From Bacteroides sp. (GTDB lineage: Bacteria > Bacteroidota > Bacteroidia > Bacteroidales > Bacteroidaceae): 64,000 nucleotides of DNA. The position numbers were made by a program, and so were the translations under genes. Within the stretch, counting starts at the first letter, position 1. Each line of letters begins with the position of its first letter. Positions 1 to 64,000 of this stretch are shown in pieces. The notes under the pieces were generated by a model. The model saw only the letters and a list, made by a program, of their open reading frames with translations, searched no databases and was not told where the DNA came from. Where the stretch lies: assembly GCF_028690125.1 (NCBI RefSeq), contig NZ_JAQVBV010000003.1, positions 62,001 to 126,000 on the forward strand. The letters run 5' to 3'.

Positions 1-5
1 CCGGT

Positions 6-866
6 TTGTTGGAATACTCCCCTTATGCTAACATAGGATCTGTAGTATCAAAAGGTTTCGATGGTAATATCGCTTACAGTCAAAAGCTGGGAGAAGTCAA
101 TCTTACATTCCGTGGCAATATGACCTATAGCAAGAATGAAATTAAAGAATACGATGAAGCATATAGCCATTATAGCTATTCAAGTAACAGAGGATTTCGT
201 GTAGACCAGCTAAGAGGATTAATTTCAAAAGGTTTATTTGTGGACTATGATGATATCCGCAACAGCCCTAAGCAGACATTTGGGGATGTGGCTCCGGGTG
301 ACATTAAGTACAAAGATGTAAATGGTGATGGAAAAATAGACGATAATGATAGAGTACCTATCGGTGCAACAACTAAACCAAACTTGATCTATGGATTCGG
401 ACTCTCAGCTCAATGGAAAGGGTTTGATTTCAATCTGCATTTCCAGGGAGCAGGAAAGTCTTCTTTCACTATGTACGGAGCAACTTCTTACCCTTTCACT
501 TCAGGGTATTGGGGTAATATTCTGACTGATGTAGTTGATAATTATTGGTCGCTGGGTACTAATGAAAATCCGAATGCAAAATACCCACGTCTGAGCTTTG
601 GAGGTAATTCGAACAACTACCGTACTTCTACTTTCTGGATGCGTGATGGTTCCTATCTCCGTTTGAAGAACTTGGAAGTCGGTTACACTTTACCTAAGAA
701 TTGGACAAGAAGTCTGTTCTTAAACAAAATGCGTATCTATTTCATGGGAACCAACTTATTGACTTTCTCCAGTTTCAAACTGTGGGATCCAGAAATGGGA
801 AGTGGAACAGGGGAAAAATATCCTTTGTCTAGAACCTATACATTGGGATTGACAATTAATTTATAA
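6..866 (+). CDS. SusC-family TonB-dependent outer membrane transporter, C-terminal part (5' end outside window)
   Basis: Protein closely matches the C-terminus of the full SusC-like ORF at 17678-20740 (shared RGFDG.IAY.QKLGE, GDIKYKDVNGDG, LRDGSYLRLKNLE.GYTLPKNWTRSLFLN). Ends in the typical beta-barrel terminus TYTLGLTINL. Confidence 0.95.
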   Translation: MLEYSPYANIGSVVSKGFDGNIAYSQKLGEVNLTFRGNMTYSKNEIKEYDEAYSHYSYSSNRGFRVDQLRGLISKGLFVDYDDIRNSPKQTFGDVAPGDIKYKDVNGDGKIDDNDRVPIGATTKPNLIYGFGLSAQWKGFDFNLHFQGAGKSSFTMYGATSYPFTSGYWGNILTDVVDNYWSLGTNENPNAKYPRLSFGGNSNNYRTSTFWMRDGSYLRLKNLEVGYTLPKNWTRSLFLNKMRIYFMGTNLLTFSSFKLWDPEMGSGTGEKYPLSRTYTLGLTINL

Positions 867-878
867 AAAAAAGGAACT

Positions 879-2915
879 ATGAAGAATATATATATTTTAT
901 TAGGAGCGATAGCTATCGCTTTCCAATTGTCCTTCACTTCCTGCTCCGACTATCTGAGTGTAGATAAGCATTTCAGAGATGTACAAACGGAACAGAAGAT
1001 TTTCGAAGATGATCTGTATACCTTGCAATGGCTGTCTTATTGTTATTGTCGGTTGTTAGGTGACAATATTGAAATAGGTCATACTCGTTTCGCTCCTCAG
1101 AATTTTGCGGATGATCAGGTTTTTAGTGAAACCTATGGTCGGTACAAAGCATATAAACTTGGAGAAATTGGATATGGATATGGGTACAGTGGCTATTATC
1201 AGAATACTTGGAAATGGTCGTATGCCGCCATTCTTCAGGCATCTATCCTGATTAATAATGTAGATATAAACAAAGACTTTACTCAGGAGGAAATTCAGGA
1301 TGTGAAGGGTCAGGCACGTTTCCTGCGAGCTTATTTTTATTGGATATTACTTAGAAGATTTGGTCCGATACCTCTTATGCCAACTGAAGGTGTTGATTAT
1401 GCCAAGACTTATGATGAATTGAGTTACCCGCGTAATACGTATGACGAATGTGTTGATTTTATTGCTTCAGAGATGGCACAGGCAGCGAAAGAATTACGGG
1501 AGAAACGGGATAACCTAAATCTTGCCCGTCCTACCCGTGGAGCAGCTTTAGCAGTACGTGCCAAAGTCTATCTTTATGGGGCCAGTCCACTAGCAAACGG
1601 AAACACAGAAATGGCTGACTTTGTGGATAAGACTGGACGCATCTTGATTCCGCAGGAATATGATGAATCTAAATGGGCGAAAGCTGCTGCAGCCGCAAGA
1701 GACGTGATAGAAGGTGGGTGGTACAAACTGTTCACGTTACCTAGACGTGATAAATCTAGTGATATCGCTAATCCGGTAACTGTAAAACCACCTTATAATG
1801 AGAAGTTCTCAGATAAGAATTTCCCTGAAGGATGGGCAGACATCGATCCATTCGATTCTTACCGTACATTGTTTAATGGTGAGGTATACTTGTATAATAA
1901 TCCGGAAATTATATTTGGTCGTGTTACAAATGATGCAGCATATGATAAAGATTATTTAGTAGATGCTTGTGACGTTGCCGATATGGCGAAACATCAGATG
2001 CCTCAATCCATTGGAGGATGGAATATCCACTCCATGACTATGAAGCAATGTGATGCTTATGATATGGCAGATGGAAAACCATACGACCGCGAAACAGGTC
2101 TGACAGGCTTTACAAACAGTACGAATAAAGACCTTCATCCCTATGATAATCTGGAGAATAATGTTTGGTTAGGATATGCCAATCGTGAACCACGTTTTTA
2201 TGCTTCTGTAGGCTATAACGGTGCTACATGGTATTGCCAAAGTGCTACAGCAACTGGTTCTACCGAGATAGTAAACAAACAAGTATGGTATTATCGTGGT
2301 GATACGGATGGACGTTCTAACGGTACTGAACGTTGGCTGGTTACAGGTATCGGTATTAAAAAGTATATCAATCCGGCAGATTGCGATAAATATTCAGGAA
2401 GCATTGTGAAAAAAATAGAACCGGCACTTCGCTATGCGGATATACTAGTCTCTTATGCAGAAGCATTAAATAATTTGACGACAACTTATGAAATACCTTC
2501 ATGGGACGGAAGTAAGACCTACACCATTAGTCGCGATGTTGAGGAGATGCGTCGTGGTATAAAACCTGTCCGTATGCGTGCCGGAGTACCTGATTACGAA
2601 GATGATGTATATGCTGATCGTGATGCGTTTTTTGAGAAGATCGTGCATGAACGCCAAATTGAATTCTTCAATGAAAGCCAGCGTTACTATGATGTACGTC
2701 GTTGGAAGATTGCCCCGGAACATGAAGGAGCACAAATTTATGGGTGCAATATTATGATGGATAAAACACATAGGGAGGCATTTTATACACCGGTCAGAGT
2801 CACAGGAATACAAACTGCATTCTCTAGGAAACAGTATTTCTGGCCTATGAATTATGATGAATTGCAACGGAACAAAAATATGACCCAGGCCCCGGGATGG
2901 CAGGATTATGATTAA
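879..2915 (+). CDS. SusD/RagB-family nutrient-binding outer membrane lipoprotein
   Basis: Lipobox FTSCSDYL; SusD features (GQARFLRAYFYWILLRRFGPIPLM, ALRYADILVSYAEALN, ERQIEFFNESQRYYDVRRWK); directly downstream of susC. Confidence 0.95.
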   Translation: MKNIYILLGAIAIAFQLSFTSCSDYLSVDKHFRDVQTEQKIFEDDLYTLQWLSYCYCRLLGDNIEIGHTRFAPQNFADDQVFSETYGRYKAYKLGEIGYGYGYSGYYQNTWKWSYAAILQASILINNVDINKDFTQEEIQDVKGQARFLRAYFYWILLRRFGPIPLMPTEGVDYAKTYDELSYPRNTYDECVDFIASEMAQAAKELREKRDNLNLARPTRGAALAVRAKVYLYGASPLANGNTEMADFVDKTGRILIPQEYDESKWAKAAAAARDVIEGGWYKLFTLPRRDKSSDIANPVTVKPPYNEKFSDKNFPEGWADIDPFDSYRTLFNGEVYLYNNPEIIFGRVTNDAAYDKDYLVDACDVADMAKHQMPQSIGGWNIHSMTMKQCDAYDMADGKPYDRETGLTGFTNSTNKDLHPYDNLENNVWLGYANREPRFYASVGYNGATWYCQSATATGSTEIVNKQVWYYRGDTDGRSNGTERWLVTGIGIKKYINPADCDKYSGSIVKKIEPALRYADILVSYAEALNNLTTTYEIPSWDGSKTYTISRDVEEMRRGIKPVRMRAGVPDYEDDVYADRDAFFEKIVHERQIEFFNESQRYYDVRRWKIAPEHEGAQIYGCNIMMDKTHREAFYTPVRVTGIQTAFSRKQYFWPMNYDELQRNKNMTQAPGWQDYD

Positions 2916-2948
2916 GGGTATATAACATAAATAATGAAGTAATATAAT

Positions 2949-3959
2949 ATGAAAAAAGTATATATTTTAGGAATCATATTGGGTGCATGTACTTTATTTA
3001 GTTCATGTAACGACGAATGGACAGACGAATTATTTAGTCAGATGATTTCATTCAAAGCACCGATAGGTAGCAATGGTGTATCTGATATTTATATGCGTTA
3101 CCAACCTGACGGAAGCGGATCCTACCAGTTGCCGGTAATTGTTAGTGGTTCGCAAACAAATGGACGGGATTTCAATGTAAAAATAGGAGTGGATAACGAT
3201 ACACTCGAAGTTTTGAATACAGAGAAATACTTAAGTCGTAAGGATTTGTGGTATAGACAATTGCCTGAAAAGTTTTATTCTTTTCCTATGGGGAATACCT
3301 GTCACATTCCAGCAGGAACAGATGTACAATCGTATAATATTGACTTTCATCTGGAAGGATTGGATCTGAATGAGAAATGGGTGCTTCCACTAACTATCGA
3401 GAAGGATCCTTCTTATATGCAGAATGTCCGTAAAGGAATTTATAAGGCTTTACTTAATATACATCTTTTTAATGATTATTCAGGTACTTACTCCGCAACA
3501 GGTATGAATGTCTATTTGGGAGAAAGTAATAATGATCCAGCTACCACAAGTACCCGTACTGCTTTTGTAGTCGATGATAAATCTGTCTTTTTCTATGCCG
3601 GTACATGGTGGGAAGAAGAAGAAAATCGTAGCAAATATAAAGTTATCGTTGAATTCGGTGAAGGAGTGAAGGATGATGCGGGAGTAATCACAGGTCTCAT
3701 TAATCTAAGACCGGGTGATGTAGCTAATGAAGCACAAATCGCACCTTATGGTGAATGCAGGTATAGAAGAGAGTTCAAGAAACACGATACCAAACCGTAT
3801 CTGGAACTTGAAACCACAACAATGTATTTAAATTATTATTTTACTGATTTTACTTCGGATTCCGCTAATCCAATTCTTTATCGCGTTACCGGTAATATGT
3901 CTATGCAACGTCAAGTTAATACATTGATACCGGATAAAGATCAAGCTATTCTGTGGTAG
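2949..3959 (+). CDS. PUL surface lipoprotein, DUF1735/DUF4361-type
   Basis: Lipobox LFSSCNDEW; follows susD; clear paralog of 14554-15564. Domain name recalled from family knowledge, not searched. Confidence 0.7.
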   Translation: MKKVYILGIILGACTLFSSCNDEWTDELFSQMISFKAPIGSNGVSDIYMRYQPDGSGSYQLPVIVSGSQTNGRDFNVKIGVDNDTLEVLNTEKYLSRKDLWYRQLPEKFYSFPMGNTCHIPAGTDVQSYNIDFHLEGLDLNEKWVLPLTIEKDPSYMQNVRKGIYKALLNIHLFNDYSGTYSATGMNVYLGESNNDPATTSTRTAFVVDDKSVFFYAGTWWEEEENRSKYKVIVEFGEGVKDDAGVITGLINLRPGDVANEAQIAPYGECRYRREFKKHDTKPYLELETTTMYLNYYFTDFTSDSANPILYRVTGNMSMQRQVNTLIPDKDQAILW

Positions 3960-3995
3960 ATCATGTTTGCGATATAACATAATTTAAATTTATAG

Positions 3996-4033
3996 AAAGA
4001 GGATGTCTGTGGTTTACCAGACATCCTCTTTTA
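3996..4033 (+). terminator. Rho-independent-type hairpin after the susCD-DUF1735 locus
   Basis: AAAGAGGATGTCTG (3996-4009) pairs with CAGACATCCTCTTT (4018-4031), followed by a T-rich stretch; 36 bp after the stop at 3959. Confidence 0.85.
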
Positions 4034-4040
4034 TTTAATA

Positions 4041-4201
4041 GAAAACTTTCCGACTATTTGTAGAAAACTCTTTTGCCTTAATAAAAAACATATTTTTTAT
4101 TAAGCCCAAACTATGACCGAAAACTTTGAATATATAATCAGAATATTCGTATATATATTTAGAACTTCCGGATTTATATTCGAAACTTCCAATTAAAACT
4201 C
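4041..4201. repeat. Degenerate tandem array, about 20-22 bp units starting GAAA(A)CTT
   Basis: Units begin at 4041, 4063, 4085, (short 4107), 4119, 4141, 4162 and 4182: GAAAACTTTCCGACTATTTGTA / GAAAACTCTTTTGCCTTAATAA / ... / GAAAACTTTGAATATATAATCA / GAATATTCGTATATATATTTA / GAACTTCCGGATTTATATTC / GAAACTTCCAATTAAAACTC. Confidence 0.55.
4077..4104. other. Perfect 12 bp AT-rich hairpin upstream of metG
   Basis: CTTAATAAAAAA (4077-4088), loop CATA, TTTTTTATTAAG (4093-4104). Confidence 0.8.
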
Positions 4202-4284
4202 TTCTTCCTTTAAATATAAGATTTATTTCGGAGGTAAAGAAGTATTCTTCCCTTCGAAGACGTTTAATGATGTCAGATTTTCCT

Positions 4285-4292
4285 TATCTTTG
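4285..4292 (+). promoter_or_regulatory. Bacteroides sigma-ABfr -7 box (TAnnTTTG) for metG
   Basis: TATCTTTG, 53 bp before the metG ATG at 4346. Confidence 0.65.
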
Positions 4293-4345
4293 CACATTAT
4301 TATAAAGGCAAGTATTGCAGAGAGTAACAAAATACACACTATATA

Positions 4346-6385
4346 ATGGAAAATAAATTCAAAAGAACCACCGTCACATCGGCGTTGCCGTATGCGAACG
4401 GACCTGTCCACATTGGTCATTTGGCAGGCGTATATGTACCTGCGGACATCTATGTACGCTATTTGCGACTGAAAAAAGAAGATGTATTGTTTATCGGAGG
4501 TTCGGACGAACATGGAGTACCTATCACCATCCGTGCAAAAAAAGAAGGGGTCACTCCGCAAGATGTAGTAGACCGTTATCATTCGCTGATTAAACAGTCA
4601 TTCAAAGATTTCGGCATCTCATTCGACATATATAGCCGGACGACTTCGCCTACCCATCACCAACTGGCTTCCGATTTCTTCAAAACACTCTACAATAAAG
4701 GAGAATTTATCGAAAAAACTTCCGAGCAATATTACGATGAAGAGGCTCACCAGTTTCTTGCCGACCGCTATATTACCGGAGAATGTCCTCACTGCCACGC
4801 AGAGGGTGCTTATGGTGATCAATGCGAAAAATGCGGTACTTCTTTATCACCGACAGATCTGATTAATCCGAAAAGTGCCATCAGTGGCAGCAAACCGGTA
4901 ATGAAAGAAACCAAGCATTGGTATCTTCCTCTCGACAAGCATGAAGGATGGTTACGCCAATGGATTCTGGAAAATCATAAAGAATGGCGTCCGAACGTAT
5001 ATGGACAGTGCAAAAGCTGGCTTGATATGGGGTTGCAACCACGTGCCGTAAGTCGTGACCTTGAATGGGGTATTCCTGTTCCTGTAGAAGGTGCGGAAGG
5101 TAAAGTACTGTATGTATGGTTCGATGCTCCTATCGGTTATATCTCCAACACGAAAGAGCTTCTGCCGGATAGCTGGGAAACCTGGTGGAAAGATCCCGAA
5201 ACCCGCCTGGTTCATTTTATCGGAAAAGATAATATCGTGTTCCATTGTATCGTATTTCCTGCTATGCTGAAAGCAGAAGGTAGCTATATCTTGCCTGACA
5301 ATGTACCAAGCAATGAATTCCTGAATCTGGAAGGTGACAAAATCTCAACTTCACGAAACTGGGCAGTATGGTTGCACGAATACCTGATTGATTTTCCCGG
5401 TAAACAAGATGTGCTCCGTTATGTACTAACTGCCAATGCACCGGAAACCAAAGACAACGATTTTACTTGGAAAGACTTCCAAGCACGCAATAATAACGAG
5501 TTGGTAGCCGTTTATGGGAACTTCGTAAATCGTGCTATGGTACTGACTCAAAAATACTTTGATGGGAAAGTCCCAACTTGTGGCGAACTGACAGATTATG
5601 ACAAAGATACACTGAAGGAATTTGCTGATGTAAAAGCAGAGGTTGAGAAACTACTCGATGTTTTCAAATTCCGTGATGCACAAAAAGAAGCGATGAATCT
5701 GGCGCGTATTGGTAATAAATACCTCGCTGATACTGAACCTTGGAAATTAGCCAAGACAGATATGGAGCGTGTAGGAACCATCTTGAATATTGCTCTTCAA
5801 TTGGTAGCCAACCTGGCTATTGCCTTCGAACCATTCCTGCCGTTTAGTTCGGAAAAGCTTCGTCGGATGCTGAATATGAATAATTTCGATTGGGCAGAGC
5901 TGGGACGAAGCGATTTGCTTCCGGAAGGTCATCAATTAAATCAACCGGAATTACTGTTCGAGAAGATTGAAGATGCAACGATCGAAGCTCAGGTACAAAG
6001 ATTACTTGATACGAAGAAAGCAAACGAAGAAGCGAATTATAAAGCAAACCCAATCCGTCCGAACATCGAGTTTGATGACTTCATGAAGCTGGATATCCGT
6101 GTGGGGACTATTCTTGAATGCCAAAAAGTGCCAAAAGCAGACAAACTGTTACAATTCAAGATAGACGACGGACTGGAAACACGTACCATCGTTTCGGGTA
6201 TTGCCAAACACTACCAACCGGAAGAATTGGTCGGCAAGCAAGTTTGCTTCATTGCTAACTTGGCTCCACGCAAACTGAAAGGCATTGTCAGCGAAGGCAT
6301 GATTCTAAGTGCTGAAAACAATGACGGTAGTCTGGCGGTGATCATGCCGGGGCGTGAAGTAAAACCGGGTAGCGAAGTAAAATAA
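4346..6385 (+). CDS. metG: Methionyl-tRNA synthetase with C-terminal tRNA-binding domain
   Basis: [18 protein letters not shown] start, zinc-binding [31 protein letters not shown] (KMSKS-type region), C-terminal EMAP-like [34 protein letters not shown]. Confidence 0.98.
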
Positions 6386-6389
6386 GCGC

Positions 6390-7835
6390 ATGCCGGAACA
6401 GTCACTGAAGCAGAAAGCAGCAAAAGGAATATTATGGGGAGGATTCAGCAGTGGACTACAGCAACTGCTGAGTGCCCTCTTCGGAATTGTTATTGCCCGT
6501 TTACTGGACAGTACCGATTATGGAATGTACGGGGTGCTCGCTATCTTTATCGCCATAGCCAGTACGCTTCAGGACAGTGGATTTGTAACAGCTTTAGTCA
6601 ATAAACGACACGTTACCCAAGAAGACTACAATGCTGTTTTCTGGTGCAGTTTAAGCATTGGAACAACCATTTATATCATATTCTTTTTCTGTGCTCCGCT
6701 TATTGCCGACTTTTTCAAGGCTCCCGAGCTTATACCGCTTTCCCGCTATGTGTTTCTAGGCTTTCTGATGTCAAGCACCTCCGTTGTCCACAATGCCTAT
6801 TTTCTTCGCAACTTGATGATAAAGCAGAGAGCAATGGCACAATTACCTGCGCTCGTTATATCCGGTACGATAGGAATCATCATGGCATACAATGGAATGT
6901 CGTATTGGGGTATAGCAACACAAAATCTGGTATACATTGCTGTCATTAATCTTTGGTATTGGTACTTTTCGCCTTGGAGACCGACTTTCCATATTGATTT
7001 TCGCCCATTAAAAGGGATTTTCGGATTCAGCAGTAAAATACTCGTTACAAGCATATTCCAGCAGATTAATAACAATCTGGTATCAACCATACTTGGTGCA
7101 TTTTACACCAAAGCGGAAGTGGGTAACTATACACAATCCAGTAAATGGAATTATATGGGATATAGTGCTATAGATGGAATGATAAGCAGTGTGGCGCAAC
7201 CTGTTCTGAGAGAAGTTGCCGACGATCCGGGACGACAACAAAACGTATTTCGTAAAATGTTACGTTTCACTTCTTTCCTTTCTTTTCCTGCCATGTTTGG
7301 TCTGGCATTGATAGCCAAAGAATTTATTATTATTACCATTACCGATAAGTGGCTGTCATGTGTCCCTATTCTGCAAATTCTTTGTGTATGGGGAGCGTTT
7401 ATGCCTGTTATTTCTTTGTATTCCAGACTGATTCTCAGCAATGGGAAGCCTAATATATTTATGTGGAACTCAATCTTGTTGTGTATCCTGCAACTTATTA
7501 TCATGTTACTTGCCTATCCATACGGTATTCATGTCATGTTGATGATGTTTGTCGCCCTTAACGTCATCTGGCTCGGTGTATGGCAATATTTTATATGGCA
7601 AGAGATACGTCTCAGTCTGTGGAACGCACTGAAAGACACCGTACCTTTTGCCGGAATTGCGGCTGCTACTATGATAGCCACTTACTATATAACGATAGAA
7701 ATCAGCAATATCTATCTCATGCTGATTGCAAAAATAGGACTGGCCATCACTATCTATTCACTTATCATGTGGTTTAGCAAAGTAGCCATTTTTAAAGAGA
7801 GCATTAAATACCTCTCCGGACGTTTTAAAAAATAA
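6390..7835 (+). CDS. Wzx-like lipopolysaccharide/polysaccharide flippase
   Basis: About 480 aa, polytopic; N-terminus KGILWGGFSSGLQQLLSALFGIVIARLLDSTDYGMYGVLAIF typical of the polysaccharide transporter family. Confidence 0.9.
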   Translation: MPEQSLKQKAAKGILWGGFSSGLQQLLSALFGIVIARLLDSTDYGMYGVLAIFIAIASTLQDSGFVTALVNKRHVTQEDYNAVFWCSLSIGTTIYIIFFFCAPLIADFFKAPELIPLSRYVFLGFLMSSTSVVHNAYFLRNLMIKQRAMAQLPALVISGTIGIIMAYNGMSYWGIATQNLVYIAVINLWYWYFSPWRPTFHIDFRPLKGIFGFSSKILVTSIFQQINNNLVSTILGAFYTKAEVGNYTQSSKWNYMGYSAIDGMISSVAQPVLREVADDPGRQQNVFRKMLRFTSFLSFPAMFGLALIAKEFIIITITDKWLSCVPILQILCVWGAFMPVISLYSRLILSNGKPNIFMWNSILLCILQLIIMLLAYPYGIHVMLMMFVALNVIWLGVWQYFIWQEIRLSLWNALKDTVPFAGIAAATMIATYYITIEISNIYLMLIAKIGLAITIYSLIMWFSKVAIFKESIKYLSGRFKK

Positions 7836-7842
7836 AAGACAC

Positions 7843-8658
7843 ATGGATAAACTAACTTTAATTCCCATCGGAGGACTTGCTAACAGAATATACGCAATCA
7901 CTTCTGCCATAGCATATTGTCAGGCACACACCATCCCGTTAAAGATAGTGTGGTTCAAGGATTGGGGTATGGGAGCTGATTTCCATTCTCTATTCAAACT
8001 TTCCCCTGCAATCGAAAATGTGGAAATAAAAGACGGTAAATGGTATGATTACCTGATGCTCGATAAACCCCGACGTAGGAACTTTTGGTTTCCTATTCTC
8101 TGGCAAATGATAGCTTACGATTATCGTATTTATGAAAAGGATATCTACAGATATAAAGATCCGAAGGACATCTTCAACGATTTTAAAAAAGGGAAGTTTA
8201 TCTATCTCATTCATTTGGCAAAGTTTTATGATACTCCCGATATGCTGAAAGCCGTTGAACCTAATGAACAGATACAGGGCCGGATTATGGAACGCATAAA
8301 AGACTTCCCCGACTATACTGTCGGAATTCATATCAGGCGGACGGACAATATCGCTTCTATTCAGCATAGCCCTCTCACTTTTTTCATTGAAAACATGGAA
8401 AAGGAAATCAGACTGCATCCGGAGGTTGCCTTCTATGTGGCTACCGACTCGGAAGAAGACAAAGCGATACTGAAAGAGCAATTCAAAGAACGTATTATCA
8501 CTTCGCCCTATAAAGCGGAACGTTCAACGAGTGAGGGGATTATTGAAGCGATTACAGAAATGTATGCATTGAAATCTACTCAGAAGATATACGGTTCTTA
8601 TCGTAGTAGTTACTCTATACTTGCTGCCCATCTTTCGAACATTCCACTTATTATTTAA
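7843..8658 (+). CDS. Fucosyltransferase-like glycosyltransferase
   Basis: GGLANRIYAITSAIAYC N-terminus and VGIHIRRTDN motif characteristic of fucosyltransferase-type folds. Confidence 0.65.
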   Translation: MDKLTLIPIGGLANRIYAITSAIAYCQAHTIPLKIVWFKDWGMGADFHSLFKLSPAIENVEIKDGKWYDYLMLDKPRRRNFWFPILWQMIAYDYRIYEKDIYRYKDPKDIFNDFKKGKFIYLIHLAKFYDTPDMLKAVEPNEQIQGRIMERIKDFPDYTVGIHIRRTDNIASIQHSPLTFFIENMEKEIRLHPEVAFYVATDSEEDKAILKEQFKERIITSPYKAERSTSEGIIEAITEMYALKSTQKIYGSYRSSYSILAAHLSNIPLII

Positions 8659-8662
8659 GATC

Positions 8663-9568
8663 ATGAAACAGATTGTTGCCATACAAAACGGGTTGGGAAA
8701 CCAGATGTTCGACTACGCTTTTTATCTGGCGTTGAAAAGGACCTATCCCAAAGCCGGAATAACTACTTATCTGCTTGCCAGACGTTGTGACCACAACGGA
8801 CTGGAAATAGATAGGATATTCTCGCTCCCTCTATCCGAAAAGAAGAGCGATCGGATCGTGATGAGAATGTACAGAAAGCTATATTATCTAAGCAAGAAAC
8901 AGACCTTCACGGGTATATTCGGCAGATATACGTTAAAGCTACTCTATGCGCTTCATCTGGGATTATGTATGGATAAGCCCGAAATACCTTATCAAGGCGC
9001 ACAGTCATATATCTGGAAAAGAAACTACAAGGTATATTGGGGAGGTTGGATGTCCGAGAAATGGTTCTTACCCGTAAAAGAAGAGGTACGCAAATGCTTC
9101 TCATTCGATTTTGGGAAACTATCTCCCAAATCTGCCGGGCTGTTGGAAGAACTTTCGCAAACCGGGACTGACAGTATATCTATTCATGTACGCCGGGGCG
9201 ATTATCTGAAAAATCCACAATATTTCGATATCTGCAACACGGCTTATTACCGTGAAGCGATTAATTTAATTAAGGGAAAAACCGATAATGCGCGATTCTA
9301 TGTATTCTCTGATGATATACAATGGGTAAAGGAGAATCTGGAACTTCCCCAAAATACGGTTTACGTGAATTGGAATACAAAAACTGATTCTTGGCAGGAT
9401 ATGTGTCTCATGTCACACTGCCGGCATCATATTATCGCTAATAGTACATTCAGTTGGTGGGGTGCATGGCTGAACAGGAACGAGGAGAAAATAGTAGTCT
9501 GTCCCAAGATGTTTTCACGGACGGAGAACCTCGTAAACGTCATGCCCGATGAATGGATCAAAATATAA
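8663..9568 (+). CDS. GT11-type alpha-1,2-fucosyltransferase
   Basis: Starts MKQIVAIQNGLGNQMFDYAFYLALKRTYP; ISIHVRRGDYL; HHIIANSTFSWWGAWLN. The tracked ORF start at 8621 lies inside the upstream gene; the ATG at 8663 fits the family. Confidence 0.9.
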   Translation: MKQIVAIQNGLGNQMFDYAFYLALKRTYPKAGITTYLLARRCDHNGLEIDRIFSLPLSEKKSDRIVMRMYRKLYYLSKKQTFTGIFGRYTLKLLYALHLGLCMDKPEIPYQGAQSYIWKRNYKVYWGGWMSEKWFLPVKEEVRKCFSFDFGKLSPKSAGLLEELSQTGTDSISIHVRRGDYLKNPQYFDICNTAYYREAINLIKGKTDNARFYVFSDDIQWVKENLELPQNTVYVNWNTKTDSWQDMCLMSHCRHHIIANSTFSWWGAWLNRNEEKIVVCPKMFSRTENLVNVMPDEWIKI

Positions 9569-9573
9569 AGAAT

Positions 9574-10674
9574 ATGGAAGAGAAGGAAATTCGTGTCATT
9601 GCATTTTATTTGCCGCAATTCCATCCCACGCCTGAGAACGACCAATGGTGGGGAAAAGGATTTACGGAATGGACCAATGTAGGCAAGGCAAAGCCATTAT
9701 TTCGTGGACACTATCAGCCACGGGTTCCGGCAGACTTGGGATACTATGACTTGCGAGTATCCGAAACTCGCATCGAACAAGCAGAAATGGCAAGAAAGTA
9801 CGGAGTGGAGGGATTTTGTTACTGGCATTATTGGTTTGGTAATGGTCGCCAACTTCTTCAACGTCCTTTTCAAGAGGTACTTGCTTCCGGACAGCCGGAC
9901 TTTCCCTTCTGTCTTTCCTGGGCTAATCATAGTTGGGAAGACAAACAATTCAGTAAGGAAGGTACACACAAAATGTTGATGGAGCAACTATATCCCGGAG
10001 AAGCCGATGAAACAGCTCACTTTAACTATTTGCTCCCTGCATTTAAAGATCATCGCTATATACGGGTCGATGATAAACCTGTATTTATGGTATATGCACC
10101 GTTCAGCCTTCCTGATGCGAAACGTTTTATCCAGTTATGGCAGAAACTTGCCCGTGATAATGGATTGAAAGGTATCCACTTTATCGGTCAGACAAATAAC
10201 GCCGGAGATGTACAGACATTGAAAGATATGGGATTTGATGCTGTGAATATCGTCAGACTATTCGAATTCTTTAAACAGGACTATTCTATCTTTGAGAAGA
10301 TACACATGAAAATCATGCGCATCGTTTTCAAAAGAGGACGTATCGTTGAATATGCCAAAGCGGCCAAATTCTTTTCGGGCAGTGAAGATCGGGAAACGGA
10401 TTGTTATCCCACCATTATCCCTAATTGGGATCATTCTCCGCGTTCAGGACGCATGGGGCATATTCTGGTCCATTCCACTCCAGAGAAGTTTAAGAAGCAC
10501 GTGCTTGAATCCTTCTCCAATGTAGTAGATAAACCTGCGGACAAACGTCTGGTATTCCTCAAGTCATGGAACGAATGGGCGGAAGGGAATTACATAGAGC
10601 CGGATTTAAAGTTTGGCTTGTCCTATCTCGAAGCACTGAAAGAGGCAATCAAAGAAATTAAGTATGAGGTGTAA
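9574..10674 (+). CDS. WbsX / GH99-like glycan biosynthesis protein
   Basis: IAFYLPQFHPTPENDQWWGKGFTEWTNVGKAKPLFRGHYQPRVPADLGYYDLR, FCYWHYWFGNGRQLL, SWNEWAEGNYIEPD. Confidence 0.88.
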   Translation: MEEKEIRVIAFYLPQFHPTPENDQWWGKGFTEWTNVGKAKPLFRGHYQPRVPADLGYYDLRVSETRIEQAEMARKYGVEGFCYWHYWFGNGRQLLQRPFQEVLASGQPDFPFCLSWANHSWEDKQFSKEGTHKMLMEQLYPGEADETAHFNYLLPAFKDHRYIRVDDKPVFMVYAPFSLPDAKRFIQLWQKLARDNGLKGIHFIGQTNNAGDVQTLKDMGFDAVNIVRLFEFFKQDYSIFEKIHMKIMRIVFKRGRIVEYAKAAKFFSGSEDRETDCYPTIIPNWDHSPRSGRMGHILVHSTPEKFKKHVLESFSNVVDKPADKRLVFLKSWNEWAEGNYIEPDLKFGLSYLEALKEAIKEIKYEV

Positions 10675-10771
10675 ATTGGAAAATAATAGATTCTAATGAT
10701 GAACAAGTACTTAATCATAGATAAATTAAGATTCACAATGATTGAAATTATAAATAAATAACAACCCTATA

Positions 10772-10881
10772 ACGGACTATAGGTAAGTACCCAAACTACC
10801 TAGTAGTAATGACTCAATTACCCAGTAGTAGTTGCTCAATTACTACTGGGTAGTTGGTCCACTACTACCAGGTAGTTGAAA
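10772..10881. repeat. Degenerate tandem array of 22 bp units with internal inverted repeats
   Basis: AACGGACTATAGGTAAGTACCC / AACTACCTAGTAGTAATGACTC / AATTACCCAGTAGTAGTTGCTC / AATTACTACTGGGTAGTTGGTC / CACTACTACCAGGTAGTTGAAA, each exactly 22 bp; perfect inverted pair CCCAGTAGTA (10821-10830) and TACTACTGGG (10841-10850). Confidence 0.85.
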
Positions 10882-10936
10882 ACCCTTTAGTAATGTATCC
10901 TTGCGGAATTCGTTATTGATTATAAATGAATAAGTT

Positions 10937-11848
10937 ATGACTAAAGCACCTGTTTTGTTATTCGTATACAATCGCCCCGTTCATACACAGCAAACCATCA
11001 CTTCCTTGTTAAGAAATGAGATGGCGGCTGAAAGTCCTTTGTATATCTACTCCGATGCCGCTAAAACGGATGCGGATCAGAACGCGGTAGAAGAAACCCG
11101 TAGTTTTGTCCGTCAAATAACAGGCTTTGCATCCGTTACTATCATCGAACGGAGTGAGAATTGGGGATTAGCCCGCAACATCATCGACGGAGTTACTACA
11201 CAAGTGAATCGTTTTGGTCGTGTCATCGTATTGGAAGACGATCTGATTGTGGCGCCTTATTTTTTGCAGTTCATGAATGATGCACTCGAAACTTATAAAG
11301 ACGAACCACGTGTCGGACACATTCAAGCTTGCGATTTCACCAATGATTCTTCTTTACCGGATACTTTCCTTATCAAGTTTACCGGAAGTTGGGGCTGGGC
11401 AACCTGGGATAGAGCTTGGAAATACTTCAATCCCGACGGAGAAGCACTATTGAAAGAAATGGAAGAACGAAAGCTCACATATAACTTCGATTTCAATGGT
11501 AATTACCCATTCACCCGGATGTTACGTCGTCAAATCGAAGGGAAGAACAATTCCTGGGCAATTCGCTGGAATGCAAGTTTGTTTCTGAATAATATCCTTT
11601 CTTTGAATGTCGGTCGGTCGCTGGTACAAAACGACGGATTCGATGGAAGTGGCACCAATTGTGGAGGTGGAAATTTATACCGATCCTCTCTTTGGCTCGA
11701 ACCACTACCTGTAGAACATCTGCATCCGATAGAGGAAAATCAGCAGGCGCGCAATTCCTTTGCCCGTTATTATCACCGCACCAATTGTTTCATGGCAAAG
11801 GCTATTCGACGCTTAAAACGAACATTAAAAGGAGATTTTGGTGCTTAA
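10937..11848 (+). CDS. Glycosyltransferase (GT-A type, GT2/GNT-I-like)
   Basis: APVLLFVYNRPVHTQQTITSLL start and VIVLEDDLIVAPYFLQFMNDAL (DxD-type region). Confidence 0.8.
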   Translation: MTKAPVLLFVYNRPVHTQQTITSLLRNEMAAESPLYIYSDAAKTDADQNAVEETRSFVRQITGFASVTIIERSENWGLARNIIDGVTTQVNRFGRVIVLEDDLIVAPYFLQFMNDALETYKDEPRVGHIQACDFTNDSSLPDTFLIKFTGSWGWATWDRAWKYFNPDGEALLKEMEERKLTYNFDFNGNYPFTRMLRRQIEGKNNSWAIRWNASLFLNNILSLNVGRSLVQNDGFDGSGTNCGGGNLYRSSLWLEPLPVEHLHPIEENQQARNSFARYYHRTNCFMAKAIRRLKRTLKGDFGA

Positions 11849-11919
11849 AAAGAAGCGGTTTGCCGAGAAATACATACTTTTGCAAAAAGTTTCTTTTCCA
11901 CGATAGTAAATGATAGGGC

Positions 11920-13185
11920 ATGAGAATACTGATTATCAATACTTCCGAGCGAATAGGTGGGGCTGCTGTCGCTGCCAGTCGCCTGACGGAGTCGTTGAAG
12001 AACAACGGCATTAAAGCAAAAATGTTAGTACGCGACAAGCAAACTGATCAAATCAGTGTTGTCGGCCTAAAGCGTAACTGGATGCATGTATGGAAATTTA
12101 TTTGGGAACGCGTTGTCATCTGGAAAGCCAATTGTTTTAAGAAGAACAATCTATTTGCTGTAGATATAGCTAATACCGGGACAGACATTACTTCTCTTCC
12201 CGAATTCCAACAAGCGGATGTTATCCATTTACATTGGATCAACCAAGGGATGTTGTCACTCAAGAATATTCGTAAAATACTGGAATCTGGCAAACCGGTA
12301 GTCTGGACAATGCACGATATGTGGCCTTGCACGGGTATTTGCCATCATTCACGCGAGTGTGTGAACTATGAAACAGAATGTCACCACTGCCCTTTCATCT
12401 GTGAAGGAGGCAGAAAGAAAGATTTATCCACCCGTATCTTCCGAAAAAAGAAAGAAATATATAGCACCGCTTCTATCACTTTTGTAGCTTGCAGCAGGTG
12501 GTTGGAGAAAAGAGCTAAAACCAGTGCATTATTCTCCGGTCAGACTGTTACATCTATTCCGAATCCTATTAATACCAATCTGTTCAAACCTCGGAATATG
12601 CAAGAAGCCCGTAGCAAATGCCGGCTTCCTCAAGACCGTAAATTGATGTTATTTGGCTCCGTTAAGATCACAGATAAACGGAAAGGGATTGATTACCTGA
12701 TTGAATCGTGCAAAATATTGGTAGAGAAACATCCGGAATGGAAAGAGTCATTGGGGGTAGTTGTATTTGGCAACCAGTCACAAGAACTACAGAGCTTGCT
12801 CCCTTTCCGGGTTTATCCACTCCCTTACATTAAAAATGAGCATGAGCTGGTTGATATATACAATGCAGTGGATATTTTCGTTACCCCTTCTCTTGAAGAA
12901 AATCTTCCCAATATGATTATGGAAGCAATGGCGTGCGGCGTGCCTTGCGTAGGATTCAATATCGGTGGTATTCCTGAAATGATTGATCATCTGCACAATG
13001 GTTATCTGGCACAATATAAGTCTTCAGAAGATTTTGCTAACGGTATTCAATGGATACTGACCGAACCGGGATATGATGAACTTTCTGAACAGGCTTGTCG
13101 GAAGGCTGTTGCCAATTATTCTGAAAGTGCTATAGCTAAGAAATACACAGATATCTATAACAAAATAACTGGAAAGTATGCATAA
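11920..13185 (+). CDS. Glycosyltransferase family 4 type
   Basis: IGGAAVAASRLTESL N-terminus; VDIFVTPSLEENLPNMIMEAMACGVPCVGFNIGGIPEMI C-terminal nucleotide-sugar site. Confidence 0.92.
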   Translation: MRILIINTSERIGGAAVAASRLTESLKNNGIKAKMLVRDKQTDQISVVGLKRNWMHVWKFIWERVVIWKANCFKKNNLFAVDIANTGTDITSLPEFQQADVIHLHWINQGMLSLKNIRKILESGKPVVWTMHDMWPCTGICHHSRECVNYETECHHCPFICEGGRKKDLSTRIFRKKKEIYSTASITFVACSRWLEKRAKTSALFSGQTVTSIPNPINTNLFKPRNMQEARSKCRLPQDRKLMLFGSVKITDKRKGIDYLIESCKILVEKHPEWKESLGVVVFGNQSQELQSLLPFRVYPLPYIKNEHELVDIYNAVDIFVTPSLEENLPNMIMEAMACGVPCVGFNIGGIPEMIDHLHNGYLAQYKSSEDFANGIQWILTEPGYDELSEQACRKAVANYSESAIAKKYTDIYNKITGKYA

Positions 13186-13936
13186 CGGTCATCCAACACC
13201 TAAGTTCTCGATTATCACTGTAACCTACAATGCCGGGAAAGTATTGGAGGATACGATTCAGAGTGTTATTTCGCAGACTTACCATCGTGTGGAATATATC
13301 ATTGTAGACGGAGCTTCCACGGATGCTACTTTATCTATTATTGATAAATACCGTGCACAGATACATACGGTTATCAGTGAGCCGGACAAAGGATTGTATG
13401 ATGCCATGAACAAGGGAATATCACTTGCCACCGGAGATTACATTTGTTTTCTTAATGCGGGAGATTGTTTTCATGATGATGATACCTTGCGAGAAATGGT
13501 ACATACGATGAATGGGAACGAACTTCCCGACATTCTATATGGTGAAACAGCAATTGTAGATACCGAAAGGCATTTCCTGCATATGCGCCGGTTATCTACT
13601 CCTGAAAAGCTGACTTGGAAAAGCTTTAAACAGGGAATGCTGGTTTGTCATCAGGCCTTTTTTGCCAAGTGTACTCTAGTAGAGCCATACGATCTGAAAT
13701 ATCGCTATTCTGCTGATTTTGATTGGTGTATACGTATCATGAAGAAAGCGCATAGTTTGCACAATACTCATCTCACTATTATTGATTATCTGGAGGAAGG
13801 GCTTACGACTCAGAATCACAAAGCTTCTTTAAAAGAGCGATTCCGCATCATGGCAAAGCATTATGGTTTGTTTAGTACCGTGATGTGGCATATTTGGTTC
13901 GTGATACGAGCAGTTACGCATCGCAAGAAGGTATAA
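13178..13936 (+). CDS. Glycosyltransferase family 2 type
   Basis: FSIITVTYNAGKVLEDTIQSVISQTYHRVEYIIVDGASTDATL; overlaps the preceding gene by 8 bp. Confidence 0.93.
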   Translation: MHNGHPTPKFSIITVTYNAGKVLEDTIQSVISQTYHRVEYIIVDGASTDATLSIIDKYRAQIHTVISEPDKGLYDAMNKGISLATGDYICFLNAGDCFHDDDTLREMVHTMNGNELPDILYGETAIVDTERHFLHMRRLSTPEKLTWKSFKQGMLVCHQAFFAKCTLVEPYDLKYRYSADFDWCIRIMKKAHSLHNTHLTIIDYLEEGLTTQNHKASLKERFRIMAKHYGLFSTVMWHIWFVIRAVTHRKKV

Positions 13937-14142
13937 TCCTCTTCATTAGCTTCGCCATGTAGTAACTAATTGCTAATCTGTCGATTGAGGTGAGACTATA
14001 GTCGATTTTCACTCTTCTTTCGCCTTCATTCTCTTCACCTTTATGTTCTTCTTTATATGTTTCTTTCTATACTCTAATATCTTCCTTCCTGTCTTTTCTG
14101 TACCTGATTCATTACTTTTGGTTCCAAGTGATAAATAGCAAG

Positions 14143-14230
14143 CCGATTGTAATTGTCTAATTAGCCAACTTGTGTTGTCTGATTATTTGATAATAGTCAT
14201 CTAATCAGCCGACCTCAGTTGTCTGTCATA
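14143..14230. repeat. Degenerate tandem array, four 22 bp units
   Basis: CCGATTGTAATTGTCTAATTAG / CCAACTTGTGTTGTCTGATTAT / TTGATAATAGTCATCTAATCAG / CCGACCTCAGTTGTCTGTCATA at 14143, 14165, 14187, 14209. Confidence 0.82.
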
Positions 14231-14480
14231 ATAAGAAAACTTAATTTGAAAGATAATAATGATTTTTATATTCAACTAGCATGAAAATACAGACAAGTGT
14301 TCTCTTTATAATATTGTTTATTGGAACGTTTTTATGGTGAAGATAGTGAATGAGTGAAAAATACATATTCACCTTTTGCTGTCTCTATAAATATTTGATA
14401 AACAAAACTTTAAATCTTGGTGAAGCAGGTAAAGAGTAGATATGGAATAGGTTTATGGAATAGAAAGAAAATGGAATATA

Positions 14481-14514
14481 AAAGAAGAGAATGCGCTGGC
14501 ACATCCTCTTCTTT
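14481..14514 (-). terminator. Hairpin terminator of the inverted PUL operon
   Basis: AAAGAAGAGAATG (14481-14493) and CATCCTCTTCTTT (14502-14514). The single mismatch becomes a G-U pair in the minus-strand transcript, which supports minus-strand use. Confidence 0.7.
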
Positions 14515-14553
14515 AATTTATGCATCAAACTTGTGATACTTACAAATAATGTA

Positions 14554-15564
14554 TTACCAAAGAATTGCCTGATCTTTATCCGGTATCAATGTATTGATCT
14601 GACGTTGCATAGTCATACTACCGGTAACGCGATAACGAATAGGGTTATTAGGATCAGAAGTGATGTCCGTGAAATAATAATTCAAATACATTACTGTTGT
14701 ATGCAATTCTATATACGGTTGAGTTTTATGTGGTTCCACGCTTCTCATATACTTACATTGACCATAAGACTTAATCTGCGCCTCATTAGCCGTATCTCCC
14801 GCTTTCACAGTAAGCTGACCTGTGACTACTCCATCTTCATCAGTTACTCCATCGCCAAATTCAACGATAACTTTATATTTGTGGCGATTTTCATCTTCTT
14901 CCCACCAAGTGCCTGCGTAGAAGAAGATAGATTTGTCATCTACTACACGAACACTGCGAGTATTCACGGTAGCCGGATCGTTGTTACTCTCTCCTAAATA
15001 AACATTCATTCCTGATGCGGTGTAAGTACCCGAGTAATCATTGAAGAGGCGAATATTTAATAAGGCTTTATAATATCCTTTACGAATATTTTGGGTGTAA
15101 GAAGAGCTTTCTTCTATAGTGAGTGGGAGCACCCATTTCTCATTCAGATCCAACTCTGCCAAATGAAAATCAATATCATACGTCTGCACATTCTTTCCGG
15201 CAGGAATGCGACAAACATTTCCATTAGGAAACGAATAAAATTGATCGGGTAATTGCTTATACCATAAATCTTGCCGATTTAGATATTTTTCCGTATTCAA
15301 GATACTGAGTGTATCATTATCTACTCCAATTTTTACGTCTATGTCCCGATTGTTATCTTGGGAGCCACTGACAATAACCGGTAATTTGTATAAACCGCTA
15401 CCGTCAGATTGATAACGTATGTAAATATCATTCACCCCATTACTCGCTATTGGGGCTTTGAATGAAATCATCTGGCCGTACAGTTCATCCTTCCATTCAT
15501 CGTTGCATGAGCTTAATAAGACACATACCCCAAGTGCAATCCCTAAAATATATACTTTTTTCAT
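14554..15564 (-). CDS. PUL surface lipoprotein, DUF1735/DUF4361-type
   Basis: Lipobox VLLSSCNDEW; paralog of 2949-3959; downstream of susD. Confidence 0.7.
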   Translation of the reverse strand: MKKVYILGIALGVCVLLSSCNDEWKDELYGQMISFKAPIASNGVNDIYIRYQSDGSGLYKLPVIVSGSQDNNRDIDVKIGVDNDTLSILNTEKYLNRQDLWYKQLPDQFYSFPNGNVCRIPAGKNVQTYDIDFHLAELDLNEKWVLPLTIEESSSYTQNIRKGYYKALLNIRLFNDYSGTYTASGMNVYLGESNNDPATVNTRSVRVVDDKSIFFYAGTWWEEDENRHKYKVIVEFGDGVTDEDGVVTGQLTVKAGDTANEAQIKSYGQCKYMRSVEPHKTQPYIELHTTVMYLNYYFTDITSDPNNPIRYRVTGSMTMQRQINTLIPDKDQAILW

Positions 15565-15596
15565 ATTATATTCATTCGTTAGTTATGTTCAATCCC

Positions 15597-17666
15597 TTAA
15601 TCATAATCCTGCCATCCAGGAGCCTGAGTCATATTCTTATTCCGTTTGAGTTCATCATAACTCATGGGCCAGAAATATTGTTTCCGAGAAAAAGCAGTCT
15701 GTACTCCAGTCACTCTGACAGGGGTGTAGAAGGCCTCTCTATTTTCTGTATCCATCATGACGTTACAACCAAAAATCTGTCCTCCCTCATGTTCCGGTGC
15801 GATTTTCCAACGGCGTAGGTCGTAATAGCGCTGACTCTCAGCAAAGAACTCAATCTGGCGTTCATGCACGATCTTCTCAAAGAACTTCTGGGAGTCTCTA
15901 TACACATCATCCTCATAATCGGGTACTCCGGCACGCATACGTATGGGTTTCACACCGCGACGCATCTCTTCAACATCACGACTAATGGCGTAGGTTTTAC
16001 TTCCGTCCCATGAAGCAATATTGTAAGTGTTGTTTGAAGTCAAATTATTCAATGCTTCCGCATATGCCAATAGTATATCTGCATAGCGAAGTGCCGGTTC
16101 CGTCTTTTTTACGATCGTTCCTCCGTAATTCGTACAATCAGACGGATGAATGTATTTCTTTATACCGATACCGGTAACCAACCAACGCTCAGTGCCATTG
16201 GCACGTCCATCGGTTGCACTGCGATAATACCATACCTGTTTATTTATAATTTGATCGGCTCCGTTTCCGGTGGCACTCGTGCAATACCATGTTGCGCCAT
16301 TATAACCTACGGATGCGTAGAAACGTGGCTCACGATTGGCATATCCCATCCATACATCGTTTTCCAAATTGTCATAGGGATGAAGGTCTTTGTTCGTACT
16401 GTTTGTAAAGCCTGTCAGACCTGTTTCGCGGTCGTATGGTTTTCCATCTGCCATATCATAAGCATCACATTGCTTCATGGTCATGGAGTGAATATTCCAT
16501 CCACCTATGGATTGAGGCATCTGATGTTTCGCCATATCGGCAACGTCACAAGCATCTACCAAATGATCTCTATCATATGCCGCTTCATTTACGACACGGC
16601 TAAAAATAATTTCCGGATTATTAAATAAAAAGACTTCTCCATTGAACAAGGAACGGTAAGAATCAAACGGATCGATGTCAGCCCATCCTTCGGGGAAAGG
16701 TTTATTAGAGAATTTTTCATTGTAAGGAGGTTCGACAGTCTTCGGGTAAGATAAGTCACCAGCCACAGCTGTCTCTCTCTTTTTTACTGTATACAATTTG
16801 TACCATGGACCACTTGCTCCGCCCTCTATCACATCTCTTGCCGCTGCGGCAGCCTTTGCCCATTTCGATTCATCAGGTTCCTGCGAAATCAACACACGTC
16901 CGCTCTTATCCGTGAAATCAGCCATTTCCGTATTTCCGTTCATTAATGGGCTAGCGCCGTAAAGATATGCTTTGGCACGTACTGCCAATGCAGCTCCACG
17001 GGTAGGGCGGGCAAGATTTAGGTTATCCCTTTTTTCTGGAAGCTCTGCAGCTGCCTGTGCCATCTCTGAAGCGATAAATTCCACACATTCGTCATACGTA
17101 TTACGCGGATAACTTAACTCATCATAAGATTTTGAATAATCAACGCCTTCAACCGGCATCAAAGGGATGGGGCCGTATCTCTTCAGCAACATCCAATAGA
17201 AATATGCACGTAGAAAACGCGCCTGCCCTTTTACGTCAGTAATTTCTTGTGGAGTAAAATCTTTATTTATATCCACTTTGTTAATCAAAACAGTAGCTTG
17301 ATATATGGCGGCATAAGACCATTTCCAAGCATCTTGGTAAAAACCACTATAGTCATAACCATATCCGATTTCACCTAGTTTGTATTTACGATAACGGTTT
17401 AAATTGTCACCTTCGCTAAATACTTGATCATCCGCAAAGTTTTGGGGACAAAAACGGGTATGTCCTACTTCAATGTTATCACCCATTAAACGGCAATAAC
17501 AATAAGAAAGCCATTGTAAGGTATACACGTCATCTTCGAAAATTTTATCCTCAGACTGCATATCTTTAAAATATTTTTCCACACTTAAATAGTCGGAACA
17601 AGAGGATAAGGATAGCCCGCAAACAATAACTATTGCTCCTAATAATAGATATATTTTTTTCTTCAT
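15597..17666 (-). CDS. SusD/RagB-family outer membrane lipoprotein
   Basis: Lipobox LSSCSDYL, GQARFLRAYFYWMLLKRYGPIPLM, ERQIEFFAESQRYYDLRRWK; paralog of 879-2915. Confidence 0.95.
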   Translation of the reverse strand: MKKKIYLLLGAIVIVCGLSLSSCSDYLSVEKYFKDMQSEDKIFEDDVYTLQWLSYCYCRLMGDNIEVGHTRFCPQNFADDQVFSEGDNLNRYRKYKLGEIGYGYDYSGFYQDAWKWSYAAIYQATVLINKVDINKDFTPQEITDVKGQARFLRAYFYWMLLKRYGPIPLMPVEGVDYSKSYDELSYPRNTYDECVEFIASEMAQAAAELPEKRDNLNLARPTRGAALAVRAKAYLYGASPLMNGNTEMADFTDKSGRVLISQEPDESKWAKAAAAARDVIEGGASGPWYKLYTVKKRETAVAGDLSYPKTVEPPYNEKFSNKPFPEGWADIDPFDSYRSLFNGEVFLFNNPEIIFSRVVNEAAYDRDHLVDACDVADMAKHQMPQSIGGWNIHSMTMKQCDAYDMADGKPYDRETGLTGFTNSTNKDLHPYDNLENDVWMGYANREPRFYASVGYNGATWYCTSATGNGADQIINKQVWYYRSATDGRANGTERWLVTGIGIKKYIHPSDCTNYGGTIVKKTEPALRYADILLAYAEALNNLTSNNTYNIASWDGSKTYAISRDVEEMRRGVKPIRMRAGVPDYEDDVYRDSQKFFEKIVHERQIEFFAESQRYYDLRRWKIAPEHEGGQIFGCNVMMDTENREAFYTPVRVTGVQTAFSRKQYFWPMSYDELKRNKNMTQAPGWQDYD

Positions 17667-17677
17667 AATCTTCTGTT

Positions 17678-20600
17678 TTATAAATTAATGGTCAATCCTA
17701 CTGTATAGGTTCTAGATAAAGGATATCTTTCACCCGATCCGCTTCCCATTTCAGGATCCCACAGTTTGAATTTGGAGAATGTCAGCAAATTGGTTCCCAT
17801 CAAATAAATACGCATTTGGTTTAAGAACAGACTTCTTGTCCAATTCTTAGGCAATGTGTAACCTAATTCCAAATTTTTTAGGCGAAGATAGGAACCGTCG
17901 CGCAACCAATAAGTAGATTCACGGAAGTTGTTACTGTTGCCTCCAAAACTCAGACGCGGATATCTCGCGTTCGGATCTTCGTTGGTTCCCAGTGACCAAT
18001 AATTGCCGGGAATATCAGCTAGGATATTACCCCAATAACCATCCACTAAAGGATAAGCAACTGTTCCATAAAGACCGAAGGTAGATTTTCCAGCCCCCTG
18101 GAAATGCAGATTGAAATCAAACCCATTCCATTGAGCTGAGAGTCCGAATCCGTAGATCAAGTTCGGTCTGTTAGTAGCACCGATAGGTACTCTGTCATTA
18201 TCGTTTACCAATCCGTCTCCATTTACGTCCTTATATTTAATGTCGCCCGGAGCCACTTCACCAAACTCTTGTTTAGGGCTGTCCCGAATATCGTCATAAT
18301 CTACAAATAATCCTTTCGCAATTAATCCTCTCGACTGGTTTACACGGAACCCTTTTTCACGGGTATAACTATAATGACTATACGATTCGTCGTACTCTTT
18401 GATCTCGTTTTTGCTATACGTCATGTTGCCACGGAATGTAAAATTGATTTCACCCAGCTTCTGATTATAAGCAATATGACCATCGAAACCTCTTGATAAA
18501 ACAGCCCCTACATTGGCAAATGGAGAATATTCCAGCAAACCGGTACTATATGGTAAAGAACTACGCTTTTGATAAATTCCGTCACGTTGTTCATGAAAAT
18601 AATCTACAGCACCACTTAATTTATCGTTTAACAGAGAAAAATCAATTCCGACATCATGCTTCTTTGCAATTTCCCATGTAATACCTTGTGAAGCAAAATT
18701 ATCGTACGTCAGCCCCTGATAGAAGGAACCGGTAGAATTATTAGTGCCTATATCCCCATAATAGTAACCGTATTTATTATCAGTCTTATATCTGGATAGA
18801 TAAGGGAAGCGTACACCCAAATTATCATTACCTACCTTACCGTATGAATAACGGAGTTTGAACATATTTATCCATTTAAGGTTATTCTTAACAATGGACT
18901 CCTCAGCAATGTTCCATGCTGCAGAGTAAGCAGGGAAGAAACCGTACTGGTGACCGGGAGCAAAGTTCTCGGAACCATTGTAACCAAAGTTGAAATCAAA
19001 GAAATAACGGTATTTCCATCCATAGGTGAAACGTCCGGCTAACCCTTGATGGCGTCCTTCGATAGTTTGCATCGCATCTCCGCTTTGAGTATTCACTATT
19101 TTATCCTGCGAATATTTCATTACTCCACCTACCATATGGTTGCCAAACGTACGGTTATAGTGTAACTCCGCTTCCAGATATTCTCTACGACCACCGGATG
19201 ATCCCGGAGTAACCGTCAGTAGCTTCTCTGTTTCTACTTTGTCAAACTCTAATTCTCCTAAAGCATTACGTTTATTTTGTGCTTTCCACATATCAGGCCA
19301 TTTGATACGGGAGTTACTATTATTTGCACTGTTATCAAACCCGAACCGTCCATAAAAATTCAATCCGGGGGTGATAAACTTCAGGTCTTGCTCCAGATTA
19401 ACAGTAGTCTGAATATTATTACTCCAGTTTTCAGCATATCCCATTTGCGTAACTAACATCCACGGATTTCTTTGGTTATTTGTTCCTTGTGCAGCCCAAT
19501 ATCCATTTTTATATCTTACTGGTGTAGAAATTGGATTGTATGAAAATGTAGAAATCCATATTTGGTCAGCAGATCCTCCCGGCTGATTCTTTTTATCTAG
19601 CGAACCGGATACTCCGACCTTTAGTAAAGTACTCTTTGTCAGATTCAAGTCTACGTTCATACGATAATTCCAACGCCTATAATTGGCATTAGTATTGTAA
19701 TCTTTTAACCCATCGTCGGTCTTATACATACCTCCTTCGTCTACATAGCTGGCAGAAACGAAATAGCGTGCTGTAGTACCACCACCACTTAAATCAACTG
19801 CAGCATGATAGATAGGTGCACCTTTTTTTAGGATCATGTCCATCCAGTTCACGTTCGGATAAAGTTCGGGGTCAAGCCCGTTAGTGAAAAGCTCTACTTC
19901 AGCTTCTGTATAAGGAACAGGTTTACTACGTGTTGCGAAAGCTTCGTTCACCATATTAACATATGTCACACCGTCTACAAATTCAGGAGTCGTAGTTCGT
20001 GTACTATAAGATGTTTCTACTTTTACATTTACTTTTGTCTTTCCTTCTTTTCCTCGTTTAGTAGTAATCAATATAACACCGTTTGCACCGCGAGAACCAT
20101 AAATTGCTGTTGCAGAAGCGTCTTTCAATACAGAGAAGTCCTGAATATCCTCTACGTTAATCTCATTCAGGCTACGTTCGAACCCATCAACTAGTACTAA
20201 TGCACCCGATCCCGCACCAAACGTGGAAATACCACGGATCCAGAACTCTGAAATGTTTTCCCCAGGCTGTCCGGAAGTCTGGCGTGCTAAAATACCAGGT
20301 ACAATACCTCCTAGTGCATTTGCTATGCTAGAGGTCGGAGTGCGTAATTGGGACACATCTACCGTAGTTACCGCACCTGTCACCGTAATTTTTTTCTGTG
20401 CGCCGGTACCCGTTATGGTAACTTCATCTAACACCGTTTTTTCATCTTCTTTTAAAACAATATTAACCACCGGTTTATCCTTCACCAAAGCTTGTTCTGA
20501 TTTGAACCCTACATAAGAGAATACCAATGTCGAGTAAGCCGGTATTTTTATTTTGTATTTACCATTAATATCAGTCATCACGCCAAACCCCGGATTATTT

Positions 20601-20740
20601 TTCACGATAACGTTTACACCGATGAGTGGCTCTTTATTTGGGTCAGTAACGATACCCGTTACTTCTATTTGTTGCTCTTGGGCATAGGAAGCACTGATAC
20701 ATCCTATCACTAACAAAAATAGAAAGAATATTTTTTTCAT
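17678..20740 (-). CDS. SusC-family TonB-dependent transporter
   Basis: 1020 aa; signal peptide, carboxypeptidase-regulatory-like N-domain ([38 protein letters not shown]), plug ([34 protein letters not shown]), barrel. Confidence 0.97.
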   Translation of the reverse strand: [1020 protein letters not shown]

Positions 20741-20762
20741 ATATTTTATGTCTTTTATAGTA

Positions 20763-22205
20763 TTACTCAGTCCTTAGATAACGAACGCAATGATTTCCTG
20801 TATCACCAATATAGAATGTTTCTTCACCTTCTTCGTAAGTTATAGCACGTGCTCCATTGAAGCGTGCTTCATGTAATGGATCACCATCAATATATCCAGT
20901 AAAACTGTTGTCTACTGTATAATTACTACGTCCTGCAATGATAGTAGCAACTCCTTCAGGAGTGATTTTCCAGATACAATGTCCTTCCTGATCCGCTAGA
21001 TAGAAATCGTAAACATCGTCTCTACCTTCCTGAACATATTTAGGATTCTTCACGAAATTTCCTCCCCAAGGACGACCGAAACGAGCCAACGCACCGGGGC
21101 CTTCTTTAACTAATCCAGCGTTTTCGTAGTTGTCATATTGTCCCACTAAAAGTGTAGGAGCCTTAAGATCTTTAGCTATAGGATCATATTCACTTTTATA
21201 AATAGCACCATTATACCGACCAAATATATAGACGTACTTTCCTTCCGGATGAGCTTTCAATTTTATTTGCTGACCTCCTCCTGTAACAAAATGGAAACAA
21301 GTAGTGGCACTCCCGTCTATAAAAGGAACTCCGCCTTTACGCATCAGTTTCATGACAGCTCCGGTTTTCCAACTTGTAAAGAACGTTGTACCATCCGGCA
21401 TATAAGCTATAGCATAGGTACATGAACTATAACAGTACGGACGTAATTTCTGAAAACCTTCTGAACGTAGTAGATAGTGGATGTTAGGCATTGAAACATT
21501 ACCCAGATCACCTTGACCGTTGTCATCTGCGATCAGCAATGTATCACCATCGGTAGAAAATGTAAAAGTCTGCATCTTATCTGCTCGAGAGCCCGCATAG
21601 AGTGTTTTTACTTCTTTTTTGGTTAGATTAATAGTACGAAGACCATGACTTCCACCTTCATAATTGCAAGTGAATATTATCTTGTCTCCATTTTCCGGTT
21701 TAGGATCGAACATCATCCAGTCGGATGTTGGCACTCCGGCGCCTTCAGAAAATAAACCGTCTTGAAAAGGTGCAGCTCCGGTTTGGGAATTAAAATTCCT
21801 CAACAACGTTCCAACTACCATTTTAGACAAATAATTAAAGCGTTGGTCAAATGTGTAATCTACCGCTTTATTACCGTCTTTGTCGTCGATAATAATTTTA
21901 ATGTCGCCATCGTAAGCACGTGCAGGAAGCATACAATGGATTTTTGAACCGTTCGACGCAATAACCGCTGCTTTTTGTCCACCAACAGTTACATGAATCT
22001 TAGACTCATCGGTACCAAAATTTGATCCGGTGATGTACATTCGAGTTCGTACACCACCCTCTTTAGGAGTGAAATCCGTAAACTCTGTTGGCTTTGATGT
22101 ATCAACCGGTGTGGTTACCCACGTCCCCGGAGTGACTTCATCGCTACCGCAGCTAGCTAAAAACATACTACACATCACAAATGTGTAAAGCAAGTGTTTA
22201 TCCAT
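20763..22205 (-). CDS. IPT/TIG plus NHL-type repeat lipoprotein (PUL surface protein)
   Basis: Lipobox FLASCGSDE; TIG-like FTPKEGGVRTRMYITGSNFGTDESKIHVTVGGQKAAV; NHL/propeller repeats DQEGHCIWKITPEGVATIIAG and IGDTGNHCVRYL. Confidence 0.82.
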   Translation of the reverse strand: MDKHLLYTFVMCSMFLASCGSDEVTPGTWVTTPVDTSKPTEFTDFTPKEGGVRTRMYITGSNFGTDESKIHVTVGGQKAAVIASNGSKIHCMLPARAYDGDIKIIIDDKDGNKAVDYTFDQRFNYLSKMVVGTLLRNFNSQTGAAPFQDGLFSEGAGVPTSDWMMFDPKPENGDKIIFTCNYEGGSHGLRTINLTKKEVKTLYAGSRADKMQTFTFSTDGDTLLIADDNGQGDLGNVSMPNIHYLLRSEGFQKLRPYCYSSCTYAIAYMPDGTTFFTSWKTGAVMKLMRKGGVPFIDGSATTCFHFVTGGGQQIKLKAHPEGKYVYIFGRYNGAIYKSEYDPIAKDLKAPTLLVGQYDNYENAGLVKEGPGALARFGRPWGGNFVKNPKYVQEGRDDVYDFYLADQEGHCIWKITPEGVATIIAGRSNYTVDNSFTGYIDGDPLHEARFNGARAITYEEGEETFYIGDTGNHCVRYLRTE

Positions 22206-22901
22206 AAATTAAACAATTAAAAAGGTTAATAAAAAGGTATATTATATAAGTATTTAGTATTCTACAGAGCTTGCATTATAACACCAACTGTTTGCAATTT
22301 TTCGGATAACTAAAGTGACCTGTATTTATTGTATCCAGTAGGTATTTTATGTTACTAGTTCTCAAATAATATTTAAGTTTAACATCCACACTAACATTGT
22401 TTTTTTCTTTGATTGAGTAGCTTCCGGCATATTGTAAGGCTGTTTTTCTTGCCAACATGACATAAGGCAAATTATGCCATCTTGTGCTGAAAAATTAAAT
22501 GAATAGATAACTGGTATTAATACGTTGATTACTTGGTGTGTATATATTATATTGTAAAATATATATTATGCAATAACTATAGATTGACGATGTAACAATT
22601 ACTCAAAAAAGTACATGGATAAATGAAGGAACATTTTTAATATTGTGTACTACATAAAATATACTGCATTAGAAATTTATAAAGATTTTATAAAATCAAT
22701 TAGAAAATGAGTAAAAAGAAACCGTAATGTTGTTGTTTGTGTAATAAGAAGAAATTCAAGGATATGATAGTGACAAAAGATTAATTGAGATATGATATAA
22801 ATAGCTAAATAAACAAGTATATCAATCTTTCTGCATATTTTTTCATATTTCTTTCAGAAAAAGATATATTTGTACCTAGTTAAATAAAACCTGTATATGA
22901 T

Positions 22902-24971
22902 ATGATAACAACCCAGTTGCTGTGTCCCGAAAGTATCGTAGTTGTAGGGGCTTCGAATAATGTACATAAGCCGGGTGGCGCTATATTAAAGAATTTGATA
23001 AATGGAGGATATCGTGGTGAGCTTAGAGCTGTGAATCCGAAAGAAAAAGAAGTGCAAGGAGTTCCGGCTTTTGCCGATGTAAAAGATATACCTGATACGG
23101 ATTTGGCTGTATTGGCTGTTCCGGCAGCCTTATGTCCGAATGTAGTCGATGTGTTGGCAAAGGAAAAAAAGACGAGAGCATTTATCATTCTTTCCGCCGG
23201 ATTTGGTGAAGAAACACAAGAAGGGGCATTACTTGAACAAAAGATATTAGAGACTGCTAATCAATATGGGGCATCTTTGATTGGTCCCAATTGTATTGGA
23301 TTAATGAATACTTGTCATCATAGTGTGTTTAGCCAGCCTATTCCGAATTTGAATCCTAAGGGGGTGGATTTAATTTCCAGTTCCGGTGCTACAGCTGTAT
23401 TTATTCTGGAGAGTGCGGTAACGAAAGGTTTGCAGTTTAACTCTGTATGGTCTGTAGGAAATGCCAAACAAATTGGGGTAGAAGATGTACTTCAGTTTAT
23501 GGACGAACATTTTGATCCGGAAAGAGATTCTCATCTTAAATTACTTTATATTGAGAGCATCAAAAAACCGGATAGATTGTTGTTCCATGCCTCATCTTTA
23601 ATCAGGAAAGGTTGTAAGATAGCGGCTATTAAAGCTGGAAGTTCGGAAAGTGGAAGCCGTGCAGCTTCTTCGCATACAGGAGCAATTGCTAGTTCGGATT
23701 CAGCAGTTGAAGCTTTGTTCCGTAAGGCGGGAATTGTTCGTTGCTTTTCCCGTGAGGAACTCACTACTGTGGGATGTGTTTTTACTTTACCGGAACTAAA
23801 AGGAAAAAATTTCGCAATCATTACTCATGCCGGTGGCCCCGGAGTGATGCTGACTGATGCCTTAAGTAAAGGTGGTTTAAATGTTCCCAAGTTGGAAGGA
23901 GCGCAGGTGGAAGCGCTGAAAGCCCAACTTTTTCCCGGTGCAGCAGTAGGCAATCCGATTGATATTCTTGCTACCGGAACGCCGGAACATCTCCGTACTT
24001 GTATTGATTATTGTGAGGAGAAATTTGAGAATATTGATGCTGTGATGGCTATCTTTGGTACACCTGGCCTAGTGACGATGTTTGAAATGTACGATGTACT
24101 TCATGAGAAAATGCAGACTTGCCGCAAACCCATTTTTCCGATCCTCCCTTCTATAAATACTGCCGGAGCAGAGGTTGCTGCATTTCTGGCAAAAGGACAT
24201 GTGAACTTTGCGGATGAAGTGACCTTGGGAACTGCCCTTTCTCGTATAGTGAACGCTCCCAAACCGGCGGCACCGGAGATTGAACTTTTTGGAGTAGATG
24301 TTCCGAGGATTCGTCGTATCATTGATTCTATCCCGGAGGATGGTTACATCGAACCTCATTATGTACAAGCTTTGCTCCATGCAGCCGGAATTACGATTGT
24401 GGATGAATTTGTATCTGATAAGAAAGAAGAAGTTATTGCTTTTGCTCATCGTTGTGGATTTCCGGTTGTTGCTAAAGTAGTAGGTCCCGTACATAAGTCG
24501 GATGTCGGGGGAGTTTCTCTCAATATTAAAGGAGAACAATATTTAGCTTTAGAATTTGATCGAATGATGAAGATTCCCGAAGCTCGTGCGGTAATGGTTC
24601 AGCCAATGTTGAAAGGAACCGAACTGTTTATCGGTGCCAAATATGAAGAAAGATTTGGTCATGTAGTACTTTGTGGATTGGGAGGTATTTTTGTAGAAGT
24701 ACTGAAAGACGTATCTTCAGGTTTGGCTCCCCTTTCTTATGAGGAAGCCTATTCTATGATTCATTCTTTGCGTGCTTATAAGATCATTCAGGGAACTCGT
24801 GGACAAAAAGGAGTGAATGAAGATAAATTTGCAGAGATTATAGTCCGTTTGTCTACACTTCTCCGGTTTGCAACAGAGATAAAAGAGATGGATATCAATC
24901 CACTTCTGGCCACAGATAAATCTGTGATAGCAGTAGATGCACGCATTCGGATTGAGAGAACAGATCAGTAA
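22902..24971 (+). CDS. NDP-forming acyl/acetyl-CoA synthetase (fused alpha-beta, AcdAB-like)
   Basis: CoA-binding VVGASNNVHKPGGAILKNLINGGYRGELRAVNPK; active-site His context SSHTGAIASSDSAVEALFRKAGIVRC; ATP-grasp HKSDVGGVSLNIK. Confidence 0.9.
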   Translation: MITTQLLCPESIVVVGASNNVHKPGGAILKNLINGGYRGELRAVNPKEKEVQGVPAFADVKDIPDTDLAVLAVPAALCPNVVDVLAKEKKTRAFIILSAGFGEETQEGALLEQKILETANQYGASLIGPNCIGLMNTCHHSVFSQPIPNLNPKGVDLISSSGATAVFILESAVTKGLQFNSVWSVGNAKQIGVEDVLQFMDEHFDPERDSHLKLLYIESIKKPDRLLFHASSLIRKGCKIAAIKAGSSESGSRAASSHTGAIASSDSAVEALFRKAGIVRCFSREELTTVGCVFTLPELKGKNFAIITHAGGPGVMLTDALSKGGLNVPKLEGAQVEALKAQLFPGAAVGNPIDILATGTPEHLRTCIDYCEEKFENIDAVMAIFGTPGLVTMFEMYDVLHEKMQTCRKPIFPILPSINTAGAEVAAFLAKGHVNFADEVTLGTALSRIVNAPKPAAPEIELFGVDVPRIRRIIDSIPEDGYIEPHYVQALLHAAGITIVDEFVSDKKEEVIAFAHRCGFPVVAKVVGPVHKSDVGGVSLNIKGEQYLALEFDRMMKIPEARAVMVQPMLKGTELFIGAKYEERFGHVVLCGLGGIFVEVLKDVSSGLAPLSYEEAYSMIHSLRAYKIIQGTRGQKGVNEDKFAEIIVRLSTLLRFATEIKEMDINPLLATDKSVIAVDARIRIERTDQ

Positions 24972-24987
24972 TTGTATTGATTGGGAT

Positions 24988-25033
24988 GCAAGCTATATCG
25001 TTATGAAAATGATGTTTACAGCTTGTGCTTTTT
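24988..25033 (+). terminator. Possible terminator after the acyl-CoA synthetase gene
   Basis: GCAAGCT (24988-24994) and AGCTTGTGC (25020-25028) arms, then TTTTTAA; long nested loop. Confidence 0.4.
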
Positions 25034-25213
25034 AATATTAACCGTTTCACTTTCGTGTTTGATATTTTGGTATTTGAAACGAACAAATGTTGCGGTTTTT
25101 ATTAGAATAGGTAGAATAAAGATGAAATATGAACGAGTATAGTGTACTATTTGTTTGATTCAATTTTTTTAGATTTTGATTCAAATGTTGCATTTGTGTT
25201 AAAAATATCAAGT

Positions 25214-25221
25214 TAGCTTTG
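25214..25221 (+). promoter_or_regulatory. Candidate Bacteroides -7 box
   Basis: TAGCTTTG (TAnnTTTG) with TTTG upstream at 25193-25196; 50 bp before the ATG at 25272. Confidence 0.45.
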
Positions 25222-25271
25222 CAACAATTAATCGAAATTCTTTTAAGTAACTATTGTAAACTGAAAATGTA

Positions 25272-26453
25272 ATGATAAACACACTTTTACATCTTAAACG
25301 ATTAACTTTGGCTTTTTCGCTCATAACGGGGCTTGTTTTTAGCCTATCTGCCAAACAAACCGAGATCTTTAAAATTTGTCATGGACCTTATTTACAAGAG
25401 ATTACTTCCGATGGTGTAAGTTTTATTTTTACTACGTCACTTCCTGCTTTTTCATGTATCGAACTACAAAAGCAAGGAGAAACACAATCTAAGATATATC
25501 GTCATACAGAATATGGTTTGCATGATGCATATAATACTTTCCATTCAATTCGGGCGGGGAAATTAGAACCGGGCACTACTTATAAATATCGCATCCGCAC
25601 TAAAGAGATACGTGAATTTAATCCTTATAAGATTGTTTTTGGTGATAGTATTACTTCTCAATGGTACTCTTTTCAAACTACCGACCCTCAAAGTAAAGGA
25701 GGTTCATTGTTCATTGTGAGTGATACTCATAACGATGCCAAAAAGTTGGAAACATTACTGAATCTTTGTGATTATAAGACCTGCGATGTTTTTCTTTATG
25801 CAGGTGATCTTATGAATTATATGGAGAATGATGAAACACCGTTCGAAGCATTCATTGATACCAGTGTGAAACTTTTTGCAACTTCTATCCCTTTTGAGAT
25901 GGTGAGAGGTAATCATGAAACGCGAGGAAAGCTGGCACGTACTTATCCGAAATTATTTCCGAAGACGACAAACAAAATATATAGTAGCCGTTTGGTGGGA
26001 GACATCATGATAGTGATGTTGGATTGCGGAGAAGATAAACCTGACAAAACTCCTGTTTATGCCGGATTAAATGATTTCGACAATTATCGCACTGAACAGG
26101 CAAAATGGTTAAAAGAACTGGTGAAAACAAAAGAATTTAAGAAGGCTAAATATCGAATCGTAATATCACACTTCCCAATGGTTAATTCTATTTCCGAAGG
26201 TCAGGATACTGATCATGGAATAGATGATCTGGCAGCTAAAATGTTACCAATTCTAAATAAAGCGAATATTAATATTATGATTTCCGGACATACTCATCGC
26301 TATGCTTTCTTTGAAACGGGTAGTGGAGGGAATAATTTTCCGGTTATTGTAGGAAGCAATCAAAGTGCTACTCGATTAGATATTCAAGATGGAGAGATTA
26401 AAGCAAAAGTAATAGATAAAGATGGAAAGATATTACTGGATACTAAGTTTTAA
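25272..26453 (+). CDS. Calcineurin-like metallophosphoesterase with N-terminal purple-acid-phosphatase-like domain
   Basis: Signal peptide; SDTHND, YAGDLMNYM, RGNHETRG, SGHTHRY metal-binding motifs. Confidence 0.9.
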   Translation: MINTLLHLKRLTLAFSLITGLVFSLSAKQTEIFKICHGPYLQEITSDGVSFIFTTSLPAFSCIELQKQGETQSKIYRHTEYGLHDAYNTFHSIRAGKLEPGTTYKYRIRTKEIREFNPYKIVFGDSITSQWYSFQTTDPQSKGGSLFIVSDTHNDAKKLETLLNLCDYKTCDVFLYAGDLMNYMENDETPFEAFIDTSVKLFATSIPFEMVRGNHETRGKLARTYPKLFPKTTNKIYSSRLVGDIMIVMLDCGEDKPDKTPVYAGLNDFDNYRTEQAKWLKELVKTKEFKKAKYRIVISHFPMVNSISEGQDTDHGIDDLAAKMLPILNKANINIMISGHTHRYAFFETGSGGNNFPVIVGSNQSATRLDIQDGEIKAKVIDKDGKILLDTKF

Positions 26454-26503
26454 TGAGATTGATAAAGTTATATCGTAAATTCTAAATATAAATTATACTT
26501 TTT

Positions 26504-28513
26504 ATGAAAAATAATAAAATGAAGAAGCTGATACTAATGATCACATGTGGAATGCTAGTGCTTTCCGCTCATGCACAGAAAGTGTTTAAACTTAATTCTC
26601 CGAGTGATAACTTGTGTGTAACAATTACTCCCGGCAAACAGTTGGCATATGATATCACCTGTAATGGAAGACAAATACTTGCTCCTTCTCCAATTTCTAT
26701 GACATTGGATAACGGACAAGTTTGGGGAAAGAATGCTCGTTTATCCGGCAGTAAACTAAAAAAAGTCGATCAGGTCGTTCCTTCTCCTTTCTATCGTGCA
26801 AAAGAGATAAAAGATCGCTATAATGAATTGGTACTGCGTTTTAATGGTGATTATTCGGTTGAGTTCCGTGCATATGACGATGGAGTGGCTTATCGTTTTG
26901 TCAGCCAAGTGAAAAAGCCGTTCAATGTGGTGAATGAGCAAGCGGACTTCTGTTTTCCTTTTGATGCGTCGGCAACTGTCCCTTATGTAAAAAGAGGAGA
27001 TGACGGTGATTTTAATTCACAGTTTTTTAATTCGTTCGAAAATGAATACGCTACAGATAATCTGTCGAAGTTGAATGGAAAACGTTTGATGTTTCTCCCT
27101 TTAGTGGTAGATGCCGGTGAGGGTGTTAAAGTGTGTATTACTGAAACTCATTTGGAGAATTATCCGGGACTTTACCTTTCTACAGCGAAGGGTGGCAACA
27201 GTTTGAGTGGTGTATTTGCTCCTTACCCCCAAAAAATGGTACAAGGCGGACATAATAATCTTCAAATGCTGGTGGAAGAACGCGAAGCGTATATTGCTAA
27301 AGTAGATAAGAAAAGGAGTTTTCCGTGGCGTATTGCTATTGTTACTACTTCGGATAAAGAGCTTGCTGCTAGTAATCTGAGTTATCTTCTGGCTGCTCCT
27401 TCCCGATTGCAGGATCTCTCTTGGGTTAAACCTGGAAAAGTTGCCTGGGACTGGTGGAACAATTGGAATCTGGAAGGTGTCAATTTTGAAACAGGTGTAA
27501 ATAATGCTACTTATAAAGCGTATATTGATTTTGCTTCGAAAAAGGGTATCGAATATGTGATTCTTGATGAGGGTTGGGCTGTAAATAAAAAAGCAGACTT
27601 GATGCAAGTAGTGAATGATATTAATCTGAAGGAACTGGTGGGTTATGCTAAAGCACAAAATGTAGGAATTATTTTGTGGGCTGGTTATCATGCTTTCGAT
27701 CGTGATATGGAGAATGTTTGCCGTCATTATGCCGAGATGGGTGTAAAAGGTTTTAAAGTGGACTTTATGGATCGTGATGACCAGTTGATGGCGGATTTCA
27801 ATTATCGCGCCGCGGCCATGTGTGCCAAATACAAATTGATCCTCGACTTGCATGGCACTTCTAAACCTGCGGGGCTGAATCGTACTTATCCCAATGTACT
27901 TAACTTTGAAGGTGTAAACGGATTAGAACAATTGAAGTGGAGTCCCGCTACGCTTGATCAGGTCAAATACGATGTGATGATTCCTTTTATTCGTCAGGTG
28001 TCGGGGCCGATGGATTACACGCAAGGTGCTATGCACAATGCGGCTAAAGGAAATTACTACCCTTGCAATTCGGAGCCAATGAGCCAAGGTACTCGTTGCC
28101 GCCAGTTGGCTTTGTATGTTATATTTGAATCTCCATTTAATATGTTATGTGACTCCCCGAGTAATTATATGCGTGAACAAGAATCTACTAATTTCATAGC
28201 AGAGATCCCTACCGTATGGGATGAAACTAAAGTTTTGGATGGTAAGATGGGTGAATATATTGTAACAGCACGGCGTGACGGTGATGTATGGTATGTTGGA
28301 GGAATCACTGACTGGAATATGAGAGAAATGACAATCGACCTTTCTTTCTTACCGGATGGAAACTATCAGGTAGAAGAATTCCGTGATGGATTGAATGCCC
28401 ACCGTAAAGGTACAGATTACTGTAGGGAAGAGAAAAGTCTATCTGCGGATAAGCAGTTGAAAGTGAAGATGTATCCGGGTGGAGGATATGCCGCTAAAAT
28501 TCAAATCAAGTAA
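26504..28513 (+). CDS. Glycoside hydrolase family 97
   Basis: GKVAWDWWNNWNLEGVNF, YVILDEGWA, KGFKVDFMDRDDQLMADFNYRAA, DLHGTSKPAGLNRTYPNVLNFEGVNG, GPMDYTQGAMHNA, NSEPMSQGTRCRQLALYVIFESPFNMLCDSPSNY. Confidence 0.95.
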   Translation: MKNNKMKKLILMITCGMLVLSAHAQKVFKLNSPSDNLCVTITPGKQLAYDITCNGRQILAPSPISMTLDNGQVWGKNARLSGSKLKKVDQVVPSPFYRAKEIKDRYNELVLRFNGDYSVEFRAYDDGVAYRFVSQVKKPFNVVNEQADFCFPFDASATVPYVKRGDDGDFNSQFFNSFENEYATDNLSKLNGKRLMFLPLVVDAGEGVKVCITETHLENYPGLYLSTAKGGNSLSGVFAPYPQKMVQGGHNNLQMLVEEREAYIAKVDKKRSFPWRIAIVTTSDKELAASNLSYLLAAPSRLQDLSWVKPGKVAWDWWNNWNLEGVNFETGVNNATYKAYIDFASKKGIEYVILDEGWAVNKKADLMQVVNDINLKELVGYAKAQNVGIILWAGYHAFDRDMENVCRHYAEMGVKGFKVDFMDRDDQLMADFNYRAAAMCAKYKLILDLHGTSKPAGLNRTYPNVLNFEGVNGLEQLKWSPATLDQVKYDVMIPFIRQVSGPMDYTQGAMHNAAKGNYYPCNSEPMSQGTRCRQLALYVIFESPFNMLCDSPSNYMREQESTNFIAEIPTVWDETKVLDGKMGEYIVTARRDGDVWYVGGITDWNMREMTIDLSFLPDGNYQVEEFRDGLNAHRKGTDYCREEKSLSADKQLKVKMYPGGGYAAKIQIK

Positions 28514-28537
28514 TTTTGTAATATTTGAAATATAATA

Positions 28538-30532
28538 ATGAAGAAGATAAGTTTGTGGTTACTTTTCTTGTTTTGTTTGAATTCCACTAAGGCGCAACAA
28601 TTCTGGAAGATTGATAGCTTGGGTAGCAGTATTACGTGGCAGGTAAGAGCGGGAGAGGCTCATTTTGATCATATTGAGATGGCAGGTAAACAGCTAGCTA
28701 CAGTGTTGCGGTATGGAGTAAATAAAGAAGGAACTTTCAAGCTGAATAAGAGTTTGGTCTGGCCAATGCTTCGTACAATACCTAATAACACACATGGTAA
28801 TGTGATTCGTCGTTTCGACTGGAACCCGTTGGATGCCGTGACAGTGAACGGTAACAGTATTCGTGAGCAAGTGAAGACTGTGACTTTGAACGGAACTATG
28901 GAGGTAATCAGTGAGATTTTGTTAGGGAGAAATGCCTCATTATCTCTGAAACGTACTTATTTCCCGTCTGTGGATTCACCTTCCTTGGTGGAAATCTATG
29001 AGTTTACCAATACAGGGAAGGATATGGTGAATCTAGAAATTCCTGAGATCCATTCTGTACTTTCTACAGATCCCAATCAGGGGGTAGAGGGTGCTTATAC
29101 GATACACTTACAGACTTGGAACTCAGGTTATGTTGCTTTAGCACCCGGGAAAACATATATGTTTCCTGCATCTATTTCAGCCTGTAAGTCTTCGGAAAAA
29201 GAACAACGGATAGATGGATTGGTAGAAATGGCAAAACGTAAAGAACTGGTAGCGGGATGGATGAATAATCTGGTTTTGGAAACTCCGGAACCTATACTTA
29301 ATGAAATGTTTGCTTTTTCGAAGATACGTGCATGCGAAAGTATTTATGAAACGAAATCAGGACCGATGCATGGTCCGGGTGGTGAAGCATATTATGCTGC
29401 TATCTGGGCTAACGATCAGGCTGAATATGTTGATCCTTATTTCCCTTTTGTAGGTTATCCCTATGGAAATGAGTCTGCATTAAATTCATTCAGATTGTTT
29501 TCGAAATACATGAATGATGAGGGTAAACCTATGCCTAGCTCAATAATTGCCGAAGGACTTGATCATTTTGGAGTAGCGGGTGACCGTGGAGATGGTGCTA
29601 TGGTTGCCTATGGGGCAGCCCGTTATGCTCTGGCCAGAGGGAATAAAGAAGAAGCTGAAGAATTATGGCCCTTGGTAGAATGGTGTCTGGAGTTTTGTCG
29701 TCAAAAGCTGAATGATCGAGGAGTAGTAACTTCTGATTCAGATGAATTGGAGAATCGTTTTCCTGCTGGCAAGGCAAATCTATGTACCTCTTCTTTATAT
29801 TATGATGCGTTGGTTTCAGCTGCTTATTTGGCGGAAGACTTAGGAAAAGGAAGTGCTATAGTGAAAAAGTATCGTGAACAGGCTGCTCAAATGGAAAAGA
29901 ATATTGATAGCTATTTTGCGGCAACAGTAGAGGGATTTGATACTTATGCATATTATGAAGGGAATGACATTCTGCGTTCGTGGATCTGTATTCCTTTGGT
30001 GATGGGGATTGATAAACGTGCTTCAGGTACAGTTGAGGCACTCTTTTCACCGCGGCTGTGGACTGAAAACGGTCTACTGACACAGGCGGGTACAAATACT
30101 TTCTGGGATCGTTCCACGTTGTATGCATTGCGTGGAGTGTTTACGGTTGGTGAGATAGAGAAGGCTTTGACATTCTTGAAACGCTATTCTGTTGCACGTC
30201 TGCTGGGTGGTCATGTCCCTTATGCAGTTGAGGCATGGCCGGAAGGTAATCAGCGTCATCTTTCTGCAGAAAGCGGATTGTATGGTCGTATTTTTACCGA
30301 AGGAATGTTTGGCATTCGCCCTACCGGGCTTCATTCATTCTCTTTAAATCCACGCTTGCCCAAAGACTGGGATCATATGGCATTTCGAAAGATTAAAGCT
30401 TTTGGGGCTGATTTCGATATTGTGGTAGAACGTGTGAAAGGAGAAACAATTAGGGTCAAGGTAGAGAAAGGTGGAAAAACGATTCTGAATAAGAAGGTGA
30501 AAAGTGGTACGACAATCTTGTGTAAACTTTAA
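28538..30532 (+). CDS. Secreted putative six-hairpin (alpha/alpha)6 glycosidase, family unassigned
   Basis: Signal peptide; beta-sandwich-like N-terminus then helical-toroid-like segments (GPMHGPGGEAYYAAIWANDQAEY, YSVARLLGGHVPYAVEAWPEGNQRHLSAESGLYGRIFTEGMFGIRPTG, LNPRLPKDW). Confidence 0.65.
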   Translation: MKKISLWLLFLFCLNSTKAQQFWKIDSLGSSITWQVRAGEAHFDHIEMAGKQLATVLRYGVNKEGTFKLNKSLVWPMLRTIPNNTHGNVIRRFDWNPLDAVTVNGNSIREQVKTVTLNGTMEVISEILLGRNASLSLKRTYFPSVDSPSLVEIYEFTNTGKDMVNLEIPEIHSVLSTDPNQGVEGAYTIHLQTWNSGYVALAPGKTYMFPASISACKSSEKEQRIDGLVEMAKRKELVAGWMNNLVLETPEPILNEMFAFSKIRACESIYETKSGPMHGPGGEAYYAAIWANDQAEYVDPYFPFVGYPYGNESALNSFRLFSKYMNDEGKPMPSSIIAEGLDHFGVAGDRGDGAMVAYGAARYALARGNKEEAEELWPLVEWCLEFCRQKLNDRGVVTSDSDELENRFPAGKANLCTSSLYYDALVSAAYLAEDLGKGSAIVKKYREQAAQMEKNIDSYFAATVEGFDTYAYYEGNDILRSWICIPLVMGIDKRASGTVEALFSPRLWTENGLLTQAGTNTFWDRSTLYALRGVFTVGEIEKALTFLKRYSVARLLGGHVPYAVEAWPEGNQRHLSAESGLYGRIFTEGMFGIRPTGLHSFSLNPRLPKDWDHMAFRKIKAFGADFDIVVERVKGETIRVKVEKGGKTILNKKVKSGTTILCKL

Positions 30533-30550
30533 ATAGTGAACATTCAAAAG

Positions 30551-30589
30551 TGCTATTAATAGTCCTAAAGATGTGGACTATTAATAGCA
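30551..30589. terminator. Hairpin between convergent genes
   Basis: Perfect 15 bp arms TGCTATTAATAGTCC (30551-30565) and GGACTATTAATAGCA (30575-30589). Confidence 0.65.
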
Positions 30590-30811
30590 TTGAATAAATA
30601 ATATTATATATGTCACACTGACGATTATGGATATTAAAATTAAGGATGGAAAATTTGAAGTTCTTGATAATAATCCGGTGTTTGGAGAGAATGTCCCCAA
30701 TTCATTTTTAGAAGACTGAGAGAATAAAAATATGCTGTAACCCGGGATAAGATTCCTAAATCAGATGTGGCAATGTTTTGATTTTCAAATAAAGCAATGT
30801 CCCATATAATT

Positions 30812-33800
30812 TTAGAAATCCTTAGGCAAAGTACCAAATTGTTTCTGGAAACATTTTGCAAAATAGGATGGAGTATTGAAACCTACCATATAGCATACTT
30901 CATTAATCCTATATTCCCCTTTCTTCAGAAGAAGTGCAGCTTTTTTAAGCCGTTCCAGACGTATATAATCATTGGGAGTCATGTTCAAGATCCCTTTAAT
31001 CTTACGGTTCATACTTGACCGGCTCATGTTCATCCATTCAGCCATTTTGTCTAGGTCGAATTCCGGATCTTGCATATTTGCTTCAATAGTTTGCGATAAT
31101 GTTTGTAGGAATTTCTGGTCCGCTTCGGTCATTCCTGCCGAGTTTGTTGGAATAAAAGGTGAATTTGCAGAAGCTGCATATAATCGTTTGCGGCTTTCCA
31201 GCAAGTTATCTATGGAAGTCTTTAAAAGTTCCAGAGAAAAAGGTTTCTCAATATAGGCATCTGCCCCAGATTTTAAACCATCTATTTTAGCTTGCAACGA
31301 TACTTTGGCTGTTAATAATATGATAGGTATGTGACTGTAGTTTACATCTTCTTTTAGTCTATTGCATAGTTTCAGTCCATCCATTTCAGGCATCATCACA
31401 TCACTGATTACTAGTTTGATTTCCTCATGTTTAAGTACTTCTAACGCCTCAATACCATTTTTCGCAGTCACTACGTTATACCACGAAGATAGTTGTCGGG
31501 TAATAAACGTTTGCATATCTATATTATCTTCCACAACCAATATGGAAAGCAACTTTTTATTGTCTGCATCAACTTCAGCCATTTTTATAGTAATAGGCGC
31601 TTCATTTCTTTCGACAATTATATTTTTCTTTTCGCTTAAATCTTTTACATCGGACTGATGATGAGTAATGGGAATTGAAAGGATAAAACGGTTACAATCC
31701 ATAGATTGGTCTATGATTAAAGTGCCATAATGCAATTCCGTTAGAGAACGGGCTAATGCTAAACCTATGCCCGTACCTGATATCAGGTGGTTCTGCTCAT
31801 TTTTATATTGAATGAAAGGTTTGAAAATTTCTTCTTTCATATTTTCAGGAATAGGTTTTCCGTCGTTACATACAGATAGTAGAAAGCAATCTTTTTCAGT
31901 CCATAGTCTGATGTGTATGTAAGTCTCTGAATATTTAATAGCATTTGTCAGTAGGTTGCTAATGATTTTGATTAGTGCTTCCTGATCGACTGATGCACTG
32001 ATTTGTTCGTTTCCCTCAATGGTGTATTTTAATTTTTTCTGTAGTGCTAATGATGTGAACCTTTTATTAGTTTGCTGTAGGATTTCTGTAATATTACACT
32101 CTTCAAACTTTAGCCGGAAACCGTGGATTTCTGCTTTTCGGAAATCAAGGAGTTGATTGACTAATTCCAATAATCGATTGGTATTCAGGTTCATAATTTC
32201 GAGATCTTCACGAATTTCATCGGGAAGCTTTTGGTAGGATAGAACGTTTTCCAATGGTCCTTTGATTAAAGTAAGAGGAGTACGAATCTCATGAGTCACA
32301 TCTGTAAAGAAGTCAATCTTTGCTGAGTACAGATCTCGTTCCTTTTCTTGCTTAATTTTCTCTATTAGTTTAATTTGTGTTTCCTTATTTCTTTTCTGGA
32401 AATAATAGAGCAATAAAAAGACAGATACTAAGCTGAATAAACCATAAATGAAATAGGCCCATTTTGACAGATAGAAAGGAGGAAGAACTTCAATCTCGAG
32501 GGTACGTTCTATGTTTGCTCCGGAAATGTTTTTATTCTTAGCTAGTTTTAGCCGGAGCGTGTAAGTGCCATATGGCAAATTTGAGTAATTGATGATAAAG
32601 TTATTTTCTACCGGAGTCCACTTATTGCTGAATCCGTCTAATTGATAAATTAATTGTTGCGTTGAGGGTGATTGGTAATTCAAAGCAGCGACATGAAGTG
32701 AGAAAGAATTCTGATTTGGTTGTAGTTGAATCTTATCGGAGAACAAAATACTCTTTTGTAAGGGAGAATTTTCGTCACCCACAACTACCCGGTTGTTAAA
32801 TAAGGAAAGATCAGTTATTATTATAGGAGGATTAAAAGGATTTTCCATTAACATATCAGGTGCAAAAGCAATGAATCCATTAATACATCCGAAATAAATA
32901 CGACCTTTTTTGTCTTTGAAACTTGATTGATAGTTGAACTGATTGCATAATAATCCGTCATCAGTGGTATAAATGCGTTTTTCATTAGTTTCCGGATTTA
33001 AACAAACCAATCCGTTGTTCGTTGTTAGCCACAAGTTGTGCATATCATCTTCTTCCATTCGATAAATGGTGTTACTTGGAAATCCATGTGCCATACCATA
33101 ACGGATGAAGCTTTCATTCTCAGGGTTATACCGGCAGAAACCTCCTCCCTGAGTCATAATCCATAATCTATTCCGGCTATCTTCATAGCAGCCGGTTACT
33201 TTATTGTAAGGAAGAGAATTTGGGTCGCTTGCTTGATAACAGAAATTTTTCCATTCCTTTAGCTTGATATCGTAACGGAATATTCCACTGGCATAGGTTG
33301 ATACCCAGACATTGCCGTGTGAATCCTCTAGAATATGATAAATATTCTTGTTAGCTAGCTGTGGTATTGAAGTGAAGTTGTCCAGTTCATGATTGTAAAG
33401 CATCAGCCCATGAATAGTCCCCAGCCATAAATCTCCGGAAGTTGATTTGCATATGGACATAATATCGTTGGCGTCTAAAGAATTGGAAGTCGTCCCTTTC
33501 TGATAGTGTTTCACCTGTTTTGTACGCAAATCTATACGGCTCAATCCACCCAGATAGTTTCCTAACCATAAAAAATCTCCATCCAGACACAGTCCGTGCA
33601 CATTGTGAGAAATGGCAGGATGCCGGAAAGGTTTTATTTCGCCACTGATCGGGTTGTAGTTAAACAGACCGCAGTCTTCTGTACCGATCCATATTGTACC
33701 ATCATTACTTTCGCAAAATTCGCGTACTCTTTTACCAAAGTCTCCGATTCTTCCGGAATAGAATTTTTCAAAATAAGTATAGGGATATGGCTGGTAGTTG

Positions 33801-34789
33801 ATTCCTCCAAAAAAAGAACCCATCCACATTCCTGCTTCCCTGTCGCGGTAAATGGAGTAGATAGCATTGTCTGCTAAAGAATACAAGTCATTTTCATTCG
33901 AGTCTGTCAGGTGTTCGGTGGTCCCATTGTCCAGGTGACAGATGTACAATCCGTTTTCTGTACCTACCCATAATTCTTTATCAGAACTGAACTCCAGATC
34001 GCGTACATAACAGTCAATCAATCGTCTGGTTTTCAGTGTTGTTAAGTTGATCTCTGTTAGTCCGCTGGAAGACCCGATATACCAACAATTATGTGATCCA
34101 ATTAGTCGTGCAGTAATTATTTCATTTTTGAAAGTTTCTTTTCCATCGGCATCTCTAAAAGGAAGAAGGGTTTTGAAATCATCATTTGTGAAATAGAGAT
34201 TGTCGGCGAATAATCCCATCCAGCAAGTTTTGCCATCAAACCAGAAATGGCTGATATTTGCTAACGTTTTCTTGGACTTTTTGGGGGATAAATAGTTGGA
34301 TAATTTTTCTTTGGCTATATCGTATTGAAACAGTCCCTGATAGTCCACAGAAATCCATATGTTATTATCCCCGTCGCTTCCTATTTTTGTTACGGCTTGT
34401 GAAATTACTTCTCCAGTATTACTGGACATATTGAAAGCAGTAAATTTCTCTTGAATTGGATCATATATGTATACTCCGGCATCTGTCCCCACCCAGATTT
34501 TTCCTTTTCTATCTTCGAATAAAGCAGTAATGAAGTCATTTCCCAGACCGGATTCTTCTTTCTTGAAGACGCGGAAACTCTGTCCGTCAAATCTATTCAG
34601 TCCTTCCTTTGTACCGAACCACATGAACCCTTGCCGGTCTTGCAGAATGGCGAATATTGTATTTTGCGACAGTCCGTTTTTAATATCCAATGTTTTGAAG
34701 TAATGTTGAATATTATCTTGTGCATACAACGGAAAGCCATAAAGAAATACAATACAGAGGAGTAACAATAGAACTTCTATTTTCTTCAT
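30812..34789 (-). CDS. Hybrid two-component system (HTCS) sensor/regulator
   Basis: Periplasmic two-component propeller repeats; Y_Y_Y-like region; histidine kinase DVTHEIRTPLTLIKGPLENV; receiver VISDVMMPEMDGL; AraC HTH (CYMVGFNTPSYFAKCFQKQFGTLPKDF). Confidence 0.97.
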   Translation of the reverse strand: MKKIEVLLLLLCIVFLYGFPLYAQDNIQHYFKTLDIKNGLSQNTIFAILQDRQGFMWFGTKEGLNRFDGQSFRVFKKEESGLGNDFITALFEDRKGKIWVGTDAGVYIYDPIQEKFTAFNMSSNTGEVISQAVTKIGSDGDNNIWISVDYQGLFQYDIAKEKLSNYLSPKKSKKTLANISHFWFDGKTCWMGLFADNLYFTNDDFKTLLPFRDADGKETFKNEIITARLIGSHNCWYIGSSSGLTEINLTTLKTRRLIDCYVRDLEFSSDKELWVGTENGLYICHLDNGTTEHLTDSNENDLYSLADNAIYSIYRDREAGMWMGSFFGGINYQPYPYTYFEKFYSGRIGDFGKRVREFCESNDGTIWIGTEDCGLFNYNPISGEIKPFRHPAISHNVHGLCLDGDFLWLGNYLGGLSRIDLRTKQVKHYQKGTTSNSLDANDIMSICKSTSGDLWLGTIHGLMLYNHELDNFTSIPQLANKNIYHILEDSHGNVWVSTYASGIFRYDIKLKEWKNFCYQASDPNSLPYNKVTGCYEDSRNRLWIMTQGGGFCRYNPENESFIRYGMAHGFPSNTIYRMEEDDMHNLWLTTNNGLVCLNPETNEKRIYTTDDGLLCNQFNYQSSFKDKKGRIYFGCINGFIAFAPDMLMENPFNPPIIITDLSLFNNRVVVGDENSPLQKSILFSDKIQLQPNQNSFSLHVAALNYQSPSTQQLIYQLDGFSNKWTPVENNFIINYSNLPYGTYTLRLKLAKNKNISGANIERTLEIEVLPPFYLSKWAYFIYGLFSLVSVFLLLYYFQKRNKETQIKLIEKIKQEKERDLYSAKIDFFTDVTHEIRTPLTLIKGPLENVLSYQKLPDEIREDLEIMNLNTNRLLELVNQLLDFRKAEIHGFRLKFEECNITEILQQTNKRFTSLALQKKLKYTIEGNEQISASVDQEALIKIISNLLTNAIKYSETYIHIRLWTEKDCFLLSVCNDGKPIPENMKEEIFKPFIQYKNEQNHLISGTGIGLALARSLTELHYGTLIIDQSMDCNRFILSIPITHHQSDVKDLSEKKNIIVERNEAPITIKMAEVDADNKKLLSILVVEDNIDMQTFITRQLSSWYNVVTAKNGIEALEVLKHEEIKLVISDVMMPEMDGLKLCNRLKEDVNYSHIPIILLTAKVSLQAKIDGLKSGADAYIEKPFSLELLKTSIDNLLESRKRLYAASANSPFIPTNSAGMTEADQKFLQTLSQTIEANMQDPEFDLDKMAEWMNMSRSSMNRKIKGILNMTPNDYIRLERLKKAALLLKKGEYRINEVCYMVGFNTPSYFAKCFQKQFGTLPKDF

Positions 34790-35031
34790 AACACAAATGA
34801 TAGTATAATTTTGGATTGGCTAGTTTTTAAAGTTTAAGGTCATGCAAACTTAGATAAAAAATCCGAGATTCGTGTATATGTGTTTTGAAAATGACTTTAT
34901 TCCTGTTGTTTTTATATAGATTTGCCCGTTTTCGTTTCCAAAGTATCTTAATGAAAGGAAAATATAGTCTCTTTGGAACAAATTTTTTATTTATTGACCA
35001 GTTTGTTATGTTGTGGGCAGATAATGTTCGC

Positions 35032-35039
35032 TAACTTTG
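35032..35039 (+). promoter_or_regulatory. Candidate Bacteroides -7 box
   Basis: TAACTTTG (TAnnTTTG), about 100 bp upstream of the ATG at 35140. Confidence 0.45.
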
Positions 35040-35139
35040 CCTACGTCACATATCATGTGATAACGAGACATGAAATGAACAACCCAATTTAGTACTAACG
35101 GAATCAGAGCTTATTACTGATTTAAATAATTTAATTTAT

Positions 35140-37173
35140 ATGCGTTTGAAATACTTACTTTTAGGGATAGTTATCGGAACATTTGCAGGAACTGCTAAAG
35201 CTATCGATTATGTACCACAACACACTACTGCATCTATTTCTTTGAAGGTGCCTGGAAACATGGCGAAACAATATCCGTTGAATATGCAGAAATTGCAGAA
35301 TGATGGTTCTGCTTATTTATTGGAAGCTTCTGAAAGCATCCCTTTGACCATTTCACAAAGAGTAGAAAATGTTGATGGCAAAGTAAATATCAATGTGTGT
35401 ATTACTGCACTGGAAGATATTTCTTTTAATTATAGCCAGCAGGTTTCTACAGGTTTCCGACACGATGACTGCCAGTTCTATATGCCGGGTTTTTGGTATC
35501 GCCGCAATCTTCGTTCGCCAAAAGATGCACCTTCTTTTCATACTTCAGACAGTTGGTTGGTTCGCGAAGACAGATTGAGTGCCCCTCTTACGGGGATTTA
35601 CAATGAGAAAGAAAAGCGTTTTATGACTGTAAACCGGATAGATGCGTTTACAGATGATGCTTTGACTACCCATCGGGAAGGAGAAATCATTCTTTCCGGC
35701 AAGACTTCCATTGGCTTTACAGGATTTGAAAACAAGAACGGAACGGCTACTCTTTCTTTTGGTTTCCCCTATCGCGAAGCTCCTAAAAGTTATATTCGTA
35801 AACTTACTTTAGCACCGGAAGTAGAAGCTTTCCAGTTCCTTAAAAAAGGAGAATCTGTATTATTGACGTGGGAACTTACTGAGAATAAAGCAGAAGACTT
35901 CTCTGACTTTATTCGCCATGCGTGGGAATATTGCTATGATACATATGCTCCGAAACCGGTTGAAACTCCTTACTCTATAGCAGATATGAAGGAGACGCTA
36001 AGTGCTTTCTTCGTAAATAGTCTCGTAGAGAATCATCCATTGGTATTTAACTCGGGTATTCATCTTAGAACAGACGAATGCCATAAAAATGGTCAAGCTG
36101 AAGTTGGTTTTATAGGACGTGTGCTTTTGAATGCATTCAATGCATTAGAATATGGATGGGAAAATAACCGGGAGGATTTGAAGAATAACAGTACTAAGGT
36201 ATTTGAAAGCTATCTGAAGAATGGTTTTACACCGGCGGGTTTCTTTAAAGAATCGGTAAACTTCGATCGTAATACTGAAGACCCGGTTCATAGTATTCGT
36301 CGTCAGTCTGAAGGAATTTATGCAATGCTTCATTATCTGGCTTACGAGAAACAAAACGGTCGGCGTCATCCGGAATGGGAACAACGAATGAAGACAATGT
36401 TGGATATGCTGTTGCAACTACAAAATGCCGATGGTAGCTTCCCGCGTAAATTCAATGATGACTTTACAATTGTTGATAAGAGTGGGGGAAGTACCCCTTC
36501 AGCCACATTGCCTCTTGTGATGGGATATAAATATTTCAAGGATAAACGTTACCTGACTAGCGCTAAACGTACGGCTGATTATTTGGAAAATGAGCTGATC
36601 TCTAAATCTGACTATTTCTCTTCCACACTCGATGCAAACTGTGAAGATAAAGAGGCTTCTCTTTATGCAGCAACCGCTACTTATTATCTTTCATTGATTA
36701 CCAAAGGAGACGAGCATCGTCATTATGCCGATTTGACAAAGAAAGCTGCTTATTTTGCTTTGTCTTGGTACTATTTATGGGACGTTCCTTTTGCTCAAGG
36801 ACAGATGCTGGGAGATATTGGTTTGAAGACTCGTGGTTGGGGTAATGTATCAGTAGAAAATAATCATATTGATGTCTTTGTATTTGAATTTGCATCTGTA
36901 TTGGAATGGCTGTCGAAGGAATACAATGAACCGCGCTTCTCTAATTTTGCAGAAGTTATCTCAACTTCTATGAGACAGTTATTACCTCATGAAGGTCATT
37001 TATGTGGAATTGCGCTGACTGGTTATTACCCGGAAGTAGTTCAACATACAAACTGGGATTATGGTAAGAATGGAAAAGGATATTATAACGATATCTTTGC
37101 TCCGGGATGGACAGTTGCTTCTTTGTGGGAGTTATTCACTCCGGGACGTGCAGAAGAACTCCTGACGAAGTGA
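35140..37173 (+). CDS. Secreted putative six-hairpin glycosidase-like protein, family unassigned
   Basis: Signal peptide; helical repeats (LQNADGSFPRKFNDDFTIVDKSGGSTPSATLPLVMGYKYFKDKRYLTSAKRTADYL); embedded in a PUL-like block. Confidence 0.55.
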   Translation: MRLKYLLLGIVIGTFAGTAKAIDYVPQHTTASISLKVPGNMAKQYPLNMQKLQNDGSAYLLEASESIPLTISQRVENVDGKVNINVCITALEDISFNYSQQVSTGFRHDDCQFYMPGFWYRRNLRSPKDAPSFHTSDSWLVREDRLSAPLTGIYNEKEKRFMTVNRIDAFTDDALTTHREGEIILSGKTSIGFTGFENKNGTATLSFGFPYREAPKSYIRKLTLAPEVEAFQFLKKGESVLLTWELTENKAEDFSDFIRHAWEYCYDTYAPKPVETPYSIADMKETLSAFFVNSLVENHPLVFNSGIHLRTDECHKNGQAEVGFIGRVLLNAFNALEYGWENNREDLKNNSTKVFESYLKNGFTPAGFFKESVNFDRNTEDPVHSIRRQSEGIYAMLHYLAYEKQNGRRHPEWEQRMKTMLDMLLQLQNADGSFPRKFNDDFTIVDKSGGSTPSATLPLVMGYKYFKDKRYLTSAKRTADYLENELISKSDYFSSTLDANCEDKEASLYAATATYYLSLITKGDEHRHYADLTKKAAYFALSWYYLWDVPFAQGQMLGDIGLKTRGWGNVSVENNHIDVFVFEFASVLEWLSKEYNEPRFSNFAEVISTSMRQLLPHEGHLCGIALTGYYPEVVQHTNWDYGKNGKGYYNDIFAPGWTVASLWELFTPGRAEELLTK

Positions 37174-37235
37174 TACTTTTGAGTAATGAAAAGATTGAGC
37201 AAGAATACTATGGATTTGCATAAAAGACAAATTGC

Positions 37236-39269
37236 ATGAGAAGATTTCCTTATTTCCTAACAGCCGCAACTGCGGCTGTTGGTGTTTCTGCACTAGCTCA
37301 AACTCGCCATGCAGAACAACCAAACATCATTGTAATTTTGACCGATGATATGGGATACTCCGATATAGGCTGTTATGGAGGAGAGGTGGAGACCCCTAAT
37401 TTAGACCGGTTGGCAAAGAACGGACTCCGTTATCGACAGTTTTATAATGGTGCGAGAAGTTGCCCTACTCGTGCCAGCTTATTGACCGGGCTGTATGCTC
37501 ATCAGGCGGGGATGGGATGGATGGCTGCTGCCGATATGCAACGTCCATCTTATCAGGGATACTTGAACAAAGAGTGTATGACAATAGCAGAAGTATTGAA
37601 GTCTTCTGGATATAGCACTTACATGAGTGGAAAATGGCATGTAAGTAGTGATCGTCAAAACAATGGTGGTGTTAAAGATAATTGGCCCAATCAACGCGGA
37701 TTTGACCGCTTTTATGGTATTGTGGGAGGAGCTGCCAATTATTTTAATACCACTTATAACTATAATAATGAGCAATTCAAATCTCCTAAGGATGGGAGTT
37801 TCTACTTTACTCATGCTATTAGTGACAGTGCGACTGTTTTTGTTCATCACCATGATTATGAAAAATCTCCTTTGTTCCTATATCTTGCTTATACAGCTCC
37901 GCATTGGCCTTTGCATGCTTTGCAACAGGATATAGATAAATATGTGGAAATATATGAAGCTGGTTGGGACCGTTTACGCGAAGAACGTTTCCGCAGGCAG
38001 AAGGCTATGGGATTATTTTCGGAAGATGTGAAATTGCCTCCTCGTGATTCTAGAGTTCCTGCATGGGACAGCCTTTCGGAAACTCAACAGAAAGAGTTTG
38101 CCATGCGTATGGCGATTTATGCCGCTCAGATTGACGCGATGGACCAAGGCATAGGTAAGGTGATTGATGAACTTGAAAGAAAAGGGCAGTTAGAGAATAC
38201 TGTGATTATGTTTTTAAGTGATAATGGTGCTTGTGCCGAATTTGTCAGCGGTGGTAGGAGGAAGGCCGTTGATGGAAAGGAGGATACTTATGAAAGCTAC
38301 CGTATTAACTGGGCAAACCTGAGCAATACTCCTTATAAAGAGTATAAGCATCACACAAATGAAGGAGGAATTGCCACTCCTTTCATTGTACACTATCCTA
38401 AAGGTATTAAGAGTAAACTGCGTAATTCGTTTATTGACCAATATGGACATATTACAGACATTATGGCTACTTGTGTTGATTTGGGAAAGGCGGATTATCC
38501 TCAATCTTATAAAGGACATAAAATAATTCCTATGCAGGGAGTTAGTTTGACTTCTGACTGGGAAGATAAGATTGCGAAGAGAGGTAAAACATTCTGGGAG
38601 CATGAGGCCAATATTGCTGTGAGAGATGGGAGATGGAAGATTGTCACCAAAGTGATGGAAGGAGAGAACTTTAATGAGGACTCTATCAAATTATATGATA
38701 TAAAAGCAGACCCTACGGAGGTAAATGATCTTTCTTTGAAGTATCCGGCAAAAAGGAAGGAACTTTATGCAGCTTGGAAACAGTGGGCAGCCGAGGTTGG
38801 AGCACTTCCTATGGATACCCGTTTCTATGGAGAACGTCAGCGTGATTACAAACGTGATTGCATGAATGGAGAATTTCAAGATAATCTTGGAGGTTGGGAA
38901 TATTCGTCCGGTGAAAAAGCGGATATTAGGTTTTCTATAGATACGGTACAGGTTATATCAGGTGATATGCCCAGAATGGGATTCTTGAAATGGGAATTCA
39001 ATGCGAATAAAGGTGAGAAGGTATCTGTTCGTCTTAAAGCGAAATCATCGCGAAACATAGATATGATTGTCAGGCTGGAGACAATGAGGGATTTGTCTAT
39101 TAAGTATATTGATAAGGTAGTTCCACTTACAGAGGACGTTCAGACTTTTGAATTTGAATCAGAGGAGTTACCTTCGAAGGGGAGTTACCAATTGGTGTTT
39201 TATGTAGGTAAATCAAAAGAAGGTACTATTTGGCTTGATGATATCAAACTGGATATCGGACGTGAATAG
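37236..39269 (+). CDS. Ser-type sulfatase with C-terminal beta-sandwich-like extension
   Basis: PNIIVILTDDMGYSDIGCYGGEVETPNLDRLAKNGLRYRQFYNGARSCPTRASLLTGLY (S-C-P-T-R, i.e. SxPxR), SGKWHVS; extra ~130 aa after the sulfatase domain. Confidence 0.95.
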   Translation: MRRFPYFLTAATAAVGVSALAQTRHAEQPNIIVILTDDMGYSDIGCYGGEVETPNLDRLAKNGLRYRQFYNGARSCPTRASLLTGLYAHQAGMGWMAAADMQRPSYQGYLNKECMTIAEVLKSSGYSTYMSGKWHVSSDRQNNGGVKDNWPNQRGFDRFYGIVGGAANYFNTTYNYNNEQFKSPKDGSFYFTHAISDSATVFVHHHDYEKSPLFLYLAYTAPHWPLHALQQDIDKYVEIYEAGWDRLREERFRRQKAMGLFSEDVKLPPRDSRVPAWDSLSETQQKEFAMRMAIYAAQIDAMDQGIGKVIDELERKGQLENTVIMFLSDNGACAEFVSGGRRKAVDGKEDTYESYRINWANLSNTPYKEYKHHTNEGGIATPFIVHYPKGIKSKLRNSFIDQYGHITDIMATCVDLGKADYPQSYKGHKIIPMQGVSLTSDWEDKIAKRGKTFWEHEANIAVRDGRWKIVTKVMEGENFNEDSIKLYDIKADPTEVNDLSLKYPAKRKELYAAWKQWAAEVGALPMDTRFYGERQRDYKRDCMNGEFQDNLGGWEYSSGEKADIRFSIDTVQVISGDMPRMGFLKWEFNANKGEKVSVRLKAKSSRNIDMIVRLETMRDLSIKYIDKVVPLTEDVQTFEFESEELPSKGSYQLVFYVGKSKEGTIWLDDIKLDIGRE

Positions 39270-39325
39270 ATAGAAAGCGGATTAAAAATAAAGAATGTTG
39301 TATATGATATTTAAAATGAAAGTTT

Positions 39326-40318
39326 ATGCGTTGTAATTTGAGAAGACTATTTAATTTGTTGCTGTTTTGCAGTTGTGTGCCGTTCGTCTGTTATGGCGCA
39401 AATAATGATGAAACATCTCGGGTGGATGAATCTTATGACAAGGTAGATCCTAATCTTCCTATCGCGGATCCTTATGTATTAACTTATAATGGTACATATT
39501 ATGCCTATGGTACTCGTGGAGATGGTTTTGAGGTATATATATCAAATGATTTGAAACATTGGAAACGGGGAGAAAAGCTAGCATTATCTCCTGAAGATTC
39601 TTGGGGGACAAAATGGTATTGGGCTCCTGAAGTCTACTATGTGAAATCGAAAAATAAGTTTTATATGTTCTATTCCGTAGATGAACATATTTGTGTTGCC
39701 ACCTCCGACAGTCCGGAAGGTCCTTTCGTACAAGATAAGAAGAAACCTGTTTGGGAGGAAAAGAGCATTGATACTAGCTTGTTTATTGATGATGACGGTA
39801 CTCCTTATCTGTACTTTGTCCGTTTTACAGGCGGAAATGTAATCTGGGTGGCTGAAATGAAATCAGATTTGAAAAGTATTAAGAAGAAGACTCTGAGACA
39901 ATGTATAAGTGCTGAAGACGGGTGGGAAACCATTCGTGATAAAGTAGCGGAAGGTCCTTCTGTACTTAAAAAGAACAATATGTATTATTTAATTTATTCC
40001 GCTAATCATTATCAAAGCCAAGATTATGCCGTTGGATATGCTACAGCCACATCGCCACTAGGTCCTTGGAAAAAATATGCCGGCAATCCTGTTTTGAGAA
40101 GAGATCAAGAAACTGTCACCGGATTGTATGGCACTGGTCATGGCGCACCGTTTGTTAGCAATGATGGAAGTTATAAATATATATTTCACGCTCATTGGAG
40201 CGAGAATAAAATAGCTCCGCGTACTTCTTTTATTACTGATTTCACATTCTCAGATGATGGAATTATTTCCATCGGTGGAGAGCTTATCAGTCCTGAAGTA
40301 GTGACGACCCGTAAGTGA
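39326..40318 (+). CDS. Glycoside hydrolase family 43 type
   Basis: IADPYVLTYNGTYYAYGT, WYWAPEVYYVKSKNKFYMFYS, IDTSLFIDDDGTPYLYF, VAEGPSVLKKNNMYYLIYSANHY. Confidence 0.9.
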   Translation: MRCNLRRLFNLLLFCSCVPFVCYGANNDETSRVDESYDKVDPNLPIADPYVLTYNGTYYAYGTRGDGFEVYISNDLKHWKRGEKLALSPEDSWGTKWYWAPEVYYVKSKNKFYMFYSVDEHICVATSDSPEGPFVQDKKKPVWEEKSIDTSLFIDDDGTPYLYFVRFTGGNVIWVAEMKSDLKSIKKKTLRQCISAEDGWETIRDKVAEGPSVLKKNNMYYLIYSANHYQSQDYAVGYATATSPLGPWKKYAGNPVLRRDQETVTGLYGTGHGAPFVSNDGSYKYIFHAHWSENKIAPRTSFITDFTFSDDGIISIGGELISPEVVTTRK

Positions 40319-40330
40319 AAGTATACTATC

Positions 40331-40423
40331 TATACTTGTGCCACTTCATTGGTACAGTTCTGCCAACGTATTGTATTGGTATAGCTGTGTCAATGAAGTG
40401 GTACAAGAGTCCTGAAAGCGAAA
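40331..40423. repeat. Degenerate ~22 bp array forming a 23 bp-arm hairpin
   Basis: TATACTTGTGCCACTTCATTGG (40331-40352) / TACAGTTCTGCCAACGTATTGTATTGG (40353-40379, 5 bp longer) / TATAGCTGTGTCAATGAAGTGG (40380-40401) / TACAAGAGTCCTGAAAGCGAAA (40402-40423, weak). Arms 40335-40357 and 40385-40407. Confidence 0.7.
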
Positions 40424-40446
40424 GCGTGGTGCTCTAGAGTAACTCC

Positions 40447-40485
40447 TTTTTCCTCTCTCCACCGACTCTTTGGAGAGAGGAAAAA
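40447..40485. terminator. Bidirectional terminator between convergent genes
   Basis: Perfect 15 bp arms TTTTTCCTCTCTCCA (40447-40461) and TGGAGAGAGGAAAAA (40471-40485). Confidence 0.88.
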
Positions 40486-40586
40486 TGCTAAAGAGCCAAT
40501 TTCATTCATGAAAACTGTTTTGAGATCTCTGCTTGTTCAATCGGTTTGAGAAAACAAGGTTTTGGCACCCCCTCTTTGAATGTTAT

Positions 40587-41795
40587 TTATCGCTTCATTT
40601 TGGCGAGGAGAATAACATTGTTTCCTTCCTCATCCAGCGATTTAACTAAATCTTGCGTACGTTTCCGTACTTCGGCAGGAATATCTTTCCGTGCAAGTTC
40701 TTTTTTTAAGTTCTCTTTCAACTGGCTTGGCTCCATGTTGGTAACGTAGTAACCATTTTCGAACGAAGGCCATATCTCCATTTTTTTAGTACCCAGAAAA
40801 TCATTATATAAGCGGAAATAGTTGCCATGCAGTGTCTTTTTGTCTACGATGTAATTGGCAGGTTTACTACTGCTCCATGTGTGCTCTGAAACTTGTATCG
40901 GCCACGAAACATCGCCAATGAAGTGGCGGGGATACTCTGAATAGCCATGCCATGGGATTTTCTCTTTATTGGGATACTCTGCTGTGAACCTGGCTTCCAG
41001 ACGGTTCTTTACCACATTGTAATGGTATAAACTATCTATACGTGGAGATGGCATAATAGTCAGTAACATAACCGTATAATCAGAAGTATTATTGCCCATG
41101 AGAACTTCGTTACTGAAATCTTGCGGAAGTGTAAGATGCCCGGACGGGACATAACTTTTGCGTTTCCCCTTTAAATCCTGTGTCCATACTACAGCAGGAC
41201 CCCCCTTGAAAGGCAATGTAGTGACAGTGACCTCCATTTTTTTGGTATCCACTCTGAATTGTCCTTTAGGGACCCGCATACACAAAGGAATAGGAGGTTG
41301 AGGCTTCCCTTTCAAATCAAATACCAGTAATTTATCACTTTGCCAGGGTAAGATATAAATACGGTTGTTAGCCTCGTCCAACTGCTCGGCGTATGTATTG
41401 CCATACTCGTTGGGTCCTTGTCCGTAAGCACCGATGCTGGCAATATATTTGCCGCTTCGTGTGAAAAGTTTGTAAGGAGTCTGTTTTCTGTTGCTTACCA
41501 GAATGTAGTTGTTGCTGATTTTAGTACGTGTGCCTCCTCCTACTAATGCTTCATCCCGACCGTCGAGTTTGACAACTTCGAGATTTTCCGTCAGGTAACT
41601 AAGTGGGAGATCAATGGTGTCTTTAAGCATTTTTAGATTACAGGAAATTAGCGTTCCATTAGGAGTAGTGGTCTGCTTGGCTACAATGGGCGAAAGAGCC
41701 AGGGGATCTTGCTCCACTTCATTGTTTTGCGTAAAAGCAAGAGTTGCTAATAGGCAGCACGAAGATAAGCCGAGAATAGTGATTTTACTTTTCAT
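40587..41795 (-). CDS. BF3164-like six-bladed beta-propeller protein
   Basis: Secretion-signal-like N-terminus MKSKITILGLSSCCLLATLAF; RSGKYIASIGAYGQGPNEYGN and ANNRIYILPWQSDKLLVFDLKGK. Start moved from 41867 to the ATG at 41795. Confidence 0.75.
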   Translation of the reverse strand: MKSKITILGLSSCCLLATLAFTQNNEVEQDPLALSPIVAKQTTTPNGTLISCNLKMLKDTIDLPLSYLTENLEVVKLDGRDEALVGGGTRTKISNNYILVSNRKQTPYKLFTRSGKYIASIGAYGQGPNEYGNTYAEQLDEANNRIYILPWQSDKLLVFDLKGKPQPPIPLCMRVPKGQFRVDTKKMEVTVTTLPFKGGPAVVWTQDLKGKRKSYVPSGHLTLPQDFSNEVLMGNNTSDYTVMLLTIMPSPRIDSLYHYNVVKNRLEARFTAEYPNKEKIPWHGYSEYPRHFIGDVSWPIQVSEHTWSSSKPANYIVDKKTLHGNYFRLYNDFLGTKKMEIWPSFENGYYVTNMEPSQLKENLKKELARKDIPAEVRKRTQDLVKSLDEEGNNVILLAKMKR

Positions 41796-42215
41796 ACTGA
41801 TGTTTTTTAGTGAGTACTTTTTAAAAGTTAATGGTACAAAAATAGGTTGAAACAGGCAGGTAAACAAAAAAACAGGCGGACAAAAATTGCTTATTGACTA
41901 TTGCTTATATCTCTGATTATTAGTTGTATATATGTTTGTTGCTTTAAATATAGGCGGACAACATCTGTATTATAAGTGTTATTTATTCAAATCAAGCTAT
42001 TTTTCAATTGATAAATAGCTCCTTTCGTGTTTTTTAATACCCACTTGTGCCCAGAACTGACAGCGGGCAGTTAATAAGAATCAGGAGGAATCTTGCTGGT
42101 TGTTTGGCTCTATATGTGTTCTCTTCTTGTAGGCTATTAATAGATAAGTTCTGTTTCATTAGAGATGAACTTTCTTTGCTCTAATAGTAAACTTCTTTTT
42201 TCTTCATTGCAATCT

Positions 42216-42299
42216 ATAAATGGAAGTTTCATTTGTATAAATGCAAGTTTCATTTATATAAATGCAACTTGTATTTATACAAACAGAAGTTTCGTTTAT
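42216..42299. repeat. Tandem array, four 21 bp units
   Basis: ATAAATGGAAGTTTCATTTGT / ATAAATGCAAGTTTCATTTAT / ATAAATGCAACTTGTATTTAT / ACAAACAGAAGTTTCGTTTAT; flanked by AATCTATAAA and TTTATAGATT. Confidence 0.92.
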
Positions 42300-42431
42300 A
42301 GATTATGCTTAATAGAGAAGATCTTCTGCATTAAAGAAGAAAAACTTTGGAAAGGACCAAGAGAAACTTTTCTACTAATCCCCCTGCTCTTGTTCGATAG
42401 TCACCCGCAAAACATGAATTAGAATTAGTAA

Positions 42432-44060
42432 TCAGAAAGCCTTGAGGAAACTATCCAGGCTTATATTTTCATCAGTAAGCCCTAATTTATCGGTTTTGAT
42501 TCGATACTTGCGCTTGGTTATAGCCGCCTTGCTTACACAATAGATATCTGATAGATCCTGTATATTGACATTGATTTTGACCAGACAGCAAAAGCCTACT
42601 TCTTTATCTCCTAATAGCGGGTAGGCCTGGCGTAATCGCATTACGAAATTGTCAAAAGCATCATTTACTGCCGAAGTTATTTCTGTCCATTCCGCATCCG
42701 TTACTATAATCTTGTGATTGCAAACGGAGTTTTCCTGAATATCGTCGGTATGAAGAGAGGGCAATTTATAAAAGAAAGAGATTCTTCGAAAGAGCGCTTC
42801 GCGTAATTCAGCCTCTTTCCTTCTCAGACTGATTTCCTTTTCTTTCATCTCCCTTAGTTCTGTATCTCTATGTAATAACAGGTTTTCCCTTTGCAGCCGT
42901 TTCTTTTTTTCCCGTTGGTAGAAGAAAAATGCGATGAAACTGATACTTAATATGCTGATAAGGACTCCCATCATCCATAATTCTTTCTTCTGTTGTTTCA
43001 GGTGCGACAAGAATAATTCATTCTGCAATTTGATCTGATTGAATTCCCTTTGCCGGATTTCGCTATTGATGCTCCTCAATATGTTGTTTCTTATAGTATT
43101 TTCCTTTTGCTTCGTATAAAAAGCTTGTTCAGGATATTCTTTTCTGTTGATGAGCTTGTAGAGGAGTGAATTGGCTTCCATGGCAATGAACTCCGAAGAT
43201 GAAGTAGCTGCCTGCTGGTAGTAATACCTGGCAGAATCAGTCTGGTTCAATGCAGCATGGACCTCTCCGCAAAGAAGCATATACTGGGGAATATCATTCC
43301 GACTATGTTTTTGGTTAGATAGCAATAGGAGATATTGCAATGCCTGCTGAAAATCCTTTCTTTTCAAACTGGTATTTAGTAAACTCTCAAGTGCATAATA
43401 ATTGAGCCATTGAAAATTAGAAGAATTTTTCAGTTCTTCGATGAGCTGAAGATATTCCTGGGTATACTGCTCATCTCTCTTCATATTCTCAAGTATATTC
43501 AGATATATCTGAGAACTGTGAAAATAGGAGAGTGTATCTTGTATTTTTCGAGCTAGCTGTCTGCTGCTATCTGCCATAGCCAGGGCCTCAACGTAATTTC
43601 TTTTTCTGAAGAACGTAGCTCTTCTGAGTCCATATAACTGTATTTTTACAGTATCGTTTAATGGAAGTTCTTTCTGTAGCTTATCGGTTAGCAGTAATAC
43701 AGAGTCCGGCAAATTACGGTATAAATAAGAAGCACTCTGTTCTATATATGCCTTATAACACTTTGATGATTGATTGTTTTGTTCGTAATGCCGGATAGCA
43801 ATGTGCAGCAATGAATCATTGGGCTTTCCTGTTTTTCGCAAAGTCGTTCTATAGGATAAGAAGTAATAGTCTCCCCGCTCTTTAGCAGGTAACTTTTCGG
43901 GATGTTCAATTTGTTGAAGGTAGAAAAATACACTGTCGATTGAGGTATATTCCACCTGCATCGCTTTGTGCAATATGGGGGATGAATTGGGTTGGCAGCC
44001 ACTCATTATCAGGAGGCATCCGATTAATAAAACATAAGAGTAGCTTGTACGTGTATTCAT
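42432..44060 (-). CDS. TPR plus transmembrane plus C-terminal HTH-like regulator
   Basis: From the ATG at 44060: lipobox-like LLIMSGCQPNSS, TPR-like helices, TM segment (MMGVLISILSISFIAFFFY), coiled coil, C-terminal LSDIYCVSKAAITKRKYRIKTDKLGL. Confidence 0.7.
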   Translation of the reverse strand: MNTRTSYSYVLLIGCLLIMSGCQPNSSPILHKAMQVEYTSIDSVFFYLQQIEHPEKLPAKERGDYYFLSYRTTLRKTGKPNDSLLHIAIRHYEQNNQSSKCYKAYIEQSASYLYRNLPDSVLLLTDKLQKELPLNDTVKIQLYGLRRATFFRKRNYVEALAMADSSRQLARKIQDTLSYFHSSQIYLNILENMKRDEQYTQEYLQLIEELKNSSNFQWLNYYALESLLNTSLKRKDFQQALQYLLLLSNQKHSRNDIPQYMLLCGEVHAALNQTDSARYYYQQAATSSSEFIAMEANSLLYKLINRKEYPEQAFYTKQKENTIRNNILRSINSEIRQREFNQIKLQNELFLSHLKQQKKELWMMGVLISILSISFIAFFFYQREKKKRLQRENLLLHRDTELREMKEKEISLRRKEAELREALFRRISFFYKLPSLHTDDIQENSVCNHKIIVTDAEWTEITSAVNDAFDNFVMRLRQAYPLLGDKEVGFCCLVKINVNIQDLSDIYCVSKAAITKRKYRIKTDKLGLTDENISLDSFLKAF

Positions 44061-44151
44061 ATATCCGATTCTATATGGCGAAAATACGATTTTACGGTTA
44101 ATAAAGAATCTTTTGTTAGGGTATTTTATTGATTCAAGGCTATTGGGCTTT

Positions 44152-45690
44152 TTATCCTGCCCAGTTTTCTCTGTCCAAGTTCCGGTAGCCAATCGCCTCT
44201 GCCAGATGATTGGAGAGTATCTGTTCACAACCCTCCAGATCAGCAATCGTACGAGCTACTTTCAATATCCGGTCATAAGCCCGGGCAGACAGATTGAAAC
44301 GGTCCATGGCAGTCCGTAGCAATTGAAGCCCTTTCTCATCCGGACGGGCATATGTAGTTAGCAATTGACTGTTCATTTGTGCATTGCAATGAATCCCGGG
44401 ATAATCGGCATAACGCTTTTCTTGTATCTGCCGTGCTTTGAGCACTCGTTGCCGGATCACAGCACTCGCTTCTCCTTGGCGATGATCGGATATCTTATCA
44501 AAAGGAACAGGAACGATTTCTATCTGGATATCAATCCTGTCGAGCAGAGGACCGGAAATCTTATTTAGATATTTTTGCACTTGTCCCGGGCTACATACGC
44601 ATGCTTTTGTCGGATGATTATAATATCCGCAGGGACAAGGGTTCATGGAGGCGATTAGCATTAAGCTGGCCGGATAATTAATACTGCTTTTTACTCGTGA
44701 GATAGTGATACATCTGTCTTCCAATGGTTGGCGCAATACTTCCAATACACTTCTCGAAAATTCAGGTAGCTCGTCTAAGAACAAAACACCGTTGTGTGCC
44801 AGACTGATCTCCCCGGGTTGCGGGAAGCTGCCACCTCCTACCATTGCCACTTGTGAGATGGTGTGATGTGGTGACCGAAACGGGCGTTGTGTAATCAGGG
44901 AAGAATTGCGGCTCAACTTTCCTGCTACGGAGTGTATTTTTGTTGTTTCCAGACTTTCGCTTAGCGATAGTGGAGGTAAGACGGAAGGCAAACGTTTCGC
45001 CATCATTGATTTTCCACTTCCCGGAGCACCTACCATAATCAGGTTGTGTCCGCCCGAAGCAGCTACCTCTAAGGCTCTTTTTACATTCTCTTGGCCTTTT
45101 ACGTCGGCAAAGTCAAATTCAAAATTGTTTTGTTGAGCATAAAACTCTTCCCGGGTATTGACAATGGTCGGTTCCAATTCCCGTTCGTTATTGAAGAATT
45201 CGATAACCTCTTTAATATTACTTACTCCATAAACTTTTAACTGATTGACGACAGCCGCTTCTCTCGCATTCTGTTGAGGAATAATCAGCCCTTCGAACCC
45301 ATCTTCACGGGCTTTGATAGCAATAGGCAAAGCTCCTTTGATAGGTTGAATTGTACCATCCAGACTAAGTTCGCCCATTAATAGGTAATGAGGGAATTTT
45401 TCTGGAGAAATAGTTTCACTAGCTCCCAGTAGCCCTATGGCAAGGGGTAAATCATAAGCAGAACCTTCTTTACGGATATCAGCAGGAGCCATATTCACCA
45501 CCAAATTACTGGTAGGCATCTTATAGCCATTGACTTGTAATGCGGAAATAATACGTTGATGGCTTTCCTTTACTGCAGAATCCGGAAGTCCGACGAGATA
45601 AAACATACAGCCACGAGAACTGTTTACTTCAATTGTGATGAGTGTTGCATCAATTCCTTGAACAGCTGCTCCGAAAACTTTAATTAACAC
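44152..45690 (-). CDS. YifB/ComM-family Mg-chelatase-like AAA+ ATPase
   Basis: VPAsexual-type start MLIKVFGAAVQGIDATLITIEVNSSRG, Walker A MVGAPGSGKSMMAKRLPSVLPPL, Walker B GVLFLDELPEF, NPCPCGYYNHPTKACVCSPGQVQKYLNKISGPLLDRIDIQIEI. Confidence 0.95.
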   Translation of the reverse strand: MLIKVFGAAVQGIDATLITIEVNSSRGCMFYLVGLPDSAVKESHQRIISALQVNGYKMPTSNLVVNMAPADIRKEGSAYDLPLAIGLLGASETISPEKFPHYLLMGELSLDGTIQPIKGALPIAIKAREDGFEGLIIPQQNAREAAVVNQLKVYGVSNIKEVIEFFNNERELEPTIVNTREEFYAQQNNFEFDFADVKGQENVKRALEVAASGGHNLIMVGAPGSGKSMMAKRLPSVLPPLSLSESLETTKIHSVAGKLSRNSSLITQRPFRSPHHTISQVAMVGGGSFPQPGEISLAHNGVLFLDELPEFSRSVLEVLRQPLEDRCITISRVKSSINYPASLMLIASMNPCPCGYYNHPTKACVCSPGQVQKYLNKISGPLLDRIDIQIEIVPVPFDKISDHRQGEASAVIRQRVLKARQIQEKRYADYPGIHCNAQMNSQLLTTYARPDEKGLQLLRTAMDRFNLSARAYDRILKVARTIADLEGCEQILSNHLAEAIGYRNLDRENWAG

Positions 45691-45702
45691 GATGACAAGT
45701 AA

Positions 45703-46770
45703 TTATTTCTTTTTCTTATTATTTTTCTCTTTTTCTTCTGCTTTAGCAACGACCTCTTCTATTTTTTTCTTCAATTCTTGTCCATGCAGGTTCCTGGCAA
45801 CAATTTTTCCTTCCGGTGAGAGTAATACATTCGAAGGCAAATATTTAATGGAGTATTCTTTAGCAATTTCTGAATTCAGCCCACCGAAGTCGCATACTTG
45901 TTCCCAGTTTAAACTATCACGTTTGATAGCATCTTTCCATTGTTGCTTGTCTATATCAAGTGAAACGCCAAGCAACCCCAAGTATTTACTTTTTTTATAA
46001 GTCTGATAGAGTTTCTTTAATTCTTTATTGTTTTGTTTGTTAGAAATGCTATCTCCCCATGAAGCCCAAAAATTGATCAAGATATTCTTATTTTTGAATC
46101 CTTCTGATGAGCGGGTAATTTTCACACCTTTTTCATTAGGAAGTGTGAAAAAGGGAGCATATTTACCTACTTCTGTCTTTTCAATCTGAGTGATTGCTTC
46201 ATTTAAACGTTCAATATATGATTTATCCTGCAATACACCGGTCATGACTTCGGTTAGTTCTTTGATCTTATTAAAATCGGGTGTGTCTTTTTGTACAAAG
46301 TATTTGTCTAAAAGATAGAGGCTTACGTATGAAGAATGATGTTGTTGTATAAATTCCTCGGCTTTCTGTTCCATAACTTCTTCGGAGGGATTCCCTAACT
46401 CTCCCAATTTCTTTTGGAAGTTAGAAAATTCTTCATTATATGTATTTCCATTGATAGAAATAACATCCAGGTTAGTTATATCTCCTTGTATAGTGATCTT
46501 ATTACCTTTATCAAAGAATATTGGATATTCTGTCTGATTCTTGAATAGCAGGAAAGCAGAAGTGATCGTATCCACTTTGGTAGTGAAAGAAAATTTATCA
46601 TTTTCGGAATAAATGGTATCTATCCGGTCATATGATTCATCCATACCGTACAGGTAAATTGTATCAGTTCCCAGTCCTTTAATCTCTCCGGTGATGCTGA
46701 CCTTATCCGAAGTCTTTTTGCAACCGGCTAAACAGATGATTATGAGGATTAAAATACTACTCTTTTTCAT
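45703..46770 (-). CDS. TlpA/DUF4369-type thioredoxin-fold lipoprotein
   Basis: Lipobox CLAGCKKTSD; DUF4369-like N-terminus (ITGEIKGLGTDTIYLYG); thioredoxin-like FKNKNILINFWASWGDSISNKQNNKELKKLYQTYK. Confidence 0.82.
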   Translation of the reverse strand: MKKSSILILIIICLAGCKKTSDKVSITGEIKGLGTDTIYLYGMDESYDRIDTIYSENDKFSFTTKVDTITSAFLLFKNQTEYPIFFDKGNKITIQGDITNLDVISINGNTYNEEFSNFQKKLGELGNPSEEVMEQKAEEFIQQHHSSYVSLYLLDKYFVQKDTPDFNKIKELTEVMTGVLQDKSYIERLNEAITQIEKTEVGKYAPFFTLPNEKGVKITRSSEGFKNKNILINFWASWGDSISNKQNNKELKKLYQTYKKSKYLGLLGVSLDIDKQQWKDAIKRDSLNWEQVCDFGGLNSEIAKEYSIKYLPSNVLLSPEGKIVARNLHGQELKKKIEEVVAKAEEKEKNNKKKK

Positions 46771-46817
46771 TACTTTGATTACTTTTCTGCGAAAGTACGG
46801 TTTTTTACAGATAAAAA

Positions 46818-46852
46818 AAAGAATTGCCTGTACAAATGACAGGCAATTCTTT
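46818..46852 (-). terminator. Hairpin terminator downstream of the TPR lipoprotein gene
   Basis: Perfect 14 bp arms AAAGAATTGCCTGT (46818-46831) and ACAGGCAATTCTTT (46839-46852); A-tract to the left becomes a U-tract in the minus-strand transcript. Confidence 0.85.
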
Positions 46853-46877
46853 ATATTTAAAATAAGTGATAAATCTC

Positions 46878-48572
46878 TTATTTAGCGATGCTCATGAAAT
46901 CTGCGTTAGTGAAGAATTTTACAAATTCCAAATCTGTAGCAGCTTTCTTAGCCAATGCAGGTTCTTTAGCAACAGCGCTCTTCAAGCTGCTGGTTACCAT
47001 AGAAGCATTGTTAGTTCTAGCGCCCAGAACTGCCATCAGGTAGTCTGTGTAAGCGTCCGGTCTTTCTACGTTAGCCAAAGTGTTTTTAGCTTTGTTGTAA
47101 TCTTTAGCTAAGATCTGAGCCAAAGCAGCACTGTTAGTCTTAGAATCACCGAAAGAGTTTACTGCTTTTTCGTATTGACCTTGAGCGATGTACAGGTTAC
47201 CCATAGATTCGCCAAGTTCTTTAGTACCGGCAGCTTTTCCAAAGTAAGCTTCAGCAGCACCCTTGTCACCCTTCATCAAAGTGATCAGACCTAAGTTCAT
47301 ATTAACTTCAGGAGAAGCATTTACACTAGCAGCTTTCTTGAAGAAAGTTTCAGCTTTGTTGATGTCACCTGCCTGATAAGCCAATTTACCAAGGTTGTTG
47401 AATGCACGGTAATCGCTTGGGAATTGTTTTGTAGCCTGAATATAGATAACTTCTTGTTGAGAAGGATCGTTAGTCAATGTAGCAGCATACAGCAATTCTT
47501 CAACATTCAGTTCAGAAGGTTTAGAAGAAGCCAATTTAGTGATTTCTTCGTCAGATTTGCCAATGATCTCATAGTTCAAAGTCAAACGAGAACGACGCAA
47601 TTGAGGCAAAATAGTGTTAGCCAATTCTTTGTATACAGCAGAGATGTTCTTGATTTCGCTTTCTCTTTGAGCAGGATCCTGATACATAGAGATTACACGA
47701 AGGATCAATTCTTTATCTTGGATGTTAGATTTAGAAACCAGTTCTTGGAATCCTTCCCAGTCCTGAGCTGTATATTTAGCATCCATAGGAACGTAAATTT
47801 TGTCTTTCTTCAAATCTTTGTTCAACAACTTAGTTGTGTTGCCTTCACGATTTTCAGCAAGAGTAGTATTCAAACTAACACCACCATCAGGAGAAGCATA
47901 AGCAGAAACTTCAATGTTGCTAATCTTCTTGTTTTCAGCACCGTTTACATTAGCAACTTCCTGATTGAATTCTTTAGCTTTTTTCAACTCGCTTGCACGG
48001 ATGTTAGCTTGTTGAATAAGGAACATGATGTTAGATTCATGTTTTTCTTTGATGATACGTTGGAAAGCGTCTTCGCCCAAAGCCGGGTTAGCGTTAGCCA
48101 AAGTATTGTTTACCAACTCAGAAGTAGAAATCACACCGTCGGCGATTTTTACAGCAGGAATAGTAACCACTTTCTTACCAATAGTAGCCTTGAATTCGAG
48201 ATACAGTTCTGACTTAGCCATTGCAGGAACATAGTCGAAAGAGGTTTTCATTGTGTAGCTACCGCCCATCTTGTAAGAGATAGCCTGAGCATTACCTTCC
48301 ACTTTTTCACCTTGGAATGTAGCAGGCTGGCCTTTAGCTTCGCCACCGTTCCATCTCAAAACCGGAGTAACTTCTACTACCGCTTTCTTGTTGAAATACT
48401 TTTCAGGGAATTTACCATTGATAGTAGCAGGAACTTTACCACCAATTACCTCCAGCACTTGCGGAGTTACAGTGAAGTAATCTGCTGACAATTCACCCAT
48501 TTTTTTGCTGCAAGAAGAGAATAATGCAACAACCATTGCCATGAGTAAAGGCAAGTACAACTTCTTAGTCAT
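46878..48572 (-). CDS. TPR-containing outer membrane lipoprotein
   Basis: Lipobox LFSSCSKKMG; C-terminal TPR-like repeats (AFNNLGKLAYQAGDINKAETFFKKAASVNASPEVNMNLGLITLMKGDKGAAEAYFGKAA). Confidence 0.82.
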   Translation of the reverse strand: MTKKLYLPLLMAMVVALFSSCSKKMGELSADYFTVTPQVLEVIGGKVPATINGKFPEKYFNKKAVVEVTPVLRWNGGEAKGQPATFQGEKVEGNAQAISYKMGGSYTMKTSFDYVPAMAKSELYLEFKATIGKKVVTIPAVKIADGVISTSELVNNTLANANPALGEDAFQRIIKEKHESNIMFLIQQANIRASELKKAKEFNQEVANVNGAENKKISNIEVSAYASPDGGVSLNTTLAENREGNTTKLLNKDLKKDKIYVPMDAKYTAQDWEGFQELVSKSNIQDKELILRVISMYQDPAQRESEIKNISAVYKELANTILPQLRRSRLTLNYEIIGKSDEEITKLASSKPSELNVEELLYAATLTNDPSQQEVIYIQATKQFPSDYRAFNNLGKLAYQAGDINKAETFFKKAASVNASPEVNMNLGLITLMKGDKGAAEAYFGKAAGTKELGESMGNLYIAQGQYEKAVNSFGDSKTNSAALAQILAKDYNKAKNTLANVERPDAYTDYLMAVLGARTNNASMVTSSLKSAVAKEPALAKKAATDLEFVKFFTNADFMSIAK

Positions 48573-48708
48573 TTTAGGTATAAAATTAAATGTTTGTAAT
48601 TGAAATTTCGTCTATTCAATCACTTTTCCTGCCTAAGGTAGAAAAAGTAGGGCAAAGATATTAATTCTTAATATAATTATATAGATAACCTCCTGATTTT
48701 ATCATAAT

Positions 48709-49668
48709 TTAATAAAAGCTTCCACCTTTTTCTTGCCGATACTTAATATTTCGGGGATGATGTTCAATTATCTCACTACGAAGCATATTGCGGTCGATGT
48801 GTGTATAGATTTCCGTGGTTGCTATGGACTCGTGCCCGAGCATACATTGAATGGCTCGTAAATTGGCACCGCCTTCCAGCAAATGAGTGGCAAAAGAGTG
48901 GCGGAAAGTATGCGGACTAATGTTTTTGGTAATGCCTGCTTCTTGTGATAATTCTTTTATCATGTGAAAAACCATAATTCTCGAAAGAGATTTGCCTCTA
49001 CGCTGGCTGACGAAGACAAAATCTTCGTAATCTTGCTTAACTTCTATTTGGTTGCGGTCTATAAAATAAAGTTTTATTTCGTTAATAGCCCGTGGAGAGA
49101 TGGGGACAAGGCGTTGCTTGCTGCCTTTTCCTTCTACCTTAATAAATCCTTCGTCAAAATAAAGGTCAGAAAGCTTGAGATTGACAAGCTCGGATACACG
49201 CAGACCACAACTGTATAAAGTTTCCAGAATAGCTCTATTTCGTTGTCCTTCTGTTTTGCTACGATCTACTGCGGAAATAATGGCATCAATTTCTTCGACA
49301 GTCAATACTTCGGGGATTTTGAAACCTATTTTAGGACCTTCCAGTAGCTCGCTGGGGTCAGCTTCCAGATAATCGGATAGAATCAGGAAGCGGAAAAAAG
49401 ATTTGATACCTGATAGAATACGTGCCTGAGAACGGGGATGAATACCGATATCGTGCAGTCCCGCGGTGAAACGTTGGAGGTCTGTCAGACATACGTCCAA
49501 CACCTCAATACCTTCAAGGGTAAGGAAGCTCATAAGTTTGTTCAAGTCGGTAAGATAAGCATCCAGCGTATTGGGTGATAAAGACTTTTCCAGCTTCAGA
49601 TATTGCCGGTACTTTCTGATTATCAGCGCTTGTCGCTCCTTCTTTTGTATTTTTTCGTTGATTTCCAT
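48709..49668 (-). CDS. xerD: Site-specific tyrosine recombinase, XerD-like
   Basis: SPNTLDAYLTDLNKL, LYSCGLRVSELVNLKLSDL, HTFRHSFATHLLEGGANLRAIQCMLGHESIATTEIYTHID. Confidence 0.93.
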   Translation of the reverse strand: MEINEKIQKKERQALIIRKYRQYLKLEKSLSPNTLDAYLTDLNKLMSFLTLEGIEVLDVCLTDLQRFTAGLHDIGIHPRSQARILSGIKSFFRFLILSDYLEADPSELLEGPKIGFKIPEVLTVEEIDAIISAVDRSKTEGQRNRAILETLYSCGLRVSELVNLKLSDLYFDEGFIKVEGKGSKQRLVPISPRAINEIKLYFIDRNQIEVKQDYEDFVFVSQRRGKSLSRIMVFHMIKELSQEAGITKNISPHTFRHSFATHLLEGGANLRAIQCMLGHESIATTEIYTHIDRNMLRSEIIEHHPRNIKYRQEKGGSFY

Positions 49669-49751
49669 TTCTTTTTTCTACCTTTGCTCCGCGAAGATAG
49701 ACTGCAACTCAGCAGAATACAAAAAAATTTGCTACTGCATTCGGTTTGCAT

Positions 49752-49759
49752 TATCTTTG
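49752..49759 (+). promoter_or_regulatory. Bacteroides -7 box for the aroQ-pyk operon
   Basis: TATCTTTG, 53 bp before the ATG at 49812. Confidence 0.6.
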
Positions 49760-49811
49760 CACCTTGAAATATTGTTCTTTGGATGCAAAGGTATTAAAAA
49801 AATAGGATTAC

Positions 49812-50237
49812 GTGATGAGGATACAAATTATTAACGGCCCGAATATTAATCTGCTGGGTAAGCGTGAACCTTCCATATACGGAAGTGTTACATTTGAGGA
49901 ATATCTAAATGAACTTCGTAAAAGATATGCTGACGCGGAGATCGACTATTTTCAATCGAACATCGAAGGAGAGATGATTGACTGCATTCAGCAAGTCGGA
50001 TTTGATGTTGATGGGATTATCCTGAACGCAGGTGCATATACGCATACTTCTATTGCTTTGCAAGATGCCATTCGTTCTGTGACTTCTCCTGTGATAGAGG
50101 TGCATATTTCTAATGTGCATAGTCGTGAATCCTTCCGGCATGTGTCTATGATTGCCTGTGCCTGTAAAGGAGTGATTTGTGGTTTCGGGTTGAACTCTTA
50201 TCGTTTAGCTTTGGAAGCTTTGTTGGAGAATAAATAA
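49812..50237 (+). CDS. aroQ: Type II 3-dehydroquinate dehydratase
   Basis: IQIINGPNINLLGKREPSIYG, NAGAYTHTSIALQDAI, EVHISNVHSRESFRHVS. Confidence 0.97.
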   Translation: MMRIQIINGPNINLLGKREPSIYGSVTFEEYLNELRKRYADAEIDYFQSNIEGEMIDCIQQVGFDVDGIILNAGAYTHTSIALQDAIRSVTSPVIEVHISNVHSRESFRHVSMIACACKGVICGFGLNSYRLALEALLENK

Positions 50238-50267
50238 GATAATAATATATAACTAGGTAAAAAGATT

Positions 50268-51725
50268 ATGTTACTGAAACAGACTAAAATTGTTGCTTCT
50301 ATTTCGGACAGGCGTTGTGATGTGGATTTTATTAAACAATTGTTCGATGGCGGTATGAATGTGGTGCGTATGAATACGGCTCATGCCAGTCGTGAAGGAT
50401 TTGAAGCTTTAATTGCAAACGTGCGGGCTGTATCTAAACGTATTGCGATTTTGATGGATACAAAAGGTCCGGAAGTGCGTACTACTGCCAACGCTGAACC
50501 GATTCTATATAAAATAGGCGAGAAAGTTAAAATTGTAGGTAATCCCGATTTAGAGACTACCCGTGGATGCATTGCCGTTTCATATCCGAATTTTGTGTAT
50601 GACCTGAATATAGGCGGTACTATTCTGATTGATGACGGTGATCTGGAATTGGAAGTTATTGATAAAACAACCGATTATTTGCTTTGTGAAGTGAAGAATG
50701 AGGCTACTTTAGGAAGTCGTAAAAGCGTGAATGTACCGGGTGTTCGTATCAATCTTCCTTCATTGACAGAAAAAGACCGAAACAATATTTTGTATGCTAT
50801 CGAAAAAGATATTGACTTTATAGCTCACTCTTTTGTACGCAACCGTCAGGATGTACTTGATATTCGTGCAATATTGGATGCTCATAACAGTGACATCAAG
50901 ATTATTGCGAAGATTGAAAATCAGGAAGGTGTTGATAATATCGATGAGATTCTAGAAGTGGCTGACGGCGTGATGGTTGCCCGTGGTGACTTAGGTATTG
51001 AAGTTCCGCAGGAACGCATTCCGGGTATTCAGCGTGTGTTAATCCGTAAGTGTATTCTTGCGAAGAAACCTGTAATCGTTGCTACTCAAATGCTTCATAC
51101 AATGATTAATAATCCTCGTCCGACTCGTGCTGAAGTGACTGACATTGCCAATGCTATTTATTATCGTACAGACGCTTTGATGCTAAGCGGTGAAACGGCT
51201 TACGGTAAATATCCTGTGGAGGCGGTGAAGACTATGGCTAAAATAGCTGCTCAGGCTGAAAAAGATAAACTGGAAGAAAACGACATACGTATTCCATTGG
51301 ACGAAAATAGCAATGATGTTACTGCATTCCTTGCTAAACAGGCTGTGAAGGCTACTTCTAAGTTGAAGATCCGGGCTATCATTACAGATAGTTATAGCGG
51401 ACGTACAGCTCGTAACCTGGCTGCTTTCCGTGGTAAATATCCTGTGTTAGCTATCTGCTATAAAGAAAAGACAATGCGTCATTTGGCTCTTTCTTATGGT
51501 GTGGAGGCTATTTATATGCCGGAGCTTGCCAACGGGCAGGAATATTATTTTGCTGCTTTACGCCGTCTATTGAAAGAGGGGCGTTTGTGTCCGACGGATA
51601 TGGTGGGTTATCTGAGTAGTGGAAAAGAAGGCACACAGACATCTTTCCTTGAGATCAATGTAGTAGAAGATGCATTGAAGCATGCTCAAGATACTGTGTT
51701 ACCTAATAATAACCGTTATCTGTAA
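50268..51725 (+). CDS. pyk: Pyruvate kinase
   Basis: MNTAHASREGF, MDTKGPEVRT, KIENQEGVDNIDEILEVADGVMVARGDLGIEVP, ATQMLHTMINNPRPTRAEVTDIANAIYYRTDALMLSGETAYGKYP. Confidence 0.98.
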   Translation: MLLKQTKIVASISDRRCDVDFIKQLFDGGMNVVRMNTAHASREGFEALIANVRAVSKRIAILMDTKGPEVRTTANAEPILYKIGEKVKIVGNPDLETTRGCIAVSYPNFVYDLNIGGTILIDDGDLELEVIDKTTDYLLCEVKNEATLGSRKSVNVPGVRINLPSLTEKDRNNILYAIEKDIDFIAHSFVRNRQDVLDIRAILDAHNSDIKIIAKIENQEGVDNIDEILEVADGVMVARGDLGIEVPQERIPGIQRVLIRKCILAKKPVIVATQMLHTMINNPRPTRAEVTDIANAIYYRTDALMLSGETAYGKYPVEAVKTMAKIAAQAEKDKLEENDIRIPLDENSNDVTAFLAKQAVKATSKLKIRAIITDSYSGRTARNLAAFRGKYPVLAICYKEKTMRHLALSYGVEAIYMPELANGQEYYFAALRRLLKEGRLCPTDMVGYLSSGKEGTQTSFLEINVVEDALKHAQDTVLPNNNRYL

Positions 51726-51737
51726 AGAATAGTTTTT

Positions 51738-52376
51738 ATGCAGGAGACTGAATCTATTGACGAATATATTTTGCAGCATATCGACGGGGAGAGCGATTAT
51801 CTGAAAGCACTTTATCGAGATACGCATGTGAAACTACTTCGTCCCCGTATGGCTTCCGGGCACTTGCAGGGGAGGATGTTGAAGATGTTTGTGGAAATGA
51901 TTCGTCCTCGGCAGATTTTGGAGATCGGAACGTATAGCGGGTATTCTGCTCTTTGCCTGGCAGAAGGTTTGCATGAGGGTGGAATGTTGCATACGTTTGA
52001 GATTAATGATGAGCAAGAAGACTTTACCCGTCCGTGGCTGGAGAATTCTCCGTTTGCAGATAAAATCCGGTTTTATATAGGTGATGCTTTGGAGTTTGTT
52101 CCCAGTTTGGGCATTACGTTTGATTTGGCTTTTATCGATGGAGATAAGCGCAAATATATTGAATATTATGAGATGACGTTGGAGTATCTTTCAGAGGGCG
52201 GGTATATCATTGCCGATAACACTTTGTGGGACGGTCATGTACTTGAACAACCCCGGAACACCGATGCGCAGACCATTGGTATCAAAGCATTCAATGATTT
52301 GGTTGCCGCAGACGGAAGAGTGGAGAAAGTGATATTGCCTTTGCGTGACGGATTGACAATTATAAGAAAAAAGTAA
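51738..52376 (+). CDS. SAM-dependent O-methyltransferase
   Basis: ILEIGTYSGYSALCLAEGL, FDLAFIDGDKRKYIEYYEMTLEYLSEGGYIIADNTLWDGHV. Confidence 0.92.
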   Translation: MQETESIDEYILQHIDGESDYLKALYRDTHVKLLRPRMASGHLQGRMLKMFVEMIRPRQILEIGTYSGYSALCLAEGLHEGGMLHTFEINDEQEDFTRPWLENSPFADKIRFYIGDALEFVPSLGITFDLAFIDGDKRKYIEYYEMTLEYLSEGGYIIADNTLWDGHVLEQPRNTDAQTIGIKAFNDLVAADGRVEKVILPLRDGLTIIRKK

Positions 52377-52392
52377 AAAAGAAGTAGATTTT

Positions 52393-52725
52393 ATGGAAAC
52401 GACCAGACAGAATAAGATTTCTCGCCTGTTACAGAAAGAACTAAGCGAGATATTCCTGCTGCAAACCAAAGCGATGCATGGAACATTAGTATCGGTCAGT
52501 GCTGTACGTATCAGTCCTGATATGAGTATCGCACGTGTTTACCTCAGTATATTTCCCTCTGAGAAGGCAGAAGACATGGTAAAGAACATCAATGAGAATA
52601 TGAGGTCCATTCGTTACGAACTTGGAACGCGGGTGCGTCACCAGTTACGTATTATCCCCGAACTGAAATTTTTTGTGGATGATTCTCTGGATTACATCGA
52701 AAAGATTGATTCACTGCTAAAGTGA
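52393..52725 (+). CDS. rbfA: Ribosome-binding factor A
   Basis: About 110 aa; RISRLLQKELSEIF, VRISPDMSIARVYLSIFP, RHQLRIIPELKFFVDDSLDYIEKIDSLL. Confidence 0.92.
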   Translation: METTRQNKISRLLQKELSEIFLLQTKAMHGTLVSVSAVRISPDMSIARVYLSIFPSEKAEDMVKNINENMRSIRYELGTRVRHQLRIIPELKFFVDDSLDYIEKIDSLLK

Positions 52726-53948
52726 ATTTCCCTTTCTATATAGCCAAGCGTTATCTTTTCTCTAAAAAGAAACATAATGCTATCAATGTTATTTCCGGCA
52801 TTTCTGTGTGCGGAGTAGCCCTTGCTACGCTGGCTATGGTCTGCACTCTTTCTGTTTTCAATGGATTTCAGGATATGGTGGCAAGCCTTTTCACTGCATT
52901 CGATCCGGAATTGAAAATTACTGTTCGTGAAGGCAAGGTATTCGATGGACAGGATGAAAGGATTCGTGCAGTATTTGCATTGCCCGAGGTAGATATCTTT
53001 ACCGAAACACTTGAAGAGAATGCGATGGTACAGTATAAAGACCGTCAGGCTATGGTGGTGTTGAAAGGAGTGGAAGATAATTTTGATCGGTTAACTGAAA
53101 TAGACAGTATTCTTTACGGAGCTGGAGATTTTCTACTCCATGATTCTATTGTGAATTATGGGATCATGGGAGTCGAACTGGTGGCAACGTTGGGCACTGG
53201 ATTGCAGTTTGTAGACCCCTTGCAGGTTTACCTTCCCAAACGGAATGTCAAAGTGAATATGGCAAATCCCGGATCTTCTTTCAATCATGATTATCTTTAT
53301 TCTCCAGGTGTTGTTTTTTCTGTCAATCAGCAGCAATACGATGCTAAATATATTCTAACTTCTCTTGATTTTCTTCGTCATCTGTTGGATTATACAACAG
53401 AAGTCTCGGCTATTGAATTGAAATTGAAACCAAATGCGAATCTTTCTTCTGTGCAGGATAAGATAGAGAAAATGTTGGGTAACGGATTTGTGGTACAAAA
53501 CCGTTATCAGCAACAAAAGGATGTATTCCGTATTATGGAAATTGAAAAATTAGTGTCTTATCTTATGCTTACTTTTATCTTGATGATTACTTGTTTCAAT
53601 GTGATTGGCTCACTTTCTATGTTGATTTTGGATAAGAAAGAAGATGTTGCTACGTTACGTAGTCTTGGAGCAAATGATAAGTTGATTTCCCGGATATTCT
53701 TACTTGAAGGACGGCTTATCTCTCTCTTCGGTGCAATTTCCGGTATTATTCTGGGATTGATTTTGTGCTTCATTCAAGAGAAGTTTGGGGTCATTACCCT
53801 TGGAGGCGGCAACGGTACTTTTGTGGTTGATGCTTATCCTGTAAGTGTACACGCATGGGATATTGTGTTGATTTTCATAACTGTATTAGCTGTGGGATTT
53901 CTTTCTGTATGGTATCCGGTCCGTTATCTGAGTAAGCGGATTTTATAA
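52722..53948 (+). CDS. LolC/E-like ABC transporter permease
   Basis: FYIAKRYLFSKKKHNAINVISGISVCGVALATLAMVCTLSVFNGFQ; DVATLRSLGANDKLISRIFLLEGRLISLFGAISG. Confidence 0.9.
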   Translation: MNFPFYIAKRYLFSKKKHNAINVISGISVCGVALATLAMVCTLSVFNGFQDMVASLFTAFDPELKITVREGKVFDGQDERIRAVFALPEVDIFTETLEENAMVQYKDRQAMVVLKGVEDNFDRLTEIDSILYGAGDFLLHDSIVNYGIMGVELVATLGTGLQFVDPLQVYLPKRNVKVNMANPGSSFNHDYLYSPGVVFSVNQQQYDAKYILTSLDFLRHLLDYTTEVSAIELKLKPNANLSSVQDKIEKMLGNGFVVQNRYQQQKDVFRIMEIEKLVSYLMLTFILMITCFNVIGSLSMLILDKKEDVATLRSLGANDKLISRIFLLEGRLISLFGAISGIILGLILCFIQEKFGVITLGGGNGTFVVDAYPVSVHAWDIVLIFITVLAVGFLSVWYPVRYLSKRIL

Positions 53949-54141
53949 TATTTCTTTTATCTGAATCTGATATAGTTATTTTGTAGTCTCAAATGATTGG
54001 GATATCCACATAAAAATATTACCAATCGGATAAGGGACGGTTGTATACTATGATGATTATTTATTCACTATAATATCCTTTTCTTTTTCGTTGAATGGCA
54101 ATATATCCCTATGCCAAGTAGCTAATCCACAATATTTAAAA

Positions 54142-54188
54142 ATAAAAAAGCGTAAGAAGAGTTTTATCCTCTACCTACGCTTTTTTAT
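54142..54188. terminator. Bidirectional terminator between convergent permease and kor genes
   Basis: Perfect 13 bp arms ATAAAAAAGCGTA (54142-54154) and TACGCTTTTTTAT (54176-54188). Confidence 0.85.
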
Positions 54189-54213
54189 ATGATCTATAAA
54201 AGTGGAATGTGGA

Positions 54214-55224
54214 TTACTTCACTTCCCAAGTATCATTTGTCATTAACAGCTCTTGGAAATTGTGGTATTTCTTTTTGCCTTTGATTTCTTCGATCTGTTC
54301 TACTATTGCATCATTATAAGTTGGAGCTTCTACTTCGCGGATCACACCCAATGCGATTGGGAAATCCGGACCTTCCATCAACGCAAGTTTTAATTGTAGT
54401 GTATTGTCTTGGCAATGAGCGTCGTGTACTAAAATATCTTTTTTAGTAACACCGTTCTCTCCAAGTTTTACCACTTTCAATCCGAAACCTTCCTGCATTA
54501 ATCCGAACTCTTTGTTTTCACCAAATAACATCGGTTTGCCATGTTCCAAGTAAATAGCATTTTTGGCACGTCCTTCTTTCGTTGCTACGGAAGCATGTGT
54601 GCCATCGTTGAAAATAACACAGTTCTGAAGAACTTCTACAACAGAAGCACCTTTGTGATTAGCGGCTGCCTTTAATACTTCCACTGAAGCAGCACCATCC
54701 ACTGCAATGCAACGGGCAAAAAAATGACCGCGTGCGCCAAAGGCCAACTCTGCCGGATGAAATGGATCTTCTACAGTTCCATAAGGAGATGATTTTGTAA
54801 CTAATCCACGTTCGGACGTCGGAGAATATTGTCCCTTTGTCAAACCGTAAATGCGATTGTTCAATAGGATCATATTTAGATCAATATTACGGCGTAATGC
54901 GTGGATAAAGTGGTTGCCACCAATGGCCAGACCGTCACCGTCACCTGAGATTTGCCAGATAGTCAAATCCGGATTGGTCACTTTTGCACCTGTTGCAACA
55001 GCTGCGGCACGTCCGTGAATGGTATGGAACCCATAAGTATTCACGTAGTATGGCAGACGGGATGAGCAACCGATACCCGAAATTACGGCAATATTGTGTG
55101 GAGCTACTCCCAATTCAGCCATAGCCTTATGCAGTGAATTCAGGAAAGCATGATCACCACATCCCGGACACCAACGAGGCTGACCTGATTTATAATCTTG
55201 CATGGTATATACTGTATCGCTCAT
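54214..55224 (-). CDS. korB: 2-oxoglutarate:ferredoxin oxidoreductase, beta subunit
   Basis: RWCPGCGDHAFLNSLHKAMAELG, ISGIGCSSRLPYY, TIHGRAAAVATGAK, GDGDGLAIGGNHFIHALRRN. Confidence 0.95.
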   Translation of the reverse strand: MSDTVYTMQDYKSGQPRWCPGCGDHAFLNSLHKAMAELGVAPHNIAVISGIGCSSRLPYYVNTYGFHTIHGRAAAVATGAKVTNPDLTIWQISGDGDGLAIGGNHFIHALRRNIDLNMILLNNRIYGLTKGQYSPTSERGLVTKSSPYGTVEDPFHPAELAFGARGHFFARCIAVDGAASVEVLKAAANHKGASVVEVLQNCVIFNDGTHASVATKEGRAKNAIYLEHGKPMLFGENKEFGLMQEGFGLKVVKLGENGVTKKDILVHDAHCQDNTLQLKLALMEGPDFPIALGVIREVEAPTYNDAIVEQIEEIKGKKKYHNFQELLMTNDTWEVK

Positions 55225-55227
55225 CTC

Positions 55228-57078
55228 TTATTCCTCCAATAATTTAGTGAATGCATCTATCAATTCTCTCGTAACGAAAGGCTGTCCTTTCACTTGGTTG
55301 AACTGGCTGATGTTCAGTCCGGGTATCTTCATACGCAGGTAACCGGCAAACTGTCCCAAGTTCTGTTCTGCCACGATAATTTTCTTGTATTTACGCAGTA
55401 CATCGGCTGTATTCTTTGGCAGCGGATTAATGTATTGGAAGTGAGCAAGAGCCACTTTCTTTCCATGATCGCGCATAAAGTCCATAGCCAGACGTAGATG
55501 CCCGTAAGTACCTCCCCAGCCAACAATTAGCAAATCAGCATCTTTATCACCCAATACTTCCAGTTCTGGGATAGAATCTGCGATCTTATCTACTTTTGCT
55601 TGGCGAAGGTGAACCATTTTGTCATGGTTTTCCGGTTCAGTGGAGATAACACCTGTTTCATTGCTCTTTTCAAGGCCACCGATACGGTGCATGAAACCTT
55701 CTGTACCTGGAATAGCCCAATAGCGTACTCCTGTTTTTTCATTACGTTGGTATGGAGTCCATTTGCCCGCCATATCCGGTGTAACGTATGGAGGATTAAT
55801 TGCCGGGTATTCTTCTAAATCAGGAAGTTTCCAAGCAGCGGAACCGTTAGCAATAAAGGCATCAGTCAGCAATACCACTGGAGTCATATGTTCCAATGCT
55901 ATTTTAGCAGCCATATATGCAGAGTCGAAACAATTAGTTGGTGAAGTTGCAGCAATGACGGGCATCGGGCTTTCTCCGTTGCGTCCGTAAAGTGCTTGCA
56001 ATAGGTCGGTTTGTTCCGATTTAGTAGGCAAACCGGTAGAAGGACCGCCACGTTGTACATTGACAATAACCAATGGAAGTTCTCCGATTACAGCAAGGTT
56101 CATCGCCTCACTTTTCAGGCACACGCCCGGACCGGAAGTTGTTGTTACTGCGAGTGCGCCAGCAAACGCAGCACCTACAGCCGAAGCACAACCTGCGATT
56201 TCGTCTTCACATTGTACAGTTTTTACTCCCAGTGATTTATGTTTGGATAATTCGTGTAGAATATCAGTTGCCGGAGTGATGGGATAGGAACCCAGATAAA
56301 GTTCCAGACCAGCCTTCTCCGCAGCAGCAATCAGTCCGTAAGAAGTAGCTTTATTCCCATTAATATCTGTATAAAGCCCTTTTGCTCTTGAAGCCTTGCT
56401 CTCAATTTTATAAGTAGAAGTAGAAGCATGTGTATTAGCTCCGTAGTTGTAACCATCGTTCAAAACCTTAATATTAGCTTCCGCAATCTCAGGTTTCTTG
56501 GCAAATTTCTCACGCAACATATTTTCTGCTGCTGACAAGTTACGGTTGAACAGCCAGCAAACCAATCCGAGTGCGAACATATTCTTACAACGGAGAATTG
56601 TTTTATTGTCCAGCCCGGAGTCTTTGAGGCTCTCTTTACACATAGAAGAAATAGGAACTTCCAGAACTTCTTGTTTGATGCCTAATTCTTCAAAAGGATT
56701 GTTGGTTGTGAATTTAGCTTTTTCCAGATCTTTGGCTTCGAACGAGTCGGAGTCGGTAATGATCAGTCCTTGCGGTTTACAGAATTTGATTTGTGTTTTC
56801 AGTGCCGACGGGTTCATTGCTACCAATACGTGGCAACGGTCTCCTGGAGTATAAACTTGTCCGGCACCTACATGGATTTGGAAACCGGAAACACCGGTCA
56901 GCGAACCTTGCGGGGCGCGGATGTCTGCCGGATAGTCAGGAAATGTACAGATGTCATTACCAACTGTTGCCGACACGTTCGAGAAGATGTTGCCGGCCAG
57001 CTGCATACCGTCGCCGGAGTCGCCGGAGAAACGTACTACTACTTCCTCCAATTCTTTAACCATCATTTCGTCTGCCAT
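55228..57078 (-). CDS. korA: 2-oxoglutarate:ferredoxin oxidoreductase, alpha subunit (gamma-alpha fusion)
   Basis: VVRFSGDSGDGMQLAGNIFS, LYLGSYPITPATDILHELSKHK, TTTSGPGVCLKSEAMNLAVIGELPLVIVNVQRGGPSTGLPTKSEQTDL. Confidence 0.95.
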   Translation of the reverse strand: MADEMMVKELEEVVVRFSGDSGDGMQLAGNIFSNVSATVGNDICTFPDYPADIRAPQGSLTGVSGFQIHVGAGQVYTPGDRCHVLVAMNPSALKTQIKFCKPQGLIITDSDSFEAKDLEKAKFTTNNPFEELGIKQEVLEVPISSMCKESLKDSGLDNKTILRCKNMFALGLVCWLFNRNLSAAENMLREKFAKKPEIAEANIKVLNDGYNYGANTHASTSTYKIESKASRAKGLYTDINGNKATSYGLIAAAEKAGLELYLGSYPITPATDILHELSKHKSLGVKTVQCEDEIAGCASAVGAAFAGALAVTTTSGPGVCLKSEAMNLAVIGELPLVIVNVQRGGPSTGLPTKSEQTDLLQALYGRNGESPMPVIAATSPTNCFDSAYMAAKIALEHMTPVVLLTDAFIANGSAAWKLPDLEEYPAINPPYVTPDMAGKWTPYQRNEKTGVRYWAIPGTEGFMHRIGGLEKSNETGVISTEPENHDKMVHLRQAKVDKIADSIPELEVLGDKDADLLIVGWGGTYGHLRLAMDFMRDHGKKVALAHFQYINPLPKNTADVLRKYKKIIVAEQNLGQFAGYLRMKIPGLNISQFNQVKGQPFVTRELIDAFTKLLEE

Positions 57079-57257
57079 AACTTTAATTACTATATTTTAT
57101 TTAAAAATTGATTTTGCTTTCAATTTGTGAGTACAAAGGTCGGAAAGTTAATCGAATTATCAAAATAAATCGAGCTTTATTGTCCAATTGATGCAAAAGA
57201 TTTGAAATAACTGAAAGGAACCTGTATTTTTATTCTTGTAAAATCAACAGAAACCGT

Positions 57258-57265
57258 TATCTTTG
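57258..57265 (+). promoter_or_regulatory. Bacteroides -7 box of the tRNA-Arg gene
   Basis: TATCTTTG, 16 bp before tRNA position 1; TTG about 19 bp further upstream. Confidence 0.7.
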
Positions 57266-57281
57266 TAACCAAAATAGAAAC

Positions 57282-57356
57282 GGCCTTGTAGTTCAACGGA
57301 TAGAATAGAAGTTTCCTAAACTTTAGATAGGGGTTCGATTCCCCTCGAGGCTACCA
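57282..57356 (+). tRNA. tRNA-Arg (anticodon CCT), CCA encoded
   Basis: Cloverleaf read by eye: acceptor GGCCTTG/CGAGGCT, anticodon stem GAAGT/ACTTT with loop TTCCTAA (anticodon CCT), T-arm AGGGG-TTCGATT-CCCCT, discriminator A then CCA. Confidence 0.9.
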
Positions 57357-57473
57357 GAAGGAAATTTATAGGTGCTAGTATTGTTACTTTCATACTGTAT
57401 TTAGTTTTAAGTTTTACAAAGTGCTTCTCTATAAATATGAACGTCCAATAGCTTCTATTTGTTTGATTAATCA

Positions 57474-57516
57474 ATAGAAAAAGCCTCTCCCGACTCTCGG
57501 AAGAGGCTTTTTCTAT
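57474..57516. terminator. Strong bidirectional terminator between tRNA-Arg and secDF
   Basis: Perfect 15 bp arms ATAGAAAAAGCCTCT (57474-57488) and AGAGGCTTTTTCTAT (57502-57516). Confidence 0.9.
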
Positions 57517-57528
57517 ATTCAAAATATA

Positions 57529-60500
57529 TTATTCTTCTGTGCTTACTTTCTTGTCTTTCATCATGTTATATGCGATCGGAGAAGCAATGAACAATGAAGA
57601 TAATGTACCGATTACTACACCGAGGATCATTGCGAATGCGAAGCTGCGGATTGAATCACCACCAAGGATGAAGATACACAACAATACAATCAATGTACTT
57701 AATGAAGTATTAATAGTACGTGCCAATGTAGTGTTTAAAGAATCGTTGAATAACTGACGCTTATCACGTTTCGGGTACAATCCGAAGAATTCACGTACAC
57801 GGTCGAAGATTACCACCTTATCGTTAATAGAGTAACCGATTGCTGTCAGGATGGCACCGATGAATGTCTGGTCTATTTCTAATGAGAACGGAACGAATCC
57901 CCACAACAGTGAGTAAGCACCGATAATCATAATAGTATCACAAGACAATGCAACAATAGAGCCTACACTATAAGCAATGTTACGGAAACGGATTAAGATG
58001 TACAGACCAATTGCAAACAATGCCAGAACAACTGACCAAATTGCACCTGTTTTAATATCGTCTGCGATACTTGGACCTACTTTCTGAGAACTGACGATAC
58101 TACCACCTGTATGGTTATCACGGTCAATAAAGGTATCTAGGTCAATGTTCTGAGTGAGCAACGGTTTCAGCGTTTCATATAGGAAACTTTCGATTTGAGA
58201 ATCGACATTATTGCCTTCATCTTCGATACGGTAGTTAGTGCTGATACGTACTGTTTTCTTATCTGTACCAATAGCGATAACACTAACGTTAGCGTCACCA
58301 AACTTACTGGAGATCAGTTCACGAACTTGTTCCGGCTCTACCGGATTTTCAAACTGCACCTTAAAATTACGTCCACCGGTAAAGTCGATACTCTGGCTTA
58401 AGCCGCGGTACGCGAATGAAGTGATACATACAAGGATGATCGCACTTACGATGATCAATGATTTCTTATTGGTACCCATAAAGTCGAAGCGAGTATTTAC
58501 CAATAAGTTTTTGGAAATCTTAGAAGTAAATGTCAGATTCAACCACTTATCTTTACTCATGAAGTGTTCATAAACCAAACGAGTCATGAATACAGCTGTA
58601 AAGAAGGATATCAGGATACCTATAATCAAAGTCGTAGCAAAACCACGAATCGGACCTGTACCGAAGTTGAACAGGATAATACCTGTGATAATAGATGTCA
58701 AGTTAGAGTCGAAGATTGCAGAGAAGGCGTTGGAATAACCGTCAGCAAGTGCTTTCTTTACTCCCTTACCAGCTCTCAACTCTTCTTTTGTACGTTCGTA
58801 GATAAGTACATTTGCATCCACTGCCATACCCAATGACAATACCATACCGGCAATACCTGACATTGTCAGTGCAGCCTGGAAGGAAGAAAGGATTCCCAGC
58901 GTAAAGAAGAAGTTGAGGAACAATGCTCCGTTGGCAACCATACCGGGTATCAAGCCGTACATAGAACACATATAAATCATCAACAGGATCAAAGCCACAG
59001 CGAATGAGAAGATACCTGCGTTAATTGACTCTTGCCCTAACGACGGACCAACAATATCTTCTTGTACGATGTGAGCCGGAGCCGGCATCTTACCAGATTT
59101 CAATACGTTAGCTAAGTCCTTTGTCTGTTCCGGAGTGAAGCTACCGGAGATTTCAGAACGTCCGCCTGTAATTTCATTCTGTACGGTTGGAGCAGAGTAT
59201 ACATAATTATCGAGCACAATGGCAATACTTCCTTTTGAAGGAGCAACTTTCTTGGTAAGTTGTGCCCAACGGCGAGCGCCATCATTATTCATTGCCATAG
59301 TGACAATTGGCTTGCCGTATTGGCTGAACTCATCTTTAGCATCAACAATTACATCACCTTCTAACGGAGCTTTTCCATTACGTTCAGTCAGCTTGATACC
59401 ATATAATTCGAATGTCTGTTTCTTTTTATCGAAATCGGCTGCCGCTACACCCCATTTCAAACTAAGATCTTTCGGAAGCTCTGCTTTCACTGTTGGCATG
59501 GCCAGATATTTGTTGATCTCAGCAGTATCTTTGTAGTTTGCATAACCAATAACCGGACCTTGGCCACTTGTGTTTAATTGAAGAAGAGCTAACAATGGAT
59601 ATTGCTTTTTGATTTCTTCTAAATTTGCAGCAGTTTTTTCTTCTTTTTTGTCTCCCTTCAAAGCAGCTGCAAGGCTGTCGGCAGCACTAACTGCTTTTTT
59701 TGTCGGAGTTGCTTCTGTCAGTGTAGCTGCCGGAATTGTATCACCTGTAGTTACAACAACAGTGTCTGTTACTGTTTCTTGTGTTAATACACCACGCAAC
59801 TTAGCATCAGCTGTCTGGATACCCGGAAGAATTTCCTGAGCTGTGTAAGTTTCCCAGAATTCCAGATTAGCAGAACCTTGGAGAAGTTTTCTTACACGTT
59901 CGGGCTCTTTGATGCCCGGTAGTTCCACCATGATACGGCCCATTTTATCTTCCAGACTTTGTATGTTTGGTTGAACTACACCAAAGCGGTCGATACGGGT
60001 GCGAAGTACGTTGTATGAGTTCTCTACTGCAGCTTTAACTTCTTCTCTTAATACTTTTTCAACGTCTGTATCCGATGATTTCTGGTTGATCTTATCTTTC
60101 AACTGTTGTGTTGCGAAGAGTTCGGATAGTTTTGCATCCGGAGCAGCTTTGTGGTATTCTCTAACAAATAGAGTGATGATATCGTCCTGACTATTGACAG
60201 CTTGTTTAGCAGCTTCAGCCAATGCTTTGTTGAAAGTTTCATCCGGCTTATTGTCGGCCAATGCTTTGATTACATCGGGTACAGAAACTTCAAGGATAAC
60301 GTTCATACCACCTTTTAGGTCCAAACCTAAACTGATCTCCATCTCACGACATTGTTTCAGCGTCCAGTTACCCAGCCATACCTTCTCGTTTGAGATAGAA
60401 TCGAGGTAGTCTTGTTCTACTTGCACGTCACCTTTCGCAATTTCTTTCGCCTTATTGGCATAATGGCGAGTCACGAAGGAGAAGGAGAGGTAGAACACGC

Positions 60501-60552
60501 ATACCAGCGTGAGTAATACCGCAAAAACCTTTATAAATCCTTTGTTTTGCAT
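57529..60552 (-). CDS. secDF: SecDF fusion protein translocase subunit
   Basis: LGLDLKGGMNVILEV, LRTRIDRFGVVQPNIQ, GMAVDANVLIYERTKEELRAGK, second half QSIDFTGGRNFKVQF and GYSINDKVVIFDRVRE. Confidence 0.97.
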   Translation of the reverse strand: MQNKGFIKVFAVLLTLVCVFYLSFSFVTRHYANKAKEIAKGDVQVEQDYLDSISNEKVWLGNWTLKQCREMEISLGLDLKGGMNVILEVSVPDVIKALADNKPDETFNKALAEAAKQAVNSQDDIITLFVREYHKAAPDAKLSELFATQQLKDKINQKSSDTDVEKVLREEVKAAVENSYNVLRTRIDRFGVVQPNIQSLEDKMGRIMVELPGIKEPERVRKLLQGSANLEFWETYTAQEILPGIQTADAKLRGVLTQETVTDTVVVTTGDTIPAATLTEATPTKKAVSAADSLAAALKGDKKEEKTAANLEEIKKQYPLLALLQLNTSGQGPVIGYANYKDTAEINKYLAMPTVKAELPKDLSLKWGVAAADFDKKKQTFELYGIKLTERNGKAPLEGDVIVDAKDEFSQYGKPIVTMAMNNDGARRWAQLTKKVAPSKGSIAIVLDNYVYSAPTVQNEITGGRSEISGSFTPEQTKDLANVLKSGKMPAPAHIVQEDIVGPSLGQESINAGIFSFAVALILLMIYMCSMYGLIPGMVANGALFLNFFFTLGILSSFQAALTMSGIAGMVLSLGMAVDANVLIYERTKEELRAGKGVKKALADGYSNAFSAIFDSNLTSIITGIILFNFGTGPIRGFATTLIIGILISFFTAVFMTRLVYEHFMSKDKWLNLTFTSKISKNLLVNTRFDFMGTNKKSLIIVSAIILVCITSFAYRGLSQSIDFTGGRNFKVQFENPVEPEQVRELISSKFGDANVSVIAIGTDKKTVRISTNYRIEDEGNNVDSQIESFLYETLKPLLTQNIDLDTFIDRDNHTGGSIVSSQKVGPSIADDIKTGAIWSVVLALFAIGLYILIRFRNIAYSVGSIVALSCDTIMIIGAYSLLWGFVPFSLEIDQTFIGAILTAIGYSINDKVVIFDRVREFFGLYPKRDKRQLFNDSLNTTLARTINTSLSTLIVLLCIFILGGDSIRSFAFAMILGVVIGTLSSLFIASPIAYNMMKDKKVSTEE

Positions 60553-60600
60553 TTTACTTTTAATTTATGATGATTACTTTTTTAATTTAATTTTCGTTTA

Positions 60601-60640
60601 ATTCTGTCGTATACAAGTTCATTCTGCCGTATACAAGGCT
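60601..60640. repeat. Two 20 bp tandem units in the secDF upstream region
   Basis: ATTCTGTCGTATACAAGTTC / ATTCTGCCGTATACAAGGCT; first 17 positions match except one. Confidence 0.7.
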
Positions 60641-60716
60641 GCAAATATAGTTTTTTTTTCACATTCGTGTGTTATAAGCCCTCAAATATTTGATGTTGAA
60701 CGGCTTTTTTGCCGAA

Positions 60717-62801
60717 TTATTTCATTCCTCTGTTTTTTAATAATGGCTCTAAGCTCGGTTCTGCTCCACGGAAATTCTTGTAAAGCACCATCGGGTCTTC
60801 ACTGTCTCCCTTCTCCAAAATGTTGTAGCGAAATAAATCAGCAGTGACTTTGTCAAAAATACCGTGTTCTTTGAAGGCTTCAAAGGCATCATTATCCAAT
60901 ACATTTGCCCAAAGGTAGCTATAATATCCGGCTGCATATCCGCCGATTATATGATTGAAGTAAGTCGTACGATAACGTGGCGCAATTTCCGGTATCAAAC
61001 CGAGCTTGCCCATTGCTTCTTTCTCATATGCAAGAATGTCTAAATTCGTTACATCCTTCAAGGTGTGCAAGTTCATGTCGAGGATAGCTGCCGCGAGTAA
61101 TTCGGTAGTCATAAATCCCTGATTGAACGTTTTTTGTTTTTGAATCTTTTCGATGATTTCATCGGGGATTACTTCGTCGGTCTGGTAGTGTTTAGCATAC
61201 ATTTTCAAGACTTCCGGTTCAGTTGCCCAATGTTCGTTGATTTGAGATGGAAGCTCTACAAAATCGCGTACAACATTGGTACCGGAAGTGCCTTTATATT
61301 CACATTTGGTCAATAAACCGTGCAGGCCATGCCCGAATTCATGGAATAATGTTTCTACTTCGTCCATGGTTAGTAGAGATGGAGTATCACCTACGGGTTT
61401 AGTAAAACTGCCCACATTACATACCAACGGTCGGGTTGATCCTTGTTGCTCACGATAGTTGCTCATCCATGCACCGCCACTTTTTCCCGGGCGGGGAAAA
61501 TAATCTACATAGAAAATACCTAATTGAGACCCGTCGGCATCTTTTACTTCAAATACTTCTACGTCCGGATGGTAGGTTGGGATACCATTCAGTTTATTCA
61601 ATGTAATTCCATATAGCTTGTTTGCTACGGTGAAGGCACCCTCCCTTACATTTTCTAGCTTGAAATAGGGCTTGGTTTCTTCTTCAGATAAGTTGTACTT
61701 TTCTTTTCGTAATTTCTCTGTATAATACCACCAGTCCCATGCTTCTAACTTTTCCTCTTTACCTTCTTTGTCCATTAATTTCTGAAGATCGGCGGCCTCT
61801 GCTTTCGCTTTTGGAAGGGCGTAACTCCATAGATTGTTCAAGAGGTTCATCACATTATCTGCATTCTTCGCCATCGTCTCGTCAAGGACAAAATTAGCAT
61901 AGGAGTCAAATCCTAACAGATTTGCTTTTTCCAGGCGGAGAGATACGATTTTTTTGATTATTTCTTTGTTATCATTAGAATCGTTGTTGTTTCCCCGGTT
62001 AGTATAAGCTTTGTATATTTTTTCACGGAGAGGACGATTTTCTGAATATTGCAAAAAAGGCAGTCGGCTGGCATTGTGTAAGGTGAATAGCCATTTACCG
62101 GCTTGTCCCGCAGCTTTTGCCTCTTCAGCGGCACTTTGACGAAACCAGTTCGGGAGTCCGGCTAAATCTTCTTCTTTGTCCACAAAGAGCTGGAAAGCAT
62201 TATTTTCATTCAGTATGTTGTTACTGAAAGTGATGCCGAGTGTAGACAATTCTTTGTTGATGTTACGGAGACGGGCTTGTTTGTCTGAACTGAGGTTTGC
62301 TCCGGAGCGTACAAATCCTTTATAGGTCTTTTCTAATAAACGTTTCTGTTCGGATGTAAGATTCAAGGAATCTTTTTGCTGGTATACTGCATTTACACGT
62401 TTAAATAAATCCTGATTTAATGAGATGTTATCTTCGTGTTCGGAAAGTATGGGGGCCAATTTGATGGAAAGCTCAGTTAGCTCATCGGTGGTTTCAGCAT
62501 CTGTCATATTGAAGAAGATAGCACTTACACGATCTAGGATAGGAGCGCTATTGTCCAAAGCTACAATTGTATTTTCGAAATCAGGTACTTCAGTGTTATC
62601 AATGATTGACCGGATCTGTTGGTTTTGCTCTTCGATACCTTTCAAAAAGGCCGGTTCGTAATGTTCTAATTTAATCTTATCGAAAGGAGGAACTCCATTT
62701 TCTGTTTGAAACTCAGTGAAAAAAGGGTTGTTTTCTGTTTTCGTAGAACAAGAGTAAATCATACAACTTATTGCTAAAATGGTTAGTGTTTTTTTTATCA
62801 T
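60717..62801 (-). CDS. M3-family metallopeptidase (peptidyl-dipeptidase Dcp-like), lipoprotein
   Basis: Lipobox CMIYSCSTK; EVETLFHEFGHGLHGLL zinc motif; SGGAWMSNYREQQG. Confidence 0.93.
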   Translation of the reverse strand: MIKKTLTILAISCMIYSCSTKTENNPFFTEFQTENGVPPFDKIKLEHYEPAFLKGIEEQNQQIRSIIDNTEVPDFENTIVALDNSAPILDRVSAIFFNMTDAETTDELTELSIKLAPILSEHEDNISLNQDLFKRVNAVYQQKDSLNLTSEQKRLLEKTYKGFVRSGANLSSDKQARLRNINKELSTLGITFSNNILNENNAFQLFVDKEEDLAGLPNWFRQSAAEEAKAAGQAGKWLFTLHNASRLPFLQYSENRPLREKIYKAYTNRGNNNDSNDNKEIIKKIVSLRLEKANLLGFDSYANFVLDETMAKNADNVMNLLNNLWSYALPKAKAEAADLQKLMDKEGKEEKLEAWDWWYYTEKLRKEKYNLSEEETKPYFKLENVREGAFTVANKLYGITLNKLNGIPTYHPDVEVFEVKDADGSQLGIFYVDYFPRPGKSGGAWMSNYREQQGSTRPLVCNVGSFTKPVGDTPSLLTMDEVETLFHEFGHGLHGLLTKCEYKGTSGTNVVRDFVELPSQINEHWATEPEVLKMYAKHYQTDEVIPDEIIEKIQKQKTFNQGFMTTELLAAAILDMNLHTLKDVTNLDILAYEKEAMGKLGLIPEIAPRYRTTYFNHIIGGYAAGYYSYLWANVLDNDAFEAFKEHGIFDKVTADLFRYNILEKGDSEDPMVLYKNFRGAEPSLEPLLKNRGMK

Positions 62802-62829
62802 TGTAGGGGATATATTAAAAATTCAGTGT

Positions 62830-63915
62830 TTAGCGTTTGCTTATATGGCACCATATAGGGTAGTGATCGGAGTCTTTGATAGACCGGTCTACCGTGCAGT
62901 TATAGGCTTTCAGATTAGGGCTGATGAGGATATTATCTATTCGGAAATAAAATTTATTTTGATTGTAGGAGATTCCTAAGCCTTTGCCGGATTGAGTAAA
63001 AGCATCATCCAAATGTTGGGTGAGAATACGGTGGGTGTATGAAATAGACACATCATTGAAATCACCGCAGGTAATAATAGTCGGGTATTTACTCTCCATA
63101 ATGACATTGGCTACAGAATCGGCTTGTACGGAACGGATGGCTGATGCCTCTGCTAACTTTTTGACAAGTTGCCGAAGTCCTGTCTTTACTTTTTTTGCGT
63201 TTGGATCATTGATCATATCTTCATATATCCCTCGGTCTTCCTTGGTTAATTTGTTAGATTCCAGGTGATTATTGATCAAGGTGATGGTGTCTTCATTCAC
63301 TTTCAGTGTGTACAGCATGGAGCCGTTATAGGAACTTTCATATTTGATAGAGCTTGCTGTGAGTATGGGAAACTTTGAAAAACAAGCAAGTTGGGAATCG
63401 CCTATTCCGGGTCGGCGTATTGAATAATAAGGATAGGCTTTAAGAGCTTTTTTTATATCCTTTTCTGTTACATACTTTTTATTTCCGGAAGCATTATATT
63501 CTTGTAAACAAATAATATCTGCTCCGCTGTTAGACAAATAGGTAAGTATCGGATTTTGTCCATCCTTCTTTTCCATGTTATTAAACCCCATTACATTATA
63601 GGAGAGAAGTTTGATGCTTTCTTCCGGAATAGATTTATCGGGAAAATTAATAGGTATATAAGATTTTATCTGCGGATAACAGATAAGGAAACCTATAATG
63701 GTTAGAATGGTGTAACGGTAATTGATGATTAACCAAAAAATAAAGAAGCAGATATTTACTGCCAGAAAAATAGGAAATGCAAGTCCTAAGCAAGAAGCAA
63801 GTGGATGTATTTTCGGATGAAGATACGAACTATAGGCAGTTAAAATCAACATTCCTATAAAAAATGCATTGATTGCCAATATTAAATATGAGACGATTTT
63901 GCCAAAGTGTTTCAT
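62830..63915 (-). CDS. Membrane-anchored endonuclease/exonuclease/phosphatase family protein
   Basis: N-terminal TM segments; LLSYNVMGFNN, DIICLQEYN, LINNHLESNKL, ITCGDFNDVSISYTHR, DSDHYPIWCHI. Confidence 0.92.
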   Translation of the reverse strand: MKHFGKIVSYLILAINAFFIGMLILTAYSSYLHPKIHPLASCLGLAFPIFLAVNICFFIFWLIINYRYTILTIIGFLICYPQIKSYIPINFPDKSIPEESIKLLSYNVMGFNNMEKKDGQNPILTYLSNSGADIICLQEYNASGNKKYVTEKDIKKALKAYPYYSIRRPGIGDSQLACFSKFPILTASSIKYESSYNGSMLYTLKVNEDTITLINNHLESNKLTKEDRGIYEDMINDPNAKKVKTGLRQLVKKLAEASAIRSVQADSVANVIMESKYPTIITCGDFNDVSISYTHRILTQHLDDAFTQSGKGLGISYNQNKFYFRIDNILISPNLKAYNCTVDRSIKDSDHYPIWCHISKR

Positions 63916-63918
63916 ATT

Positions 63919-64000
63919 CTATCTTTTACTTGCATCAAACAAGCTTTTCTTTTCTTCAGTTGTCAGACTTTCGTAACCGGATTTTTTCAGCTTTTCCAGA
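63919..64000 (-). CDS. C-terminal fragment of a gene continuing beyond the window (possibly a rhomboid-family protein)
   Basis: Minus-strand open frame ending ...KSGYESLTTEEKKSLFDASKR then TAG at 63919-63921; rhomboid assignment is from recalled gene context only. Confidence 0.45.
   Translation of the reverse strand, partial: LEKLKKSGYESLTTEEKKSLFDASKR

Follow-up and report, generated by a model that had tools for sequence, protein, structure and literature searches.

In plasmids such as R6K and pPS10, iterons are 22-bp tandem sites, two helical turns in length, that lie beside the gene of the protein that binds them. HU-HIG (PF18291), a clade within the HU/IHF superfamily, is a DNA-binding family that is greatly expanded in Bacteroidetes. 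In REPtrons, REP/BIME palindromes are dispersed between genes, the RAYT gene is flanked by its own cognate repeats, and the sequence of the repeats varies with the partner protein. Within the Bacteroidales, BrickBuilt of Porphyromonas gingivalis is an intergenic MITE with an internal tandem array, leader and tail ends, a 23-nt unit (AGAYCATARTATCCTCTCRTRTG) and IS5-type terminal inverted repeats (GAGACCTTTGCA) (PMC4596501).

The array described here lies in a 64,000-nucleotide stretch of a Bacteroides sp. genome (the window), between two glycosyltransferase genes. It is probably a dispersed, orphan copy of a four-dyad array of HU-HIG sites that arrived through a MITE-like insertion of about 153 bp. 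The family to which it belongs resembles REPtrons in being made of dispersed intergenic palindromes, in having genes flanked by their own cognate repeats and in the variation of repeat sequence with the partner protein. Unlike in REPtrons, the arrays have a fixed 22-bp phase, the partners are HU-HIG and DUF6078, and Y1_Tnp (PF01797) was not found in the host genome. As with plasmid iterons, two-turn tandem sites adjoin the gene of a binding protein (here a candidate one), although these units are dyads, chromosomal and dispersed, and neither a Rep protein nor an origin was seen. Like BrickBuilt, the element in the window is intergenic and MITE-like and holds a tandem array in a Bacteroidales host; the BrickBuilt unit, by contrast, lacks the TAC-N6-GTA dyad, and no link of BrickBuilt to HU-HIG or DUF6078 is reported (PMC4596501). 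Identity with BrickBuilt was rejected because its published 23-nt unit differs from the units in the window. The partner gene of the array class belongs to the same HU-HIG family, for which the literature searched, thin in subscription journals, yielded no description of a cognate DNA array.

Structure of the array

The repeat occupies positions 10794-10877 and consists of four related, non-identical 22-bp units, each an imperfect 18-bp palindrome built around TAC-N6-GTA. A 4-bp linker comes after each palindrome, and the dyad centers are 22 bp apart:

10794..10811, no strand, dyad unit 1 (TAC 10797-10799, GTA 10806-10808)
10816..10833, no strand, dyad unit 2 (TAC 10819-10821, GTA 10828-10830)
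10838..10855, no strand, dyad unit 3 (TAC 10841-10843, GTA 10850-10852)
10860..10877, no strand, dyad unit 4 (TAC 10863-10865, GTA 10872-10874)

The 22-bp period is supported by Tandem Repeats Finder (rows covering 10783-10878) and by a lag-22 self-match score of 26.2, whereas none of 1000 dinucleotide shuffles exceeded 10.6. The 64-kb window holds a single lag-22 array, this one. An earlier note made from the sequence had described five exact 22-bp units. The period it saw is real, and its observation of a repeat array is partly confirmed, whereas the exactness is not: only 8–17 of 22 positions are identical among its five units, and its first unit (starting at 10771, with an extra A at 10793) is out of register by one base and is in fact the left end of an inserted element. 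The 10-bp inverted pair that it noticed (10821-10830 and 10841-10850) is exact and, as it expected, can be extended, giving arms of 41 nt (10794-10834 and 10837-10877) that are 83% complementary. The last dyad ends 59 bp upstream of the ATG at 10937; the earlier note had given about 55 bp for the end of its array.

Insertion between the glycosyltransferase genes

Three relatives, the genomes G571, G012 and G609, carry the same two flanking glycosyltransferase genes separated by a short spacer, and all three lack the array. Because the flanks are conserved where the array is absent, the array is an insertion that stands outside the ancestral operon. The features of the spacer are as follows:

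9553..10674, plus strand, upstream flanking gene, WbsX-type glycosyltransferase (PF14307), 89% identical in G571
10741..10761, no strand, left direct-repeat copy ATTGAAATTATAAATAAATAA, a possible target-site duplication, matching 10915-10933
10762..10914, no strand, inserted segment of about 153 bp, both edges uncertain by about 10 bp, from spacer alignment with G571, G012 and G609
10767..10781, plus strand, left terminal motif CTATAACGGACTATA, like the CTATNACGRAYCRTG ends of array elements and overlapped by the first unit of the earlier note
10904..10917, minus strand, right terminal motif AATAACGAATTCCG, a weaker match with four mismatches to the end consensus
10915..10933, no strand, right direct-repeat copy ATTGATTATAAATGAATAA
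10937..11848, plus strand, downstream flanking gene, family-2-like glycosyltransferase, 89% identical in G571

The two direct-repeat copies, ATTGAAATTATAAATAAATAA and ATTGATTATAAATGAATAA, correspond to a single stretch in G571; the repeat is imperfect (19–21 bp) and AT-rich, and its score is reached in 10 of 2000 shuffles. The CTATNACGRAYCRTG ends are found on array elements of other Bacteroides genomes and species (L239, L245, L246, L085 and L165), and in the window this shared motif falls at the left edge that orthology defines. As in a MITE, the site is empty in relatives. The end motif is clear on the left but only weakly matched on the right, and among the fetched loci no transposase was seen whose ends match those of the element. 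Given the right end and the transposase search, the evidence carries the element no further than "MITE-like". Two other arrays of the host genome (C4 and C130) are likewise absent from G571, the nearest relative, while for C12 and C48 synteny with G571 is lost and the comparison is uninformative on insertion.

A family of phased dyads

In searches with BLASTN against 40 relatives, plasmids and phages, the array had no match outside the host genome. The family was exposed solely by a degenerate pattern of three TAC-N6-GTA units. The host genome contains six arrays (C120, which is the window copy, and C4, C12, C38, C48 and C130), all intergenic or directly after a stop codon and with unrelated neighboring genes. 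In a collection with one genome per species, the pattern matches more than 117 stretches, overwhelmingly in Bacteroides, Prevotella, Segatella, Hoylesella, Mediterranea and Paraprevotella. At the level of the order, 2 of 295 genomes match, both in the genus of the window; at the level of the family, 31 of 299 do, compared with about 10 for a reversed control pattern. The unit sequence is specific to the lineage, and the 22-bp phase is common to all lineages. Heterotypic half-sites (TACC with TACTAC) are marked in the host genome and under-represented elsewhere, and were set aside as a trait of the family.

Slippage during replication could have produced a neutral minisatellite, an origin that fits the orthologous copies L245 and L094, whose unit number differs by exactly 22 bp. 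It is scarcely credible, however: the triplets and the phase persist in diverged units, arm positions 3 and 7–9 show more dyad symmetry than shuffles do, and the arrays are linked to particular genes.

Linkage to HU-HIG genes

When the neighbors of 144 arrays were clustered, two small proteins recurred, HU-HIG and DUF6078. None of the seven HU-HIG matches (PF18291) in these loci is more than 80 bp from the array, and the order is frequently HU-HIG, array, DUF4248. In the converse test, with 11 loci fetched solely by similarity of the HU-HIG protein (two of them near-identical copies), a 22-bp dyad array was found within about 320 bp of the HU-HIG gene in 11 of 11. Ten contain a TAC-N6-GTA run, three or four units long, which in eight is at the HU-HIG stop codon or no more than about 35 bp from it and in two is about 300 bp upstream. 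In the eleventh, a TGC-N6-GCA variant is present at the stop codon. No TAC-N6-GTA run occurs elsewhere in the 11 loci, and the background rate is one run of at least three units in 173 kb. Between species, 1 of 24 triplet positions of the HU-HIG array is changed, compared with 32–44 of 64 other positions; among pattern-found arrays, a bias to intact triplets inflates such a count. The HU-HIG loci, like the DUF6078 loci described below, were sampled free of pattern selection, from related taxa whose events are not independent. The order HU-HIG, array, DUF4248 is kept across Bacteroides species in L038, L186 and L194, with arrays that have largely diverged outside TAC and GTA.

The host genome has one HU-HIG–array locus, C38. 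The window array has the four TAC-N6-GTA dyads at 22-bp spacing by which the class is recognized; it is called an orphan copy because, unlike C38, it has no HU-HIG gene beside it, and none is present in the window.

Sister arrays at DUF6078 genes

DUF6078 (PF19555) has arrays of the same phase. In the array loci, the array lies 14–105 bp downstream of the gene in seven of seven matches, and in 50 loci chosen by the DUF6078 protein alone, the best self-match lag over the 350 bp scored downstream is 22 in 36 (1 of 50 upstream). The units vary by paralogue (TTACA-type, GTTTC..GAAAC, TTGCCA..TGGCAA and TTCTCAT..ATGAGAA): paralogues within one genome have unrelated arrays, and similar proteins across genomes have similar arrays. 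Similarity of DUF6078 proteins correlates with similarity of their arrays (Mantel r = 0.665, 0 of 5000 permutations), a test that covers DUF6078 and not HU-HIG. Four cysteines are invariant in the protein, its C-terminal domain is helical, and its predicted structure is confident over residues 70-136 only. Foldseek gave no match below 1e-3; the best matches, of the helical domain to lambda-repressor-like HTH domains at E ~0.8, are a lead only. DUF6078 was not found in viral contigs, and in PADLOC the partner proteins match no defense model. No literature on DUF6078 was found in a search that was thin in subscription journals, DUF4248 is mentioned in three papers, and an earlier description may exist.

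The TAC-type arrays could be operators for a DUF6078 protein and not for HU-HIG. DUF6078 genes do have cognate 22-bp arrays, in Prevotella-type genomes of the TAC type, and the gene is present in 27 of 31 array-positive genomes, compared with 146 of 268 others (p = 2.5e-4). Against this, the sole DUF6078 found in the host genome (L305, G000:C144) has its own 22-bp array of the form GTGCCA-N6-TGGCAC, and the TAC-type arrays of Bacteroides are located at HU-HIG genes, which makes the DUF6078 operator quite improbable here. Because the host DUF6078 array is GTGCCA-type, HU-HIG is taken as the TAC-type partner in Bacteroides. In Prevotella-type genomes, the TAC arrays adjoin DUF6078, not HU-HIG, so the dyad core may serve two families or be convergent. 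In L305, the GTGCCA-N6-TGGCAC array lies about 45–130 bp after base 2226, behind the DUF6078 gene.

Both linkages bear on a selfish palindromic element, REP/BIME- or MITE-like, whose units would serve transposition without any host or HU-HIG function. The species-specific insertion, direct repeats and shared ends fit such an element, as do the intergenic sites, the excess of convergent over divergent ones (30 vs 13) and whole-element duplicates in Mediterranea. However, a Y1/RAYT transposase is absent from the genome, and linkage to HU-HIG in 11 of 11 loci and to DUF6078 in 36 of 50, with units that track the neighboring protein, is unexpected for a passive repeat; a purely selfish element is unlikely. 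In Mediterranea massiliensis SIG138, an intergenic repeat of about 300–350 bp that includes the array is present in many copies (L073, L087, L100, L101, L105 and L130).

DNA element or RNA element

The earlier note had offered a leader RNA element, an attenuator or a protein-phasing site, an interpretation that is partly supported as a whole. The folding that it proposed to check is strong (−62.7 kcal/mol for 10760-10940, z = −6.8), and the genes on either side are on the same strand, as a leader RNA, attenuator or terminator for the glycosyltransferase at 10937 would have it. Palindromes, though, fold on either strand. RNA hairpins would predict more G-T than A-C on the sense strand, and gene-linked arrays have 63 G-T and 78 A-C, which leaves the RNA reading unsupported; nor is the sense-strand fold stronger, its energy being lower in 15 of 33 gene-linked arrays. 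The spacer contains no promoter- or terminator-like site and no T tract, so that neither the stem with T tract of an intrinsic terminator nor the sense bias of a leader RNA is seen. The window copy folds into a nested hairpin over the whole array, but such a hairpin is not conserved in the family: across 87 arrays its mean z is 0.05. No compensatory pairing was found within arrays beyond the array consensus, and arms fit their own unit no better than others; arms that are not unit-specific, with nested pairing unfavored, are expected of repeated protein sites and not of a conserved hairpin. Rfam gave weak miRNA-type matches to the window array, on both strands and below gathering scores, and nothing beyond a tRNA on the array loci. 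The array is also absent from relatives with the same gene pair, which is the outcome, absence of the repeat beside conserved flanking genes, that the earlier note had named as counting against its proposal. A leader RNA, attenuator or terminator is therefore very improbable. The protein-phasing site fares better, with the array class tied to HU-HIG genes and a sister class that co-varies in sequence with DUF6078, and the array is probably a binding platform for a HU-HIG protein rather than an RNA switch.

Proposed mechanism and significance

In Bacteroides and relatives, the home of the array class would be beside a HU-HIG gene, and one array entered the glycosyltransferase spacer inside the insertion of about 153 bp, a small MITE-like element that would be non-autonomous. 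A dimer of the HU-HIG protein encoded at C38 is predicted to bind at every TAC-N6-GTA dyad, in which the TAC and GTA triplets are 9 bp apart center to center. This distance agrees with the spacing of the kinks that HU/IHF dimers make, and two helical turns of DNA amount to 22 bp. With dyads two turns apart, four dimers would stack on one face and might form a single nucleoprotein unit by bending or wrapping the 88 bp. At the home locus, the array may act on the HU-HIG and DUF4248 genes, and at orphan sites on adjacent genes, here the glycosyltransferase pair; silencing, insulation, regulation or mobility may each be a role of the nucleoprotein block.

More broadly, and tentatively, Bacteroidaceae may have an undescribed class of protein–array pairs, in which HU-HIG or DUF6078 proteins co-evolve with 22-bp phased palindromes and orphan arrays spread in a MITE-like manner. 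If so, the pairs would offer a modular means of positioning specific nucleoprotein domains (for silencing, insulation or defense against mobile DNA), the specificity of HU-HIG and DUF6078 could be read from the DNA beside their genes, and orphan arrays would mark their sites of action in gut Bacteroides and Prevotella genomes. Both families, which have been without known DNA targets, each gain a concrete candidate binding array.

Other phased arrays

In L089 and L138 (Hoylesella marshii and Segatella maculosa), the unit sequence TTATAC gives way in mid-array to TTCTCC or TTGGAC; the two arms change together, and the 22-bp phase is kept. Another family of 22-bp phased palindromes (TACCGNNCGGTATA) is found at G597:C1:6324908-6325007 and at 778421, in a genome that also has TAC-type arrays. 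The window itself contains a second tandem array at 42215-42300, with a 21-bp period and about four units (TATAAATGCAAGTTTCATTTA); its single units and the array as a whole are roughly palindromic, and it resembles another phased-dyad array.
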